Of a stretch of 64,000 bases of DNA, positions 1-64,000 are shown piece by piece; the stretch's first letter is position 1; every line of letters starts with the position of its first letter. Location of the stretch: positions 93,331,319 to 93,395,318 of the forward strand of contig CP136066.1 in the NCBI GenBank assembly GCA_032622095.1. The letters are read 5' to 3'. Made by a program: the position numbers and the translations under genes. The notes under the pieces are model-generated. The model saw only the letters and a list, made by a program, of their open reading frames with translations. It was not told where the DNA came from and made no database searches. Source of the DNA: Siphonodentalium dalli (Eukaryota > Mollusca > Scaphopoda > Gadilida > Siphonodentaliidae).

Positions 1-51
1 CAATTATTATTTATTTCCGAAATGGTGCAGTGGAAGTTACATTATTCACAT

Positions 52-250
52 CAAGCCTGAGTTTAGTGTGCCCGTCATTGGCAGAATGAGGTCCCCATAG
101 GGTAAATTTAGTTCGCTATCTCACATAGTGGGCTAGCATCACCAAATTCACCCTCTGGGGACCTCTTTCTGCATGGACTCATCTGCTGTGGGAGACATAG
201 ACTCAGATTGAAGTTTCCAAATGGTGAATATTGAGGCAGTGGGCTGTACG
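52..250. repeat. family D partial copy
   Basis: AGAATGAGGTCCCCATAGGG and its inverse CACCCTCTGGGGACCT, then the ATTGAAGTT interior. Confidence 0.7.
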
Positions 251-728
251 ATGCCCATTAAAAGGCCCCTTAAGTGCCAAGTATGGGACTGTTCACAGAG
301 CTTGCCCCATAAAAAAATGCAAATCTTGATGCTATAGTAACATATAAGATGACCTATATCTGAGCTTACATGTATCATTAACAATGCGCTTTAATATGTT
401 GATAGTAAATAAGCTCATGCTGTTTATGGTAGTGCTGGTCATCAATATTGAATGGAACCTGATAGAGTTTGCTTGAGCTTGGTGAACTGATAATCCTCAT
501 GGGAGCCCAATACCTGTCTATAATCTCCAGACTTAAAACAGTTCTGCATACTTTGGGATTCAGGGATATGTGGGTAGGGCTTGAAATGAATCTGATATGT
601 TTATTTAATGCAATTTCATTTGCCTCTCCTGGGAGCTAATTTACCATAGGCAAATGACTTCTGTGTATCAACTGTTCTGAAAGTATAGATCACGATGCTG
701 TTCTAGTCCTTATGAACTATAAAAGGCA

Positions 729-886
729 CAGTAATACCCTAAATAATCGACTCCTTAACCACTGCAGAATTATGGGTAACTGACAGCTTTCCATTGAATG
801 GCAACAAGCCATATTTCTGACTAAATCCTGAAAAATTACCCATAATTCTGCTGCGGTTAAGGAGTCGATTATTTAGGGCATTACTG
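729..886. repeat. family A palindromic element, partly deleted
   Basis: Ends CAGTAATACCCTAAATAAT and ATTTAGGGCATTACTG. Most of the inner left arm is missing, so it no longer folds fully. Confidence 0.85.
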
Positions 887-962
887 TACAAGCTGACACT
901 CAAGAGACCAGAAGCTAGTACTAGATGGAATGTAAACAAGGACTTAAATGTGAGATGTAACT

Positions 963-1292
963 GAATCCTGCATATAGTGTGTCTGTCATTTGCAGAATGA
1001 GGTCCCCAGAGGGTGAATTAGTGACGCTATCCCACACAGTGCTTAGGCCTCACCTGCTATGGGAGACCTAGGATCAGATTGAATTTCCCCAGTTTAAGTT
1101 GGTGATATCCACCCATTAGTCACCTCAATTATACATTTTATCTTCTGCAAATTAGGGGATATAGAAACTTCCCAGAAGGGAAAAAGTAACTAAAAACAAT
1201 GTTAAATTGAGACTATTGATACTTCACAGAAGATGAGGCCTAAGCAGAATGAGGTCATCCAGAGGGTGAATTTGGTGATGCTAGCCCGCTAG
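963..1292. repeat. family D, right end missing
   Basis: Left terminal repeat, interior (CACCCATTAGTCACCTC) and the start of the right repeat GAGGCCTAAGCAGAATGAGG. Confidence 0.75.
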
Positions 1293-1651
1293 GAAAGAAT
1301 AATCAGTGATAATTTGATAAATATTGTTAACTGATATAAACTTGGAAGATGATGTCTCCTTGATTGCATTGAGACAATGATCGAATTATGAATATGTCAC
1401 CTCTATTCTGTATTATTAAAAAAAATATGTGTTTCGCCATGCATGGGGAAATTGCCAACACGTCATTGAGCTCGGATCTCACAATTTAAATATAACCAAC
1501 CATGAAGCATTGTTTGTAATTGTTATCAGCATTTTATAGAGATTTGATTCTGCCTGGCAATGAGCTGCTTTGTCACTTACCAATGAATTGCACCTGGTCT
1601 GATCCTTAACTAATGGAATGGAGGGAATCCCAGCAATACAGAAATGAAATC

Positions 1652-1841
1652 TTAACCCTTTCAGTGCCAAGTCCGTTTTTTGTATCAACCCATATTTCCT
1701 TGATCATTTTTTCAAATTTATTGATTATAATAATGTGATACATTGATGGAAAGAGCTCTTTCAATAAATTCAATAAATTTGAAATATGATCAAGGAAATA
1801 TGGGTTGATACAAAAAACGGACATGGCACTGAAAGGGTTAA
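1652..1841. repeat. family K hairpin element, full length
   Basis: TTAACCCTTTCAGTGCCAAG to GGCACTGAAAGGGTTAA, TTAA flanks. Arms of about 75 bp, nearly perfect inverted repeats. Confidence 0.88.
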
Positions 1842-1929
1842 TGCGAGTTACAGATATGTAAATAAAAGAGACTGCATAAAAAGAAATACATAAATTAAAG
1901 TACAGCACTACAACAGGAGTATTGTCCCC

Positions 1930-2170
1930 TTAACCCTTTTCTAAAAACTAAATGGATTCTTCCAACCGGTTATAAATGTATGCATTGCATATATTATTCA
2001 TCTGGACTGATAAGCAGACAATATCATACAACTACAGAAGAAGTCATATTTATTGGAGGGGCATGTTCTGATAATAAGTTCAACAAATGATGGTCGTTTG
2101 TCAAACTTATTATCTGTACATTTCCTAATGGAACTACTCGTCAATAAGTATTTAGTATAGAAAGGGTTAA
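1930..2170. repeat. family C element
   Basis: TTAACCCTTTTCT to TTAGTATAGAAAGGGTTAA. Internal inverted repeat AATAAGTTCAACAAATGA / CAAACTTATTATCTG. Confidence 0.8.
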
Positions 2171-2335
2171 TTGGTACATGAATGTGTGACATCCATTTTG
2201 TGAATGATTGATTGTCGTCGCACATGGGAGGCCAGAATATGTAATTTTATCATCATTCATCATGCACAAAACTACAGTAAGTCACGGATGTGACATCCTG
2301 CATTTTCACTGTTAGTTTAAACCTTTGAAGGGACA

Positions 2336-2425
2336 GTCCATGATTTAACCAAGGTTTCTTTACTAAATACTCACTGACAAGCAGTTCGCCCAGGAAATGT
2401 TTAGATAATAAGTTCAACAAATGAC
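2336..2425. repeat. family C fragment
   Basis: Terminal and central stem sequence (AATAAGTTCAACAAATGA) in reversed order relative to the 1930 copy. Confidence 0.6.
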
Positions 2426-2640
2426 CATCATAGACAAACGCAAACACATTTACATCCAAGGATGTCATTGTTCACATCATGTGTACTGAGAAATTTGAGA
2501 ATGACTATCCAACACTCTCAACAACAAAAGTGATGGGTCAGCGTTGATGCCATAGAAGTGCACACACTCATGCTTTTGTGTCTTGATTACTTGACCCACA
2601 CTGGAAAAGGGATTGATCGACATCCACTCCTCAAATGCTA

Positions 2641-2847
2641 TAATAATAGTTTAATCGACTCCTTAACCACAGCAGAATTATGGGTAATTTTTCAGGATTT
2701 AGTCAGAAATATGGCTTGTTGCCATTCTTCAGAAAGCTCTGTGAGAGCTTTCCGATGAATGGCAACAAGCCATATTTCCGACTAAATTCTGAAAAATTAC
2801 CCGTAATTCTTCTGTGGTTAAGGATTCGATTATTTAGGGCATTACTG
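2641..2847. repeat. family A palindromic element
   Basis: Both arms present around the GAAAGCTCT...AGAGCTTTC centre. The left terminal 15-20 bases have diverged; the right end GGGCATTACTG is flanked by TA. Confidence 0.85.
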
Positions 2848-3471
2848 TATATAACGCCCCAAAACATATGAGCATATGAATGGAAATAGAATTCTAAATC
2901 AAATTAATAGTAATTAATAAAAGCTTTTCCGGACATGTTTCCTGATTCTTATCTATTATTTTATACCCCGAACGTACATGTATATAAAATTTGTTTGGAA
3001 GAGAAACACTAAACACTATCTTTAATCAATATAATTCTTTGTTAGTTAAGTTATTGATGTTATCTTAAAAATTTAAATTACCTATCAAAAAGTACTGGTG
3101 TCCACGATAGGTATAGCATTGTCACTATGTGAGATATTTCTCGCATGAATACTCATGCATGAGCCAATAGTATACCCCGAACATGGAAATAAATAATTAA
3201 AAATACACCTATCAACTCTTGTCAGCCAGTAATTTCTACAGCTGTTGTGTGTGTGTGCATCCTTGTTTGTGTGCCCTAGTACTCATGTCGGTACTCATGG
3301 TGCAACACTTTTTGAAATATTGGTTCTGAAACTAAATCATGGATCTTTTGACTTTGGAAATGGATCGTTGTTTTCACTGAGGATTCCTTGGATTTGGGAT
3401 ATGGATTAGATTTTCTCAGAGCTGTCTTCTGTGATTTTGTCTGTTCTCAGTACTCATGCAGCTTTTGATAC

Positions 3472-3720
3472 TTAACCCTTTCATGGTGGGAGCTGCGCTG
3501 GTTCAGCATTAAATATCCTGTGCCAGTGCATTCTCTTATATATGCAAGTCTCCCATAGATAAGAAAATGCACTGGCTTACAAGGTCATGGTAAATATTGT
3601 TAGGCTAATGTATTCTCTTATATATGCAAGGCTCCCAATGGGAGACTCGCATATATAAGAGAATGCATTGGCACAGGGTATTCGAAAAATACCAGGAAGC
3701 TCCAATCATGGAAGGGTTAA
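3472..3720. repeat. family B dumbbell element
   Basis: TTAACCCTTTCATG to CATGGAAGGGTTAA. Holds two hairpins, each with TTCTCTTATATATGC arms, separated by about 40 bp. Confidence 0.85.
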
Positions 3721-3742
3721 GTGCTTTTGGGTGTTCTTCTGT

Positions 3743-4257
3743 TTAACCTTTTATATTCTAATTGGATTCTCCCGGTCAGTTAAAAATTGTGCATCGGAAT
3801 GGTCTATTATTTATTTGGAGGGATGTTAACCCATTCATGACTGGAGCTGCGCTGGAGCATTATTAAAGATCCTGTGCCAGTGCATTCTCTTATATATGCT
3901 AGTCTACCATAGGGAGCCTCACATATAAAAGATAATGCCCTGGCTTACAAGGTCAAGGTAAATATTGTTAGGCCAATGTATTCTCTTATATATGCGAGGC
4001 TCCCTATGAGAGACTCGCATATATAAGAGAATGCATTGGCACAGGGTTTTTGCAAAGTTCCAGGAAGCTGCAGTCATGAAAAGGTAAAGGTGATAAAAGC
4101 AGACAATAAAATAATGTGCAGAAGGAGCACTATTTATTCAGGGAAATGTTTAGATAATAAGTTCAACAAATGACATATAGTTGTTTGTTGAACTTATTAT
4201 CTGAACATTTCCTACAGGAACTACTCATCGTTGTTGCTTTAGTAAAGAAAGTGTTAA
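3743..4257. repeat. family C element split by family B
   Basis: TTAACCTTTTATATTCTA to AGTAAAGAAAGTGTTAA. The B element at 3826-4087 sits in its first third. Removing it restores a normal C element of about 255 bp. Confidence 0.8.
3826..4087. repeat. family B element inserted in a family C element
   Basis: TTAACCCATTCATG to CATGAAAAGGTAAA with both internal hairpins. Family C sequence continues on both sides. Confidence 0.85.
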
Positions 4258-4570
4258 AAGACGGTAACAGTAACAGTATTTATTTTCCCTCTATGGACAT
4301 TCAAATATATAATTACAACAGGTACAAATTTAGAAGAAAAATGGGATTTAAGCAACAAGCCATAGGCTTATTTGAAGCCCTCTCCCTTGTGGTGATGGTG
4401 TATCTCTTCCATGAAGTCTCTATAGATTCCGGGGTGTAAAATAATTTTTTGGAGTCTATGAATGAAGTTATTATCGTAAACAACACACAAACAGTAGACA
4501 ACAGTCCCTATCAGTCCATAGAATCTTCATGCTACATACCAAATAATCAACCAGCCATATGACACCTGTA

Positions 4571-4787
4571 CAGTAATGCCCTAAATAATCTGACTCCTTA
4601 ACCACAGCTGAATTATGGGTAATTTTTTTCCGGATTTATTTGGAAATATGGCTTGTTGCTATTCATCGGTAAGCTATTACTGAGAGCTTTCCAATGAATG
4701 GTAAACAAGCCATATTTCCGACTAAATCCTGAAAAATTACCCATAATTATGCTGTGGTTAAGGAGTCAATTATTTAGGGCATTACTG
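4571..4787. repeat. family A palindromic element, full length
   Basis: CAGTAATGCCCTAAATAAT to ATTTAGGGCATTACTG, TA on both sides, arms of about 100 bp. Confidence 0.9.
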
Positions 4788-4809
4788 TATTTTGTCAGAT
4801 GCTCCCACA

Positions 4810-4990
4810 ACCCTTTCTATACTAAATGGATGTCACCCAGTTATAAAAGTATATATTGGAATGGTATATATCATTCATTTGGAGGGGTGTCCAGGAAAGT
4901 GAGCAGACAACAGACGTACAAAAATATAATTTATGGGAATTATTCAGATAAATAACGTTTGTTGAATATATTATCTGAAGATTTCCTATG
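4810..4990. repeat. family C element, 3' end missing
   Basis: CCCTTTCTATACTAAATGG through the central stem; cut where the next family A copy begins. Confidence 0.75.
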
Positions 4991-4997
4991 AAGAATA

Positions 4998-5186
4998 CAG
5001 TAATGCCCTAAATAATCAACTCCTTAACCACAGCAGAATTATGGGTAATTTTTCAGGATTTAGTCGGAAATATGGCTTGTTGCCATTCATCGGAAAGCTC
5101 TCAACAAGCCATATTTCCGACTAAATCCTGAAAAATTACCCATAATTCTGCTGCGGTTAAGGAGTCGATTATTTAGGGCATTACTC
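4998..5186. repeat. family A palindromic element, centre deleted
   Basis: Complete outer arms; the right half of the central stem (about 20 bp) is missing. It abuts a truncated family C element on the left. Confidence 0.88.
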
Positions 5187-5528
5187 TACCATGCAGTTAA
5201 CAGAGGCGTATGAATCCTATGAACCACATGATAATCACCTGAATCCCGTATACCAAATAAGTGGCTGATTGACACCCTCCAATATTATCAACTGTTATGA
5301 GTCAGAATATACATGTGGCTATTATTATAAATGCTTGCATGTGGACAGACCATTTTTAGCAATCAATTAGTCGGTTGACATTTATGTGTGAATAGAGCTA
5401 ATTATCCCAACAATGTATTTTACCAATTCAGATCCATCCCTTTTTATACTCCTGTTTAAAAAAAATGGACGGATTATGTTATTGGTTAATCGAACCATAT
5501 TGTCTGTCCCTCTATCCATCTATTCGCT

Positions 5529-5895
5529 TTTCATTTCCATATGGTAACATTAGTAAGTCTGAACGGAATGGAATGAAATTTGGTATGTGGGTTTACTAGC
5601 ACAAAATACAGGTTAAGTTAAAATTCGGGTTCCATCCTCAATTTTCACCAGAGTTCTCGATCTTTATATTGGACTTTGCATTCAATTTTCTTTTCCATAT
5701 GATAACTTTAGTAAGTCTGAACTGAGTGTCCAGATTGAAATTTTGGTATGTGAGTTTACTAGCAGAAAATACAGGTCAAGTTCAAATTTGGGTTCAGCCT
5801 GCCAATTTTCACCAGAGTTATGGCCCTTTGTTTGAATTACCACAGGTGTACATGTATTTTGCCATGCCCTACGGATGCTCTTGTTAGAAGCTAAT
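5529..5895 (+). repeat. family G repeat, two tandem units
   Basis: Units of about 164 bp around TTTCCATATG, TAGTAAGTCTGAAC and AATTTTCACCAGAGTTATGG. Confidence 0.65.
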
Positions 5896-6093
5896 TTCAT
5901 ACTCTTTATTCACAGCTTTGCATAAAATATCGAATAAAAATTAGAAAACCAACAGGGAAGTACCATGTGGTAAATTAAAGATCTATTGATTAATGAACTG
6001 TGAAATATATTTAATATGTTTCATTTGTTACATTGTAACATATGTATTGATTTTCACTGATGAAAATGAAACACCTGTTTAAAAATCCATTTC

Positions 6094-6530
6094 TTAAGGG
6101 GGAGGTCAAGTGACCAATTTTGAATGGGGATTTCCATGCAAATCTCCGGAGCTAAAGTTACAGTTGCACATACTTCTGAGTGTGACTGACTTGATGTGGT
6201 ATTGGAAACAACAGGTGTTTATCTGTGGGGGGGGGGGGGGGGGGGGGGTCCGCTTATAACTTGTTACATTATAAAGTTGGTGTATTTATTTTTGAATTTT
6301 ATATTGATTTTTCAAATGTAGGTCAAGTGATGTAATTCCAGAAAAAAATTCTCAACAATATATTTATTGCAGAATTTTATAGTTTACCAAGCGGAAAAAC
6401 CAGATAAATATATGTTGTTTCCAATACCATATCAAGTCACACTCAGAAGTATATGCAACTCTTTAACTTTTGCCCCAGAGATTTGCATGGAAATCCCCAT
6501 TCAAAATTGTTCACTTGACCTCTCCCTTAA
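6094..6530. mobile_element. TTAA-flanked element N with about 110-bp inverted repeats
   Basis: TTAAGGGGGAGGTCAAGTGA left, TCACTTGACCTCTCCCTTAA right. Arms match over about 110 bp, including TGGTATTGGAAACAACA / TGTTGTTTCCAATACCA. A run of 22 G (6227-6248) lies in the loop. Confidence 0.75.
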
Positions 6531-6565
6531 TCAACCATGCTGACAGGTAAAAACAGTTTGAGTCA

Positions 6566-6960
6566 GAATTCAGCATAGCGGGCTAGCATAACCAAATTCA
6601 CCCTCTGGGGACCTCATTCTGCATGGCCTCAACTGCTATGGGAGACATAGACTCAGATTTAAGTTCCCAAATTGTGATTATTTTGATGTACACCCATTGG
6701 GAACCTCGATTATGCAATGTGTTGCTTGCCAATTTGGGGATATATAGAAACTAAAAATAGAAATAGAATCTATGTGAAGAAGTTTCTATAGAAATTTGAA
6801 ACTTTCCAGAGAAGATGAGGCCTAAGCAGAATGAGGCCATCAGTGGATGAATTTAATGATGCTAGCCCACTATGTGGGATTGTGTCACTAAATTCACCCT
6901 CTGGGGACCTCATTCTGCAAATGACAGGCACCTTGTTCTCTGGCCAGGGAGATTCTAACA
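6566..6960. repeat. family D, left end truncated
   Basis: Interior and complete right terminal repeat ending GCAAATGACAGGCACC. A family C copy follows directly. Confidence 0.75.
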
Positions 6961-6969
6961 GGGTTGTTG

Positions 6970-7302
6970 CTAACCCTTTCTATACTAAATGGATTCTCCC
7001 ACTCAGTTGGAATGGTCTATTATTCATCTGGATGGATGTTCAGGAAAAAAGCAGACAATTTCTGTATAATTTTCCCATTCAGTTATACAAGTATACATTT
7101 GAATGGTCTATTTAATCATTTGGAATTGTGTTCAGGCAATAAAAGTAGACAACAGACAGAAAAACAGATAAAACAAATGATTCAAATTCATTGGTGGGAA
7201 ATGTTCAGATAATAGGTTCCATGGTCGTTTGTTAAACTTATTTTTTGAACATTTCCTAAGGGAACTACTCATCAATGAGTATTTAGTATAAAAAGGGTTA
7301 AC
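6970..7302. repeat. family C element, longest copy
   Basis: CTAACCCTTTCTATACTAA to TTAGTATAAAAAGGGTTAA, with a partial internal duplication of the CAGTT...TATACATTTGAATGG region. Confidence 0.8.
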
Positions 7303-7794
7303 TACATATACTAGTTAGAATCTTTTTCTCTAGCTTCCTCATATTATTGGATTTCCCCCCATCGCCTATAGGGGTTCCAGTCCCGCAGCCCCTAGCGGAA
7401 ACATGCGGTATGATCAATTCAGAAATTGACAGTTGAACAGGTGTTTATCTTTTCATTAGTGTAAACCATGACATATATTACAATGCAACAATTGAACATA
7501 TTAAATAAATCTCACCACTCCTTAATCAATATTAGGTCTTTATTAACATCCTCACGGAACAGATCCGTGTTGATCTACAGGTTTCTACTACATGACGTGT
7601 CATGTTAAATGGTTGTTATTGGATATTTTATGGAGTTTTGATTTTGATATAGACACAAATTGTATATACGCGGGGAAAATTTTATTGTTGTAAGTGACGC
7701 AGAGCAAAATCAGCTAATAAAAGTAGCCTAAATCATGTAATCTCGAGTTGAGTCCTCCACCTACTGTAAAGCATCTATATACATGTATAATTAA

Positions 7795-8150
7795 AGAGTA
7801 GGATTTGTCTGTCTGTTCGGATTTTTCTCCCAGACCCCTAGACAAATTTCAACCAAATTTGGTGTGGTGACTCAGTGGAGGTTATAATGGTGTTAGTTTT
7901 TCAAAATTTTTATTTTAAAAAATGTACGCTCTTTATATATGTAAATATGTTTTCACTGTAGCTGCGCCATTCAACAGAATAACAGGTATAAGTCCACTGT
8001 GCATGGCTTGGCTTATTTCAGAAGCAAATAAGTCTTGCACACAGGAGCGAAGGCTCCTAACGCACAAAGGAGCTGCATTATGTTTCGATGTTCCTACTAG
8101 AAGGTTCCCAGCGAGAACTTCAAAAAGTTCCTGTGCACATGGTATATGAA
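7795..8150 (+). repeat. family Q copy, + orientation
   Basis: GAGTAGGATTTGTCTGTCTG, CAACCAAATTTGGTGTGGTG and CAACAGAATAACAGGTATAA; inverted copy at 10640-11430. Confidence 0.6.
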
Positions 8151-8427
8151 TGCTATGGGCGTATCCAGAGTAGATATTCATGGCGTGAAATAGTAATTTA
8201 TATGTTACCATATTTATACCTCCCACTTGAAGGTTGGGGGGTATTATGGATTACGTACATCGGTCTGTCTGGGCATCTGCTCATCCAAGCAAAAATATCA
8301 GCCAATATGCTAGTACCATGCTGACAGTCGCTGTATTCTTCTTGTTTTTGAGATGTTGTACTTTCTTTCCATCACTGTCTTCCCAAATGTTTATCCTTCT
8401 TCTTTTGCTTTTGAAATAACATTCAGT

Positions 8428-8630
8428 TTTAAGAATATACATTGGAATGGTCCATTATTCATCTGGAGGGATATTCAGTAAATATAAGCAGATGACAGAT
8501 AGACGAACATATAATATAAGTGCAGAAAGATTCATATTCCAATGGCCTATAATGGAACTTATTACCGGTATCTGAACATTTCCTAAGGGTACTAATTATC
8601 AATGAATATTTAGTTAAAAAAAAGGTTAAA
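8428..8630. repeat. family C element, degraded
   Basis: Interior ACATTGGAATGGTCCATTAT, CTGAACATTTCCTAAGGG and end TTAGTTAAAAAAAAGGTTAA. Confidence 0.65.
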
Positions 8631-8646
8631 ATGGCAAGTAAACAAG

Positions 8647-8978
8647 TCTGGATATAGTGTGTCAGACATTTGTAGAATGAGGTTCCCAGAGGGTGAATTT
8701 AGTGATGCTTTCCCGCACAGTAGGCTAGCATCACAAAATTCACCCTTTGGGAACTTCATTCTGCTTAGGCCTCAACTGTTATGGGACACCTAGGTTCAGA
8801 ATGAAGTTACCAAGTTGAAGTTGGTGATATGTTCACCCATTAGTCACCTCGATAATGCATTTTATCTTAGGGGATATAGAAACTGAACAGAAGGGAAAAA
8901 GTAACTAAAACAATGTTAGTTAGAGACTATAGATACTTCCCAGAAGATGAGGCCTAAGCTGAATGAGGTCCCCCACAC
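8647..8978. repeat. family D, right end truncated
   Basis: TCTGGATATAGTGTGTCAG start; ends in GCCTAAGCTGAATGAGGTCC. Confidence 0.75.
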
Positions 8979-8989
8979 TTTATCATATT

Positions 8990-9402
8990 CAGGCTTTCAA
9001 GTACATGGATTCAATCATTTGGAGGGAACTGATATCAAAGCTCAACAAATGGCCATTTTTTAACTTATTACCTAAATATTTCCTACCAGCTGATGTGTCC
9101 AACTTCGTCCGGGCTATTTAGGGATTTCTTTGTGATCGCCTCCGTCTCGGCAGAAAAAAACTATTGTTCGATCGGTCCAGAAACATGCCTATATGAGTGT
9201 ATATGAGCGATGTCGAGGACATGGTCACACGTGAAATTGGACCCACCCATATTGTTCCAGGGATCAAAGTAGGCCTACATACCAAATTTGAGTCGGATCA
9301 GTCAAACATTTTTCGAGTCTATAACACATATACAGATAGACAGAAGTTCCAAAATCTATACTACAGTTCGTCATTTAGTATTTAGTAAATATAGGGTTAA
9401 CT
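8990..9402. repeat. family C element interrupted by an unidentified repeat
   Basis: Family C text at 8990-9088 and 9370-9402 (ending ATATAGGGTTAA). Between them about 280 bp of other sequence holds ACCAAATTTGAGTCGGATCA, resembling the dispersed GTCC-type repeats. Confidence 0.55.
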
Positions 9403-9893
9403 CTAAACATCAGGTTTTGCACTACCTATTCATTATCTCATTAGTTTCCATGCCTGAGTGTACACTGTATTAAATCAGATAGGTTGAACATACAATGTAA
9501 ACCACCATGATTAATAAAATCTTCTGCAAGTGGCCATTTTACATGACATACAAATGATACAATACTAATATCTTCAAATTTCAAAACTGCCAAAATTTTG
9601 GGCTACTCTTTTAAATCACTGTAATCTAAATTTAAGGTAAAATTATCAGCAAGTGAGGTGTGATTTTCACATGAATGTCTTAATTTCCACACAGCATGAA
9701 CAAATGAGAATTCACAATGACCGAGCTCTTATTTCAAAATTGCCTACGCCTCTCTCAGTTCCACATTCTTTGCCCTGAATGAAAATATCATAGTTTAATA
9801 CATTTTATGATGAGATAATGTGTAATGTAAGTACTTTTGAACCTTTCGTTTAATAGTGAAATGTCTGGGTTGAATATTATAAGTTACAGGTTA

Positions 9894-10152
9894 CAGTAAT
9901 GCCCTAAATAATCGACTCCTTAACCACAGCAGAATAATTGGTAATTTTTTCAGGATTTAGTCGGAAATATGGCTTGTTGCCATTCATCGGAAAACTCTCA
10001 CTGAGAGCTTTCCGATGAATGGCAACAAGCCATATTTCCGATTTAGTGAGAGGTTTCCGATGAATGGCAACAAGCCATATTTCCAACTAAATCCTGAAAA
10101 ATTACCCATAATTCTGCTGTGGTTAAGGAGTCGATTATTTAGAGCATTACAG
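9894..10152. repeat. family A element with a third arm segment
   Basis: Left arm, right-arm interior, then a second copy of the right-arm interior (from about 10041) before the normal right end. The copy is therefore about 45 bp longer than the norm. Confidence 0.85.
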
Positions 10153-10169
10153 TAAGTCAGATGGCTGAG

Positions 10170-10432
10170 TTAACCCTTCCATGACTGGAGCTTCCTGAAA
10201 TTTTGCAAATACACCCTGTGCCAATGCATTCTCTTAGATATGCGAGTCTCCCAGGGAGCCTCGCATATATAAGAGAATAAATTGGCCTTAAAATATTTAC
10301 CTTGACCTTGTAAGCCAGTGCATTCTCTTATATATGTGAGGTTCCCTAAGGGAGACTTGCATATATAGGAGAATGCATTGGCACAGGATCTTTAATGCTG
10401 CACCAGCACAACTCCCATCATGAAAGGGTTAA
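10170..10432. repeat. family B dumbbell element, full length
   Basis: TTAACCCTTCCATGACTGG to TCATGAAAGGGTTAA with TTAA at both ends and both hairpins. Confidence 0.88.
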
Positions 10433-10639
10433 CATAATCTTTATGCATTTAATTAGGTCAGATGGTTGAATTATCTAATCTTGATATCACATAGATTGTG
10501 AGTTGAGACCTAGCTAAAGATGTTATATCCCTTTCTACATGTAAATATGGCTTACATAGTTTCTGGGGCATAAAATAAAAAATATGGATCAAAGACATCT
10601 GTCCGGAAATGGACACTTCTCTTATATATTAGTGACTAG

Positions 10640-11430
10640 CTGAAACAGGCTCCCTTTGGCCCCTTTGTGCTTTAGGGGCCTCCAGCCCATGTGTGTGCTT
10701 CACGCACATTTGGACCTAAAATATTCACATACAGGTAGGTATAAATTTGACTTATTTGATTCTGAAATAAGCCAAGCCCATAGTGGACTTTTACCCGTTA
10801 TTCTGTTGGATGACACATGCCACATTAAAAACACATATATATGTTGTTGACATAAGTATGCATGTATATATTCTTTATATGTATATTTATATGTACTTTA
10901 CCACTCAACTCTGTATATCATATGGACCATGTATAATAAGCTTACAGCATTTATTCGCACATGCATGCATGCAACATCTCAACAACATTACTATCTGTTG
11001 TTCCTTCTTTCATATGTTATGCTAAATAAGCATATTATAACTATTGTTTATACTTTATGTAACCATCTGTTCTTAGACCATGTTCCAATTGGAGCTTTCT
11101 ATTTGTTCAATAAATCTTGAATCTTGAATCGTATATAAAAATTAAAGAGCATACATCTGGTCTGCAAATAGGTTCATATTGAACCAAAATATTCACATTT
11201 GTTTGATTCTGAAATAGGCCCATAGTGAGCTTATTTTAATTTGTGTGTTTTTAAAAATTTATTTAACTAAATATTTTTAAATCAAAATTTTTAAAAACTA
11301 ACGCAGTTATAACCTCCGCCAGGGTACCCCAAGTTACCACACCAAATTGGTTGAAATCAGACTGGCAGTCTTGGAGAAAAATGCGCACAGACAGACGGAC
11401 GGACAGACAGATCCTACTCATATATATAGA
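10640..11430 (-). repeat. family Q copy, inverted, with insertion
   Basis: Matches 7795-8150 reversed at both ends (10640-10810 and 11225-11430); about 400 bp between, including a LINE-like tail. Confidence 0.55.
10900..11130 (+). mobile_element. possible 3' end of a LINE
   Basis: Ends with TTCAATAAATCTTGAATCT plus a repeated TTGAATC, a microsatellite-like tail typical of some non-LTR elements. Too short to show a reverse transcriptase. Confidence 0.35.
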
Positions 11431-11439
11431 TAGTCTATT

Positions 11440-11740
11440 GGGACATTTTTGTGTTACTATTTTTAGAAGAAGCCATCATTACTGTTCAGTAATTCTCAGA
11501 TTGAGATAGAGCTCTTCTGATTGCTGCACTCCGCAAGGCTGCGAGAGCCATAAAATGTCCCAAATTGATTATATGTATTATACCAGAAAATTAAAAATAA
11601 AATCATTACTAAATGATAAACTAATTTCCGGACAGGGGATTCATATTTATTATTTTATACCCAGGAAACTATATAAAACTTAATATAGGAAGAGATAGAC
11701 CATCTTCAGTTCAGTTGGTTCAAAAAATGTAATCTTGTTT
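11440..11740. repeat. family R hairpin repeat
   Basis: GGGACATTTTT ... AAAATGTCCCAAATTG inverted pair, then TTATTATTTTATACCCAGG. Related copies at 21890-22150 and 2905-3190. Confidence 0.5.
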
Positions 11741-11833
11741 TAAACATAGGCATGAATTTAGGGCAGTTAGTTGAACTAATGTAATCTTGACTTCATATAT
11801 AGGTGTGTGAATTTAGGCCAGATGGTTGAATTA
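11725..11833 (+). repeat. two degenerate 53-56-bp units just before exon 1
   Basis: Each unit starts AATGTAATCTTG, passes through ATAGG and GAATTTAGG, and ends GTTGAA(C/T)TA. A related fragment is at 10432-10478. The second unit ends about 20 bases before the start codon, so the 5' leader seems to come from this repeat. Confidence 0.6.
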
Positions 11834-11853
11834 AGCTCATCCTGGGTGATAGA

Positions 11854-11994
11854 ATGCTTAAGAAGACTCGTAGTTCTGTGCAGAGTTACGACATCGAGAA
11901 CATTATTCTGTATCTGACTTTGTTCCTTATTATTGTTGTGTGTACATTCTTGGGGACTCAAAGCATCAAAGAAAAAAAGGAAACTCATTTTGTG
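11854..11994 (+). CDS. MAN2A: MAN2A exon 1: cytoplasmic tail and signal anchor
   Basis: Forty-seven codons ending in phase 0 at donor GTG|GTGAGT. Residues 1-17 are hydrophilic with basic residues near the start (MLKKTR). Residues about 18-34 form one hydrophobic helix ([17 protein letters not shown]), followed by a lysine-rich segment, the usual type II Golgi membrane layout. The start is chosen because an in-frame TGA lies 27 bases upstream (11827-11829) and no ATG lies between. Phase 0 matches exon 2. No convincing acceptor is seen just upstream, so this may be the first exon; promoter and cap site were not identified. Confidence 0.85.
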
Positions 11995-14900
11995 GTGAGT
12001 TGTGGTATTTCTATGTATTGCCAATGTTTATTCTACACCTCTCATATTTATTAAACATGCGGTAGAGGGTGTATGCATGTGTTCAATGCTGATGATTCAG
12101 ATGGACACATGGGCTTCACTCTGATAGACCAGACCACAGAGGAGGTAGACCGGACCTCAGAGGAGGGACATATCACTGGAAGGCGATGTTTTTCTTATGC
12201 TATTTCTAAACTTTCTTGGTCAATGTGGGCTCTGTATCTGCTGGTATCCTGCCGTAAGCATTGGGGTATACATGTATATATATTTTTTGGCAAATTTCAG
12301 ATTGTTATCCTTAAAATGCCCTTAAATACAGATTTGCCATAACAAGTCTATATTTTGGATAAAATGAATGAAATTTTATCATTCATCTTACATATGTCGC
12401 ACTGAAACATACTGAAGTACTAAAGTTATGACCAGTAGCCATTTTTTGTTCAGCGCTAACTTTTTTTCCAAAATTTCTCAAAATTCTGTTGTATTTTCAA
12501 AAAATTCCAACAGGAAAATGCTTATTAATTTTTTATTTTAAAACATAACCCCCCCCCCCCCCAAATTTTGTCACAAATTTGCACAGATGTATCCTCTACA
12601 TGATAGAATTTAAAAGACTTGTGTGACTTATTTAGTTTTCAAGATATTAAAAAAAAAAATTAACCCTCCCTCCCTAAACCACACTTTTTTTTTCCAAAAG
12701 TGTGCCAAAATTCATAACATACAATAATGTGACAATGGTATGCAATTGGTATTCTTAAGGTTGACTAATTCGGATTGAACAAAACTTTTTGTTCTCCTTT
12801 GAAAGAGTTAATTTTTACCTTAATACACAATAACTGTTGAGACATTTTCAGAATCACTGTTGGGCTATCACAGCCATTGTCATATTCTTCAACATCATGT
12901 TCAAGAAAAATGGTCTCAACGTCCTCGGGGGAAATTGTTACCACACATCTTGCTTTGATTCTCAATGGTCCACACATGCTTTTTTATGTCTGGTACTTTG
13001 AATTTTGCTGAATGTAATTGCCATAGCGTGGCAATTACATTTGTTCTTTGGTCATGAAATAGTAATGTGTCTCGGCACAGAGGAAGAACAGGGTTCGTAC
13101 GCTGGTCTGGAATCCTGGAAAAGTTATGGAATCCGAAAATTTCGATTCGATACCCTTGAAAAGTCTGGAAAATGGGACCTTTTTCACCCTACTATGGAAA
13201 AAGTCTTGAAAATATTAAAGCTACCCTGAGATTCAAGGTCTTGAAAAGTCATGGAATATCCCAAGGCCGAGTTCTTCGGTAAATAAATGCTGTTACTTTC
13301 CGTTCTTACGATACCATCTCCGTAGTTACAGTTGGAACTACACGTTTTACGGTATGCCGAAACACGAATTGTCTCCCTTACCGGAACTCATTTATATACG
13401 TAATAACATAACTCAAATCGAACGAACCTAAAACAAATATGTCAATGCGTACTCTCACTAAATTCACCGATGTTACTCATGTTACTCAAAATTATTCGAG
13501 AGCACCATTTTATAGTGTGCAAATATAGTTTTAATCGTTGTATTGCCTTGTTCGAAATATATCGTGATCCATAACCGGAAAATAGTAATTTTTTTCCCCC
13601 AATGATTTTAGAAATTATAGACTCTGGGTGTCAAGGCCGATAATTGTTGCAGATGCCAACCATTTATGATTTATTTTTCATATCAGCTTAATTAGTTAAA
13701 TGCATCTTTGCAGATAAAGGGCTCATTTTAACTAACGTATATGTGTGCTCTGTTTTAAACAACCTGGAAATTTATATATTGGTCTTCCTCGTTGTTTAGC
13801 TAGGTACGAGGTATGGAAAAGTTATGGAATTTTTTAACTGAAAAGTCTTTAAAAATTTGTCCGAAAGTCTTGAAAAAGTATGGAAAAGTTATGGAATTTT
13901 ACTCTCAGCTAGGTGTATGAACCCTGAAGAACAGACATATCCACAATTGTGTTTTATTTATCAAACTTTTTCTCAAACATATTCCACCTTGCTTCATCAA
14001 CACACTTTTAATGCTGTCCATACATGGCATAAACAAATTCTTCAATGTCTTGGAACAGATTTTCAGTTAAAACCCATTCATTACCTAATAATAACATACA
14101 TGTAGCTTTCATGAATTTATTTATTTATTCTAATAGTTTCCAACATAATTTCTTTCCCTTCCGAAAAAAAATGCTGAGTTGTAATCATTGCATGTTCAAG
14201 TGCATGTGCACCACTTCAAAACTCATTGCTAAAGACATAGTAAAGACCTTGCGCAAAATCACGATTACGATTATGAATATGGACAATATCCTGCCAGTAT
14301 ACAGCCAAAAATTTTAATTTCTTTATACAAGGGGGTTCTTATGTGAGTCAAAATATACCCCAGTCAGTTTAATGATGTGCAGATGTGTCAAAGCTGTGCC
14401 ACCAGTGCTCATGGGGACACTCTAACATTATCTGTTTGGTGTATAACACACGGATAAGAACATAGGATCTGAAAGAGACACACATTACTTTTTCCATCAA
14501 ATATACATGTATGTGTGACTGAATACAGTGAGGCATATACCGTCCCACCAATTAACGATCGTAGGTAAATTGCCTTACTAGGACAATATATCCTTTCCAT
14601 AATTGTAATAGTAATTTTGTGAAAGGACTCTATTGTTTCACTTGAACAGATTGCTTAAGATATACATGTAATAATACCATCATACACAACTCAATTGACA
14701 ATATGCATTCACACATTGTTTTTGATGCATCTCTGGGCCTATATAGAAGTGTCAGATGTCAATCAACATCCTGTACAAATCTGGAAATAGTGTCTATGAC
14801 ATTTGTAAAATGAGGTCCCCAGAAGGTAAATTTATTGGTGCTATCATGCTATCCAACTGGATGGGATAGTGTCACCAAATTCACCCTCTGGGGAACCTGT

Positions 14901-17900
14901 TCTGCTTAGGACTCAACTGCTTTGGGAGACCTAGGATCAGATTGAAGTTCCCCATTGATACTTGATTACATTCATTGGCGGTTTTAGGTGAGCATCTGGT
15001 CTGGGTGTATTAAAAGGCCATCATAGAGGAGCGTATACACACAGGACTCAAATGTAAAACATCATCTCTCCTATCAATATAACTACAGCCCTCTCAAATA
15101 AGATTTTTTGGCTTCGGCAATCTGCCATGGCAACCATTGCCATGGGTCCAGTTTGCATCAGCTGTAACTAGCTGGTTTACCTACGTGCAGACTTGGACTA
15201 GCGATGTTGTCATTAATCTATGGATCGGGCAGGGAAATACTGCTGCAATGCCCTAAATAATTCACTCCTCAATGAGAGCTTTCCGATGAATGGCAACAAG
15301 CCATATTTCCGACTAAATCCTGAAAAGTTACCCATAATTCTGCTGTGGTTATGGAGTCGATTATTTAAGGCATTACTGCTGTATGTCTGGGGAAATTTGG
15401 GTCAGGGTAAAGGGACCCATATCCCCTCTAGCGGTAACCCTGGATGTATACATTAACTGATTTCATACATCTTCCTTCAACCCTTACATGACTGGAGCTT
15501 CCTGAAATTTTGCGAAAACCATGTGCAAATGCATTAATTCTTTTATATATGTGAGTTGCCCATAGGGCACTTGCATATATAAGAGAATACATTCACCTAA
15601 CAATATTTACCTTGGCCTTGTAAGCCAGTCAAGCCATCTTGGATTTTACTCTTTGCATGACTAAATCCTTTGGCACAGGTCAGACATTGCAATTAGCACC
15701 TTTCCTTTCCTATATACTGTCAACCATTAAATTATTCCCCTACCTAAGTTGAGCTACAGTGTCATTGACACTTTCATTGTTGTGTGTATAGACCGAGACA
15801 GTTTAACCCTTTCATGACGAGAGCTGCGCTGGTGAATCATTAAAAACCCTGTGCCAGTGCATTCTCTTATAGCTGCGAGGCTCCCTATGGCAGACTCGCA
15901 TATATAAGAGAATGCACTGGCTTTACAAGGTGAAAGTAAATATTGTTAGGCCAGTACATTCTCTTATTTATGCCCTACATGGGTGACTCGCATATATTAG
16001 AGAATGCTTGGCACTCGGTTTTCGCTAAATTTCAGGAAGCTCCAGTCATGAAAGGGTTAACCTACCAAATTATCACAAATGTCATTCAAATATAAAAACC
16101 ATATCGAAATGGCAGCCACATGTAGTACAGAAGATGACATTATGTACCAACATAGTATAAATTATAATGGTTCTGGCAGTTGGTTCTGGTTAGATTTGCC
16201 CTTTAATATTCTTCATACTTTATTATAAACACTCTATTAATGTCAGGAATGTGGTGAAAATGGGGGTCATGGGTGATAACATGATAACATTTGTGGGAGG
16301 AGGTGGGGTGAGACATCCCCACCCCCACCGATGTCACCATGTTGCCGCAACGCATACCTGATTTGGCCATTAAACATCATGACTCCATGTTGTGGTTCTT
16401 GTTTTCATTTGATCAAAGATGTCTGAAGCTGAGGAAATTTGAGGGTTTAGTATTATCGTAGAGTCCATATATTGGTCTGCAATATTGCATTATTCCAATA
16501 TCGAACTTAATTATTAACTACAATTGGAAGCTCTGTATTATAACACAATACTCCCAAGTGAGCAGTAAAATACAGAGAACTTAATATAGAATACACCCAT
16601 GGTAGCTGAGAATACCAAATTTTCACCAAAAGTGGAATTGTGGTTTTAATCACAGCCTGTTGGCATTTATTTTATTTATGACATAATTATTATTTTTTAT
16701 TTGTTCTGCGAATTCAACTACCCCGCTGTTTTCTTATCCACACCGAGAGACACAAACATGATGCTATAAGGAATGTGTGCAGTGATGCATACATTTATGT
16801 CATGACGTCAGCCTGTTTCTGAGAGATAAGTCACTTGGAATTACCATTCATACGTTTCCTAGTTCATATAATACTAGCAAGCTACATAAATATGATTGAA
16901 ATGTAAGCAATTTTCCTCATATCTAATTGATATCATGACAACTTCTGAATGTGACATAGGAACTATTTTACTAACTACGATGTAGTTCTACTATTGGTAT
17001 AAACCTTTAACACATGACATTACGTTTGAACATTTACACCACAGTAGAAATTTATACCCACAGTAGGAAGCTGTATACCCACAATAGGGTGTAAAGATGA
17101 AGTTTACAAAATAGGTGTTATACACACAATAGAATAGGCAATTATGGTATTAATTATCACAAAGGGCCAACACATAGTAAGGTTGCAATGCACTCATCTG
17201 GATTTTGCTTAAGTCTCCTTTCCCAATTCCCATAGCTAAAAAATAATTAATATCAATATCTTTGCCCATTTTTTACAGAATTTCCTGAATGGAATTGAAA
17301 TAAAGATAAAAAGAATAGAAGATGATATCAACAAAAATCACGAGACAATCAAAGAGATTCGTGATACGGTTAGGAACCTGTCTAGAGGGAAGCCAATCAA
17401 AGGACTCGAACATCTCAAGGAAATTATAGACAAGGAACCAGTCATTAAATATGTACCCAAGGATCCCGCAGACAAAGCACTGGCACAGGGGTCAGATGGA
17501 AAGGTTATGTTATGGAAGGAAACCAAAGTCCCGCAGGAAATGTGCTTGCTCGCTGATGGACCCGCTGCAAAAACAGAAGTTCAGGTGAGTATCCCTACAC
17601 TAGTGTTCCAAATCAATGCAGTCCCAAATAAACATGCAGAATGGAATAAAATTTTAAGCTTTTATTCCTACATTTTTAGCTCAACTTTACTTTGTAAAGT
17701 TTGAACTATTGCCATGGCACAGATATTAATACCATGGGAACCAGTACACCTGCGATTATGAGATTTGTCTGACTTTTTTGTGGAGTTATCCCCCTTTTTT
17801 AAATAAATTTTTTTTGGTCTCCAAATGCAGAATTTTGTCCGAGCTTGTACTCCTGCATTTTCCGGTAAATGTTTGTAGAAAAAGAGGCCAATTGGGAAAT

Positions 17901-20900
17901 TTGGTTTGGAACTACTCAAATCAGTATGTCAGTCTGTTCATCTATGGGTGCGTTCAACTTACATTTCCAGAGCATAACTTAGGTGCGTAGAACATTCCCG
18001 CCACTGGCTGTCATGGGGGGGGGGGGGGGGGGGGGGGGGGGGTATCCTTAGTCTCATTGGGATAACCCACCTTTAGTTGTCTCCAGTTTGCAAGTCTGTG
18101 TACCCATTTAGTGGGCCCATGCAGGACAATGTGGCATCCCCATTGCTCACAGCTTATGTGACCACCATAAAACAATGGCTAGAGTGTTCAACTTGTAGTC
18201 GCTGTCAACACAGCAACATGAGTTTGATGCCGCTGAGTTTTGCAACCAGTAGCTAGGTTTTGAGTTAACCCTTTACCCAACAGAACGTTTTTTTTTACTC
18301 TGTGCCAATGCATTCTCTTATATATGTGAGTCGACCATAGGTCGCCTCGCATATATAAGAGAATGCATTGGCTTAACACATTAAAAATGATAAAATTGTC
18401 AAAGAATGTAGAAAAATATTAAAAAAATTGTTAAAAAATGTAAGAAAAAATTATAAAATGTTTTTTTTTAGGCCAATGCATTCTCTTATATATGTGAGGC
18501 GACCTATGGTCGACTCGCATATATCAGAGAATGCATTGGCACAGAGCATAACTGTAACCATCACAATGTGGTCAATGAACCGGTTCCAATGATATCCATA
18601 TTTGTATGGTGTTATTGAGACAGACCGAAGATATTTAGGCTGTTGAAGCTTTATTTGGGCGTTTTTGGCCGTTTTGTTGGGTAAAGGGTTAAAGTTTAGT
18701 GTGACTGTAAATTTCCACGCTGTTCAAATCTAGCGCATAGTTGTGACTCTTAGCAAGGTCACTCATACTGTACTCGGTACATTGTACCTAGAAGTGAAAT
18801 AGGCACCTGGATAAACATGTTCATGTTCACAAAATTCAGGAATCTCCAGTCATGGAAGGGTTAACTGCTATCTTGATAGGAATCTTTTTGCCCTATTTTG
18901 ATTTGGACTGAAAACCCATAATCCCTAATGGTGTACATGTACATATCACAGCACTTGATAAATAGGATGCAATTTTATAGTTCATAATCAATATTTGTGA
19001 ACATTGCCCACATCATCGTACCATAATTTGCAGGGAATAAATATTTATACTTTTGTTATTAAAAACAATAGAATTACCTACCGTCATTGTCATCACATTC
19101 AATAGATTGAAAGATGAAAGAAATTTATGCCACTCCCCATAGTGTGAACATTAACCCTGTAGCTTACTAGCCATCAGCAAGCCTGCAAATAGTGTGGCTG
19201 TCATTTGCAGAATGAGGTCCCCAGAGGGTGAATTTAGTGATGCTATCCATCACAGCAGGCTAGCATCATCAAATTCACCCACTGGGGACCTCATTCTGCT
19301 TAGGCATCAACTACTTAGGCAGACCTAGGATCAGGCTGAATTTCCTCAGTTGAAGTTGGTGATTTTCACCCATTAGTGATCTCGATTATACAATTTATCT
19401 TCTGCAAATTATGGGATATAGAAACTGAACAGAAGAGAAAAACTAACTAAAAAACAATGGTAATTTAAGACTATAAGATACCTCCCAGAAGATGAGACCT
19501 AAAGTACAATGAGGTGCCCAGAGGGCGACTTTGGTGATGGTAGCCCACTGTGGGCTACGTCACTACATTCACCCACTGGGGACCTCATTCTGCAAATGAC
19601 AGACACACTATTTTAAGGCTTGTAGCCATCAATGGATGCCATAAATTTACTCCATCAAATATTAGTCAGTCCTGGTCTAATTCAACTGACTGGTTGACAA
19701 CCATCCTATTCTGGGGTTGTGCGATGTTCAAAATGATAATATGTCAGACTACATCATTATATGATGGGTCAGATGATGAGGGTGCAGGTTCTACTTTCCA
19801 GCTGACTTATTTTGTCATGAGTGTGGTGTGTAATCTCAGGGACATAGCTTGACGCTCTCTGTTGGGTGGATGTCCACTTTGGATTTACATCTGCAACCCA
19901 CCCCAAAATTTCTAAGATTCCAACAGGTACATGTACAGTAATGCTCTAATTAATCGACCTCTTAACCAAAGCAGAATTATGGGTAACTTTTCAGGATTTA
20001 GTCGGAAATATGGCTTGTTGCCATTCATCGGAAAGCTCTCCCCGAGAGCTTTCCGATGAATGGCAACAAGGCATATTTCCGACTAAATCCTGAAAAGTTA
20101 CCCATAATTCTGCTTTGGTTAAGAGGTCGATTAATTAGAGCATTACTGTACCTCAAGCTTTCTACTGTTGGACATTTCTAATCTAACACTCCCACAATGA
20201 TTGGAACTTTCCAACTGTAAAATTGTTTACTGAAGGTAGTAAAATATCAAACTATTGGTTTCAAAACAACACACTGGTTGGAATATCAAATTATCAGAAC
20301 AATTTGAACCTACTTTTGGTCTGAAGTATCCAATTAAATGTTGTGTTAGGCATGAAATTTCTAAATGTTGAACCCTTCCATGACTGGAGCTTCCTGAAAT
20401 TTTGCGAAAACCCTGTACCAATGCATTTTCTTATATGTGCGAGTCTCACATAGGAAACATCGCATATATAAGAGAATACATTGGCCTAACAATTTACCTT
20501 GACCTTGTAAGCCGGTGCAATCTCTTATATATGCGAGGCTCCCTATGGGAGACTCGCATATACTGGTATTAAAGAATTCACTGGCACAGGATCTTTAATG
20601 TTGTGCCAACGCAGCTCCCGTCATGAAAGAGTTAACAATTATGGCCAAAGTTGGGGGAGTGTTGAAACAGAATCCCCAACAAAAAAACTATTCCTCCACC
20701 TCTGTCGCTACTTTCTGTTTAAAACTTCAGTATGTATGGAGGGTGTACGTGATGTATTGTTTTGTTTCTCAATGGAATAATTTGTCATATAATGTTCAGT
20801 GGTCCATATCCTAGCACAAAGGTGTGATACAGTCCACTATGGAGTACCTTCATTATTAATTCATCATAGAGCTTGGCAGAAACAATGACCTCAGATAGCG

Positions 20901-23900
20901 CATTTCCCATGATAGAAGAACAAAACGACACCCAAGTTTTTTTCTACCATAATAATAACAGGCATTGTTGACAATTAATGGTTCATGATGTGGGTTCTTA
21001 ATGGTTTGATATACAGTAATGCCCTAAATTATCGACTCCTTAACCACAGCAGAATTATGGGTAATTTTTCAGGATTTAGTCGGAAATATGGCTTGTTGCC
21101 ATTCATAAGAAAGCTCTCACAGAGAGCTTTCCGATGAATGGCAACAAGCCATATTTCCAACTAAATCCTGAAAAAATTATCCATATTTCTGCTGTGGTTA
21201 AGGAGTTGATTATTTAGGGCATTACTGTACATGTTAATCTATAATTTGGCATTTAACGTTTTACTATATAACCCTTGTTATTGAGGGAAAGATTGATTGA
21301 TTGATTTTTATTTTGTATAATAACAAATGAGAAGCAAGACCATGGTGCATCGTCTTCATGCTGCTCCTGAAAGATGATCTATAAACAAAGGATGCCCGAT
21401 AAATTTAAAGAGGCATATTCTGGGTTAGATACCTCTAGTCACAGCAACATTATGTGTCATAAAGTCTTTGACAAAGCCAGTACAGTAATGCCCTAATTAA
21501 TAGACTCCATAACCACAATAGAATTATGGGTAACTTTTCAGGATTTAGTCGGAAATATGGCTTATTGCCATTCATCGGAAAGCTCTCAGTGAGAGCTTTC
21601 CGTTGAATGCAACAAGCTATTTTCCGACTAAATCCTGAAAAATTACCCATAATTCTGCTGTGGTTATGGAGTCGATTAATTAGAGCATTACTGTAGCTTT
21701 GTACTGTTGAACAGTTTTACTATAACCAATATATAGACGATACATTATCACCATGTGACCAGGTACACATGTACAAATCTAAATTATTTCTGTTAATTTA
21801 ATTGTCCCTCATGTGTCCCTTTAACTTTAAATCACATGTTTTCTGGACATGACTGAATATTTTCCCAAGCTTAAAGATTGTCTATCTCTTTCTAAATAAG
21901 TTTTATATTGTTTCAGGTTATAAAATAATAAATATGAGTCAAAGACACCTGTCTGGAAATGCTTCTATGAATTAATATTGTTTTTATATCATTATTTTCT
22001 TATACAATCAGATATAAAGCAATAATCATTTGGGACAATTTTTCTTTACTATTTTTAGAAGCTACGGTCAGAATGAGCACGAGCCATAAAATTGTCCCAA
22101 ATTGATTTGTATGTATATTATACTAGTACCAGAAAATTCAAAATAAAATCAATATTAATTTTTAGAAGCGTGTAATACATTTTATAAAATACAGATAAAA
22201 CTGAAGATTGGGTATATTATTTGTCTATAAAGCAGTGTATAAAGTGGTTCTTATGCAGCTGAGTGTAATTCGTAGTGAATCACCTACTAGTAGTTGAAAT
22301 AAAATTTGCCTAGATTGAGGGTGCTAATAAAATAGAATTCTCCCTCTTGGCACACTCCAGGTACTTTCTGAAATTTCTGTTCTAAAATTAGCTCCTAAAA
22401 CTATCCCGAGCATGTGTTTACAAATTCTAAATAAAACTTTTTTTTAATTAATATAATCTTTTCCGGATGGGTGTCCTCGATTCATATCTATTAATTTATA
22501 CCTCGGATAAAAAACTTGCCATGAATATTTACAATGTACATTCCCATATGCATTCGTACTGTAGAACATTTCAGGATATTGGTTGTTTGAAATTACATCG
22601 CGTCACATTACACACTGACCCCTACTTACTTCTATTCTTGTATAGACGCAATTTACAACGAACTTCGAGAATAATGTTGGAAATGGGTGCTTAATGGTCT
22701 TTTAATCTGCCAGTTGACTCAGTTGAGTGTAAATATAAGTAACGGATGTTGATTTTGTTGCGTTCCATAGAGTATAAATGCCAGTTGGTCTGTCATTTTA
22801 TGTGTAGAACGAGACCAACTTGCATCCATACTCTTTGGGACACAACAATATAAACATCCATTACTTAAAGAGATACACTATCTTTAAAGGTCTGAAAATT
22901 ATAGTCTGCGTTAAAGAAATCTTCCAACTTTGTTCGTCCATGTGTCAACAATTGTTTTTTTCCTGAATTTTGATGAAAAACACGACCGCCAGCAGCCATC
23001 TTGTATTTATTGGAGAATTGGTTTGATAATTTACAGCCATGTTTAGAATCACCTCTAGATTGGAGCTATCAAATTTGAACAATTTCTGATGAAAAACATG
23101 ACCACCAGTGGCCATCTTGGAATTTACACTTTGTATGACTAATTCCTTTGGTGCAGCCTATAGACCACATCCCTCATCCGATCATCACCAAACTTCATGT
23201 GGATCTTAGGGGCGACCTCTAAATGGAAAACTCCTATTTTGACCAAAATTTATTAAAAAACATGGCTGCCAGCAGCCATCTTGGATTTCAAATTTGAATC
23301 CATCAGAACACCCTGCAGCCCACATTTATTGGTGAAATGTTTGACCTTTACATGACCTTTTCTGTAACATTTTGGCTTTCCTTCTTCTTTATTATTCTAT
23401 TCATTGCTCAACAAAAAATAAACTCCTTCCCAAGTTGAGCTACGGTGTCATTGATAATTTCATTAATATTAATTTTAGATGCAAAATGTCTATGACTCCC
23501 TGAAATTTGACAATCCTGATGGTGGAGCATGGAAACAGGGCTGGGACGTTACTTACGATGCTTCCGCTGTTACAAAGAAAAGGCTGAGGATTTTTGTTGT
23601 TCCGCACAGTCACAATGATCCAGGTATGAAGGTTCTTGATTATATCTTTTATACTTCTTTCCATTAGCTCAATGGAAACATAATTAGGATCAATTGTGCT
23701 GTCTGGTGTGATTTTATTTCATTCATCAATTTGTTTTCCAATGGATAAAGCATTTTTTTCTGGTGACACAAGGAGCCTGTAAAACATATTTTTCATCTAA
23801 AAACTTTCCAATAAACCTCCCAAAAATAACACCTGACAACATTTTTATCCCCATTCTAATTCACACATGCAAATCACAAGAATCTGCCTATTAGTGGCTG

Positions 23901-26900
23901 AACTGTATGGCTCAAATTCGGCGCAATTATATTTCAAATTTATTAACCTCATCCACTAAATTCAATTCGAGCCTCGATTTTTAGTGCACTCTGTTAATAA
24001 ATTTCGACTCATTAGAGATCCTCTATTTATGCACACATTTTATTGAAGTGTTGCATTTTCAGCGACCATGCAGTCAGGAGGTTTCAAAACTTCTCCCTAT
24101 CTGCTTATTAGGGAGAGGTAGACTTTTATTATTAGGGGGAAGTCATAAAACTGACGGTCAAGTTACATCCCAACATCACTCTTTGTTGATCCAATAAATA
24201 TTATACAATGCAAGAGTTCATTATAATCCATAGTACATTGTATAATCAATAAATACACCATTATAATTGGCAAATACACATAAAATACACTGTTTGGAGA
24301 TAAAGTAATGCCCTAAATAATTGACTCCTTAACCACAGCAGAATTATGGGTAACTTTTCGGTATTTAGCTGGAAATATGGCTTGTTGCCATTCATCGGAA
24401 AGCTCTCAGTGAGAGCTTTCTAATGAATGGCAACAAGCCATATTTCCGACTAAATCCTGAAGAGTTACCCATAATTCTGCTGTGGTTAAGGAGTCAATTA
24501 TTTAGGGAATTACTGTATACATGATCATATATGAGGAAGGACAAAATAGGGAGGCATGACACATTTCAGAGAGGTTATCTCCCATCTCTCCCTCCAGGCT
24601 GGCCCTGTGCCCTTCGTATTGTCTATTGTCCCTATCATTAGCTAGTTTTTGTATGAGAACATTTATGAGCTAATAATAGCCCTATTGTAGTTACATGGGA
24701 AAATTGTTTGTAAAGAATGATATTAAGTGTCCATGTTTATTGTGTTTTTGACAAGAATATAAGTGAAGATGGCAAATTATATGGGGAAAACTGTCATGGT
24801 ATGAAGAAAACAAAGTAATTTGTACTCTTTGTAGTAAAATTTATCATATGTCTGTCAACCTTTATTATAAAATCTGAAACTGACATATTATTATGTTAAT
24901 TAATGCTACACACGTTGAGTGTTCATGCCTTTGCTATGAAACAAGTTATAGCCTACAAAGCTACTATTTTGTTATGATCTTCAAGATAGAAAATTGTGTA
25001 CTTATCCAAGTTATACAACACATCTGTGGCTAATTATACCCCCCCCCCCCCCCCCCCCCCCGCAACGTGTTGTGGGAGGGGGGGGGGGGTATACTGGAAT
25101 CAGCTTGTCTGTCCATCAGTCCGTGCGTCGACACAATTTTGTCAGAGCTTTTCTTCCTGCATTTTTTTGTAAATTTTTTTAAAACGTGGCACATATATTT
25201 ACTACCATGGGAACCGGTGCACCTGCGATTATTAGGTCTGTCTAACTTTTTTTTGTGTGGAGTTATCCCCCCCCCCCCCCTCCCCTTTTTAGACTTAGAT
25301 AATTTTCTCAAGATACATAATTTTGTCCGAGCTTTCATTCCTACATTTTTCTGTCTATTTTTTTAAAAACTTGTCACAGTTATTTAGTACCAAGGGAACC
25401 TGTGCACCTGCGAGTATGAGGTCCATCTGTCTTTCTTTTATGGAGTTACCCCCCTTTTTCAACTTAGAGAATTTTCTCAAGATGCATAATTTTGTCCGAG
25501 CTTTTATTCTTACATTTTTCTGTCAATTTTTGTTAAACTTGGCAAAGTGATTTTGTCATTGAAAATGAGAACTCATTTACCACATCTAATATCATGTTGA
25601 GACTAGACTTTGAACAGTGATCGACAAAGAAATTGTTTTTATTGCTAATAAAAAGCAAAAATCAAGAAAAACTGTTTTGAGCACTGGGGATGATAGTTTT
25701 CGGAAACACTTATCCATTTATTTTTATCTTATATGAGAAATTTGGTAATAATCAATTACATTGAAAGATACACCAGTTTTCAGTGGAACTATATATGTCT
25801 CCTCATATCTTATGGTGACACTCCACAGTTTCAACAGGTATGGGCCCAGAAATAGGGGGCCCATAGATTCATTGAAATTTATCTGGATTATGATCCCAAA
25901 CCATATAGACAATATATATATGCCTGAAATTAGTACAGAATAGGCATTCAGAATTTGATACATAATTTCCATAATATATGGGCTATCAAGAGTTATGGCC
26001 CTTGATCTTTTGATCGAAAATGTGATTTTTATTAAAAAAATGTCCAAAATATTGCATTTTCATACCCAATAGGCACGAATACCAGATTTATCAAGCATGG
26101 TCACCTATGTTGGTTTAAAGGCCTCTGGCTTCCAACATCAATGTGAAAAAATTTCAAACTTTCGCTGTTAAATTTTCCAGAAAATCAATTTTTAATGCAG
26201 ATGAAAAATTTTGGGTGCTAAAAAATTGACCCAGTATCTAGAGCCACTGTTTCGCAGAAAACGCTACTGCTGTCTATGGGTGGGGTCAAGGTCACTTGCA
26301 CTTAATTTTTTCATCAGTCTAGAACACCTTCTAAAATTACACAAATTCATATCCCACCTTGTCTCAATATACATACCACATGAATGGTGCCAGAAACCAC
26401 TAGCACTTTATATCTATAAAATCACCCCTACTGATCATTCGAAACTGTGGAGTGTCACCTATGGTGATATACATGTGATAATCGTGTCTTCTACAGGCTG
26501 GATAAAGACATTCCGAGAGTACTATGTGCAGCAGACTAAAAAAATATTTGAAAATATGGTGCCAAAATTGGAAGAAGACGCAAATCATAAATTTATCTAT
26601 GCAGAAATGTCTTTTTTCTCTGAATGGTGGAATGAAATAGATGACGCTAAGAAACAGAGGGTGAAGAAGTGAGTAGAAATAATTAACCCTTTCTATTCTC
26701 CAGTTCTTCCCATGAGGAAAATACAGCAAGAGCACTTACAGTAATGCCCTCAATAATTGACTCCTTAACCACAGCAGAATTATGGGTAATTTTTCAGGAT
26801 TTAGTCGGAAATATGGCTTGTTGCCATTCATCGGAAAGCTCTTAGTGAGAGCTAACCCTTATGGCTGGAGCTTACTGAAATTTTGTGAAAACCCTGTGCC

Positions 26901-29900
26901 AATGCATTCTCTTATATATGCGAGTCTCCCATAGGAAGCCTCACATATATATAAGAGAATGCATTGACCTAACAATATATACCTTGACCTTGTAAGCCAG
27001 TGCATTCTCTTATATATGTGAGGCTCCCTATGGGAGACTCGCATATTTAAGAGAATGCACTTGCACATGGTTTTTAATGCTGCACCAGCGCAGCTCCTGT
27101 CATGAAAGTGTTAATGCTTATTTAAATTACCACGAAACGGTCCGCCTTTTGGTTTTATTTCCTTGATTATTTGTCATTTTTATTCACAGATTAATTAACA
27201 AGAAGCAGTTGGAGATAGTGACCGGTGGTTGGGTGATGAACGATGAAGCGAACACACACTACTACGCAATGGTCGATCAGATGATAGAAGGCCACCAATG
27301 GCTCAACGGGACTCTAGGTAATCACCCTAAATTGTTGAATGGATTTTTCCCATTCAATTCGAAAAGTACCCAATGGAATGTTCCATGTTTTCCATTTATA
27401 GGAATATCCAGATACTAGAAACAGATGAAAAGCAGAGAAACACTCTAAAGATTCATTTGTTACATAAACTGTTCTTGTAATAAGTTCAACAAACAACCTA
27501 AGGCTGTTTGTTGAAGTTTTAGGCTGAGCATCCCTCCAAATGAATCAATGGGAATCAAGTTGTTACCGATCTAGTGAGGCTTTTGTATTGGATCTGAGGG
27601 GTAAAAGTTTCAGATACAAGTAAATCTAAAATAGAGTACATGACAAAATATGCAGAAAATATTCTTTTACTTCTTACTGAACATTTTTGCCCCAGTTATG
27701 AAATCAAGGTGCTCGTTTGTTATTTATCCCTTTCATGACGGGAGCTTCCTGAATTATTGTGAAAACCCTGCGCCAATGCATTCTCTTATATATGCGAGTC
27801 GACCATATGTCGCCTCTCATATATAAGAGAATGCATTGGCCTAACAAATTATATATTATTTTTTATAATTGTTAAAAAATGGAAAAAAATGGAAAAAATG
27901 ATTTTTTTTAAAGAATGTAAGAACAAAATGATAAAATTGTTAAAGAATGTAAGAACAAATTATAAAAATTAAATAAAACTGTTAAAGAATGTAAGAAAAA
28001 TTGATAAAAAATGATAAACAATTGTTATGCCAATGCATTATTATGCCCCCGACTTGAAGTCGGCGGGTATATAGTCGACGTATCCGTCCGTCCGTCCGAA
28101 CATTCGTATGTCCGAACAAACATTTTGCATTATTGTTCAGCAACCGCTGAGCAGATTTAGCTGATATTTGGTATGGTGATAGAGCAGCATGGGGGAACAG
28201 CTACATGCATAGCGCGGGTTTCGTCCACCCATTTTCACCAGAGATATGGCTCTTTTTTTTACTTAGAAAATTCAATTTTTCTCTGTTTTTTTTTGGTTTC
28301 CAGATGATAGCGTGAGCTTTGGTGGTACGATTGCAAATTCCGTATTTTTGTTGATCAGTTATATGAAAATACATGTCAAGTACGAAATTGGGTATGATCT
28401 GATGATTTTTGCCAGAGTTATGGCCCTTTTTTCAACTTAGAAAATTTGAATTTTTGCTTGTTTTTGGGTTTCTGGATTGCTTGTTTTTGGGTTTCCGGAA
28501 TTTCTAGTACGAACTTCTTTTGGAATGGTCATATAGACCTCCTCGGATATCCGCAGTTTCGTCCATGCTTAATCCGAATTGCTACGGTCGGGGGCAAATC
28601 TATGGTCGACTTGCATATATAAGTTAATGCATTGGCAGCTCCCGTCATCAAAGGGTTATATTTTTTTCCTTCAGGAATCAAGCCAGAGTCTGGGTGGGCT
28701 ATTGACCCGTTCGGTCATACATCCACGATGGCTTATCTCCTCAAGAAGATGGGTTTTAAAAACATGCTGATACAAAGGGTGCATTACGCAGTGAAGAAGT
28801 ATTTAGCGCGAAACAAAATGCTGGAATTCATGTGGCGACAGCAGTGGGGTAAGAATTCTTTCTTTACTGAATGGATTGTCCTATTGTTACAAAAAGTGTA
28901 CATTGGATAGGTCTATTGTTCATCCAAAGGGATATTCAGGAAAATTGAGCTCCGTTACAGCAATATTCTTTTAATTGGATCCCGAAAGTATTATCTAAAC
29001 ATTTTCCACAGATGAATAGGAATTCTTTTACACTTTTTGTTTATTTGGATCCCGAGAGTAAGTTCAACAAACAGTTGTTTAACTTATTATGTGAAAATTT
29101 GTACAGTAATATAAGGAATATACATATATAGAGGATCTACAAGGAGTTCCCAGTTTTATACAAACGAGTCCAGTAAATTACGCCTGGACGGAGCCTTTGG
29201 CGAGATCTAGGCCTAATTTACTGGACGAGTTTTGTAACTTCTGCTGTAAACTGGGGACAAGTTGTAGATTCTATTTATTACATGATCCAAAAACATCGAC
29301 AAAACATACTGAAATCAACAAATGGGATGCGAAACTAACATCTACTTCTATAAGGCATGCGATGACGTTTCACGTAACTATGCATTGTTTGCCCGCATAA
29401 AGAAATAGTCCCAGATAAATATAGACTCTTTGGCATATTTAATGGCATATATTTAATGACATAACTTTTCAAAATCTTCATTCAATATAGTTTGTTGGAA
29501 AAATATTGGAAGCCATAGTATTTTGAGACGTAGCATACGGAATGTAAACAGACGACAAACCGGAAGTCAAAGGTCGCATGGCACTATTTCTGTTACGGAA
29601 ATTAAACAAATGTTTAATATCACAATTTATAGAATGGGTTTATTGAATGGAATAACATTAGGATCATGTAATAAATAAGGGATATAACATTTGTGCAGAG
29701 TTGGGCGCTTTATAGCTTTTTACACCAACAAGAAATAAATAGAATGTGATAGGGAAGCATATAATTAATACAGTATACCGAGAGTCATCCATTATGATCA
29801 ATAAATTCTCTATAACAGATCAGAGGGGTTCAACGGATATTCTATGTCACATGATGCCGTTCTATTCTTATGACGTCCCACACACATGTGGTCCAGATCC

Positions 29901-32900
29901 GAAAGTATGCTGCCAATTTGACTTTGCCAGACTTCCTGGAGGAAAGATTCATTGTCCATGGAACGTTCCACCAAAAGCTATCACTGACTCAAATGTTGCA
30001 GAAAGGTATGTGGTTGAGGCCTGATGATTCAATCTTGCATTATCTACTCAATTCATTTGTTTTCAAAATGGGAATGAACCCTTTTATAGCTGAGTTCTCA
30101 ACGATTAATAGGATGTTTGATTCCAAGTGATTTACATGAATGCCCTAAATAATCGACTCTTAACCACATCAGAATTATGGGTAACTTTTCAGGATTTAGT
30201 CGGAAATATGGCTTATTGCCATTCATCGGAAAGCTCTCAGTGAGAGCTTTCCGTTGAATGCAACAAGCTATTTTCCGACTAAATCCTGAAAAATTACCCA
30301 TAATTCTGCTGTGGTTAAGCAGTCGATTATTTAGGGCATTACTGTACAAGTTCTACAGATATTCTTAGGCTGTTTATTGAACTTTTTAGTTGAACTTCTC
30401 TACAAAGGAAACCTGAGATTGGTTTTTGGCTTACATTGAACAATTGTTGTATTTCCTAGATCGAAGGCCTAAGCAGAATTAGGTCCCCAGAGGGTTAATT
30501 TAGTGATGCTAGCCCGCTGTGCGTGATAGCGTCAATAAATTCACCCTCGGAGGACCTCATTCTGCAAATGACAGACACGCTATATCAGGCTTGTTATCTA
30601 CCATGCTTGAAATTGCTTAGAATGCCACAAATTTAGGGCTGAAAGCTGGTCTGTTGGTACAGTGCCTTCGCTGAAGTCAACAATAGCTGAAAGAATAGTG
30701 AAGGGCTGGTAATTTAGTTGCATGGTTTACCAACATAGTGATATAGTGGATATGTGAGCTTCCCTAATATGGTTAGATGTCAAAGTAATTTTATCTATGA
30801 ATGTGTCTTGATGTTTAAACGTTGTTCGTTGTAACAATTTAGAGTAAACTTTACTGTTACAGGCCGAAACATTTAATTTATATTTTTGTAGCAGTAAAAG
30901 AAATAAAATAATTCAGTCATCAGCAGCACATATTCCAATTGTTTGTCTGTTGGGAATTTGAGTTTCACTAGCACAAGGTGACATACTTTTTATTTTTATA
31001 TGGTAAATTTTTCCCTATTTTATTTTAGAGCATCAGTGCTTCTTGATCAGTACAGGAAGAAAGCCCAGCTATACAGGAGTAATGTCGTACTTGCTCCACT
31101 TGGAGACGATTTCCGCTATGATAACTCTCAAGAATGGGACAAACAATATCATAATTACCAACAACTGTTCAACTATATGAATGCCAACAAAGATCTTAAT
31201 GTAGAGGTAAGACAATGTTAGAAATATCTTGGTTACCATGTCCCTTTGTTACCATGTTACTAAGCCAGCCATAAAATTTGCGATGAACTGATTTTTTTCT
31301 CGCCTCTCGTTAACCCAAATCAAAAGTGGGGAAACAGTTTCATGATCATCATAGCCATAATAGCTTGAATAGCTCTCATTCATGGAGAGTTGGATCATCT
31401 ATATATATAACAGCCAAGTGTTTTTCTCTGTGCCGGTGTGTGCGTATCTGCATTTATCTGTCAAAAATGTTGGCAGTTACAAAAATATATATTGCGCCCA
31501 AATTTTGACCATGGGTGGACATCACCAACTTCAACTGGGGAACTTCAATCTGATACTAGTTCTCCCATAGCAGTTGAGGCCTCAGCAGAATGAGGTTCTC
31601 AGAGGGTGAATTTGGAAATGCTAGCCCGCCATGTGAGATAGCATTACTACATCAATCTGATCCTAGATCTCCCATAGCAGTTGAGACCTCAGCAGAATGA
31701 GGTTCCCAGAGGGTAAATTTGGTGATACTAGCCCAAATACTAGCATGTGGGGACCTCATTCTGCAAGTGACAGACACACTATTTCAAGGCTTCTTTAACA
31801 ATGTGCACCTTTAACCCTTTCAGTGCCAAGTCCGATTTTTGTATCAACCCATATTTCCTTGATCATTTTTCAAATTTATTGATTATAATAATGTGATACA
31901 TTGATGGAAAGAGCTCTAAGAGTTGGCACTGAAAGGGTTAACAACATGCTTCCCTTTACTACTACAGGCTCAGTTTGGCACTCTGTCTGATTACTTCAAT
32001 GCGATATATGAGGAATTTAAAGTTGAACCTGGATCAAAATTACCTGAATACCCGTCACTTTCTGGTGACTTCTTCACATACGCTGATAGGGAGGATAACT
32101 ACTGGAGCGGTTACTACACAACGAGACCATTCTACAAAAGTCTCGATAGAATAATGGAGTACCATGTCAGGTGAGTTGTGTCTATTAAACGAGATAATTC
32201 TACAAAAGTCTCGACAGAATAATAGAGTACCATGTCAGGTGAGTGGTGTATATTAAACGAGATCATTCTACAAAAGTCTTGATAGAATAATGGAGTACCA
32301 TGTCAGGTGAGTGGTGTATATTAAACGAGATCATTCTACAAAAGTCTTGATAGAATAATGGAGTACCATGTCAGGTGAGTTGTGTCTATTAAACGAGATA
32401 ATTCTACAAAAGTCTCGACAGAATAATAGAGTACCATGTCAGGTGAGTGGTGTATATTAAACGAGATCATTCTACAAAAGTCTTGATAGAATAATGGAGT
32501 ACCATGTCAGGTGAGTGGTGTATATTAAACGAGATCATTCTACAAAAGTCTTGATAGAATAATGGAGTACCATGTCAGGTGAGTGGTGCCTATTAAATGA
32601 GATCATTCTACAAAAGTCTCGATAGAATAATAGAGTACCATGTCAGGTGAGTGGTGCCTATTAAAAATTAATTACACTGCGCCTTTCCGCAAAAGGCTAT
32701 ATATCAGATTAGGTGGAGACAATGGCTCACCATGATGTATTCATTGTTTCATATTTGCATGAACAATTAATAAATTTTTTATCAAATTGGCCATATTATG
32801 ATCAAAAATTTCTGACTGACATGTCCCTCAACTCCGATCAAGTTTGAAAATCGATGTCACTCCACCCCTCACGTCGAGGTGTGAACAGGTGCCAGTAGCC

Positions 32901-35900
32901 CAGACTGTGATGATGGTGTTCACGATCTACCAACCTCAGCTACAGGGACATCCCGAACACTTTCATGACGGGAGCTGCGCTGGTGCAGCATTAAATATCA
33001 TGTGTCAGTGCATTCTCTTATATATGTGAGTCTATCATAGGGAGCCTCGCATATATAAGAGAATGCACTTTGCAAACAAGGTCAAGATAAATATTGTTAG
33101 GCCAATGTATTATATTATATATGTGATGCACCATATGGGAGACTCACATATATAAGAGAATTCATTGGCACATGGTTTTTGCTAAATTTCCGGAAGCTTT
33201 GGTCATGGAAGGGTTAAAAGGGAAACCCTTATATTGAGAGTTGAGTTGCGTAACAGTCTGAAAATGGGTTTGAAATGTTATACAGAATGGATCTACCATT
33301 CCAGAACTGCACAATGCACTTCCTTTGTAATTTGCATTCTGTAACAATATTTTGTTTATGGCACTATCAGAATATGTATCAGAATGGAGTTCCTGATTCA
33401 GTATAATACATTCATTGCTTTGTATGCGCGTGAACAAACTATAATTTTTTATCGAAAATCAAAATGGCCATGTTACAATCAGAATGGTAAATTGAGATGT
33501 CCCTCAACTCAGATCAAGCTTGAAAATCTGTTCCGTTTGTCACCCATGTATGTGTTGATATTTTTCGTGAGCAATATCAAATTTATCAAAATCAAAAGTA
33601 TTGTTTAGACATGGACAGAGCCTGACTTTTTCAGTGGCCTTATGAATAAAGCAAAATACTGAATATTTTTGTTTCAGAGCGGCTGAAGTTATCTTCACTA
33701 TGGCAAGAACATTTGCAGCAAAAAATTATATGAAAAATTACCCTGTGGTGATGTTCATGAAATCTATGATAACCGCTCGGAGGAACCTCGGACTGTTCCA
33801 ACACCATGACGGTATAACAGGTACAGCCAAGGACCAAGTCGTCGTTGACTATGGACAGAGGTAAGAGGTCATATACTGTCTGCTGTCTCTATTTAAGAAA
33901 TCAAAACCTTATATATTCTACCAATCAGCAACTGAGATGGTCGCTGCTGCATCGAGAATTGTTTGTTCACCCCATCTTTGATTTCTTCACATAATTGTGT
34001 TAAAGATGCATAATCCGATTAAGCACACCTCAATTACTATTTATTTGGATTCGGGGGTAAAAAATATTTGAATCGAGTCGAGGAACCCACCTATCAAATC
34101 TCAGAGTTATTAGATATCGATTTTTTAAATCAATTATTTTTCAACATTGAGACATATTAGTAGCCCAGTAAAAAGTTGTCGAGCCGACGGCCTCTGACCA
34201 AATTGGAGATCGATAACTCTAAAATCAAGAGTCTTTGTGTTGCTAATAAGGCAAAATTACGTCAAACAACATGTTGATAGATAACACGTTTCGGGCAATT
34301 TTATACTATAGTTGATAGTGGTTAGCATTATTTTTGGGCAATTAATTGATTCTGATAACTAAAGCGGTATTTCTAAAAATGTTGTTGTTGGAATCTGATT
34401 ATATGGGGACCATCGAATCGGATTGAGTACCTTTAAATTTTTTATTTTCAAACAACTTTTTTGTTGTCAAATGACTCAAATCATAATATACTGAAACTTT
34501 TATTTGTGCAATGATGTTTGAAAAGAATTCATGAGTATAACACTATTTTTCTTTTGCATGACACTTGTCATATTTTTCACAATTAAAGATGAAAAGAATG
34601 TATATTCTCGGATGTACTATGGCATATAGACGGGAACTGTAAAACTAATTAAACTATTTCTGCAGACTTCTTTCTCCTAGCAATCGTAAGCTCCTCCCAA
34701 TAATTAATATGTGTGGAAACCTCCATTATTAGCCATCTATGCACCACCTTATATTAATAGATTTATGAATCTCAATTTCCTTGCTGACATTTCATATTAT
34801 GATGTTTCAGATTGATAGATTCGATGATAGATATGAAGAAACTGATAGCAGAATCTGCGACTTTCCTCGCGATGGATGATAGATCCAAATATGAGCGATC
34901 AGAGAATACACCAATTTTTAACATGGTATGGTATAAGATTCATTCTTTTGAATATCACTTCATATTTGAAAGGCCACATATAGTGAATTTCTCATTTCTC
35001 AGGTCCGATTGCTTGGTCCCGAAACCCCGCTTTAATATGCAACCTTTTTATTTGCCTTTTAAATGCGGAAAATTTTAATGGTATGAAATAATTGCAGTAC
35101 ATATGTTTTGACAAACATGCTTGAAAGTGAGATTGATGGCTGTGAGAAAGGGGATGGCAGAAAGACCATCTTGTTGGACTATTCCAGCACCTCTCCTATC
35201 CTATCCTATCGAACAGAACCGTTCCTTGTTCAGAATACTGTAAGTAACTAACTATGTCCATTCATGTTAAAAACATGAAGAATGAAGACTGCAATATCAG
35301 TCAAAAATGTGTCAGTGATTCTTGATTGGATTATTTGGACAAAATAAATTGCACAGAATCCATCAACAACATTTTTACGGACATATGTTCGGGAAATATT
35401 GGCCACAGGTAACTGAAATTGGACCCGGAGCTAGCCGATGCGGAGGTGGATCGTTTATCGGCATGTGCCATAGAAATAAAAAATGAAATAAAAAATCACG
35501 TTCACACATTCTTTTCAAAATATGTTTGCCTGAGAAACTTGAAAATGACTTTGCATGGCCTAACAGTAATTATATTTGTTATAAACATTGAACAATAGGT
35601 ATATTATCTGGAATATTCATAGCTGTTTTTGGGTGGATACCAAGGACAAAACATATGTTTATATTCGCAAGCAGTTTGCTAATTGTCTGGTTTACAAATG
35701 AAAAAATGTTGTATTCACTCAGAAACACTAGATTTTTTTGATTATATGCATTTCCTATGAAATTCACCATATTCAACAATGAAGTTACTCATTATAATAT
35801 TTAATTGCTGCAAGAAAGGCAACAGCTGCCCGATCACCCAGTGTTATATTACAGGCCACCACAGTGTAATATAGTTCTCCTATGGTGATATTCACATGTT

Positions 35901-38900
35901 ATTATACCCCCACTTTCGAAGAAAATGGGGGGTATACTGGATTGACTGCGTCTGTCCGTCCGTCATGCTTTCTCCGTCCGTGTGTCCGTGTGTCCATCCG
36001 TCCGACCTCATAACTCGAACAACTATGAACCGATTTAAATAATTTTTTGTATGCAATCTCCTTGGGACTACCTCTCCGCATGATGCTAATTGCGGTTCGG
36101 TCCGATTTTTTTTTTTAAGTTACGCCTCATTTTCAACTTATTTTTACTTAGAAAATTCTGTCCGACTTAATAACTTTAACAAATATGAACCGATTTCAAT
36201 AATTTTGGTATACATGCTTCTCACAATACCCTCTCTACATGATGCGGCTAGGGATTGGCTCAGACTGTTTTTCGTAATATTACACTTCATTTTCGACACA
36301 ATAACTTTAACAAATATGAACCAATTTGAATAATTTTTTCTGTACAAGCTTCTTGTGACACCATATCGATATTATTAGTCCGAATTTTTCTTTAAAGTTA
36401 AAAATCTTTTTTGTTGGGTTTACGGATAATGCGGGTTGAATTTGCCACGGTGGGGGTATGCTAGCACTCGAGTGAACACCTCTTGTTATTAATACTCTTA
36501 TTATAACTTAATGAAATGGTAATTAATGCTTCTATAGGTAGCCATATATGGTTTTTGTTGCATACTTTCTACATGGACCAAAATACACCCATTATATGCA
36601 CTGTAACTCCGGTAGCAATTGTTTGACTTGAATGGAAATATTTTGACATGCAGCAGATTTCATCCATCCAATATGACGGAAAGAATACCTCCATAAATTG
36701 CATTTCATCCATTGATTTTCACTAGTGTTTCGGATCTTCTTGGACTTGGAAAATCTCCAGCTGCAATCGATACAATCCGTTTCTGTTTTCTAACAGATTA
36801 AAATTAAGATTTGATTAAAAACATGGCTGCTGGCAACCATCTTGGATTTTACTCTTTGCAAGACTAAATCCTTTGGTACACCATAAAGACCATATACCTC
36901 ATCCGATCGTCACCAAACTTCATATGGATCTTTTGGGTGACCTCTAGATGGGAACCATCAAATTTTTAAAACATGACCACCAGCAGCCATCTTAGATTTT
37001 ACTTTATATATATCTCTTCATGTTGACAACTAGTATTACTTAGACGTTTAAAGGTACTCAATCCGAACAGAGGGTCCCCATCTCAACAGATTCCAACAAC
37101 AACAATCCGATCAGAGGGTCTTATATTACTATTTCTTTGGCTTTGGGGGGAACAAATATTTGATTCGAGTCGAGGAACCCATCAAACAAAGCTCAGAGTT
37201 ATTAGATATTGATTTTTGAAATTTGTTAGTTTCTCGAGATGAATACTAATAATTGCCGTCAGTTTCGTAACCTGCGCGATATGTGTACACCAAAACACAA
37301 TTCAAACAGACAAGGATGGATAACTCTAAAATCAAGAGGTAATAATAACGCAATTTTTACTGAGTTCTTGGCCAGAAAGTATAATGAAAAATAATAGATT
37401 TCTAAAATCGATATCTAACAAATCTGAGCTTTGATGGATGACTTCCTCGACTCGAATCAAATATTTTTGACCCCCAAAGCCATTGAAACAGTAATTGAGA
37501 GGAGTTTTATCTGATTGAGTACCTTTAAACTTTCTGCGTTCCTAATCGCTCTATTGACTGCAACACATGAAATTATCGCCCATCCAAGTTGAGCTACAGC
37601 GCCGTTGACACTTTCATTTTAATTTTCAGTTGGGTACCCAGCTTTTATAAAATTTACATTTGTTACCAGCTTTATGAAAGCAGTCTACAGGACCTATGTC
37701 CTATGCCTACCATTCTTCTCCGCTAATATTTTCGTGCATCATGGTAATATAAACCAGCAAGTATTCACAAATTTAACAGGTTCATTACGGAAACAACTGA
37801 CGGAAAACACTAATTAAATCACGTTCTGTGTGAGATTTCATAAATCGGGATACCCAAATGTAAATTTGATAAAAATTTAAAATTTTAAAAACCTGGGTTC
37901 CCAACTGAACAAAAGGAGGTGACAGTGACATTTCAGCCTCATTTAACATTGCACTTATTGCGTTATACAATAATGCCCTAAATAATTGACTCCTTAACCA
38001 CAGCATAATTATGGGTAATTTTTCAGGATTTAGTCAGAAATATGGCTTGTTGCCATTAATCAGAAAGCTCTCACTGAGAGCTTTCCGATGAATGGCAACA
38101 AGCCATATTTCCGACTAAATCCTGAAAAATTACCCATAATTCTGCTGTGATTAAGGAGTCAATTATTTAGGGCATTATGGTATGTATACTTTTGTAGCTG
38201 AACTGTACAACTTCTTGCAGATATTGCGACTTGTTACAACCAATTTATGGCCAAATCAAGGTGGCAACTACAAGCTTTTTCACTCATTAGTATTAAATTC
38301 ACTGTAGGATATTAATATGATATGAATTAGAATTAATTGTAGTTAATATCTTTTCATTGTGCCTAGGATGAGTTGAGAAACAGTCATGATGCTCTACCAC
38401 AGAAGTCAGTCCTAAAATTGGAGTCTTCCCCAAGGTAAGGAATTACAGTAATGCCACAAATAATCGACTCCTTAACCACAGCATAATTATGGATAACTTT
38501 TCAGGATTTAGTCGGAAATATGGCTTGTTGCCATTCGTCAGAAAGCTCTCAGTGAGAGCTTTCCGTTGAATGGCAACAAGCCATATTTCCAACTAAATCC
38601 TGAAAAGTTACCCCTAATTCTGCTGTGGTTAAGGAGTCGATTACTCAGGGCATTACTGTACATTAGATCAGGCCTCATCTTACAAGCAGTGTTCATGCTA
38701 TCCTTACCAAATTTGTCAAAATACAAAATAATTCACATTTGGCAAAAAATATTTTGATTTGCCAAAAGTTTTGGCAAGCGAGTTATCAATTCTGTAAAAA
38801 AAAGAGTTGTAACTTTGCATGTTCAGTTCAAACGATTGCTATATGTACTAGAATAGACTTAAATAAATATATTTGAAAGTCTATATTTTATAAGAATCTA

Positions 38901-41900
38901 TTGTTTGCTAAATTTGCCAAATGTCTTAGGTCGTTTGTTGAACTTATTATCTGAACATTTGCCTAGAATAAATTTGACTCCTTCTGCACTTTTATTATTA
39001 TAATACTTTTATATCTCGATGGGAGAATTCATATAGTATAGAAAGGGTTATGTATTATGGTGATGTTCACACGGCCAATGCACTATCTCCGTCAAAGTCA
39101 TCTTGCCCACTGAACTATATGGTATATTCCCAAATTAACTAGAAAGGGTTAACAAACCCCTGAGTTGAAAACAGTACGAAAATTCTATGGTATATTTTAT
39201 CATGTTCATGACGTCCTGTAATATCCTGGCCACGTGATCTCCGATCCCATAAAACCAAATTGCCCGGTCAATTCGTTCTCTCTTTTTCTAGTTTGACTAG
39301 CTGGGACATCTCCTGAAAATCGAAGCTAAGTGTTGGCAGTTTTTTGTATTATACAAAAAACATTATGTCCTTTGATTATTATTATTGATATGTATGCAAT
39401 TGACACAAAGACTACGCGAGCAGAATCGCGTTTCTATAGCGTTTTAATATTTTTGTAATCGGCTTCGTCAGTTGCGTATGGAAAAACTTATTTCGTTTAC
39501 AGAAATGTTGTTTTCCATATTTTTAACTCGACGAAAGGCAGAAAAACAGCCGATATATAAAAACAAGGCATCTTAAGAATGTTTGTCGCCGGAAGGCGGA
39601 ATAATAGATGCACATTTGGATATGATAAAAGATGCTCATCGTTGCTTTATAGCAAGAATATTGTATACCTGTGCGCTTAATTCTATGGTCGGAAGAATAC
39701 CATGTGCTAGCAGTTTGTACAATAACGATATCACAAAATTAGGTGACTTACTTTTGGCCGTTTGACGGCTGTGTAGCTGCAATATTTATTTAGACTATGA
39801 CAGTAGTAGTCTGGTGTACAACTGACGGAAGCAGTATTTAACTCTTGTGAAATAGGATTGTAAATCCCGAGTGTAAATTTGCACTTGGTAAAATTTTTTC
39901 AACTTGATAATAATAATATTGTGTTAAAAATTGATTTCGTGCAAACCAAGGTTATTGGACAGACACAATTAATTCACTTATTGCGGGTAGTCGCCACAGC
40001 CAAGGTGCTTATCAACATAACACGAAACAACAGGTGTATTTTTGATTGTTAGCAATTGTCAAACAGACTTGACTGGTGTTGACAGTGCAATCACACTGAT
40101 CTCAGGTGCCTGATGATCGGGATAGCCTAGATTTAGGCTGAGATTAATAATAATGATGGCAATTTCACTCTATGTCTCAATTCCAAAAATAATAGTGATC
40201 GTTGGGAGTTTTCTCCACAATTAATAATCGTGCTGACACTATTATTTGGCACCTGAGAATAAATACGTTCTCAGGACAAGGACTGTTACATGATGTAAGA
40301 CCTGGTACAGAAGATCTCCTTCCATGTAGCACCCCTAGAGATGCTTTTCTCCTCGTTTCGAGGGTCCCGCTGCCTCTGAGACCAGGACACTAGAGAATAT
40401 AGTGGTCCCCTCTTTGGCTTAGCAACTCGGGCGATAGTTACCTCAAACAAGGATCTGGAGGGGCACCCCATCCATCCACCAATAGTGGGCTCCTTGGACT
40501 ATCGTACGGGATGTCAATCTGCTCCCTCGGGTCGACTGTTGGCGGGTTGGCGTGCCCAGGTACGGCCGTGGCTTCTCATCTAACATTTGAACCACACCGT
40601 CTATCGCTACAAGTCACCATCTCGGGGTCAGCACCGCTGGGGGTGAGAACCCCCTGTCCCTATTATAATCCTATATGCCTTCGGTCCCTGCTGGGCTTGG
40701 GCTGGGGCTGAAATTCCCAAGCATGCTTCCTCCTTGTTGGCCAACTCCATGTCCGTGGGCCTGGAATTCCAGTTACTGGCCGCCTTCTGATCAACAGCAG
40801 CCAGTACCTTCGGGTTTGAATCCTAATGCACAAGAATTTGTTCCCCGATGCCGTTGGAGTAGGAGGCATGCTTCCGATACTGCCCCTACTAACAACCCAT
40901 CGCTAGTTCGGACGGATGGAGATCGGGATCGGGACGAGCTGTAGCTCCACCCCAAGGTGAAAAGGCTTTGGACATTCCTTTGGGGTCACCCATACATGTA
41001 CATGTGCTCAATATTACAAAACGAGGGAGCTCAGATAGTTGTTCGGGGTTCTCTGATGCAGACAAGCGTCGCAGTTGCCGAGTGGTTATGCCATCGGATT
41101 GCAAACTTGGCGCCATGGGATCGAACCAGCTGAGAAGTATTCCAAAGTTTTAGGGTTTAGGTTGCAGAGTTCAACTCCTTGCTTTATAGGTTGTTGCTTC
41201 TTTCAATTTGCCATCCAGCTCCTGCGAGGTCATGGTCATTGCAGGATTAGAGTGTCAATAGTCTTCAGGAATAATCGTTGGATGATGGGTCAGGCATATC
41301 ACTAAGGGCGGTAATGATACACAATGATACACGTTAATATTATTGATTTTAAGACCACCTATGGCTGAAAAATACCCATATATAGGTATACAAAATATCT
41401 TGTAAATATGGTACATGTGGGTTATATAGTTTACGAGGGTGCATCCGCATATTTTTATCTGCAGGTTGCATTCAATTCTAACTAAAATTCAGTTTCGTAG
41501 TTCATAATAAATATATGAGTCCATTATACATACTAGACATATGCTCATCTTCAGAACGCAACTGATTTCCACTCATCCCGATTCACATTACTCAGTGGAA
41601 TGTACATTCTCATAATCAGGACCTTATCCGGGATCAGCTTGTTGGGACGACTATTGGATTTGTGACATGGGCTCAGCAGTTGAAGTGAGGTCTATATCAG
41701 CCATTCTGCTCGGGCTTAATGGGCGACACAACGTGTCTGACCTCTGTGATATCGGCCTTTGGTTCTAATATGTAATTCTTCTTATTGGCACTGTTGTCGG
41801 TACACAATAGTTTTGTTTTTAGCTCTCCTGAGACAAAGTCTCCGGTGGAGCTATAGTCATCACTCCTCGTCCTGTATTATTGAAAAAGCCAATTTATCAT

Positions 41901-44900
41901 AGTGTGGTCACCTGATACTCTTGCTGAAGACTGCTTGCTTCAGACCAGTTTACCATCTGTCATTACAAGACATGACATTAGCTAAACAACTATTCTACCA
42001 GAGTCTACAAGAATAAATAGGAATAGTCCATTGTTCATTTCTCCAAGCCTGGACATAGTGTGTCTGACATTTGCAGAATGAAGTCCCCAGATGGTGAATT
42101 TAGTGTTGCTATCCCATACAGCAGGCTAGCATAACCAAATACACCCTCAATTACCTTATTCTGCTTAGGCCTCATCTTTTGGGACAAATTGTTTTTTAAA
42201 CATGTTTTAAAATTTGAAAAAAGTGACACCATTATAACATCTGCAGAGTTATGAAACTTTACTCTTTAATGAAATTATGGAAACATTCCACCCTCCCCCA
42301 CCCACCCCCTCCCACATGGCCCAGACCCAACCTTGCCATCAACCAACATCCCTTCCAAGCCATATCACCTCTCAATTTAATACCTCTTCTCACCACAGAG
42401 GCATATATATCTGTAAAGGTACAGGTCATTAATTATATAAACAGGCCAGATGACATGTATTATTCTAATCTAAACATATCTGTAGCAATTTAACAACAAA
42501 CTGGTGCTCCCATGGTTATGTGATGACCGACATTCAATGATACTGTGAATGGCTTTGATTTCTTCAAGTCTGGAAATAGTGTGTCTGACATTTACATAGT
42601 GAGGTCCCCAGATGGTGAATTTAGTGTTGCTACCCCATACAGCATGCTAGCATCACCAAATACACCCGCCAGGGACCTAATTCTGCTTAGTCCTCATCTT
42701 CTGGGAAGTATCCTAAGTATCAAATTGACAGTTTGATTTAGTCACTTTTTCCACCTGTTCAGTTTCAATGTCCCCCTAATTTGCAGAAGATAAAATGCAT
42801 AATTGAGGTGCTTAATGGGTGTGTATCACCAACTTCAACTGTAGGACTTCATTGATTTAGTCACTTTTTTCCACCTGTTCAGTTTCAATGTCCCCCTAAT
42901 TTGCAGAAGATAAAATGCATAATTGAGGTGCTCAATGGGTATGTACCACCAACTTCAACTGTAGGAGTTCAATCTGTTCCTTGGTTTTATTGGCCATTGA
43001 GGCCTAATCAGATTGAGGATGAATTTGGTGATGCTAGCCTGCCTTACAGAATATTGTCATTAAATCCACATTTTTGGGACCTAATTCTGCAAATGTCAGA
43101 CATACTAAATTCAGGTTTGGCCATTTCATATTATTGTTTTAATCACCACTTATCCATACGACTAATATTCAAAGAGAAATGGGGGGGGGGCGGTATATAT
43201 TGGATTAAATTTGTCTTCTATCTGTCAGGCTTCCATCCGTCTGCCTGTTGAGATGTCTATCCATCCATCTATCAACAATTGATTTCTTCTCCATATTAAA
43301 GACGGAATGTGTTTATATAGTTCAGTGTGCATGTTCCCTAGGTGTCTCAAAATAAGATTTGTTCAATTAAGTTCTTCACATCAAATACATGTAGGTGCCA
43401 AGTCAGGGCCATAACTCTTTCCCTCCATAGTAAGTCTTAAAACAGTTTTTTCTAAAGAACCATTAGGCCTATATAGCTTATAGCTTGGTATGGAGGGGCC
43501 TTGGGTGACTGGGGTTCAGATTTGTTCATGGGGTCATTTTTAGGAAATGAGGTCCCCAGAGGGTGAATTCGGTGATGTTAGTCCACCTTGCGGAATATTG
43601 TCATTAAATTCACCTGCAAAGGTCAGACACTAAATACAGACTCGGCTGTTCCAATATTAGTTTCTTAACCAGCACTTATCCAGGTGAAATCATACCCTGA
43701 TTTTTCAAAGAAAATTGGGGGGTATATTGATATTACTAGATGAATGGATCTCATAGATGAGGATTCACATTTGTTCTAATAGGGGCAGAGATAAGAGATT
43801 TAACTCTCCTCTATGCTGTGTGGTACTGGTATAATAATATTGATTTCTAGACAGCCTGGGTGGGGGCAATGTTTGAGGCAATGGGGAGGGAGCGCTCAAT
43901 TTAACCAAACAAAATAAAATATATATATTTTTTATTTTTAATAAATATTTTTTTTTATTAAATAAAATATTTTTTATTTAAATAAAATAAAAAACATTTA
44001 ATTAAAATTTTGAAGAACTTATGACATTACATCTTTGGGGGGGGGGGGGGGGTAGGTACCTCTAGTCTCCCCACTAAATTTGGTTGAAATCAGGGGTTTG
44101 GGAGAAAAGATGAACAGACAGATGTACAGAAATGTTCAGTAAATTCCTTTTAATACCAGTATCTGTGCATTCCCATTACAAGTCAACTCTGCTCTGAACT
44201 GACAGACATGACACATGTTGTTTATAATCAGGGCCAGATAGAAAGATAAGAGAACTTCTGTAGCTATAGGCAGAGTCCCCAGGGAGTGTATTCATGTCAT
44301 TCATAATTTAAATGAGATTAATGGTGTTGTACATTTGTTTTCTGAAGTTGTCAGTAGCACCATCATTGTTTACAATACAATGGTCATTAATATCAGATTA
44401 AATTCATTTTCTCAGAGCTTTAAGTGTGTCTGGCATTTGTAGAATCATGAGGTTCCCAGAGGCTAGCATCGCCAAATACATCCTATGAGGACCTCATTCT
44501 GCTTATGCTTCATCTTCTGGGAAGTATCTAGAGTCTCAAATTGACATTTTTAGCAGCTCTTTTCCCTTCTGTTCAGATTTTAAAATGCATAATTGAGGTG
44601 TTAAATGGGTGAGCATACTGTCATATGTCAGTAATTTCACCAACTTCAGCTGGAGAACTTCTGTCTGTCCCTAGGTCTCCCATAGCAGTTGAGGACTAAG
44701 TAAAATTGGGTTCCCAGATGGTGAATTTGGTGATGCTAGCCTACCTTACAGAATAGCATCACTACATTCACCCTTTTGGGACCTCAGACACACTAAATTC
44801 ACGCTTGGCTGTTCCAATATTATTTTCTTAACCACTTAGCTATGTGACCTCATTATACCTTATTATGGACAAAAAAGTGTGGGGGTATATTGGATTAAAT

Positions 44901-47900
44901 CTGTTGGTCTGTTGGAGTGTCCTTCCATCCATTGTTCTTTCCATCCATCCATCAACAATTGTTTTCTTCTCGAGATCTATATGAATTCCCTACCTGTATG
45001 TGACTCACATTCAGATTTGTTCAAATAAGTTCACCAGGTCAAATAGGAGGGGTGCCAGGGCCATAACGTTTTCCCTCCATAGTAATTCTAACAACTATTA
45101 CTACTCAAGAACCATCAAGTCTATTTAGCTTATATTTGTGTATGCAGGGTCCTTGGGTGGCATGTTTAGATCTGTTCCAATGGGGGCCTTTTTGGAAAAT
45201 CAATTAACTTCAACTCTTAAAAGCGAATGTTTATAATTATAAGATGAATAGATATCAGAGATGGGGATTCATGTTTGTTCAAATAGGGGCAGAGACCCCA
45301 CCCACACTACCTGTATCTATGCTGTACGCTACTGGTATAATAAGATAATGTCATATTCTTGCAGGGATGTCCCCACAGTGTTGGGGAAGTGATTTACAGA
45401 TTTGTTCAATGAAATGTAATATTTGAGCTCACCTGAGACGAAGCTATATTCATCACTTCTCATCTGTCACCTGTTCATCTTTCTCTCCGTCCATCAATCT
45501 GTCAACAATTCTGTGAACATCTTCTCTAGATCATAAGACTGAATGGGTTCATATTTGGTGTGGATTTTCCCTAGGTGATTCATATTCAGATTTGTTCAAA
45601 TGAGGTCACTCTTTCAAATGGTTGTGAAGCCAGGGCCATAACTCTTGCCCTCCATGGTAATTCTTAAAAACGACTTCTTCTCATCTACCATCAGATATAG
45701 GGTGGGACCCGAGACATAACTGTATGCCTCTATAGTAATACTTAAAATGTCTTCTCAAGAGAGGTTTGACTATTTAGCTTACATATAGTATGGAGGATCC
45801 TTTAGTGACTGAGATTCAGATTTGTTAACATAAGGCAACCTGCTAAGAAATGACGGGGCTATGGGGACTTAAAGGGGAACTGTACCCCAATTTCAATAAA
45901 TTCCCGGTGACAATAATGATCTAATATCAATATTATATTTTAAAATAACTAATTTGAGTCGACGATGTCTACTGAAAACGTTCCGGTTAACAGGCTATCA
46001 CAAAAGTAAAATTGAATTATTTAATATAAATTCATTTATGGCTGGAGTCATAAAATGGAGAATTATGCCAATACGAGTTACCGTTCTTGAAATAGTATCT
46101 GTTGCGTGTCTTTTATCGACGGCCGTTCGCGAACATTATTGAGTTGCACACATAACATGTTACCTGCAAAAGAAAGGCCCTCTATAACCGATTCGGAAAA
46201 AGGAGAAAGAAACAAGAGTCATGAAGCGTCAAGTATTTTTATACGGAGTGAGATTGTTCGATGGAAGAGATTGGATGCATCAATTGAAGCTGTGAACAAT
46301 GAACTTCCGGTTCTTCCTGCGACCTGAGTCTTCTCCGGTGAAGGTCAAAAACATGGCGCGTAGTTTGAAATCGTAATATTTTTGTTTCCAAGATCAATAT
46401 TTTCTTCGCTAAATTAGGTTTATACGAAACTCATATAACACGAACACAATCTAACTTGAAAGTTATTTCAATGGGAGTAAATAAAAAAAATTGTCTATCC
46501 CTGTGTACAGTACCCCTTTAACACTTTTGTGACTAATAAAATCATTAAAATACAAAATTCATTAAAACATCTACCTTGGAACTACTTGACTGATTAATCT
46601 GACATACATATATGCTGTTTTTGGGTCCATGGTTAATTGGGCTTCAAACATGTCTAAATAGTTTTATAAAAAGGTGCCTGTGAGATTGGAAATTTCCAAC
46701 AATAGAGAAAGTTTGAGATGACAGTTGCCAATCTAAGACTTGGGAGTCTGGAGCCTGGTCGGGAAGGGACATGAGATGGAGGAGGGGGAGGGGTGATCAG
46801 TAGCGTATAGTTGATACATGAAGCCTCTCTATCTACATATCCTGTTTAGATCTACTTTTTTAAAGTGATTATGAAAAGTTCTAACTGTTATGGTATCCAA
46901 AGTCCCAGTCTTATCAGTCTTTGCAGTCTGGTGAGCAACCCCTCAGTCTTTGACTGTCTTGTTCCTGATAGTGCTTGGTTCGCATAGTGGACTCATTCAA
47001 TATACAAAGTAAGGTCCATTGCTGACCTCTGAGATCGCCACTGACAGGATTATGTTGCGTATATGGGGCAACATATTAATAACGTTGTGCACACTTCATA
47101 CAGACTGAAGAAGATCCTTGCCAGATGCTTCCCCTCTTGCGAGATATTCACTAGCATTGGGTGTAGGATGCCTGATCTTATGATCCGCCCACTAGATTCG
47201 CGCTTCGGGCGATGGTTATCTCAAGAACAAGGTGCAATCGGAGGGGCAGCCCATCCATCCCAGAAGGGGTACCTTGAACCATCGACCTGTCGGTGGGTCA
47301 GCCAGAAGAGCACGAATGGTTGGGGGGCGCACTGCGCCTGGGTCTCTGTATATTACTAATCCAACCTTCCATCTGTTTCTGCTGGTTTTGGACTGGTGCC
47401 ACCATCACGGTGCATGTTTCCTATGATTTCTCAGTTGGGTTTCACTTTGGAGCTGGCCAGTATTTCAACATTGAATATCGTCATGTGGGGAATGGAAAGC
47501 CTTATTGAAACCGCGAAAGATATCAACGCCAGGCTCCAAATGCATTTACTTTTGTGAGAATCGAATGCTGAATCAAGTTAATCATACAGCACTGAACTTT
47601 GAAAAGTTCCGCGAGAATCATTACGAGAATAGTTTATGGTGATTCTCACTGAATCTCAAGGCTTGCAACCACTTGTTGAATACTTTCGTGGACAGTTGAT
47701 TAGAAGTAGTCTTTCTCTGATTTCTTCTCGTCCCATTCTCTTATCTTCTTATCAATGACATGAGACACATTGACAGCGACGGTTGTATTTTGGGGCTTCA
47801 TTTAGATCAATAAATTGTGAATGACTGCTCATGGTCCATAATGTTCAATGATTCATCAGGATTCTCTTGTTCGCGTATTCAATGGTTCATTACAAATGTT

Positions 47901-50900
47901 CCGTAATTGTTTGTATGCGCGAGCTAATGGCCACGCGTTGGGGTCTCCATTGGTAATCGCGGCAGTAATCCGGACTCCGTAAGCCTGTAATTCGCTCAAT
48001 GTTGGGGCAAACTCAGGAAGGCAGGAACTTAATCGACCGGACACATGCCAATGAGGTCATTCCACGAAAAGATTATTCCTTTACTTCCTGGTTATACGGT
48101 AAACACAACGTTTTCTTTCTCTCATTTTAAATGTGATTTCACGTTCTCTTTTTCAAAAGAAAAATAGTTTTCAATAACATCCGTATATCGCAATGTTATT
48201 TGGGCAAAATTAACATTTTCTTTTTAGTAAACGCTAATACTACACGACCCTATTTGAAACTCCAGTAGTGGGTCATCTTGGCACATTTGATCTTCTGGTG
48301 ATTTCCGACAACAGCATTGTAGTGTGCTCTGTCATCAAAGGGACTCTAGGTTTCCTACAAATTTTCCTTTTGTTCCTAATTACATGTTTGGTTCACTATA
48401 TGTAGAATTCTATCCATTCGACTTCTTCCGGCTATCTTACAGGGTTGGTGCAACTATTTCGGCGAGAATCTCTTCCCGGTCATTAGTAAAGATTATCGGT
48501 CCATGATATTTCAATCATACCATGGATTAATGGGTGTCTGAGCCCTTTTTAGCTCACCTGAGACGAAGTCTCCGGTGGAGCTATAGTCATCACTCCTCGT
48601 CCGTCATCCGTCCGTCCGTCCATCCGTCCGTCAACAATTCTTTGAACATCTTCTCCTCTGAAACCGGAAGACCGAATTGGTTCATATTTGGTGTGGATGT
48701 TCCCTAGGTGACTCTCATTCAGATTTGTTCAAATGAGGTCATTGCGAAGCCAGGGCCATAACTCTATCCCTCCATAGTAATTCTTACAACGACTTCTTGT
48801 TCAGAACCATTTGGCCGATTTAGCTAATATTTGGTATGGAGGGTCCTTGGGTGACTGGTGTTCAGATTTGTTCAAATGAGGTCACCCGGTCAATTAGTTG
48901 AGAAACCAGGGCCATAACTCATAGTAATTCTTACAATGACTTCTTCTAAAAAAATATTTGGCCGATTTAGCTTATATTTGGTACAGAGATACCTTGGGTG
49001 ACTGGGGTTCAGATTTGTTCAAATGGGGTCACTGGGTCAAATAGGGGCAGAGCCAGGGACATAACTTTAAAAATAAAAAAATAATTTTTTGCATTTTGAC
49101 CTTTCATTTTTGTTTAGGACACATCACAGCCTCATATTTCTTACCTAGATTTTTCTTAGCATGTTCTTCATCTGTATGGATTTTGGTATTGGTATTGTTT
49201 ATTTAACCCCTTCCACTCTTGTTTTGATATATAATTCATCCAAGACAGGATTACTCAAACATTTTTCATCTGATCAACACCAAATTTGGTATATGAATTT
49301 TTGACACTTATATACAGATCAAGTTAAAATATGGGTTTGATCCGATATATTTTAACAGAGTTATGGCCCTTTATAATTCACACCTCTTTGCTATGCACTA
49401 TTAATTTTTAAGAGAACACTGAAGCCTGTATTATTGAAAAAGCCAATTTATCATAGTGTGGTCACCCGATACTCTTGCTGAAGACTGCTTGCTTCAGACC
49501 AGTTTACCATCTGTCATTACAAGACATGACATTAGCTAAACAACTATTCTACCATAGTCTACAAGGAATAGTTCATTGTTCATTTCTCCAAGCCTGGACA
49601 TAGTGTGTCTGACATTTGCAGAATGAAATGAGCATTTCCTATCTTTCCTATCAGGTTTTGGTCTTTTCATGCGTTCAGTTTCTATGGCCAGTCTATGAGC
49701 ACTCAGCCTCATAGAGTTAACAAACGACGGTTATTCGTTACAGAAACAGTGTTTCCACTTTACAAGGGAATGAAGTCCCCAGATGGTGAATTTAGTGTTG
49801 CTACCCCATACAACAGGCTAGCATCACCAAATACACCCTCAATTACCTTATTCTGCTTAGGCCTCATCTTCTGGGACAATTTTTTTTTAAACATGTTTAA
49901 AAATTTGAAAAAAGTGACACCATTATATATAACATCTGCAGAGTTATGAAACTTTACTCTTTAATGAAATTATGGAAACATTCCACCCTCCCCCACCCAC
50001 CCCTCCCACATGGCCCAGGCCCAACCCTGCCATCAACCAACATCCCTTCCAAGCCATATCACCTCTCAATTTAATACCTCTTCTCACCACAGAGGCATAT
50101 ATATCTGTAAAGGTACAGGTCATTAATTATATAAACTGGCCAGATGACATGTATTATTCTAATCTAAACATATCTGTAGCAATTTAACAACAAACTGGTG
50201 CTTCCATTGTTAGGTGATGACTGACATTCAATGATACTGTGAATGGCTTTGATTTCTTCAAGTCCGGAAATAGTGTGTCTGACATTTACATAGTGAGGTC
50301 CCCAGATGGTGAATTTAGTGTTGCTACCCCATACAGCATGCTAGCATCACCAAATACACACGCCAGGGACCTAATTCTGCTTAGTCCTCATCTTCTTGGA
50401 AGTATCCTAAGTATCAAATTGACAGTTTGATTTAGTCACTTTTTCCGCCTGTTCAGTTTCAATGTCCCCCTAATTTGCAGAAGATAAAATGCATAATTGA
50501 GGTGCTCAATGGGTGTGTATCACCAACTTCAACTGTCAGACATACTAAATTCAGGTTTGGCCATTTCATATTATTGTTTTAATCACCACTTATCCAGATG
50601 AAATCATACGACTAATATTCAAAGAAAAATGGGGGGGGGCTATATATTGGATTAAATTTGTCTTCTATCTGGCATTTGCAGAATGAGGTCCCCAGAGGGT
50701 GAATTTAGTTATGCTACCCTGCACAGCAGTCTAGCATCACCAAATACACTAGCCAGGGTCCTCATTCTGCTTAGGCCTCATCTTCTGGGAAGTATATAGG
50801 CACTTAAATTGACATTTTTACTTACTTTAGCCCTTCTGTTTAGTTTCTATATCCCCTAATTTGTGAATATAAAATGCATAATTGAGGTGCCCAATGGGTG

Positions 50901-53900
50901 CACATCACCAACTTTAACTGGAGAACTTCAATCTAATGCTATGTCTCCCATAGCAGTTGAGGCCTACACAGAATGAGGTCCCCAGAGGGTGAATTTGGTG
51001 ATGCTAGCCCGCATTGCAGGATTGTGTCATTAAATTCACCCTTTGGGGACCTCATTCTGCAAATGTCAGACACTATGTTCAGGCTTGTCTGTTCGAATAT
51101 TATGTTCTTAACCACCAGTATCCAGTTGAACTCATTATACCCTGATTTTGCAAAGAAAACTTGGGGGGTATATTGGATTGAATTTGTCAGTCTCTATGTC
51201 AGACTGTTCTCCCATCCATCCATCTGTCATTATGTCTCTATCCGTCCATCAATTGTTTTCTTCTCCAGATACATATTAAAGACCAAATGGGTTTATATAT
51301 TTAGGTGTGGATGTCCCCCAGGTGACTCACATTCAGATTTGTTCAAATGAGGTCAAATACTAGTAGGTGAGAAGTCAGTGCCATAACTCTTTCCTTCCAT
51401 AGTAATTCTTAAAACAATTTCTTCTCAAGAACCATCTGGACTATTTATATTATGTTTGGTATGGAGGGTCCTTCGGTGACTGGGGTTTAGATTTTTTCAG
51501 ATTTGGGGTCATTTTAGGAAAATCAGTTCAGTTCAACTCTTAAAATCTAATGTCTGAAATTACCAAATGAATGGATCTCATAGATGGGGATTCACGTTTG
51601 TTCAAATAGGGGCGGAGATAAGAGATTTAATTATCAACCAGCCACCCTACCTGTGCTCCGGCGGAGCTATAGTCATCACTCCTCGTCCGTCATTTGAACA
51701 TCTTCTCCTCTGGAACCATAAGACCAAATGGGTTCATATTTGGTGTGGATGTTCCCTAGGTGATTCTCATTCAGATTTGTTCAAATGCGGTCACTGGGTC
51801 AAATAGTTGCGAAGCCAGGGCCATAACTCTTTCCCACCATAGTAATTCTTTTAAACATCTTCAGAACAATAAGACTGAATGGTTTCATATTTGGTGTGGA
51901 TGTTCCCTAGGTGACTCACATTCAGATTTGTTCAAATGAGTTCACTTGAAATAGTTGCGAAGCCAGGGCCATAACTCTTTCCCTCCATAGTATTCTTAAA
52001 GTGACTTCTCAAATACCATCAGGCTATATGGGTTCATATTTGGTATGAAGGATCCTTGGGTGACTGGGGTTCAGATTTGTTCAAATCAGGTCACTGGGTC
52101 AAATGTGGGCGGGGCCAGGGACATAACTCCAAATTTTTTGTTTTAGATTTAACTCTTTAGATATCTACTTCTTTTAAAGTGATTATGAAAAGTTCTGACT
52201 GTTGTGGTCTCCAGAGTCCCAGTCTTATCAGTCTTTGCAGTCTGGTGAGCGACCCCACAGTCATTGACTGTCTTGTTGAGCTTGCAGCCGTTTTTTCATC
52301 AGGCTAGATCGCGTACTAGGACACTGCCCCCCTCAAGAATTGACTTTGCGAGTGGTTCTATTGTTTTTCATGTCCCTTAAAGGCTGTTTTTTCCTTATTG
52401 TCTTTGTTTGCGCATGGGTTAGCCTGTTAAATGCATTATTGCGAAATCCCCCTCAGTTTTCATTTTCTATTCCATCAGGAAATAGATATTTCTTCCCTTT
52501 TGGGGGGGGGGGGGGGGGGGTTACACATTCCTTGTCCAGCAAGTAATCAACTGATACATTGCTCGCTGTAAGCTCCGAAGGGGAGGTCATCTCCGTCTCC
52601 ATGTCGTTCTGAAACTATATACTTTATTTCCAGGGCCTTCAATCCTAGTCACCACTATTTGGTTAGTTTAGGCCCTCTGATAGCTGGCCAACATGTATTA
52701 GTCTTATGGTGTAATTTCATACATTGGCTTTTGGTGATATTGTATTTATTGTAGGTTATCGGGTCAATCCAGTTCTTTGATTGAGGTGCATAGAGGTGTT
52801 TTATTTTTCCTCGTGGCCTCCACCTGCCAGAAAATTCTATATTATACCATATAGTTCAGTGGGCAAGATGACTTTGACAGAGATACAATATTTTTCAAAA
52901 TAAGTAAAATATATATCTCCTAGAAGTATCTTGCCCACTGAACTCTGAGCTCCCTCCCAGGGCTTCGCACCCACCCCGCTCACGAGGAATGTCCTAATGG
53001 GGAAAAAGAGAGAATGAATTGACCGGGCAATTTCGTTTTATGGGATCGGAGATCACGTGGCCAGGATATTACAGGACGTCATAAACATGATAAAATGTAC
53101 CATAGAATTTTCGTACCGTTTTCAACTCAGGGGTTTGTTAACCCTTTCTAGTTAATTTGGGAATATACCATATAGTTCAGTGGGCAAGATACTTCTCGGA
53201 GATATATTTTTTACTTAATATTTTGAAAAATATTGTTTCTTCAGGAGTGTACTTGAATTTATTCAGCCCTTATATCTGTGTGTGACTGGTTTAATGTTTT
53301 ATGATAATCCATTTGAGGAACAATAATTATTAAGAACTATCTGCTGTGGGATTGTTTCATTTGTTCTTTGATGTCATAAGAATGACAACCAATTGGTCTG
53401 TGGCATCATGTGATCATCAAATTTATGCCGATTTCTCCCATTTTTATGTGTACCCATACCATAGTATGGTACACATAGTGTCGATGTCCGGATTGACCAC
53501 TCGTCGTTTGTCCGTCTGTCTGTCTGTCTGTCCATAGACACTTTATGCATAATGCAATAACTCAAATATTTTCTATCTGATCGGAACCAAATTTTGTATT
53601 GGGGTTTCTCAGCCCAAAATACAATTCGAGTTTGAATATGGGTTTGATCCGAATTTTTTTTGCAGAGTTATGGCACTTTTTCGAATTAGAATTCATGCAT
53701 GCTGCCATAACTCAAACAGAAAGAAAGAAAATTTGAAAACCAAATTTTTAGATTTTTTTTTTTAACTTTTAGGCGACACCAATTTTTAAGTCTGGTTTAT
53801 GAACATGTGGGGAGAAAAAAAGTAGATGCAGGAGGGAAAAAAATAAAAATAACAAAAATTGTCCCCCCAATTTATATCAAGTAAATTGTGGAATTTTACA

Positions 53901-56900
53901 TAAATTTTACAAAAATTGTGAAAAAATGTTTTTGAATGAAATTCTGAACCAAACAAGACATTTCTTGTCATGAAATACATGAAAATATGGATCTGTAAAT
54001 GATCATAAGCAGAACCGGATGCGACAGCACATGAAAATCAGTACGTGTGTAAAAAAAATTGGGAGAAAAAAGTTTTATTTTTTTTCATGAAATGGAAAAA
54101 AAGTTGTAGGAGGTGTTCGTAAACCAGACTTAAAAATTGGTGTCGCCTTATAATAACAAAAAAATTTGATTAAAAAAAAAATGTCATTGACGCTTTTATT
54201 TGTTTCAGTTTTGTACCATTAATTAGGTGTGATGTCCTGTTTTGAAAATATGAAGATTTTATTGCAATAATTGCATGCAATATAATGATATCAATAATTT
54301 ACCATTATGAACATCCAATATCCAGAGTATATGAGAGTACATTTTATAGATGTTGCATTCCAAGTGAAATATTGTTATTAATTGAGTGATGACATATTGT
54401 ACAGAGCTATGGCCTTTGGTTAGATGAAGTCAAAGATGAACAACACTGCTGGCATCTGTCAAATTTTGGCAGCATAAAACTCTTGTTTCTCCTATTCTTG
54501 AAATTTCATTACAGGTTGTGATAAGGGGTCCCTCACATATATATAAAGTGTCTTCTATATCCCATTGATCTGCTCAGAAAATAATGAACCCTTTCCAAGG
54601 TTCCTATAGACATATGCTAGAATGTACAATGACTCTTCCTCATATCTCTTATATATGGTTATCTTTGCACACTAGTCACTTCTATTGATTTTGGTATTGA
54701 TGATTAATTGACTTTTGAAAAATATATTAACCCTTCAGGCACATGCTTCAATGTGAAATTAAAAAAATGGCTGATAGCCAATTTAATTTATCTATGCAAT
54801 AGGTAACAGGCCGATAAATCTACATGATTTTTGTAAGTGATGCCTTGTTTTGAAAATTAAGATGGTAGATGTTGTTAATATTTCCAGGAACCTTATTTTC
54901 CCATTTGTTCATATTGTCATGGTTGATTGAATTTTAGGGGCCACAGAGCGCTTAAAAGATTAACATTGAAGGCTATGGATTTTAGTGTCCAAGCCACTTG
55001 TAAAACATTGTAATGTGTCAAACCATTTGATTGAGGGCTACTTACTTTCTTTTACCGGTATATGAACTATGGTAATCTGTTTCGATTTAGGGGTCATAGG
55101 GGCCAGCATCCTCCTCATATTATGTCTGTATAACATTTATATAGATAACACTTTTGTATTGTATAAACTACATATATTTTTTAAAACCATACACCCTGTT
55201 ATGAAACACTTAATCTTGCATGTACCTAACACCATAAGAATTCATTATTACACAGGTCAGATCTGATCATATCTGTCTGACATGTTTGATAAACAAATAA
55301 CAACTGGGAGAATGGGGGGGGGGGGGTAATTAAAGTACAATTTAAATATTAGATAGAAGCCCATGCATGTATGTTGTTCTAAGCAGTCTGGCTTGTCAAC
55401 AAATTATAATTTCTCTTTAGAAGTGAATGAATTTTAAATATCTGGCAGGTCAAAAGTGGCGGAGATAAGGCTTTATCACTTTTGCTTCCAATGAGTTAAC
55501 TTAAACTCCTAAACATGTCCTCCGAAATCACTAAACTGTTGGATCTCACAGTGAGAGGTCCTTGGGTGAACAGGGAGTTATGAGATTTAAAACTACTCCT
55601 CCCCACCCCAAATATATTAACCCATCTTAAGACAAATTATATGAGTTTTTGATTTCAAGTTGTGTACTGTTATATGGATTCCTGTGATATATGGATTCCT
55701 GTGACAAATTATCAGTTATAGCTAATCGCTATAGCCAAGGTATGGGTTAAACATCTGCCAATCGTGATCGGCCGATCATTCACATCTGTTTTATCTTAAC
55801 CCTTTCTTTACTAAATACTCATTGACGACTAATTCCCTTAGGAAATGTTCACATAATAAGTTCAACAAACGACTACAGTTTGTTGAACTTGTTATCTGAA
55901 CATTTCCCTCCATTGTATAAGAATCGTTCTGCATTTGTATTATGTTTTCATATGTCTGTCATCTGCTCAATTTTCCTGGATACCCTTCCAAATGAATGAT
56001 AGACCATTCTAGATCCAATAGATGCTTTTATAACTGGGTCGGTGAATCCATTTAGTTTAGAAAGGGATAAAAAACAGGAGTCAAAACATCATCAGATGTG
56101 CAATCAGGGCAGAATTTACGTTAATTCTCCATACTTTTTCAGATTTGTTTAACTTTAACACTTTCTATACTAAATCAGTTATAAAAGTATACACGGGAAT
56201 GTTCTATTATTAATTTCGATAGGATGTTCAGGATACGACAGACAGAAAAAACATTGAATTTAAAGGGAAGAAGAACCCATATTCATTGGTGGTAAATGTT
56301 CAGATAAAAAGTTCAACTTGGTCATTTGTTGGAACTTATTATCTGAAGAAACTACTCATCAATGAGTATTTAGTACAGAAAGGTTTAAAATCCATCTGAC
56401 TCAGGTGTATCATCACATAGTTTAATGCCGATCTTCCCACTTTTTCAGGCCTGTTTTATTTTACAACCCACTTGCTCAGGAACGTCACCAAGTGGTCAAG
56501 GTGTATGTTGATTCTCCCCACATAGAGGTGAAAAATGCTCACGGTCAAACAGTTTTATCCCAAGTTGAACCATTCTGGACTGGATTCGAGACCTCATCTC
56601 CAGACCTGTTTAAGGTATGTTGAATGTCATCAGGCCTGAGAATATGGTGCCTGTCATTTGCAGAATGAGGTCCCCAGAGGGTGAGTTTAGTGACCCTATC
56701 CCGCATAGCAGGCTATCATCACTAAAATCACCCACTGAGGACCTTGTTCTGCTAAGGCCTCATCTTCTCTGGAAAGTTTCTTTATTATAAAATTTCTATA
56801 GAAACTTCTTTCCATAGATTCTATTTCTTTTTTTGTTTAGTTTTTTAGTTATATCCGCAAATTGGCAGACGACACATTGCCTAATCGAGGTGCCCAATGG

Positions 56901-59900
56901 ATGTACGTCACAATATTCACCATTTGGGAACTTCAATCTGAGTCTATGTCTCCCATAGCAGAATGAGGTCCCCAGTGGGTGAATTTGGTGATGCTAGCAT
57001 GCTATGCAGGATAGCATCACTAAATTCACCCTCTGGGGACCTCATTCAGCACACCCTACAGACTACATCATTCATTTGATCATAACCAAACTTCATATGG
57101 ATCTTCCGGGTGACCTCTAGATGGGAGCCAATTTTTTGTGAATTTCATTGAAAAACATGCCTCCAGCAGCCATCTTGGACTTAACTATTTGCATGACTAA
57201 ATCCTTTGGCACACCCTACAGACGATATCCCTCATCTGATCATCACCAGACTTCATATTGAACTTCGGGTGGCCACTAGATTGGATCCATCAAATTAAAA
57301 ATTACTTGAGGTGGCCATCTTGGATTTCAATTTATATATCATCTCTTCATGTTCACATTTAGCATTACTTAGACATTTAACTGTCTGCATTCCTAATCGC
57401 TCCATTGACTGTGTAAAATATGAAATTATCCCCTCTCCAAGTTGAGCTTTAGTGTCATTGATTTTTTCGTTTTCTATTTTGTCATATAACCTTGACAGAC
57501 CTATGTCTTTGAGGTTTTCTTTCCAAATGGTGTATAATTTGTATATAATTTGATATAGACTTGAATGTTGATCTTAAATATTTTGCAGGTCTCAATATTG
57601 GTGGATGTACCTGCATTAGGCATTTCTACATATACCATAAAAAGGGTTTCATTTGGAAGCAATCGCATGAACAAGTATGCAAATATAACCATCTACAACC
57701 CAGTCACGCCCAACAAAATTATAAAGTAAGTATTATGTGTCCGAGTGTAAGACTCATTATTGGCAGCATTGCAGCAGGAATGTTCAACTTAACAGTTCAA
57801 CAAAGAGACTTTTATTATATGCTTCCCTATAAAATGGCGGGAAATTATGAAACGTAGATCATTGTATTTATCTCTTTGGAGCTACAGTAATGCTCTAATT
57901 AATCGACCTCTTAACCAAAGCAGAATTATGGGTAACTTTTCAGGATTTAGTCGGAAATATGGCTTGTTGCCATTCATCGTAAAGCTCTCCCCGAGAGCTT
58001 TCCGATGAATGGCAACAAGCCATATTTCCGACTAAATCCTGAAAAGTTACCCATAATTCTGCTTTGGTTAAGAGGTCGATTAATTAGAGCATTACTGTAC
58101 AGTGAAATCCTGTTTAGTTATTTCACTCTAGGTTCCTTTATTTCACTGTAGCATGAAATTTAACAACTCCCCTGAACACACGAGCTGCGAAGGTTGGTTC
58201 GTGATCAGTGCTGGCAAACTGTCCGCTATCCAAAAGTGACGCTATCCAAAAATTTATGATGCCACATGCACTTGATCAATCAATAATTCTATGTTTAAGC
58301 GAAAGCGTACATGTTAATTTCAACTGCACATTAGACCAAGGCTCTTTCCTGCTTGTAAACACTGACACGTGATCTCTTGAATTAAGTAGAGTTAATAATT
58401 TTTATTAAGTAAGAATTAATTTAGCAACTTTAAGCATTAATATATAAAGCGCATATAATAAAAAGAATACCTACAGCTTTTTGTTTGAATACATGTAACA
58501 TCTCATGAGCGTCTGGAAAGAAATATTGAATTTTCATTCACGCTCGTGAAAATTTGATATTTCTTTCCAGACACTCATGAGATAAACAAAAACTGGTAGT
58601 TATTCACTATGTTCTTTCAAGCAAATTTTTATAATTTGCTGAAAGTGTAAAAAATTGAGTATTATTTTATTGTCAGGGCATCCGTCTGTCTGTCCATTTG
58701 CTTTTTCCTTTCTGGATGATAACTTTAGTCTGTCTGAACTGAATGGAATTAAATTTGGTATGTGAGTTTACTAGCTCAAAATGCAGGTCAATTTCAAATT
58801 TGGGTTCAGCCCACCAATTTTCACCAGACTTATGGCCCTTTGTTGGAATTACCACAGGCGTATTTTGCCACGCCCTAGTGATGCTCTTGTTAAATTATAA
58901 CTTACTGTACTTTTGATCTAAATGTGTTCGGCACAGTGTATAAGTCAGTCAGATATTAATTTATTACAAAATATGACAAAAACGAGAAATTATTCATAAA
59001 TCGCAGCCACGTTTTACTTTCAGAATTCCATTCACAATAACAAAGATGAAGCCAGATAAAATTGACTTTAGCATAGAGAACTCACATATGATTGCAGATT
59101 TCTCATCTGAAACTGGCCTTCTCAAGGTGAGCAAACTATTCACATTGAACATTGTTTCTATTCTAAATGGATTATGCCACCAAATTATAATAGCATATAT
59201 TGGAATAGTATATTGTTAATTTGGAGGGTGTGTTCAGGATATATGAGCAGAGGACAGAAAAAAAGATAATACAAGAGAAGAAGGATTCATATTCATTGTA
59301 GGTCTGATTCCCCAAGTGAATTATGTTACATAATCATCAAAGCCAATTGATATTTCTGTGTATTACATACTTTCCATCATTATATGGTAATTTGTTAATT
59401 TTTTAGATAATATGTGACCAAATAGTCCCTTATCAGCTGATAATCACATGCTGAACCCAAACTTTCCGTTTCTTAAAATTCAAATCAAACATAAACCTAA
59501 TCTTGCACTATTCAAAGATGCATAATCCGAACTAACGCTCACAAATTACTATTTCCTTGGCTTCAGGGGTAAAAAATATTTGATTTGAGTCAGGGAAACC
59601 CACCCATCAAAGCTCTGAGTGATCAGATATCAGATATCAATTTTTTAAATCTATTATTTTTCACCACTGATACTTTTTAGTGGGCCACTAAAAGTCAATG
59701 ACAAGACGGACCAAATTGCAGATGAAGATGGATAACTTTAAAACCAAGTGGCTTTTTTGTGTCAGATATTTGACAAACCGGCAAAATTTGTTGGTGATTA
59801 GCATTATTCTTGGGCAATTAATTGATTCTGATAACTGAAGCAGCATTTCAAAAAAAATGTTGTTGTTGTTGGAATCTGATGATATGGGGACCATCGAATC

Positions 59901-60657
59901 GGATTGAGTATCTTTAAGTAACCTAGCTTGTTAAGGAATCTATTATTTGAAGATGATAGCTGGAACATATATATTTTTTTAAATTGCTCAATGCCACCTT
60001 ATAATTAATTGTAATTTGTAGAAAGTAACCATGAAGGAAGATGGTACCTCACACACAGTAAACCTACAGTTTGCTGCTTACGGTGCCAGAAATGGCAAAG
60101 ATAAAAGTGGTGCTTACCTATTCTTGCCAGATGGCCCAGCTAAGGTAAGGACAACCTTCAATTCTTTCCAACCCTGATTATAAACAGTCTTGCAAGCAGG
60201 GTTCACATTGTCTGCTGCCAGATTGGCATATTTACATGATCCGAACCTTATTCCATTCATTAAGCCCATTCTGTAATAATGATATACAACGGTCATTGTA
60301 TACCAGGAAATAGTGCCAGGTGTGCCCAAATTTATTATTATTGTGCAAATGTGACCTTTGACTTCCAGCTTGTCATTTATTTGCATTTTGTATGCTACGT
60401 ACGCTAAATCGAAGTTTGTGACTATTGTTGATTCAGTTTGCCCACACTTGGCATTGCCCTTGTTAAATGTCTACAGCCTACAAAAGTGAATCCGAGTTCT
60501 TTAGAGTAACAAGGGATCCGATACTGATTTATTATATGTTTACAGCCTATAAAAGTGAATCCAGCATTCATTCGAGTAACTAGAGGTGCGATAGCGTCTG
60601 AAGTCCAGGTGTTCATTAATCAAGTGGAGCACACAATCCGACTGTTCAACTCTCCAG
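11854..60657 (+). CDS. MAN2A: Golgi alpha-mannosidase II, 5' 17 coding exons (gene runs past window end)
   Basis: GH38 retaining exomannosidase. By family knowledge it removes the alpha-1,3- and alpha-1,6-linked mannoses from GlcNAcMan5GlcNAc2 in the Golgi, committing N-glycans to complex type. Seventeen exons join with consistent phases into 880 codons plus one base. Order: cytoplasmic tail 1-17, signal-anchor helix about 18-34, lysine/glutamate-rich stem to about 149, catalytic domain from about 185. Visible family residues: Zn ligands His194 and Asp196 (PHSHNDPGW), nucleophile Asp308 (WAIDPFGH), acid/base Asp445 (PLGDDFRY) and Zn ligand His588 ([11 protein letters not shown]). His194, Asp196, Asp308 and Asp445 all keep a constant offset of 104 from Drosophila Golgi mannosidase II numbering (90, 92, 204, 341). 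The block [15 protein letters not shown] is diagnostic of the Golgi II class rather than the lysosomal or cytosolic enzymes. The C-terminal 200-300 residues are beyond the window. No frameshift or internal stop is seen, so the gene looks functional. Confidence 0.95.
12001..13088. other. intron 1, no gene recognised
   Basis: Short C-run near 12549, A/T-rich low complexity, and a small palindrome TGTAATTGCC / GGCAATTACA at 13014-13038. The minus-strand ORF 12977-12765 has no recognisable domain. Confidence 0.5.
13089..13926. mobile_element. non-autonomous DNA transposon with CAGGGTTC ends
   Basis: CAGGGTTCGTAC left and GTATGAACCCTG right; AAGAA occurs immediately outside both ends. Subterminal CTGGAAAAGTTATGGAA-like motifs repeat in the two end regions, as in widespread hAT-like elements. 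No transposase. Intron 1. Confidence 0.7.
13927..14770. other. intron 1, nothing recognised
   Basis: AT-rich unique-looking sequence without repeats matching the families above. Confidence 0.5.
14783..14957. repeat. family D left half
   Basis: Left terminal repeat with its own inner hairpin, ending AGATTGAAGTTCCCC. Intron 1. Confidence 0.7.
15244..15378. repeat. family A element, left arm deleted
   Basis: About 25 bases of left terminus joined directly to the complete right arm. Confidence 0.8.
15477..15640. repeat. family B element, 3' part replaced by family H sequence
   Basis: Starts CAACCCTTACATGACTGG and holds the first hairpin. Sequence switches to family H at about 15630. Confidence 0.7.
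15630..15785 (+). repeat. family H repeat, short copy
   Basis: CATCTTGGATTTTACTC, then the terminal TAAGTTGAGCTACAGTGTCA. Confidence 0.65.
15803..16060. repeat. family B dumbbell element, full length
   Basis: TTAACCCTTTCATGACG to TCATGAAAGGGTTAA, two hairpins, TTAA flanks. Confidence 0.88.
16813..17160 (+). repeat. family P copy, + orientation
   Basis: CACTTGGAATTACCATTCAT through GTAGTTCTACTATTGGTATA to AATAGGCAATTATGG. Inverted copy at 61832-62165. Intron 1, ending about 120 bases before exon 2. Confidence 0.7.
17279..17584 (+). CDS. MAN2A: MAN2A exon 2: stem region
   Basis: One hundred and two codons (residues 48-149), phase 0 in and out, acceptor TTTTTTACAG and donor CAG|GTGAGT. The first 35 residues alternate Ile/Leu with Lys/Glu and look helical or weakly coiled-coil, as expected for a luminal stem. 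The rest is hydrophilic and ends just before the catalytic domain. Stem sequences diverge fast, so assignment rests on the open frame, splice sites and phase fit with exons 1 and 3. Confidence 0.85.
18015..18042 (+). repeat. poly(G) tract, 28 G
   Basis: Uninterrupted G run in intron 2. Other long runs lie at 6227-6248 (G), 25039-25061 (C), about 44037-44052 (G), 52502-52520 (G) and 55315-55327 (G). Confidence 0.9.
18140..18264 (+). mobile_element. tRNA-derived SINE, 5' part
   Basis: A-box-like TGGCTAGAGTGTT and B-box-like GAGTTTGATGCC at normal spacing. The element is interrupted by the family B' insertion and resumes at 18693. Confidence 0.55.
18265..18692. repeat. family B' element (long-spacer subfamily) inside a SINE
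   Basis: TTAACCCTTTACCCAACA to TGTTGGGTAAAGGGTTAA. Hairpin loops carry GTCGACCATAGGTCGCC, and the spacer is AT-rich with repeated AAATGATAAAATTG-like units. Sequence on each side forms one tRNA-derived SINE. Confidence 0.85.
18693..18815 (+). mobile_element. tRNA-derived SINE, 3' part
   Basis: Text with TTAGCAAGGTCACTCATACT and GAAATAGGCACCTGG resembles the conserved tail shared by several metazoan tRNA-SINEs. Confidence 0.5.
18838..18863. repeat. family B 3' terminal remnant
   Basis: Only the last 25 or so bases (CAGTCATGGAAGGGTTAA) are present. Confidence 0.6.
19178..19622. mobile_element. family D element, full length with 9-bp flanking repeat
   Basis: Starts CAAGCCTGCAAATAGTGTG and ends ACACTATTTTAAGGCTTG; terminal inverted repeats of about 75 bp, each with an internal palindrome. 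TAGCCATCA occurs on both sides (19168-19176 and 19623-19631), consistent with a 9-bp target duplication. No transposase ORF. Intron 2. Confidence 0.8.
19936..20148. repeat. family A element, variant subfamily
   Basis: Full-length palindrome whose arms both carry the variant GACCTCTTAACCAAAGC and GCTCTAATTAAT. Nearly identical to the copy at 57885. TA flanks. Confidence 0.9.
20367..20635. repeat. family B dumbbell element
   Basis: GAACCCTTCCATGACTGG to TCATGAAAGAGTTAA. Two hairpins; the second has a small insertion in its right arm. Confidence 0.85.
21014..21227. repeat. family A palindromic element, full length
   Basis: CAGTAATGCCCTAAATTAT to GGGCATTACTG with TA flanks; perfect centre CTCTCACAGAGAG. 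Confidence 0.9.
21483..21693. repeat. family A element sharing arm deletions with 30133 copy
   Basis: Full element with TA flanks. The right arm has the diagnostic shortenings GTTGAATGCAACAAGC and CTATTTTCC, also seen at 30133-30344. Confidence 0.9.
21890..22155. repeat. family R hairpin repeat
   Basis: GGGACAATTTTTC ... AAAATTGTCCCAAATTG pair and flanking ATACTAGTACCAGAAAATTC. Intron 2. Confidence 0.5.
22156..22959. other. intron 2, nothing clear
   Basis: AT-rich; a short inverted pair around GACCAACTTGCATCC / ATGCCAGTTGGTC near 22780-22830. Confidence 0.4.
22960..23470 (+). repeat. family H repeat next to exon 3
   Basis: Tandem blocks with AGCAGCCATCTTGGATTTC and CTCATCCGATCATCACCAAA, terminal CCAAGTTGAGCTACGGTGTC and TTTCATT. 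Exon 3 begins about 10 bases later. Confidence 0.7.
23479..23623 (+). CDS. MAN2A: MAN2A exon 3: start of catalytic domain, first Zn motif
   Basis: Residues 150-198, entry phase 0, exit phase 1. Carries [15 protein letters not shown] and then the hallmark [11 protein letters not shown], whose His194 and Asp196 are Zn ligands in the family. The final glycine codon is split and completed by exon 4. The acceptor (ATTAATTTTAG) lies about 13 bases from the end of a family-H repeat. Confidence 0.95.
23624..24302. other. intron 3, nothing recognised
   Basis: AT-rich, no repeat family identified. Confidence 0.4.
24303..24515. repeat. family A palindromic element
   Basis: Complete arms; left terminal bases altered (AAAGTAATGCCC), right end GAATTACTG. 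Intron 2-3 region of the gene. Confidence 0.88.
24516..25029. other. intron 3, nothing recognised
   Basis: AT-rich sequence between a family A copy and the C/G-rich repeat. Confidence 0.4.
25030..25550 (+). repeat. poly(C)/poly(G) hairpin and three tandem 170-184-bp units
   Basis: A run of 23 C (25039-25061) faces a G run at about 25078-25090. Tandem units follow, marked by AATTTTGTC(A/C)GAGCTT at about 25135, 25320 and 25487. A related unit is at 17680-17880. ORFs here are composition artefacts. Confidence 0.65.
25795..26475. mobile_element. inverted-repeat element ending just before exon 4
   Basis: TATGGTGACACTCCACAGTT left and AACTGTGGAGTGTCACCTAT right; inner text carries GGGCCC-type short repeats but no transposase. 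It ends about 20 bases before the exon 4 acceptor. Confidence 0.55.
26497..26668 (+). CDS. MAN2A: MAN2A exon 4
   Basis: Residues 198-255, phase 1 in, phase 2 out, acceptor CTTCTACAG, donor AA|GTGAGT. Encodes [10 protein letters not shown], then the [13 protein letters not shown] block typical of GH38. The acceptor lies just beyond the right end of the inverted-repeat element at 25795-26475. Confidence 0.95.
26739..26854. repeat. family A element, left arm only
   Basis: Left arm through the central AGTGAGAGCT, then an abrupt junction with a family B element. No right arm is found after the B element. Confidence 0.85.
26852..27114. repeat. family B dumbbell element
   Basis: CTAACCCTTATGGCTGG to CATGAAAGTGTTAA with two hairpins. 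Left end is fused to a half family A element. Intron 4. Confidence 0.85.
27190..27317 (+). CDS. MAN2A: MAN2A exon 5
   Basis: Residues 255-298, acceptor TATTCACAG, donor CTAG|GTAATC. Contains the conserved [15 protein letters not shown] and [16 protein letters not shown] is an N-glycosylation sequon on the luminal side. Confidence 0.95.
27344..27540. repeat. degraded family C element
   Basis: AATAAGTTCAACAAACAAC and GTTTGTTGAAG stem and a GAGCATCCCTCCAAATGAAT stretch remain. Intron 5. Confidence 0.5.
27729..28656. repeat. family B' element interrupted by another repeat
   Basis: ATCCCTTTCATGACGGG to ATCAAAGGGTTATA, with the GTCGACCATA hairpin loop and an AT-rich spacer. A foreign element occupies 28032-28600. 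Intron 5, ending just before exon 6. Confidence 0.8.
28032..28600. mobile_element. inserted element with GCCCCCGAC / GTCGGGGGC ends
   Basis: Ends TTATGCCCCCGACTT and GGTCGGGGGCAAAT. Interior has TCCGTCCGTCCG and the molluscan-style ACCAGAGATATGGCTC and AGAGTTATGGCCC text in two partial units. It splits the family B' element. No ORF of note. Confidence 0.65.
28675..28848 (+). CDS. MAN2A: MAN2A exon 6: catalytic nucleophile
   Basis: Residues 298-356, phase 1 in and out, acceptor TTCCTTCAG, donor [18 protein letters not shown] carries the nucleophile and Zn ligand Asp308; [12 protein letters not shown] follows as in other Golgi II enzymes. The exon lies less than 20 bases after the end of a B-family element that is itself interrupted by another repeat. 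Confidence 0.95.
28860..29100. repeat. degraded family C element
   Basis: TACTGAATGGATTGTCC, ACATTGGATAGGTCTATTG and AGTTCAACAAACAGTTG remain. Intron 6. Confidence 0.5.
29101..29818. other. intron 6, small inverted repeat only
   Basis: CCAGTAAATTACGCC / GGCCTAATTTACTGG at 29171-29225; otherwise nothing recognised. Confidence 0.45.
29819..30005 (+). CDS. MAN2A: MAN2A exon 7: Golgi II signature block
   Basis: Residues 356-418, phase 1 in, phase 2 out. Carries [18 protein letters not shown] followed by [12 protein letters not shown], the block that separates MAN2A enzymes from lysosomal MAN2B and cytosolic MAN2C. Cysteines expected for disulfides are present. Confidence 0.95.
30133..30344. repeat. 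family A element, sibling of the 21483 copy
   Basis: Shares the same internal deletions as the copy at 21483 but has standard outer arms. Intron 7. Confidence 0.88.
30455..30600. repeat. family D right half
   Basis: GGCCTAAGCAGAATTAGG to CAAATGACAGACACGCTAT. Intron 7. Confidence 0.7.
31029..31206 (+). CDS. MAN2A: MAN2A exon 8: acid/base residue
   Basis: Residues 418-477, phase 2 in, phase 0 out. [15 protein letters not shown] is followed by [11 protein letters not shown], where the second aspartate (Asp445) is the expected general acid/base. [16 protein letters not shown] matches the family block that follows. Confidence 0.95.
31515..31796. repeat. family D right part with partial duplication
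   Basis: The block around TCCCATAGCAGTTGAG occurs twice before the normal right end. Intron 8. Confidence 0.7.
31811..31941. repeat. family K element, right arm mostly deleted
   Basis: Left arm and centre as in the copy at 1652; the right arm is reduced to GGCACTGAAAGGGTTAA. TTAA flanks. Intron 8, 26 bases before exon 9. Confidence 0.85.
31968..32170 (+). CDS. MAN2A: MAN2A exon 9
   Basis: Residues 478-545, phase 0 in, phase 2 out. Contains [16 protein letters not shown] and [20 protein letters not shown]. The last 51 bases and the donor CAG|GTGAGT are the first unit of a 68-bp tandem array. Only the first donor keeps the frame: reading across it gives AGG TGA, an immediate stop, so use of any later donor would truncate the protein. 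Confidence 0.95.
32120..32663 (+). repeat. 68-bp tandem array containing eight copies of the exon 9 donor
   Basis: Eight units of exactly 68 bp; GTGAGT donors start at 32171, 32239, 32307, 32375, 32443, 32511, 32579 and 32647. Each unit holds the last 51 bases of exon 9 plus 17 bases of intron. Exonic parts differ at few sites (TCGACAG/AATAGAG versus TTGATAG/AATGGAG). After the exonic unit they follow the order a-b-b-a-b-b-c, so a 204-bp higher-order unit was itself duplicated. Confidence 0.95.
32735..32850 (+). repeat. 115-bp repeat, copy 1
   Basis: GTATTCATTGTTTCATATT to CAAGTTTGAAAATC; copy 2 at 33395-33525, with a family B element between. Confidence 0.6.
32956..33217. repeat. family B dumbbell element
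   Basis: CACTTTCATGACGGG to GTCATGGAAGGGTTAA with two hairpins. Flanked by two related copies of a 115-bp sequence. Intron 9. Confidence 0.82.
33395..33525 (+). repeat. 115-bp repeat, copy 2
   Basis: ACATTCATTGCTTTGTATGC to CAAGCTTGAAAATC, diverged from copy 1. Confidence 0.6.
33678..33860 (+). CDS. MAN2A: MAN2A exon 10: second Zn motif
   Basis: Residues 545-606, phase 2 in and out, acceptor TTTGTTTCAG, donor [29 protein letters not shown] contains the His-His-Asp motif whose second His is the last Zn ligand. VVVDYGQR ends the exon at the family's conserved position. Confidence 0.95.
34001..34440. repeat. family I element
   Basis: TTAAAGATGCATAATCCGAT left, ATCGGATTGAGTACCTTTAA right. Interior GATTCGGGGGTAAAAAATAT and GAATCGAGTCGAGGAACCC. 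Intron 10. Confidence 0.68.
34811..34925 (+). CDS. MAN2A: MAN2A exon 11 (canonical form)
   Basis: Residues 606-644, phase 2 in, phase 0 out at ATG|GTATGG. Joined to exon 12 it reads [19 protein letters not shown], matching the vertebrate arrangement at this site. A second possible donor five bases further (GTATG|GTATAA, exon end 34930) would give phase 2 and allow in-frame joining to the extra exon at 35098. Confidence 0.85.
35098..35239 (+). CDS. MAN2A: candidate alternative MAN2A exon 11b
   Basis: Open segment of 47 complete codons with a strong donor (ACT|GTAAGT) and an acceptor ATTGCAG that has a poor pyrimidine tract. Only entry phase 2 is open; exit is phase 0. Those are the phases of exon 11, so it can replace exon 11 in frame. 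It can follow exon 11 in frame only through the alternative donor at 34931; after the 34926 donor it hits a stop within nine codons. The product is not clearly similar to exon 11 beyond a shared hydrophobic N-terminal pattern and a proline-aromatic C-terminus. It may be mutually exclusive, a cassette, a poison exon, or not an exon. Confidence 0.4.
35240..35894. other. intron 11, nothing recognised
   Basis: AT-rich, no gene or known repeat. Confidence 0.4.
35895..36490. repeat. ATTATACCCCC-ended repeat
   Basis: TTATTATACCCCCACTTTCG left and CGGTGGGGGTATGCTAGC right, then AACACCTCTTGTTATTA. Interior GTCCGTCCGTC and tandem AATATGAACCGATTT units. Intron 11. Confidence 0.65.
36815..37625 (+). repeat. 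family H repeat split by family I
   Basis: H text before 37051 and after 37533, ending CACTTTCATTTTAATTTTCAG. The family I insertion sits at a TTTAA site. Intron 11. Confidence 0.7.
37051..37533. repeat. family I element, long inverted-repeat copy
   Basis: TTTAAAGGTACTCAATCCGA to CTGATTGAGTACCTTTAAA. Both arms carry the GATTCGAGTCGAGG block, so this copy is a near palindrome. Confidence 0.7.
37968..38180. repeat. family A palindromic element
   Basis: Full arms with slightly altered ends (CAATAATGCCC and GGGCATTATGG). Intron 11. Confidence 0.88.
38367..38434 (+). CDS. MAN2A: MAN2A exon 12
   Basis: Residues 645-667, phase 0 in, phase 2 out, acceptor TGTGCCTAG, donor [23 protein letters not shown] and [10 protein letters not shown] align with the linker that leads into the C-terminal beta domains. 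A family-A palindrome begins only 11 bases after the exon end. Confidence 0.9.
38446..38658. repeat. family A element beside the exon 12 donor
   Basis: Full palindrome starting 11 bases after the exon 12/intron junction; TA flanks. In the nascent RNA its hairpin would sit directly against the 5' splice site. Confidence 0.9.
38930..39050. repeat. family C 3' fragment
   Basis: GTCGTTTGTTGAACTTATT, then ATAGTATAGAAAGGGTTA. Intron 12. Confidence 0.6.
39100..39288 (+). repeat. arm of a 189-bp long-range inverted repeat (family M)
   Basis: ATCTTGCCCACTGAACTATA to TTCTCTCTTTTTC. The reverse complement at 53003-53190 is about 97% identical by eye. Confidence 0.85.
39289..40279. other. intron 12, unexplained sequence inside the family M arms
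   Basis: No ORF above 60 codons and no repeat seen elsewhere in the window. It may belong to a large element bounded by the M inverted repeats. Confidence 0.35.
40280..41300 (+). other. GC-richer intronic block with unrecognised ORFs
   Basis: Noticeably higher GC than its surroundings. ORF 40675-40944 is Pro/Trp-rich, then reads [12 protein letters not shown], which fits the PAM2 motif bound by the PABP MLLE domain. A related block at 47170-47340 shares GGCGATGGTTATCTCAA-like and GGGGCAGCCCATCCATCC-like text. Probably remains of one transposable element or retrocopy; identity unknown. Confidence 0.4.
41066..41140 (+). mobile_element. tRNA-like sequence, possible SINE head or tRNA relic
   Basis: TTGCCGAGTGGTTATGCC (A-box-like), a loop around GGATTGCAAACTTGG, and GGGATCGAACCAGC (B-box-like). 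Stems do not pair cleanly, so not a functional tRNA. Confidence 0.4.
41821..41872 (+). repeat. family S 5' end
   Basis: AGCTCTCCTGAGACAAAGTC, then the duplicated block begins where other copies continue. Confidence 0.6.
42050..43200. repeat. family D fragments within a duplicated block (copy 1)
   Basis: Left-end fragments at 42050-42190 and 42570-42760, interior text twice in tandem (about 118-bp period, 42736-42970), and a right half to 43115. Includes a CCCTCCCCCACCCACCCCC stretch. No gene. Confidence 0.75.
43201..45422. repeat. mosaic of family D and S fragments
   Basis: Family D pieces at about 43540-43650 and 44410-44835. Between them are GTCC/ATCC-rich pieces with GCCATAACTCTTTCCCTCC and GGTATGGAGGG text, A/T-only low complexity at 43915-44020, and a poly(G) run near 44037-44052. 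No coding gene. Confidence 0.65.
45423..45840 (+). repeat. family S repeat
   Basis: AGCTCACCTGAGACGAAG start, ATCC/GTCC-rich stretch, then units with TTCAGATTTGTTCAAATGAG and GCCAGGGCCATAACTC. Confidence 0.7.
45869..46521. mobile_element. TTAA-flanked element L
   Basis: TTAAAGGGGAACTGTACC on the left and TGTACAGTACCCCTTTAA on the right form imperfect 18-bp terminal inverted repeats. Short ORFs inside show no recognisable domain. Confidence 0.6.
48548..49085 (+). repeat. family S repeat, best preserved copy
   Basis: TTAGCTCACCTGAGACGAAG, then CGTCCGTCCATCCGTCCG and about three tandem units of 130-140 bp around TTTGGTATGGAGGGTCC. This text is common in molluscan introns and UTRs. Confidence 0.75.
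49430..51095. repeat. duplicated block (copy 2) with family D fragments
   Basis: Second copy of the block at 41871-43200, with an insertion at about 49624-49768. It continues into a more complete family D element at 50668-51090. No gene. Confidence 0.75.
51655..52145 (+). repeat. family S repeat, 5' shortened
   Basis: TCCGGCGGAGCTATAGTC, then three tandem units. A 120-bp segment at 52140-52265 also occurs at 46850-46970. Confidence 0.65.
53003..53190 (-). repeat. second arm of the family M inverted repeat
   Basis: Reverse complement of 39100-39288, 13.7 kb away. The end motif AGTTCAGTGGGCAAGAT also occurs at 52855 and, inverted, at about 52927. Confidence 0.85.
53770..54149. repeat. inverted-repeat element O
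   Basis: TAGGCGACACCAATTTTTAA left and TTAAAAATTGGTGTCGCCTT right, arms about 35 bp; interior A-rich with two long GGGAGAAAAAA-like tracts. Confidence 0.75.
54150..55795. other. intron 12, nothing clear
   Basis: AT-rich with a short G run near 55315; no gene or repeat family identified. Confidence 0.45.
55796..56071. repeat. family C element, reversed orientation
   Basis: TTAACCCTTTCTTTACTAAA to TTAGTTTAGAAAGGGAT; the arm text appears in the opposite order to the copy at 6970. Intron 12. Confidence 0.75.
56158..56387. repeat. family C element
   Basis: CACTTTCTATACTAAATC to TATTTAGTACAGAAAGGTTT. Ends about 60 bases before exon 13. Confidence 0.7.
56449..56614 (+). CDS. MAN2A: MAN2A exon 13
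   Basis: Residues 667-722, phase 2 in, phase 0 out, acceptor ACTTTTTCAG, donor [25 protein letters not shown] corresponds to the VVYNPLEQDR-type block that opens the C-terminal beta-sandwich. It is 18 kb downstream of exon 12. Confidence 0.95.
56632..57055. repeat. family D, right terminus replaced by family H
   Basis: Both hairpin regions present; after CCTCATTCAGCACACCCTAC the sequence becomes family H. Intron 13. Confidence 0.75.
57055..57472 (+). repeat. family H repeat before exon 14
   Basis: Same blocks as at 22960, ending CCAAGTTGAGCTTTAGTGTC. Confidence 0.68.
57589..57725 (+). CDS. MAN2A: MAN2A exon 14
   Basis: Residues 723-768, phase 0 in, phase 2 out, acceptor ATTTTGCAG, donor [22 protein letters not shown] matches the HIPPLGLKVYKI-type strand. 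[11 protein letters not shown] contains an Asn-Ile-Thr sequon. Confidence 0.9.
57885..58097. repeat. family A element, variant subfamily
   Basis: Same symmetric variant arms as the 19936 copy and nearly identical to it over the full length. TA flanks; intron 14. Confidence 0.9.
58500..58583. repeat. single perfect-looking hairpin
   Basis: Arms of about 35 bp (TCTCATGAGCGTCTGGAAAG / CTTTCCAGACACTCATGAGA) around a 10-base loop. No other copy seen. Intron 14. Confidence 0.65.
58670..58895 (+). repeat. family G repeat, one unit
   Basis: TCCGTCTGTCTGTCC then TAGTCTGTCTGAACTGAATG and CCACAGGCGTATTTTGCC, matching the 5529 copy. Intron 14. Confidence 0.65.
59024..59126 (+). CDS. MAN2A: MAN2A exon 15
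   Basis: Residues 768-802, phase 2 in, phase 0 out, acceptor ACTTTCAG, donor [29 protein letters not shown] matches the family block around ENSFVLLRFDQTGLMK. Confidence 0.93.
59158..59290. repeat. family C 5' fragment
   Basis: TTCTAAATGGATTATGCC and AATTTGGAGGGTGTGTTCAG. Intron 15. Confidence 0.6.
59512..59918. repeat. family I element
   Basis: CAAAGATGCATAATCCGAAC to ATCGGATTGAGTATCTTTAA; same interior order as the 34001 copy. Intron 15. Confidence 0.68.
60022..60144 (+). CDS. MAN2A: MAN2A exon 16
   Basis: Residues 803-843, phase 0 in and out, acceptor TTTGTAG, donor [25 protein letters not shown] is a strongly conserved GH38 C-terminal motif. Confidence 0.95.
60464..60523 (+). pseudogene. 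decayed tandem copy of the exon 17 acceptor and 5' end
   Basis: The acceptor CTACAG and the next 47 bases align with the start of real exon 17 at 69-bp spacing. One base is missing, several bases differ, and the in-frame reading hits TAA at codon 11. It is a relic of a short tandem duplication across the intron/exon boundary. The AG is still present and could compete as a decoy acceptor. Confidence 0.8.
60546..60657 (+). CDS. MAN2A: MAN2A exon 17 (last exon in window)
   Basis: Residues 844-881, phase 0 in, phase 1 out, acceptor TGTTTACAG, donor [28 protein letters not shown] matches the family strand after the LPDG block. A decayed copy of its first 47 bases plus acceptor lies 69 bases upstream. 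No later exon was recognised up to 64000. Confidence 0.93.
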
Positions 60658-60934
60658 GTAAGTGTTTTCATTCGTGTATCTGAAAGGTTACCCAGGGACC
60701 AGCCTGGTGGTTTCAAATTGGGAGAAGTCACTTCTCCCTGTTAGGTTATTATTACTATGAATACCGATATCGATACCGAGGTATGGGCCCCATAAATTAC
60801 TGATACCGAAACCCAAATTTCAATACCGCCCATCTCCAGTGCCAGCATGGAGGGATAGAACAAGTTATATCCTTCCATGATGGCACACAAGTGCCATATC
60901 GACAAACCCATTTACACACGTTTTTAAAGGCCAC

Positions 60935-61092
60935 CCATTCTGTCATTTGCTGAATGAGGTTTCCAGAGGGTGAATTTTGTGATCCTATTCCGCAGTGGGC
61001 TAGCGTAACTAAATTTACCCTCTGAGGACCTCCGTTCTGCTTAGGCCTCATCTTCTTCGAAGTATCTATAGTCTCAAATTAACATTGTTTTT
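60935..61092. repeat. family D left half, joined to family B
   Basis: TCATTTGCTGAATGAGG to CTCAAATTAACATTG; family B sequence then begins. Confidence 0.65.
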
Positions 61093-61096
61093 TGGA

Positions 61097-61241
61097 AGAG
61101 AATGCACTGGCTTACAAGGTCAAGATAAATAATGTTAGGCCAATGTATTCTGTTATATATGGGAGACTCACATATATAAGAGAATGCATTGGCACAGGGT
61201 TTCTGCAACATTTAAGGAAGCTGCATTCATTGAAGGGTTAT
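61097..61241. repeat. family B element, 3' half
   Basis: Begins within the first hairpin and holds the second hairpin and the 3' end GAAGGGTTATA. Confidence 0.78.
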
Positions 61242-61421
61242 AATTCCGGTTTCATTGTTGATGACAAGTATGTCATGTGATGTCGATGTCGTCATTGTCT
61301 GACTACACATGTATGTGGAATATCCTGAAAGGCAATGACATTACCTAAGACGATGGTACAGCCATGTAATAAAGTTTGAATACCATAAACAGAACTTTTC
61401 TTGTGTGTTACTGGCTGTCAG

Positions 61422-61621
61422 TTTAACCATGGAAGGATGTTCAGGTAATAAAAGCAGACACCAAATAGATGAAAAGATAATAAAATGCAGAAGGATTCAT
61501 ATTCATTGGATGGAATTGTTCAGATAATAAGTTCAACAAATGACTTGTTTGTTGAACTTATTATCTGAACATTTCCTAAGGGAACTACTCTTTAATTACT
61601 ATTTGGTGTAGAAAGGGTTAA
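61422..61621. repeat. family C element, 5' deleted
   Basis: Short left end then the normal interior, perfect CAGATAATAAGTTCAACAAA stem and end GTGTAGAAAGGGTTAA. Confidence 0.75.
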
Positions 61622-61831
61622 CATTACTGTTAAATTGCCAGTAATTTTATCAACAAACCAGCTGAACAAATCTCACCAATTGAAATTGCAAGTCAAATGT
61701 TTTAGTTGAAAATCTGGTTTTGTGGAATAATTTTTCATTGCTTTGACCTTTTGTATTATAAATATCATTTTATCAACTGTTTGTTGATAAAATGGCTTTG
61801 CACTGTAACAGTGTTGTTTACATAATAGAGG

Positions 61832-62165
61832 TTTTTATACCATAATTGCCTATTCTTGTGTGTATAACATCTATTTTTGTAAACTTCATCTTTACACCCT
61901 ACTGCTGGTATAAATTTCTACTGCGGGTGTAAATGTTCAAACCTAATTTCATGTGTTAAACGTTTATACCCATAGTAGAACTACATTGTAGTTAGCAAAA
62001 TAGTTCCTATACCACATTCATTTAAAATGGGAAGTTGTCATGATATAAATTAGATAAGAGGAAAATTGCGTGCTTTTGAATGAAATATGGAATTGTAGCT
62101 TGCTAGTATCATATGAACTAGGATATATTTGAATGGTAATTCCAAGTGACTGATCGCTCAGAAAT
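61832..62165 (-). repeat. family P copy, inverted
   Basis: CATAATTGCCTATTC to TGGTAATTCCAAGTGA, reverse complement of the 16813 copy with scattered differences. Intron 17. Confidence 0.7.
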
Positions 62166-62167
62166 GT

Positions 62168-62330
62168 ATGACTGCAGCTTCCTGAAATTAAAAAAAAACC
62201 CTGTGCCAATGCATTCTCTTAAATATGTGAGTCTCCCATAGGCAGCCTCGCATATATAAGAGAATACATTGGCCTAACAATAATTACCTTGACTTAGTAA
62301 ACCAGTGCATTCTCTTATATATGTGTGGCT
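62168..62330. repeat. family B element, 5' part, split by a pogo-like transposon
   Basis: First hairpin and start of the second; continues at 63982 after the transposon and off the window end. Confidence 0.82.
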
Positions 62331-63981
62331 CCGTATTCTCGCGGGTATAAGCCCACTTTCGGGCATAAGACCACCCCAGTATTTTCACTAGAAGTAAGTT
62401 TCCGGTGTATAAGACCACCCCCTCCCTGGCCCTAACCATAACCCCTCCAAAACGTGTTTATATACCAGTATTTGAGAAAAATTACTCCCCAACACCTGTC
62501 AAAAATGTCAACGAATTTCAAATTTTCGCGAAGTTCAAAGGTCACAGTTCCGGTAGCTATGACATATTATAATTTCCGGATGTCTTATTCGATACCGGGG
62601 ACCGGAACGAAGTGCGATCGCGGGGCGGCCGGGGAATAATTAACTATTATTCTAATAATATATAAATAAAGATGATTTATGTTACACTGTACGCGTCTTG
62701 TTTCTTGTGTTCAATTAATAACTGGCCGGTAGGCCTATATTATTGACGTTCACCGATGGTGACAGGTGTCGTACTGAGTGTATGGAAAAGATGAATACAA
62801 GAAACTATATTCAAGGTTAGATTACTTTTGAAATTTGAAAACAATAAAGAAGATTTATGTTACACTGTGTCTTGTTTCTTGTGTTCAATTAATAACTGGC
62901 CGGTAGGTCTGTTTTACTGACGTTCAATCACGGAAAAGATCAATGGAAAGAAACTAATGAAGGTAATTAAGACTGTGTCCTGTGTAATTTTGTGCTGACA
63001 ATGTGATCGGTATAAATACTGAGAAACTAACCCAAGATCTTTGTTTACAATGCCTCTACAACGTAAATCTTACACAATTACTGTGAAAGTGACTGTGATC
63101 GAGTGGTTTCGCGACATCGGCAGGAATTTCTCCAAAACCGAACGTGAATGGGGAATTTCGCAGAAGCAGATTCGATCTTGGGAGCGCGATTATGATAAAC
63201 TCAAACCCCTATCCAAGGGTAAAACGGCCCAAATTAAGAAACAACCCGCCATTAAAATTTGTTTTAATTGTTCCCCTAATTAATTATTCAATGTCATAAA
63301 TTTACCATGAGTAAGGCCTACCATAAATCAATATAACACCTTTCATGCATTGATGTATACAATGTAAGTTATGTAACCGCATAAGCTGTATTGTTTTCTC
63401 ATTCTGAATAGCGATTGGATTTCTCAGTTAAATTTAACGCCCACTTTCCATTGATTGACATATGAAGCACAACATTCTTGTTTTAATGTCAACAGAAACC
63501 ATATATTTTACGGAATGCAGGACTCCGTTTACGAAACGATTATCGGAATATAAATCCCCATTGTAATTCCCAAATAATTTATCTAGACAAAGATTTACAT
63601 ACGTTTCTAGGCCTATATATATTCTTATACTGTGTTATGTATCACATGTGTTATTTTTGTCTGTTCGTTTCTGTGCATATTTTCTGTGTAAGATTTCCAA
63701 TTCAACGTTAATTCTGTATCGACCACGTGCGAAACCGAAACTAAATGTGGGGAAAACCCAGCTTTCTGGTAAAGTTACGTATACCTCGAAATGCAGAAAT
63801 GAGATATGTTCGATATACTTACGCTAAATATACTTACTCATCCATCGTTCAACGCCATATTTTCGTGAGTCCAGGTGATGACATCCGAAATACTAACTTT
63901 TTTCCGGGGTATAAGTCCACCCATGCCTTTTCAAGCTATTTATTCCCTAGGCCCCCTGGTCTTATACCCGCGAGAATACGG
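62331..63981. mobile_element. pogo/Tigger-like DNA transposon, internally deleted
   Basis: Inverted termini CCGTATTCTCGCGGGTATAA / TTATACCCGCGAGAATACGG; subterminal ATAAGACCACCCC motifs. An 80-bp block with TTATGTTACACTGT and AACTGGCCGGTAGG occurs twice (62671 and 62850). One short ORF encodes only a DNA-binding-like N-terminus. Inserted in a family B hairpin. Confidence 0.75.
63041..63283 (+). CDS. truncated pogo/CENP-B-type helix-turn-helix ORF of the transposon
   Basis: Eighty codons. Basic start (PLQRKSYTITVKVTVIEWFR), then a helix-turn-helix-like stretch GRNFSKTEREWGISQKQIRS and WERDYDKL. This fits the N-terminal DNA-binding domain of pogo/Tigger transposases, which are normally about 500 residues with a DDE catalytic domain. 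The frame stops at TAA after CFNCSPN and no DDE region follows, so it cannot encode an active transposase. It could be read as a free DNA-binding peptide, or be a relic. A second ATG three codons in may be the true start. Confidence 0.55.
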   Translation: MFTMPLQRKSYTITVKVTVIEWFRDIGRNFSKTEREWGISQKQIRSWERDYDKLKPLSKGKTAQIKKQPAIKICFNCSPN

Positions 63982-64000
63982 TAAGAGAATGCACTGGCAC
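63982..64000. repeat. family B element, 3' continuation
   Basis: TAAGAGAATGCACTGGCAC matches the right arm of the second hairpin; truncated by the window end. Confidence 0.75.

Follow-up and report, generated by a model that had tools for sequence, protein, structure and literature searches.

Eight identical 5′ splice sites in a tandem array at an exon end of an alpha-mannosidase II gene, and donor-spanning arrays in other genes of the same genome

How one 5′ splice site is chosen among several that are equally strong is treated as an open question in the available text of PMC6002489. This question is raised by the locus analyzed here, in which the donor sequence CAGGTGAGT stands in eight consecutive 68-bp units at the end of a coding exon of Siphonodentalium dalli (the window below is the whole 64,000-nucleotide stretch of DNA that was analyzed). 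We consider it probable that the array is a donor-spanning minisatellite, or "mirage", in an alpha-mannosidase II gene, in which donor 1 is used in nearly all transcripts and copies 2–8 are intronic passengers. As similar arrays occur in several genes, with a few to dozens of copies, the genome amounts to a natural repeat of the identical-donor experiment, and RNA-seq of the animal could answer how the choice among identical 5′ splice sites is made.

The array and its host gene

TRF placed the tandem array at 32120–32665, with a period of 68 bp, 8.0 copies, 94% matches, and 0% indels. Cutting it at 32121 + 68k (n = 8) gave units that each combine 50 exonic with 18 intronic bases; unit 1 overlaps the exon, and units 2–8 lie in the intron (Table 1). 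The first-pass annotation had reported eight intact, identical donors at exact 68-bp spacing, and both points were confirmed by the period and by the presence of CAGGTGAGT at 32168 + 68k in 8/8 units; its division of the unit into 51 + 17 bases describes the same array, with the edge shifted by one ambiguous A. Nine of the 68 unit columns are variable, none of them inside the donor 9-mer, and the units diverge from one another at up to 6/68 sites. Their tails are ordered a-b-b-a-b-b-c-c across the eight units; the order a-b-b-a-b-b-c given earlier has seven letters. Unit 5 is an exact copy of unit 2 and unit 6 of unit 3, whereas two sites distinguish unit 4 from unit 1. The previously proposed second-level duplication of 204 bp was also recovered, and because the match at +204 bp is exact over 236 bp, this step over three units appears to be recent and to represent the last growth of the array.

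Table 1. Features of the array and its host gene (positions within the window; the slash marks the exon–intron boundary)
Feature	Position	Strand	Basis
Coding exon ("exon 9"), Golgi-type alpha-mannosidase II (GH38), ends in phase AG/	31968..32170	+	phmmer, Pfam
Tandem array, 8 units × 68 bp	32121..32664	+	TRF + unit cutting
236-bp stretch, exact copy 204 bp downstream	32145..32380	+	offset comparison
Donor 1, CAG/GTGAGT, sole frame-keeping donor	32168..32176	+	unit cutting, frame reading
Intron, 1507 bp, holds donor copies 2–8	32171..33677	+	exon boundaries
TGA read when donor 1 is skipped	32172..32174	+	frame reading
Donor copy 2, CAGGTGAGT	32236..32244	+	unit cutting
Donor copies 3–8, all CAGGTGAGT	starts 32304, 32372, 32440, 32508, 32576, 32644	+	unit cutting
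Next coding exon, in frame with donor 1 only	33678..33860	+	frame reading, PF09261

The exon carrying the first unit matched the Drosophila Golgi alpha-mannosidase II 1hty in a phmmer search (E 5e-21), and when joined with the next exon it matched PF09261 (Alpha-mann_mid, E 2.2e-19). Judged from these two exons tested, the host gene of the array is a Golgi-type alpha-mannosidase II (MAN2A), and more exons of the same mannosidase were seen by eye in the open frames of the window. The number "exon 9" assigned by the first-pass annotation fits the exons recognized by eye if one further exon lies upstream of 17240. The acceptor of the exon is TACTACTACAG. At its other end the exon closes at 32170, the GT of donor 1 occupies 32171–32172, and the AG left by donor 1 is completed by the A that opens the next exon, restoring an arginine.

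Besides the array, the window contains one CAGGTGAGT (17582) and one CAGGTAAGT (60655), which we read as exon ends of the MAN2A gene; neither sequence was found on the minus strand of the window. No second tandem array with at least 2.8 copies, a period of 25–150 bp, and at least 75% matches was detected within the window. A transposon origin of the array was rejected, as the 601-bp stretch around it has a single match in the genome (2.23 Gb, 9 contigs). Other repeats were observed in the window. Just upstream of the exon, CCTTTCAGTGCCAA and TTGGCACTGAAAGG form an inverted repeat (31812–31829 and 31923–31941), one arm of which was found again at 1653, and this is probably a dispersed MITE-like element. 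The intron holds hairpin-like repeats TTCTCTTATATATGTGAGTC at 33005–33070 and 33100–33170. Two-copy tandem duplications were present at 42733–42971 (120 bp) and 48773–49066 (147 bp), and a run of 28 G at 18015–18042.

Donor-spanning arrays elsewhere in the genome

A first genome-wide pattern of three CAGGTRAGT in a row returned satellites together with an EGF exon end that was repeated along with its donor. A strict pattern, consisting of three CAGGTGAGT separated by gaps of 53–72, yielded 308 matches, and those listed for contigs 1–4 (C1–C4) fell into at least 12 places. Among these listed matches, 10 of the 12 places looked like exon ends by eye (an acceptor followed by an open frame), and in 7 of the 12 the exon matched a protein family. 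The families were EGF_CA (EGF array, E 2.3e-9), TSP_1 (TSP1 array, E 5.3e-7), MBOAT (E 2.6e-6), ankyrin (E 2.2e-9), BCL7 (E 6.2e-9), the fucose-binding lectin 3cqo (fucolectin array, E 4.7e-7; best single stretch 0.0026), and the nicotinic acetylcholine receptor 8a5u (nAChR array, E 0.0015; best stretch 0.0083), with 13/15 residues identical in the last case. A TM9SF-like exon was assigned by eye, with a weak EMP70 match (0.063) and none in PDB. The exon-like place at C4:248.97M had no PDB match, the one at C3:48.6M was exon-like by eye, and the arrays at C3:229.05M and C4:29.6M do not look exonic.

A second, neighboring pattern added five places on contigs 1–3 (C1:8.88M, C1:33.2M, C2:165.6M, C2:223.6M, and C3:2.69M). 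Three of the five look like exon ends by eye, and a family match was obtained in none of the three scanned. Pooling both patterns, 7 of 17 places carry a family match and 13 of 17 are exon-like by eye among the matches listed. When open frames at other arrays that were exon-like or long (L033, L035, L042, L044, and L040; n = 5) were scanned against Pfam, no convincing match was obtained. An exonic appearance was also lacking at C1:24.3M, C1:28.1M, and C1:95.8M, the last being an array with a 57-bp period. The survey covered donor-spanning arrays. These results indicate that donor-spanning arrays recur in other genes of this genome, which is new here.

Several individual arrays are worth describing. 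The longest, L044, runs from C3:2694083 to beyond 2698394 with a 59-bp period and has at least 28 exact CAGGTGAGT donors in the part examined; across more than 4 kb, almost all of its units contain the sequence. It begins at an exon-like stretch, TTGTTTCAG/GGATGAAG...CTACAG/GTGAGT, that had no family match, and stretches similar to the hairpin-like repeats of the MAN2A intron adjoin it. L038 (C1:95775866–95778952) is the 57-bp array, with about 99 copies, CAGGTAAGT in many units, and no exon seen. L036 and L037 (C1:24.3M and C1:28.1M) are near-identical distant loci with a 54-bp × 3 array containing CAGGTAAGT, which would fit transport within a dispersed element. A large satellite lies near C1:232M.

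We then asked whether such arrays are enriched at real donors. Matches to the strict pattern numbered 131 + 177 and those to its reverse 118 + 6, but satellites inflate these numbers; counted as places on contigs 1–4, the comparison is at least 12 against 5, the latter from 3 unit families. There are 11,859 occurrences of the single 9-mer and 10,234 of its reverse. Background models built from 95 kb predicted 9,261 (order 1), 9,696 (order 2), and 15,044 (order 3) random occurrences of CAGGTGAGT, so that orders 1 and 2 imply that about one-fifth are real donors, whereas under order 3 no surplus attributable to real donors would remain. For real-donor shares of 0.18–0.24, the family-matched counts among the matches listed gave P 0.002–0.011 for 7/12 and P 0.02–0.09 for 7/17, the latter losing significance once the baseline share is 0.22 or higher. 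The by-eye counts of 10/12 and 13/17 among the matches listed gave P below 1e-4, with exon calls that were made by eye and not blind. Several further arrays with periods of 25–150 bp were seen in the examined loci beyond those sought, and because tandem arrays are thus common in the genome, chance overlap with donors is to be expected. An enrichment at real donors is suggested as a hint only.

If it holds, such an enrichment would suggest that the duplication process is linked to donors, and it would inform models in which introns change through tandem duplication. A strong form of this idea is that 5′ splice sites attract tandem duplications or retain them: arrays would form there several times more often than at non-splice occurrences of the 9-mer, in many conserved genes, with a strict rule that the first transcribed donor wins and makes them harmless or turns them into U1 platforms. 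We regard this form as doubtful, if conceivable.

Choice among identical donors

As the first-pass annotation had stated, any donor but the first runs into a stop: all seven later MAN2A donors lead to the same TGA (Table 1), which would precede the exon junction by 64 nt if donor 2 were used and by 472 nt if donor 8 were. The frame test consisted of reading on through the arrays of MAN2A and eight others (EGF, TSP1, TM9SF-like, nAChR, MBOAT, fucolectin, ankyrin, and BCL7; n = 9), five of the nine genes being examined at the array start only. The frame was kept by donor 1 in 9/9 genes, and donors from the third onward met a stop in 9/9 genes within the sequence examined. Donor 2 gave a stop in four genes, an open frame with a frameshift in three, and an open frame in register in two. 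The last two are the ankyrin array L053 (C4:194.2M, +39 nt) and the fucolectin array L052 (C4:54.1M, +162 nt), where an array donor could yield a longer protein. Since the 5′-most donor alone gives the ancestral protein in all nine genes, the protein requires this donor, and from the reading frame we infer that donor 1 is the one actually used in splicing. In that sense, the earlier proposal that the spliceosome passes seven perfect decoys would hold for MAN2A and likewise for the eight other genes.

Neither donor strength nor local RNA structure favors donor 1 in MAN2A, and both were rejected as the cause of its choice. Donors 1 and 4 pair with U1 slightly more weakly (−12.2 kcal/mol) than the rest (−13.3), and the predicted accessibility was 0.0005 for donor 1 and 0.0004–0.0023 for the copies. 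Position or timing must therefore decide, if donor 1 is used. According to the accessible part of PMC6002489, the intron-proximal of two comparable 5′ sites is favored for an unknown reason; a later copy would then be preferred, which counts against donor 1. The donor arrays would be exceptions to this preference, or would show that context decides. On the other side, donor 1 is the first donor to be transcribed and the one closest to the upstream acceptor, and we therefore favor early commitment across the exon.

The variation among the copies bears on whether the extra donors are under constraint. In MAN2A, the invariance of the donor 9-mer is expected by chance with P 0.25, and the same invariance is seen in 19 of 68 windows of nine bases, so the variation among copies reveals no clear constraint on the donor. 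In the EGF and L044 arrays few windows vary as little as the donor (6/70 and 7/59), a possible hint of constraint, and all 16 donors of the EGF array are exact. In the L042 and L035 arrays the donor does not stand out in this way. Exact CAGGTRAGT is present 9 times in the roughly 16 units of L035, and the consensus units of L035, TSP1, and L040 lack an intact donor.

Known boundary repeats and competing explanations

Minisatellites across an exon–intron boundary have been described as "mirages" in amphioxus genes, the carriers named in the available text being Adh3, the globins BflGb6 and BflGb9, TnC, and PGBD5 (PMC3087553, PMC3902484), of which TnC and PGBD5 were added by PMC3902484. The globin mirages sit at 5′ and 3′ boundaries and include haplotypes of 6 and 3 units, with RT-PCR suggesting regular splicing (PMC3087553); the Adh and TnC mirages are said to yield no aberrant mRNAs (PMC3902484), and the Adh3 mirage shows somatic instability (PMC3087553, PMC3902484). 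We would file the MAN2A array as a mirage on structural features, because its units span exon and intron sequence (50 + 18 bases), its terminal unit coincides with the genuine exon end of a conserved gene, and splice signals stand in its repeats (8/8 CAGGTGAGT). While amphioxus mirages include 3′ boundaries, the MAN2A array lies at a 5′ boundary with 8/8 perfect donors; it also differs in its host gene, and in belonging to a class that recurs within one genome. In the accessible portion of the openly licensed literature, we recognized neither a genome-wide survey of mirage-like arrays nor a MAN2A case.

In the explanation that we prefer, a 68-bp piece across the exon end would have been duplicated in tandem, and the array would have grown later, last by the exact 204-bp step. 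Donor 1 would be spliced in nearly all transcripts, winning because it is transcribed first and pairs across the exon with the upstream acceptor before the copies compete; copies 2–8 would be removed with the intron, and copy number would vary between individuals. As an alternative to ignored decoys, the first-pass annotation had offered a truncation/NMD switch that scales with copy number: a regulated fraction of transcripts would be spliced at later donors and then decay, so that output falls as copy number rises. A stop about 50 nt before a junction is the rule for nonsense-mediated decay, and with equally strong donors, all seven later ones place the TGA far enough upstream to satisfy it. 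The MAN2A copies, however, are without clear constraint, and in the available texts the published mirages are reported without aberrant mRNAs or disturbed splicing (PMC3087553, PMC3902484). This copy-number-scaled switch is thus unsupported, and we judge it improbable. Another idea is that unspliced extra donors bind U1 snRNP, aiding exon definition at donor 1 or blocking early polyadenylation in the intron, and that selection then maintains arrays at donors. The apparent over-representation of arrays at exon-like ends against a rough baseline and the exact donors of the EGF (16/16) and L044 (at least 28) arrays speak for it, but the decay of donors in L035, TSP1, and L040 and the lack of significance of the strict 7/17 (among the matches listed) at a baseline of 0.22 or more leave it quite improbable.

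An assembly artefact, in which a shorter array was expanded during assembly, would agree with the exactness of the 204-bp step across 236 bp, and one amphioxus mirage was misassembled in a draft according to the accessible text of PMC3087553. The same anatomy, however, is found at many other loci, and differences of up to 6 in 68 sites between the MAN2A units require that more than a single genuine unit is present, indeed several; we hold an artefact to be very improbable. Least credible of all, in our view, is recursive or stepwise splicing, in which each CAG/GT would act as acceptor and donor and the units would be removed singly. Every unit does contain CAG/GT, but the recursive-site motif Y5+N0-4YAGGT, as given in the available text of PMC10156609, occurs in 0/8 units.

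The donor-spanning mirage also resembles other duplications at exon edges. The Rogers model, in the accessible text of PMC4974935, derives intron gain from tandem duplication of AGGT segments and shares with the MAN2A array the duplication of a stretch containing AG/GT. In MAN2A, by contrast, the intron pre-exists, the units lack an acceptor tract, and the frame needs no new intron; intron gain by this route was rejected, with 0/8 units having a run of five pyrimidines 0–4 nt before CAG. Internal tandem repeats at the exon–intron boundaries of human duplicated genes are described as altering splicing patterns (PMC2812944, available text). They are like the MAN2A array in being minisatellite expansions at exon edges, but they change splicing patterns, whereas the MAN2A protein would come from donor 1 alone. 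Identical donors reportedly competed for one acceptor in globin-gene experiments with duplicated 5′ splice sites in 1983; compared with these, the arrays found here are natural, reach tens of copies, and lie in conserved genes.
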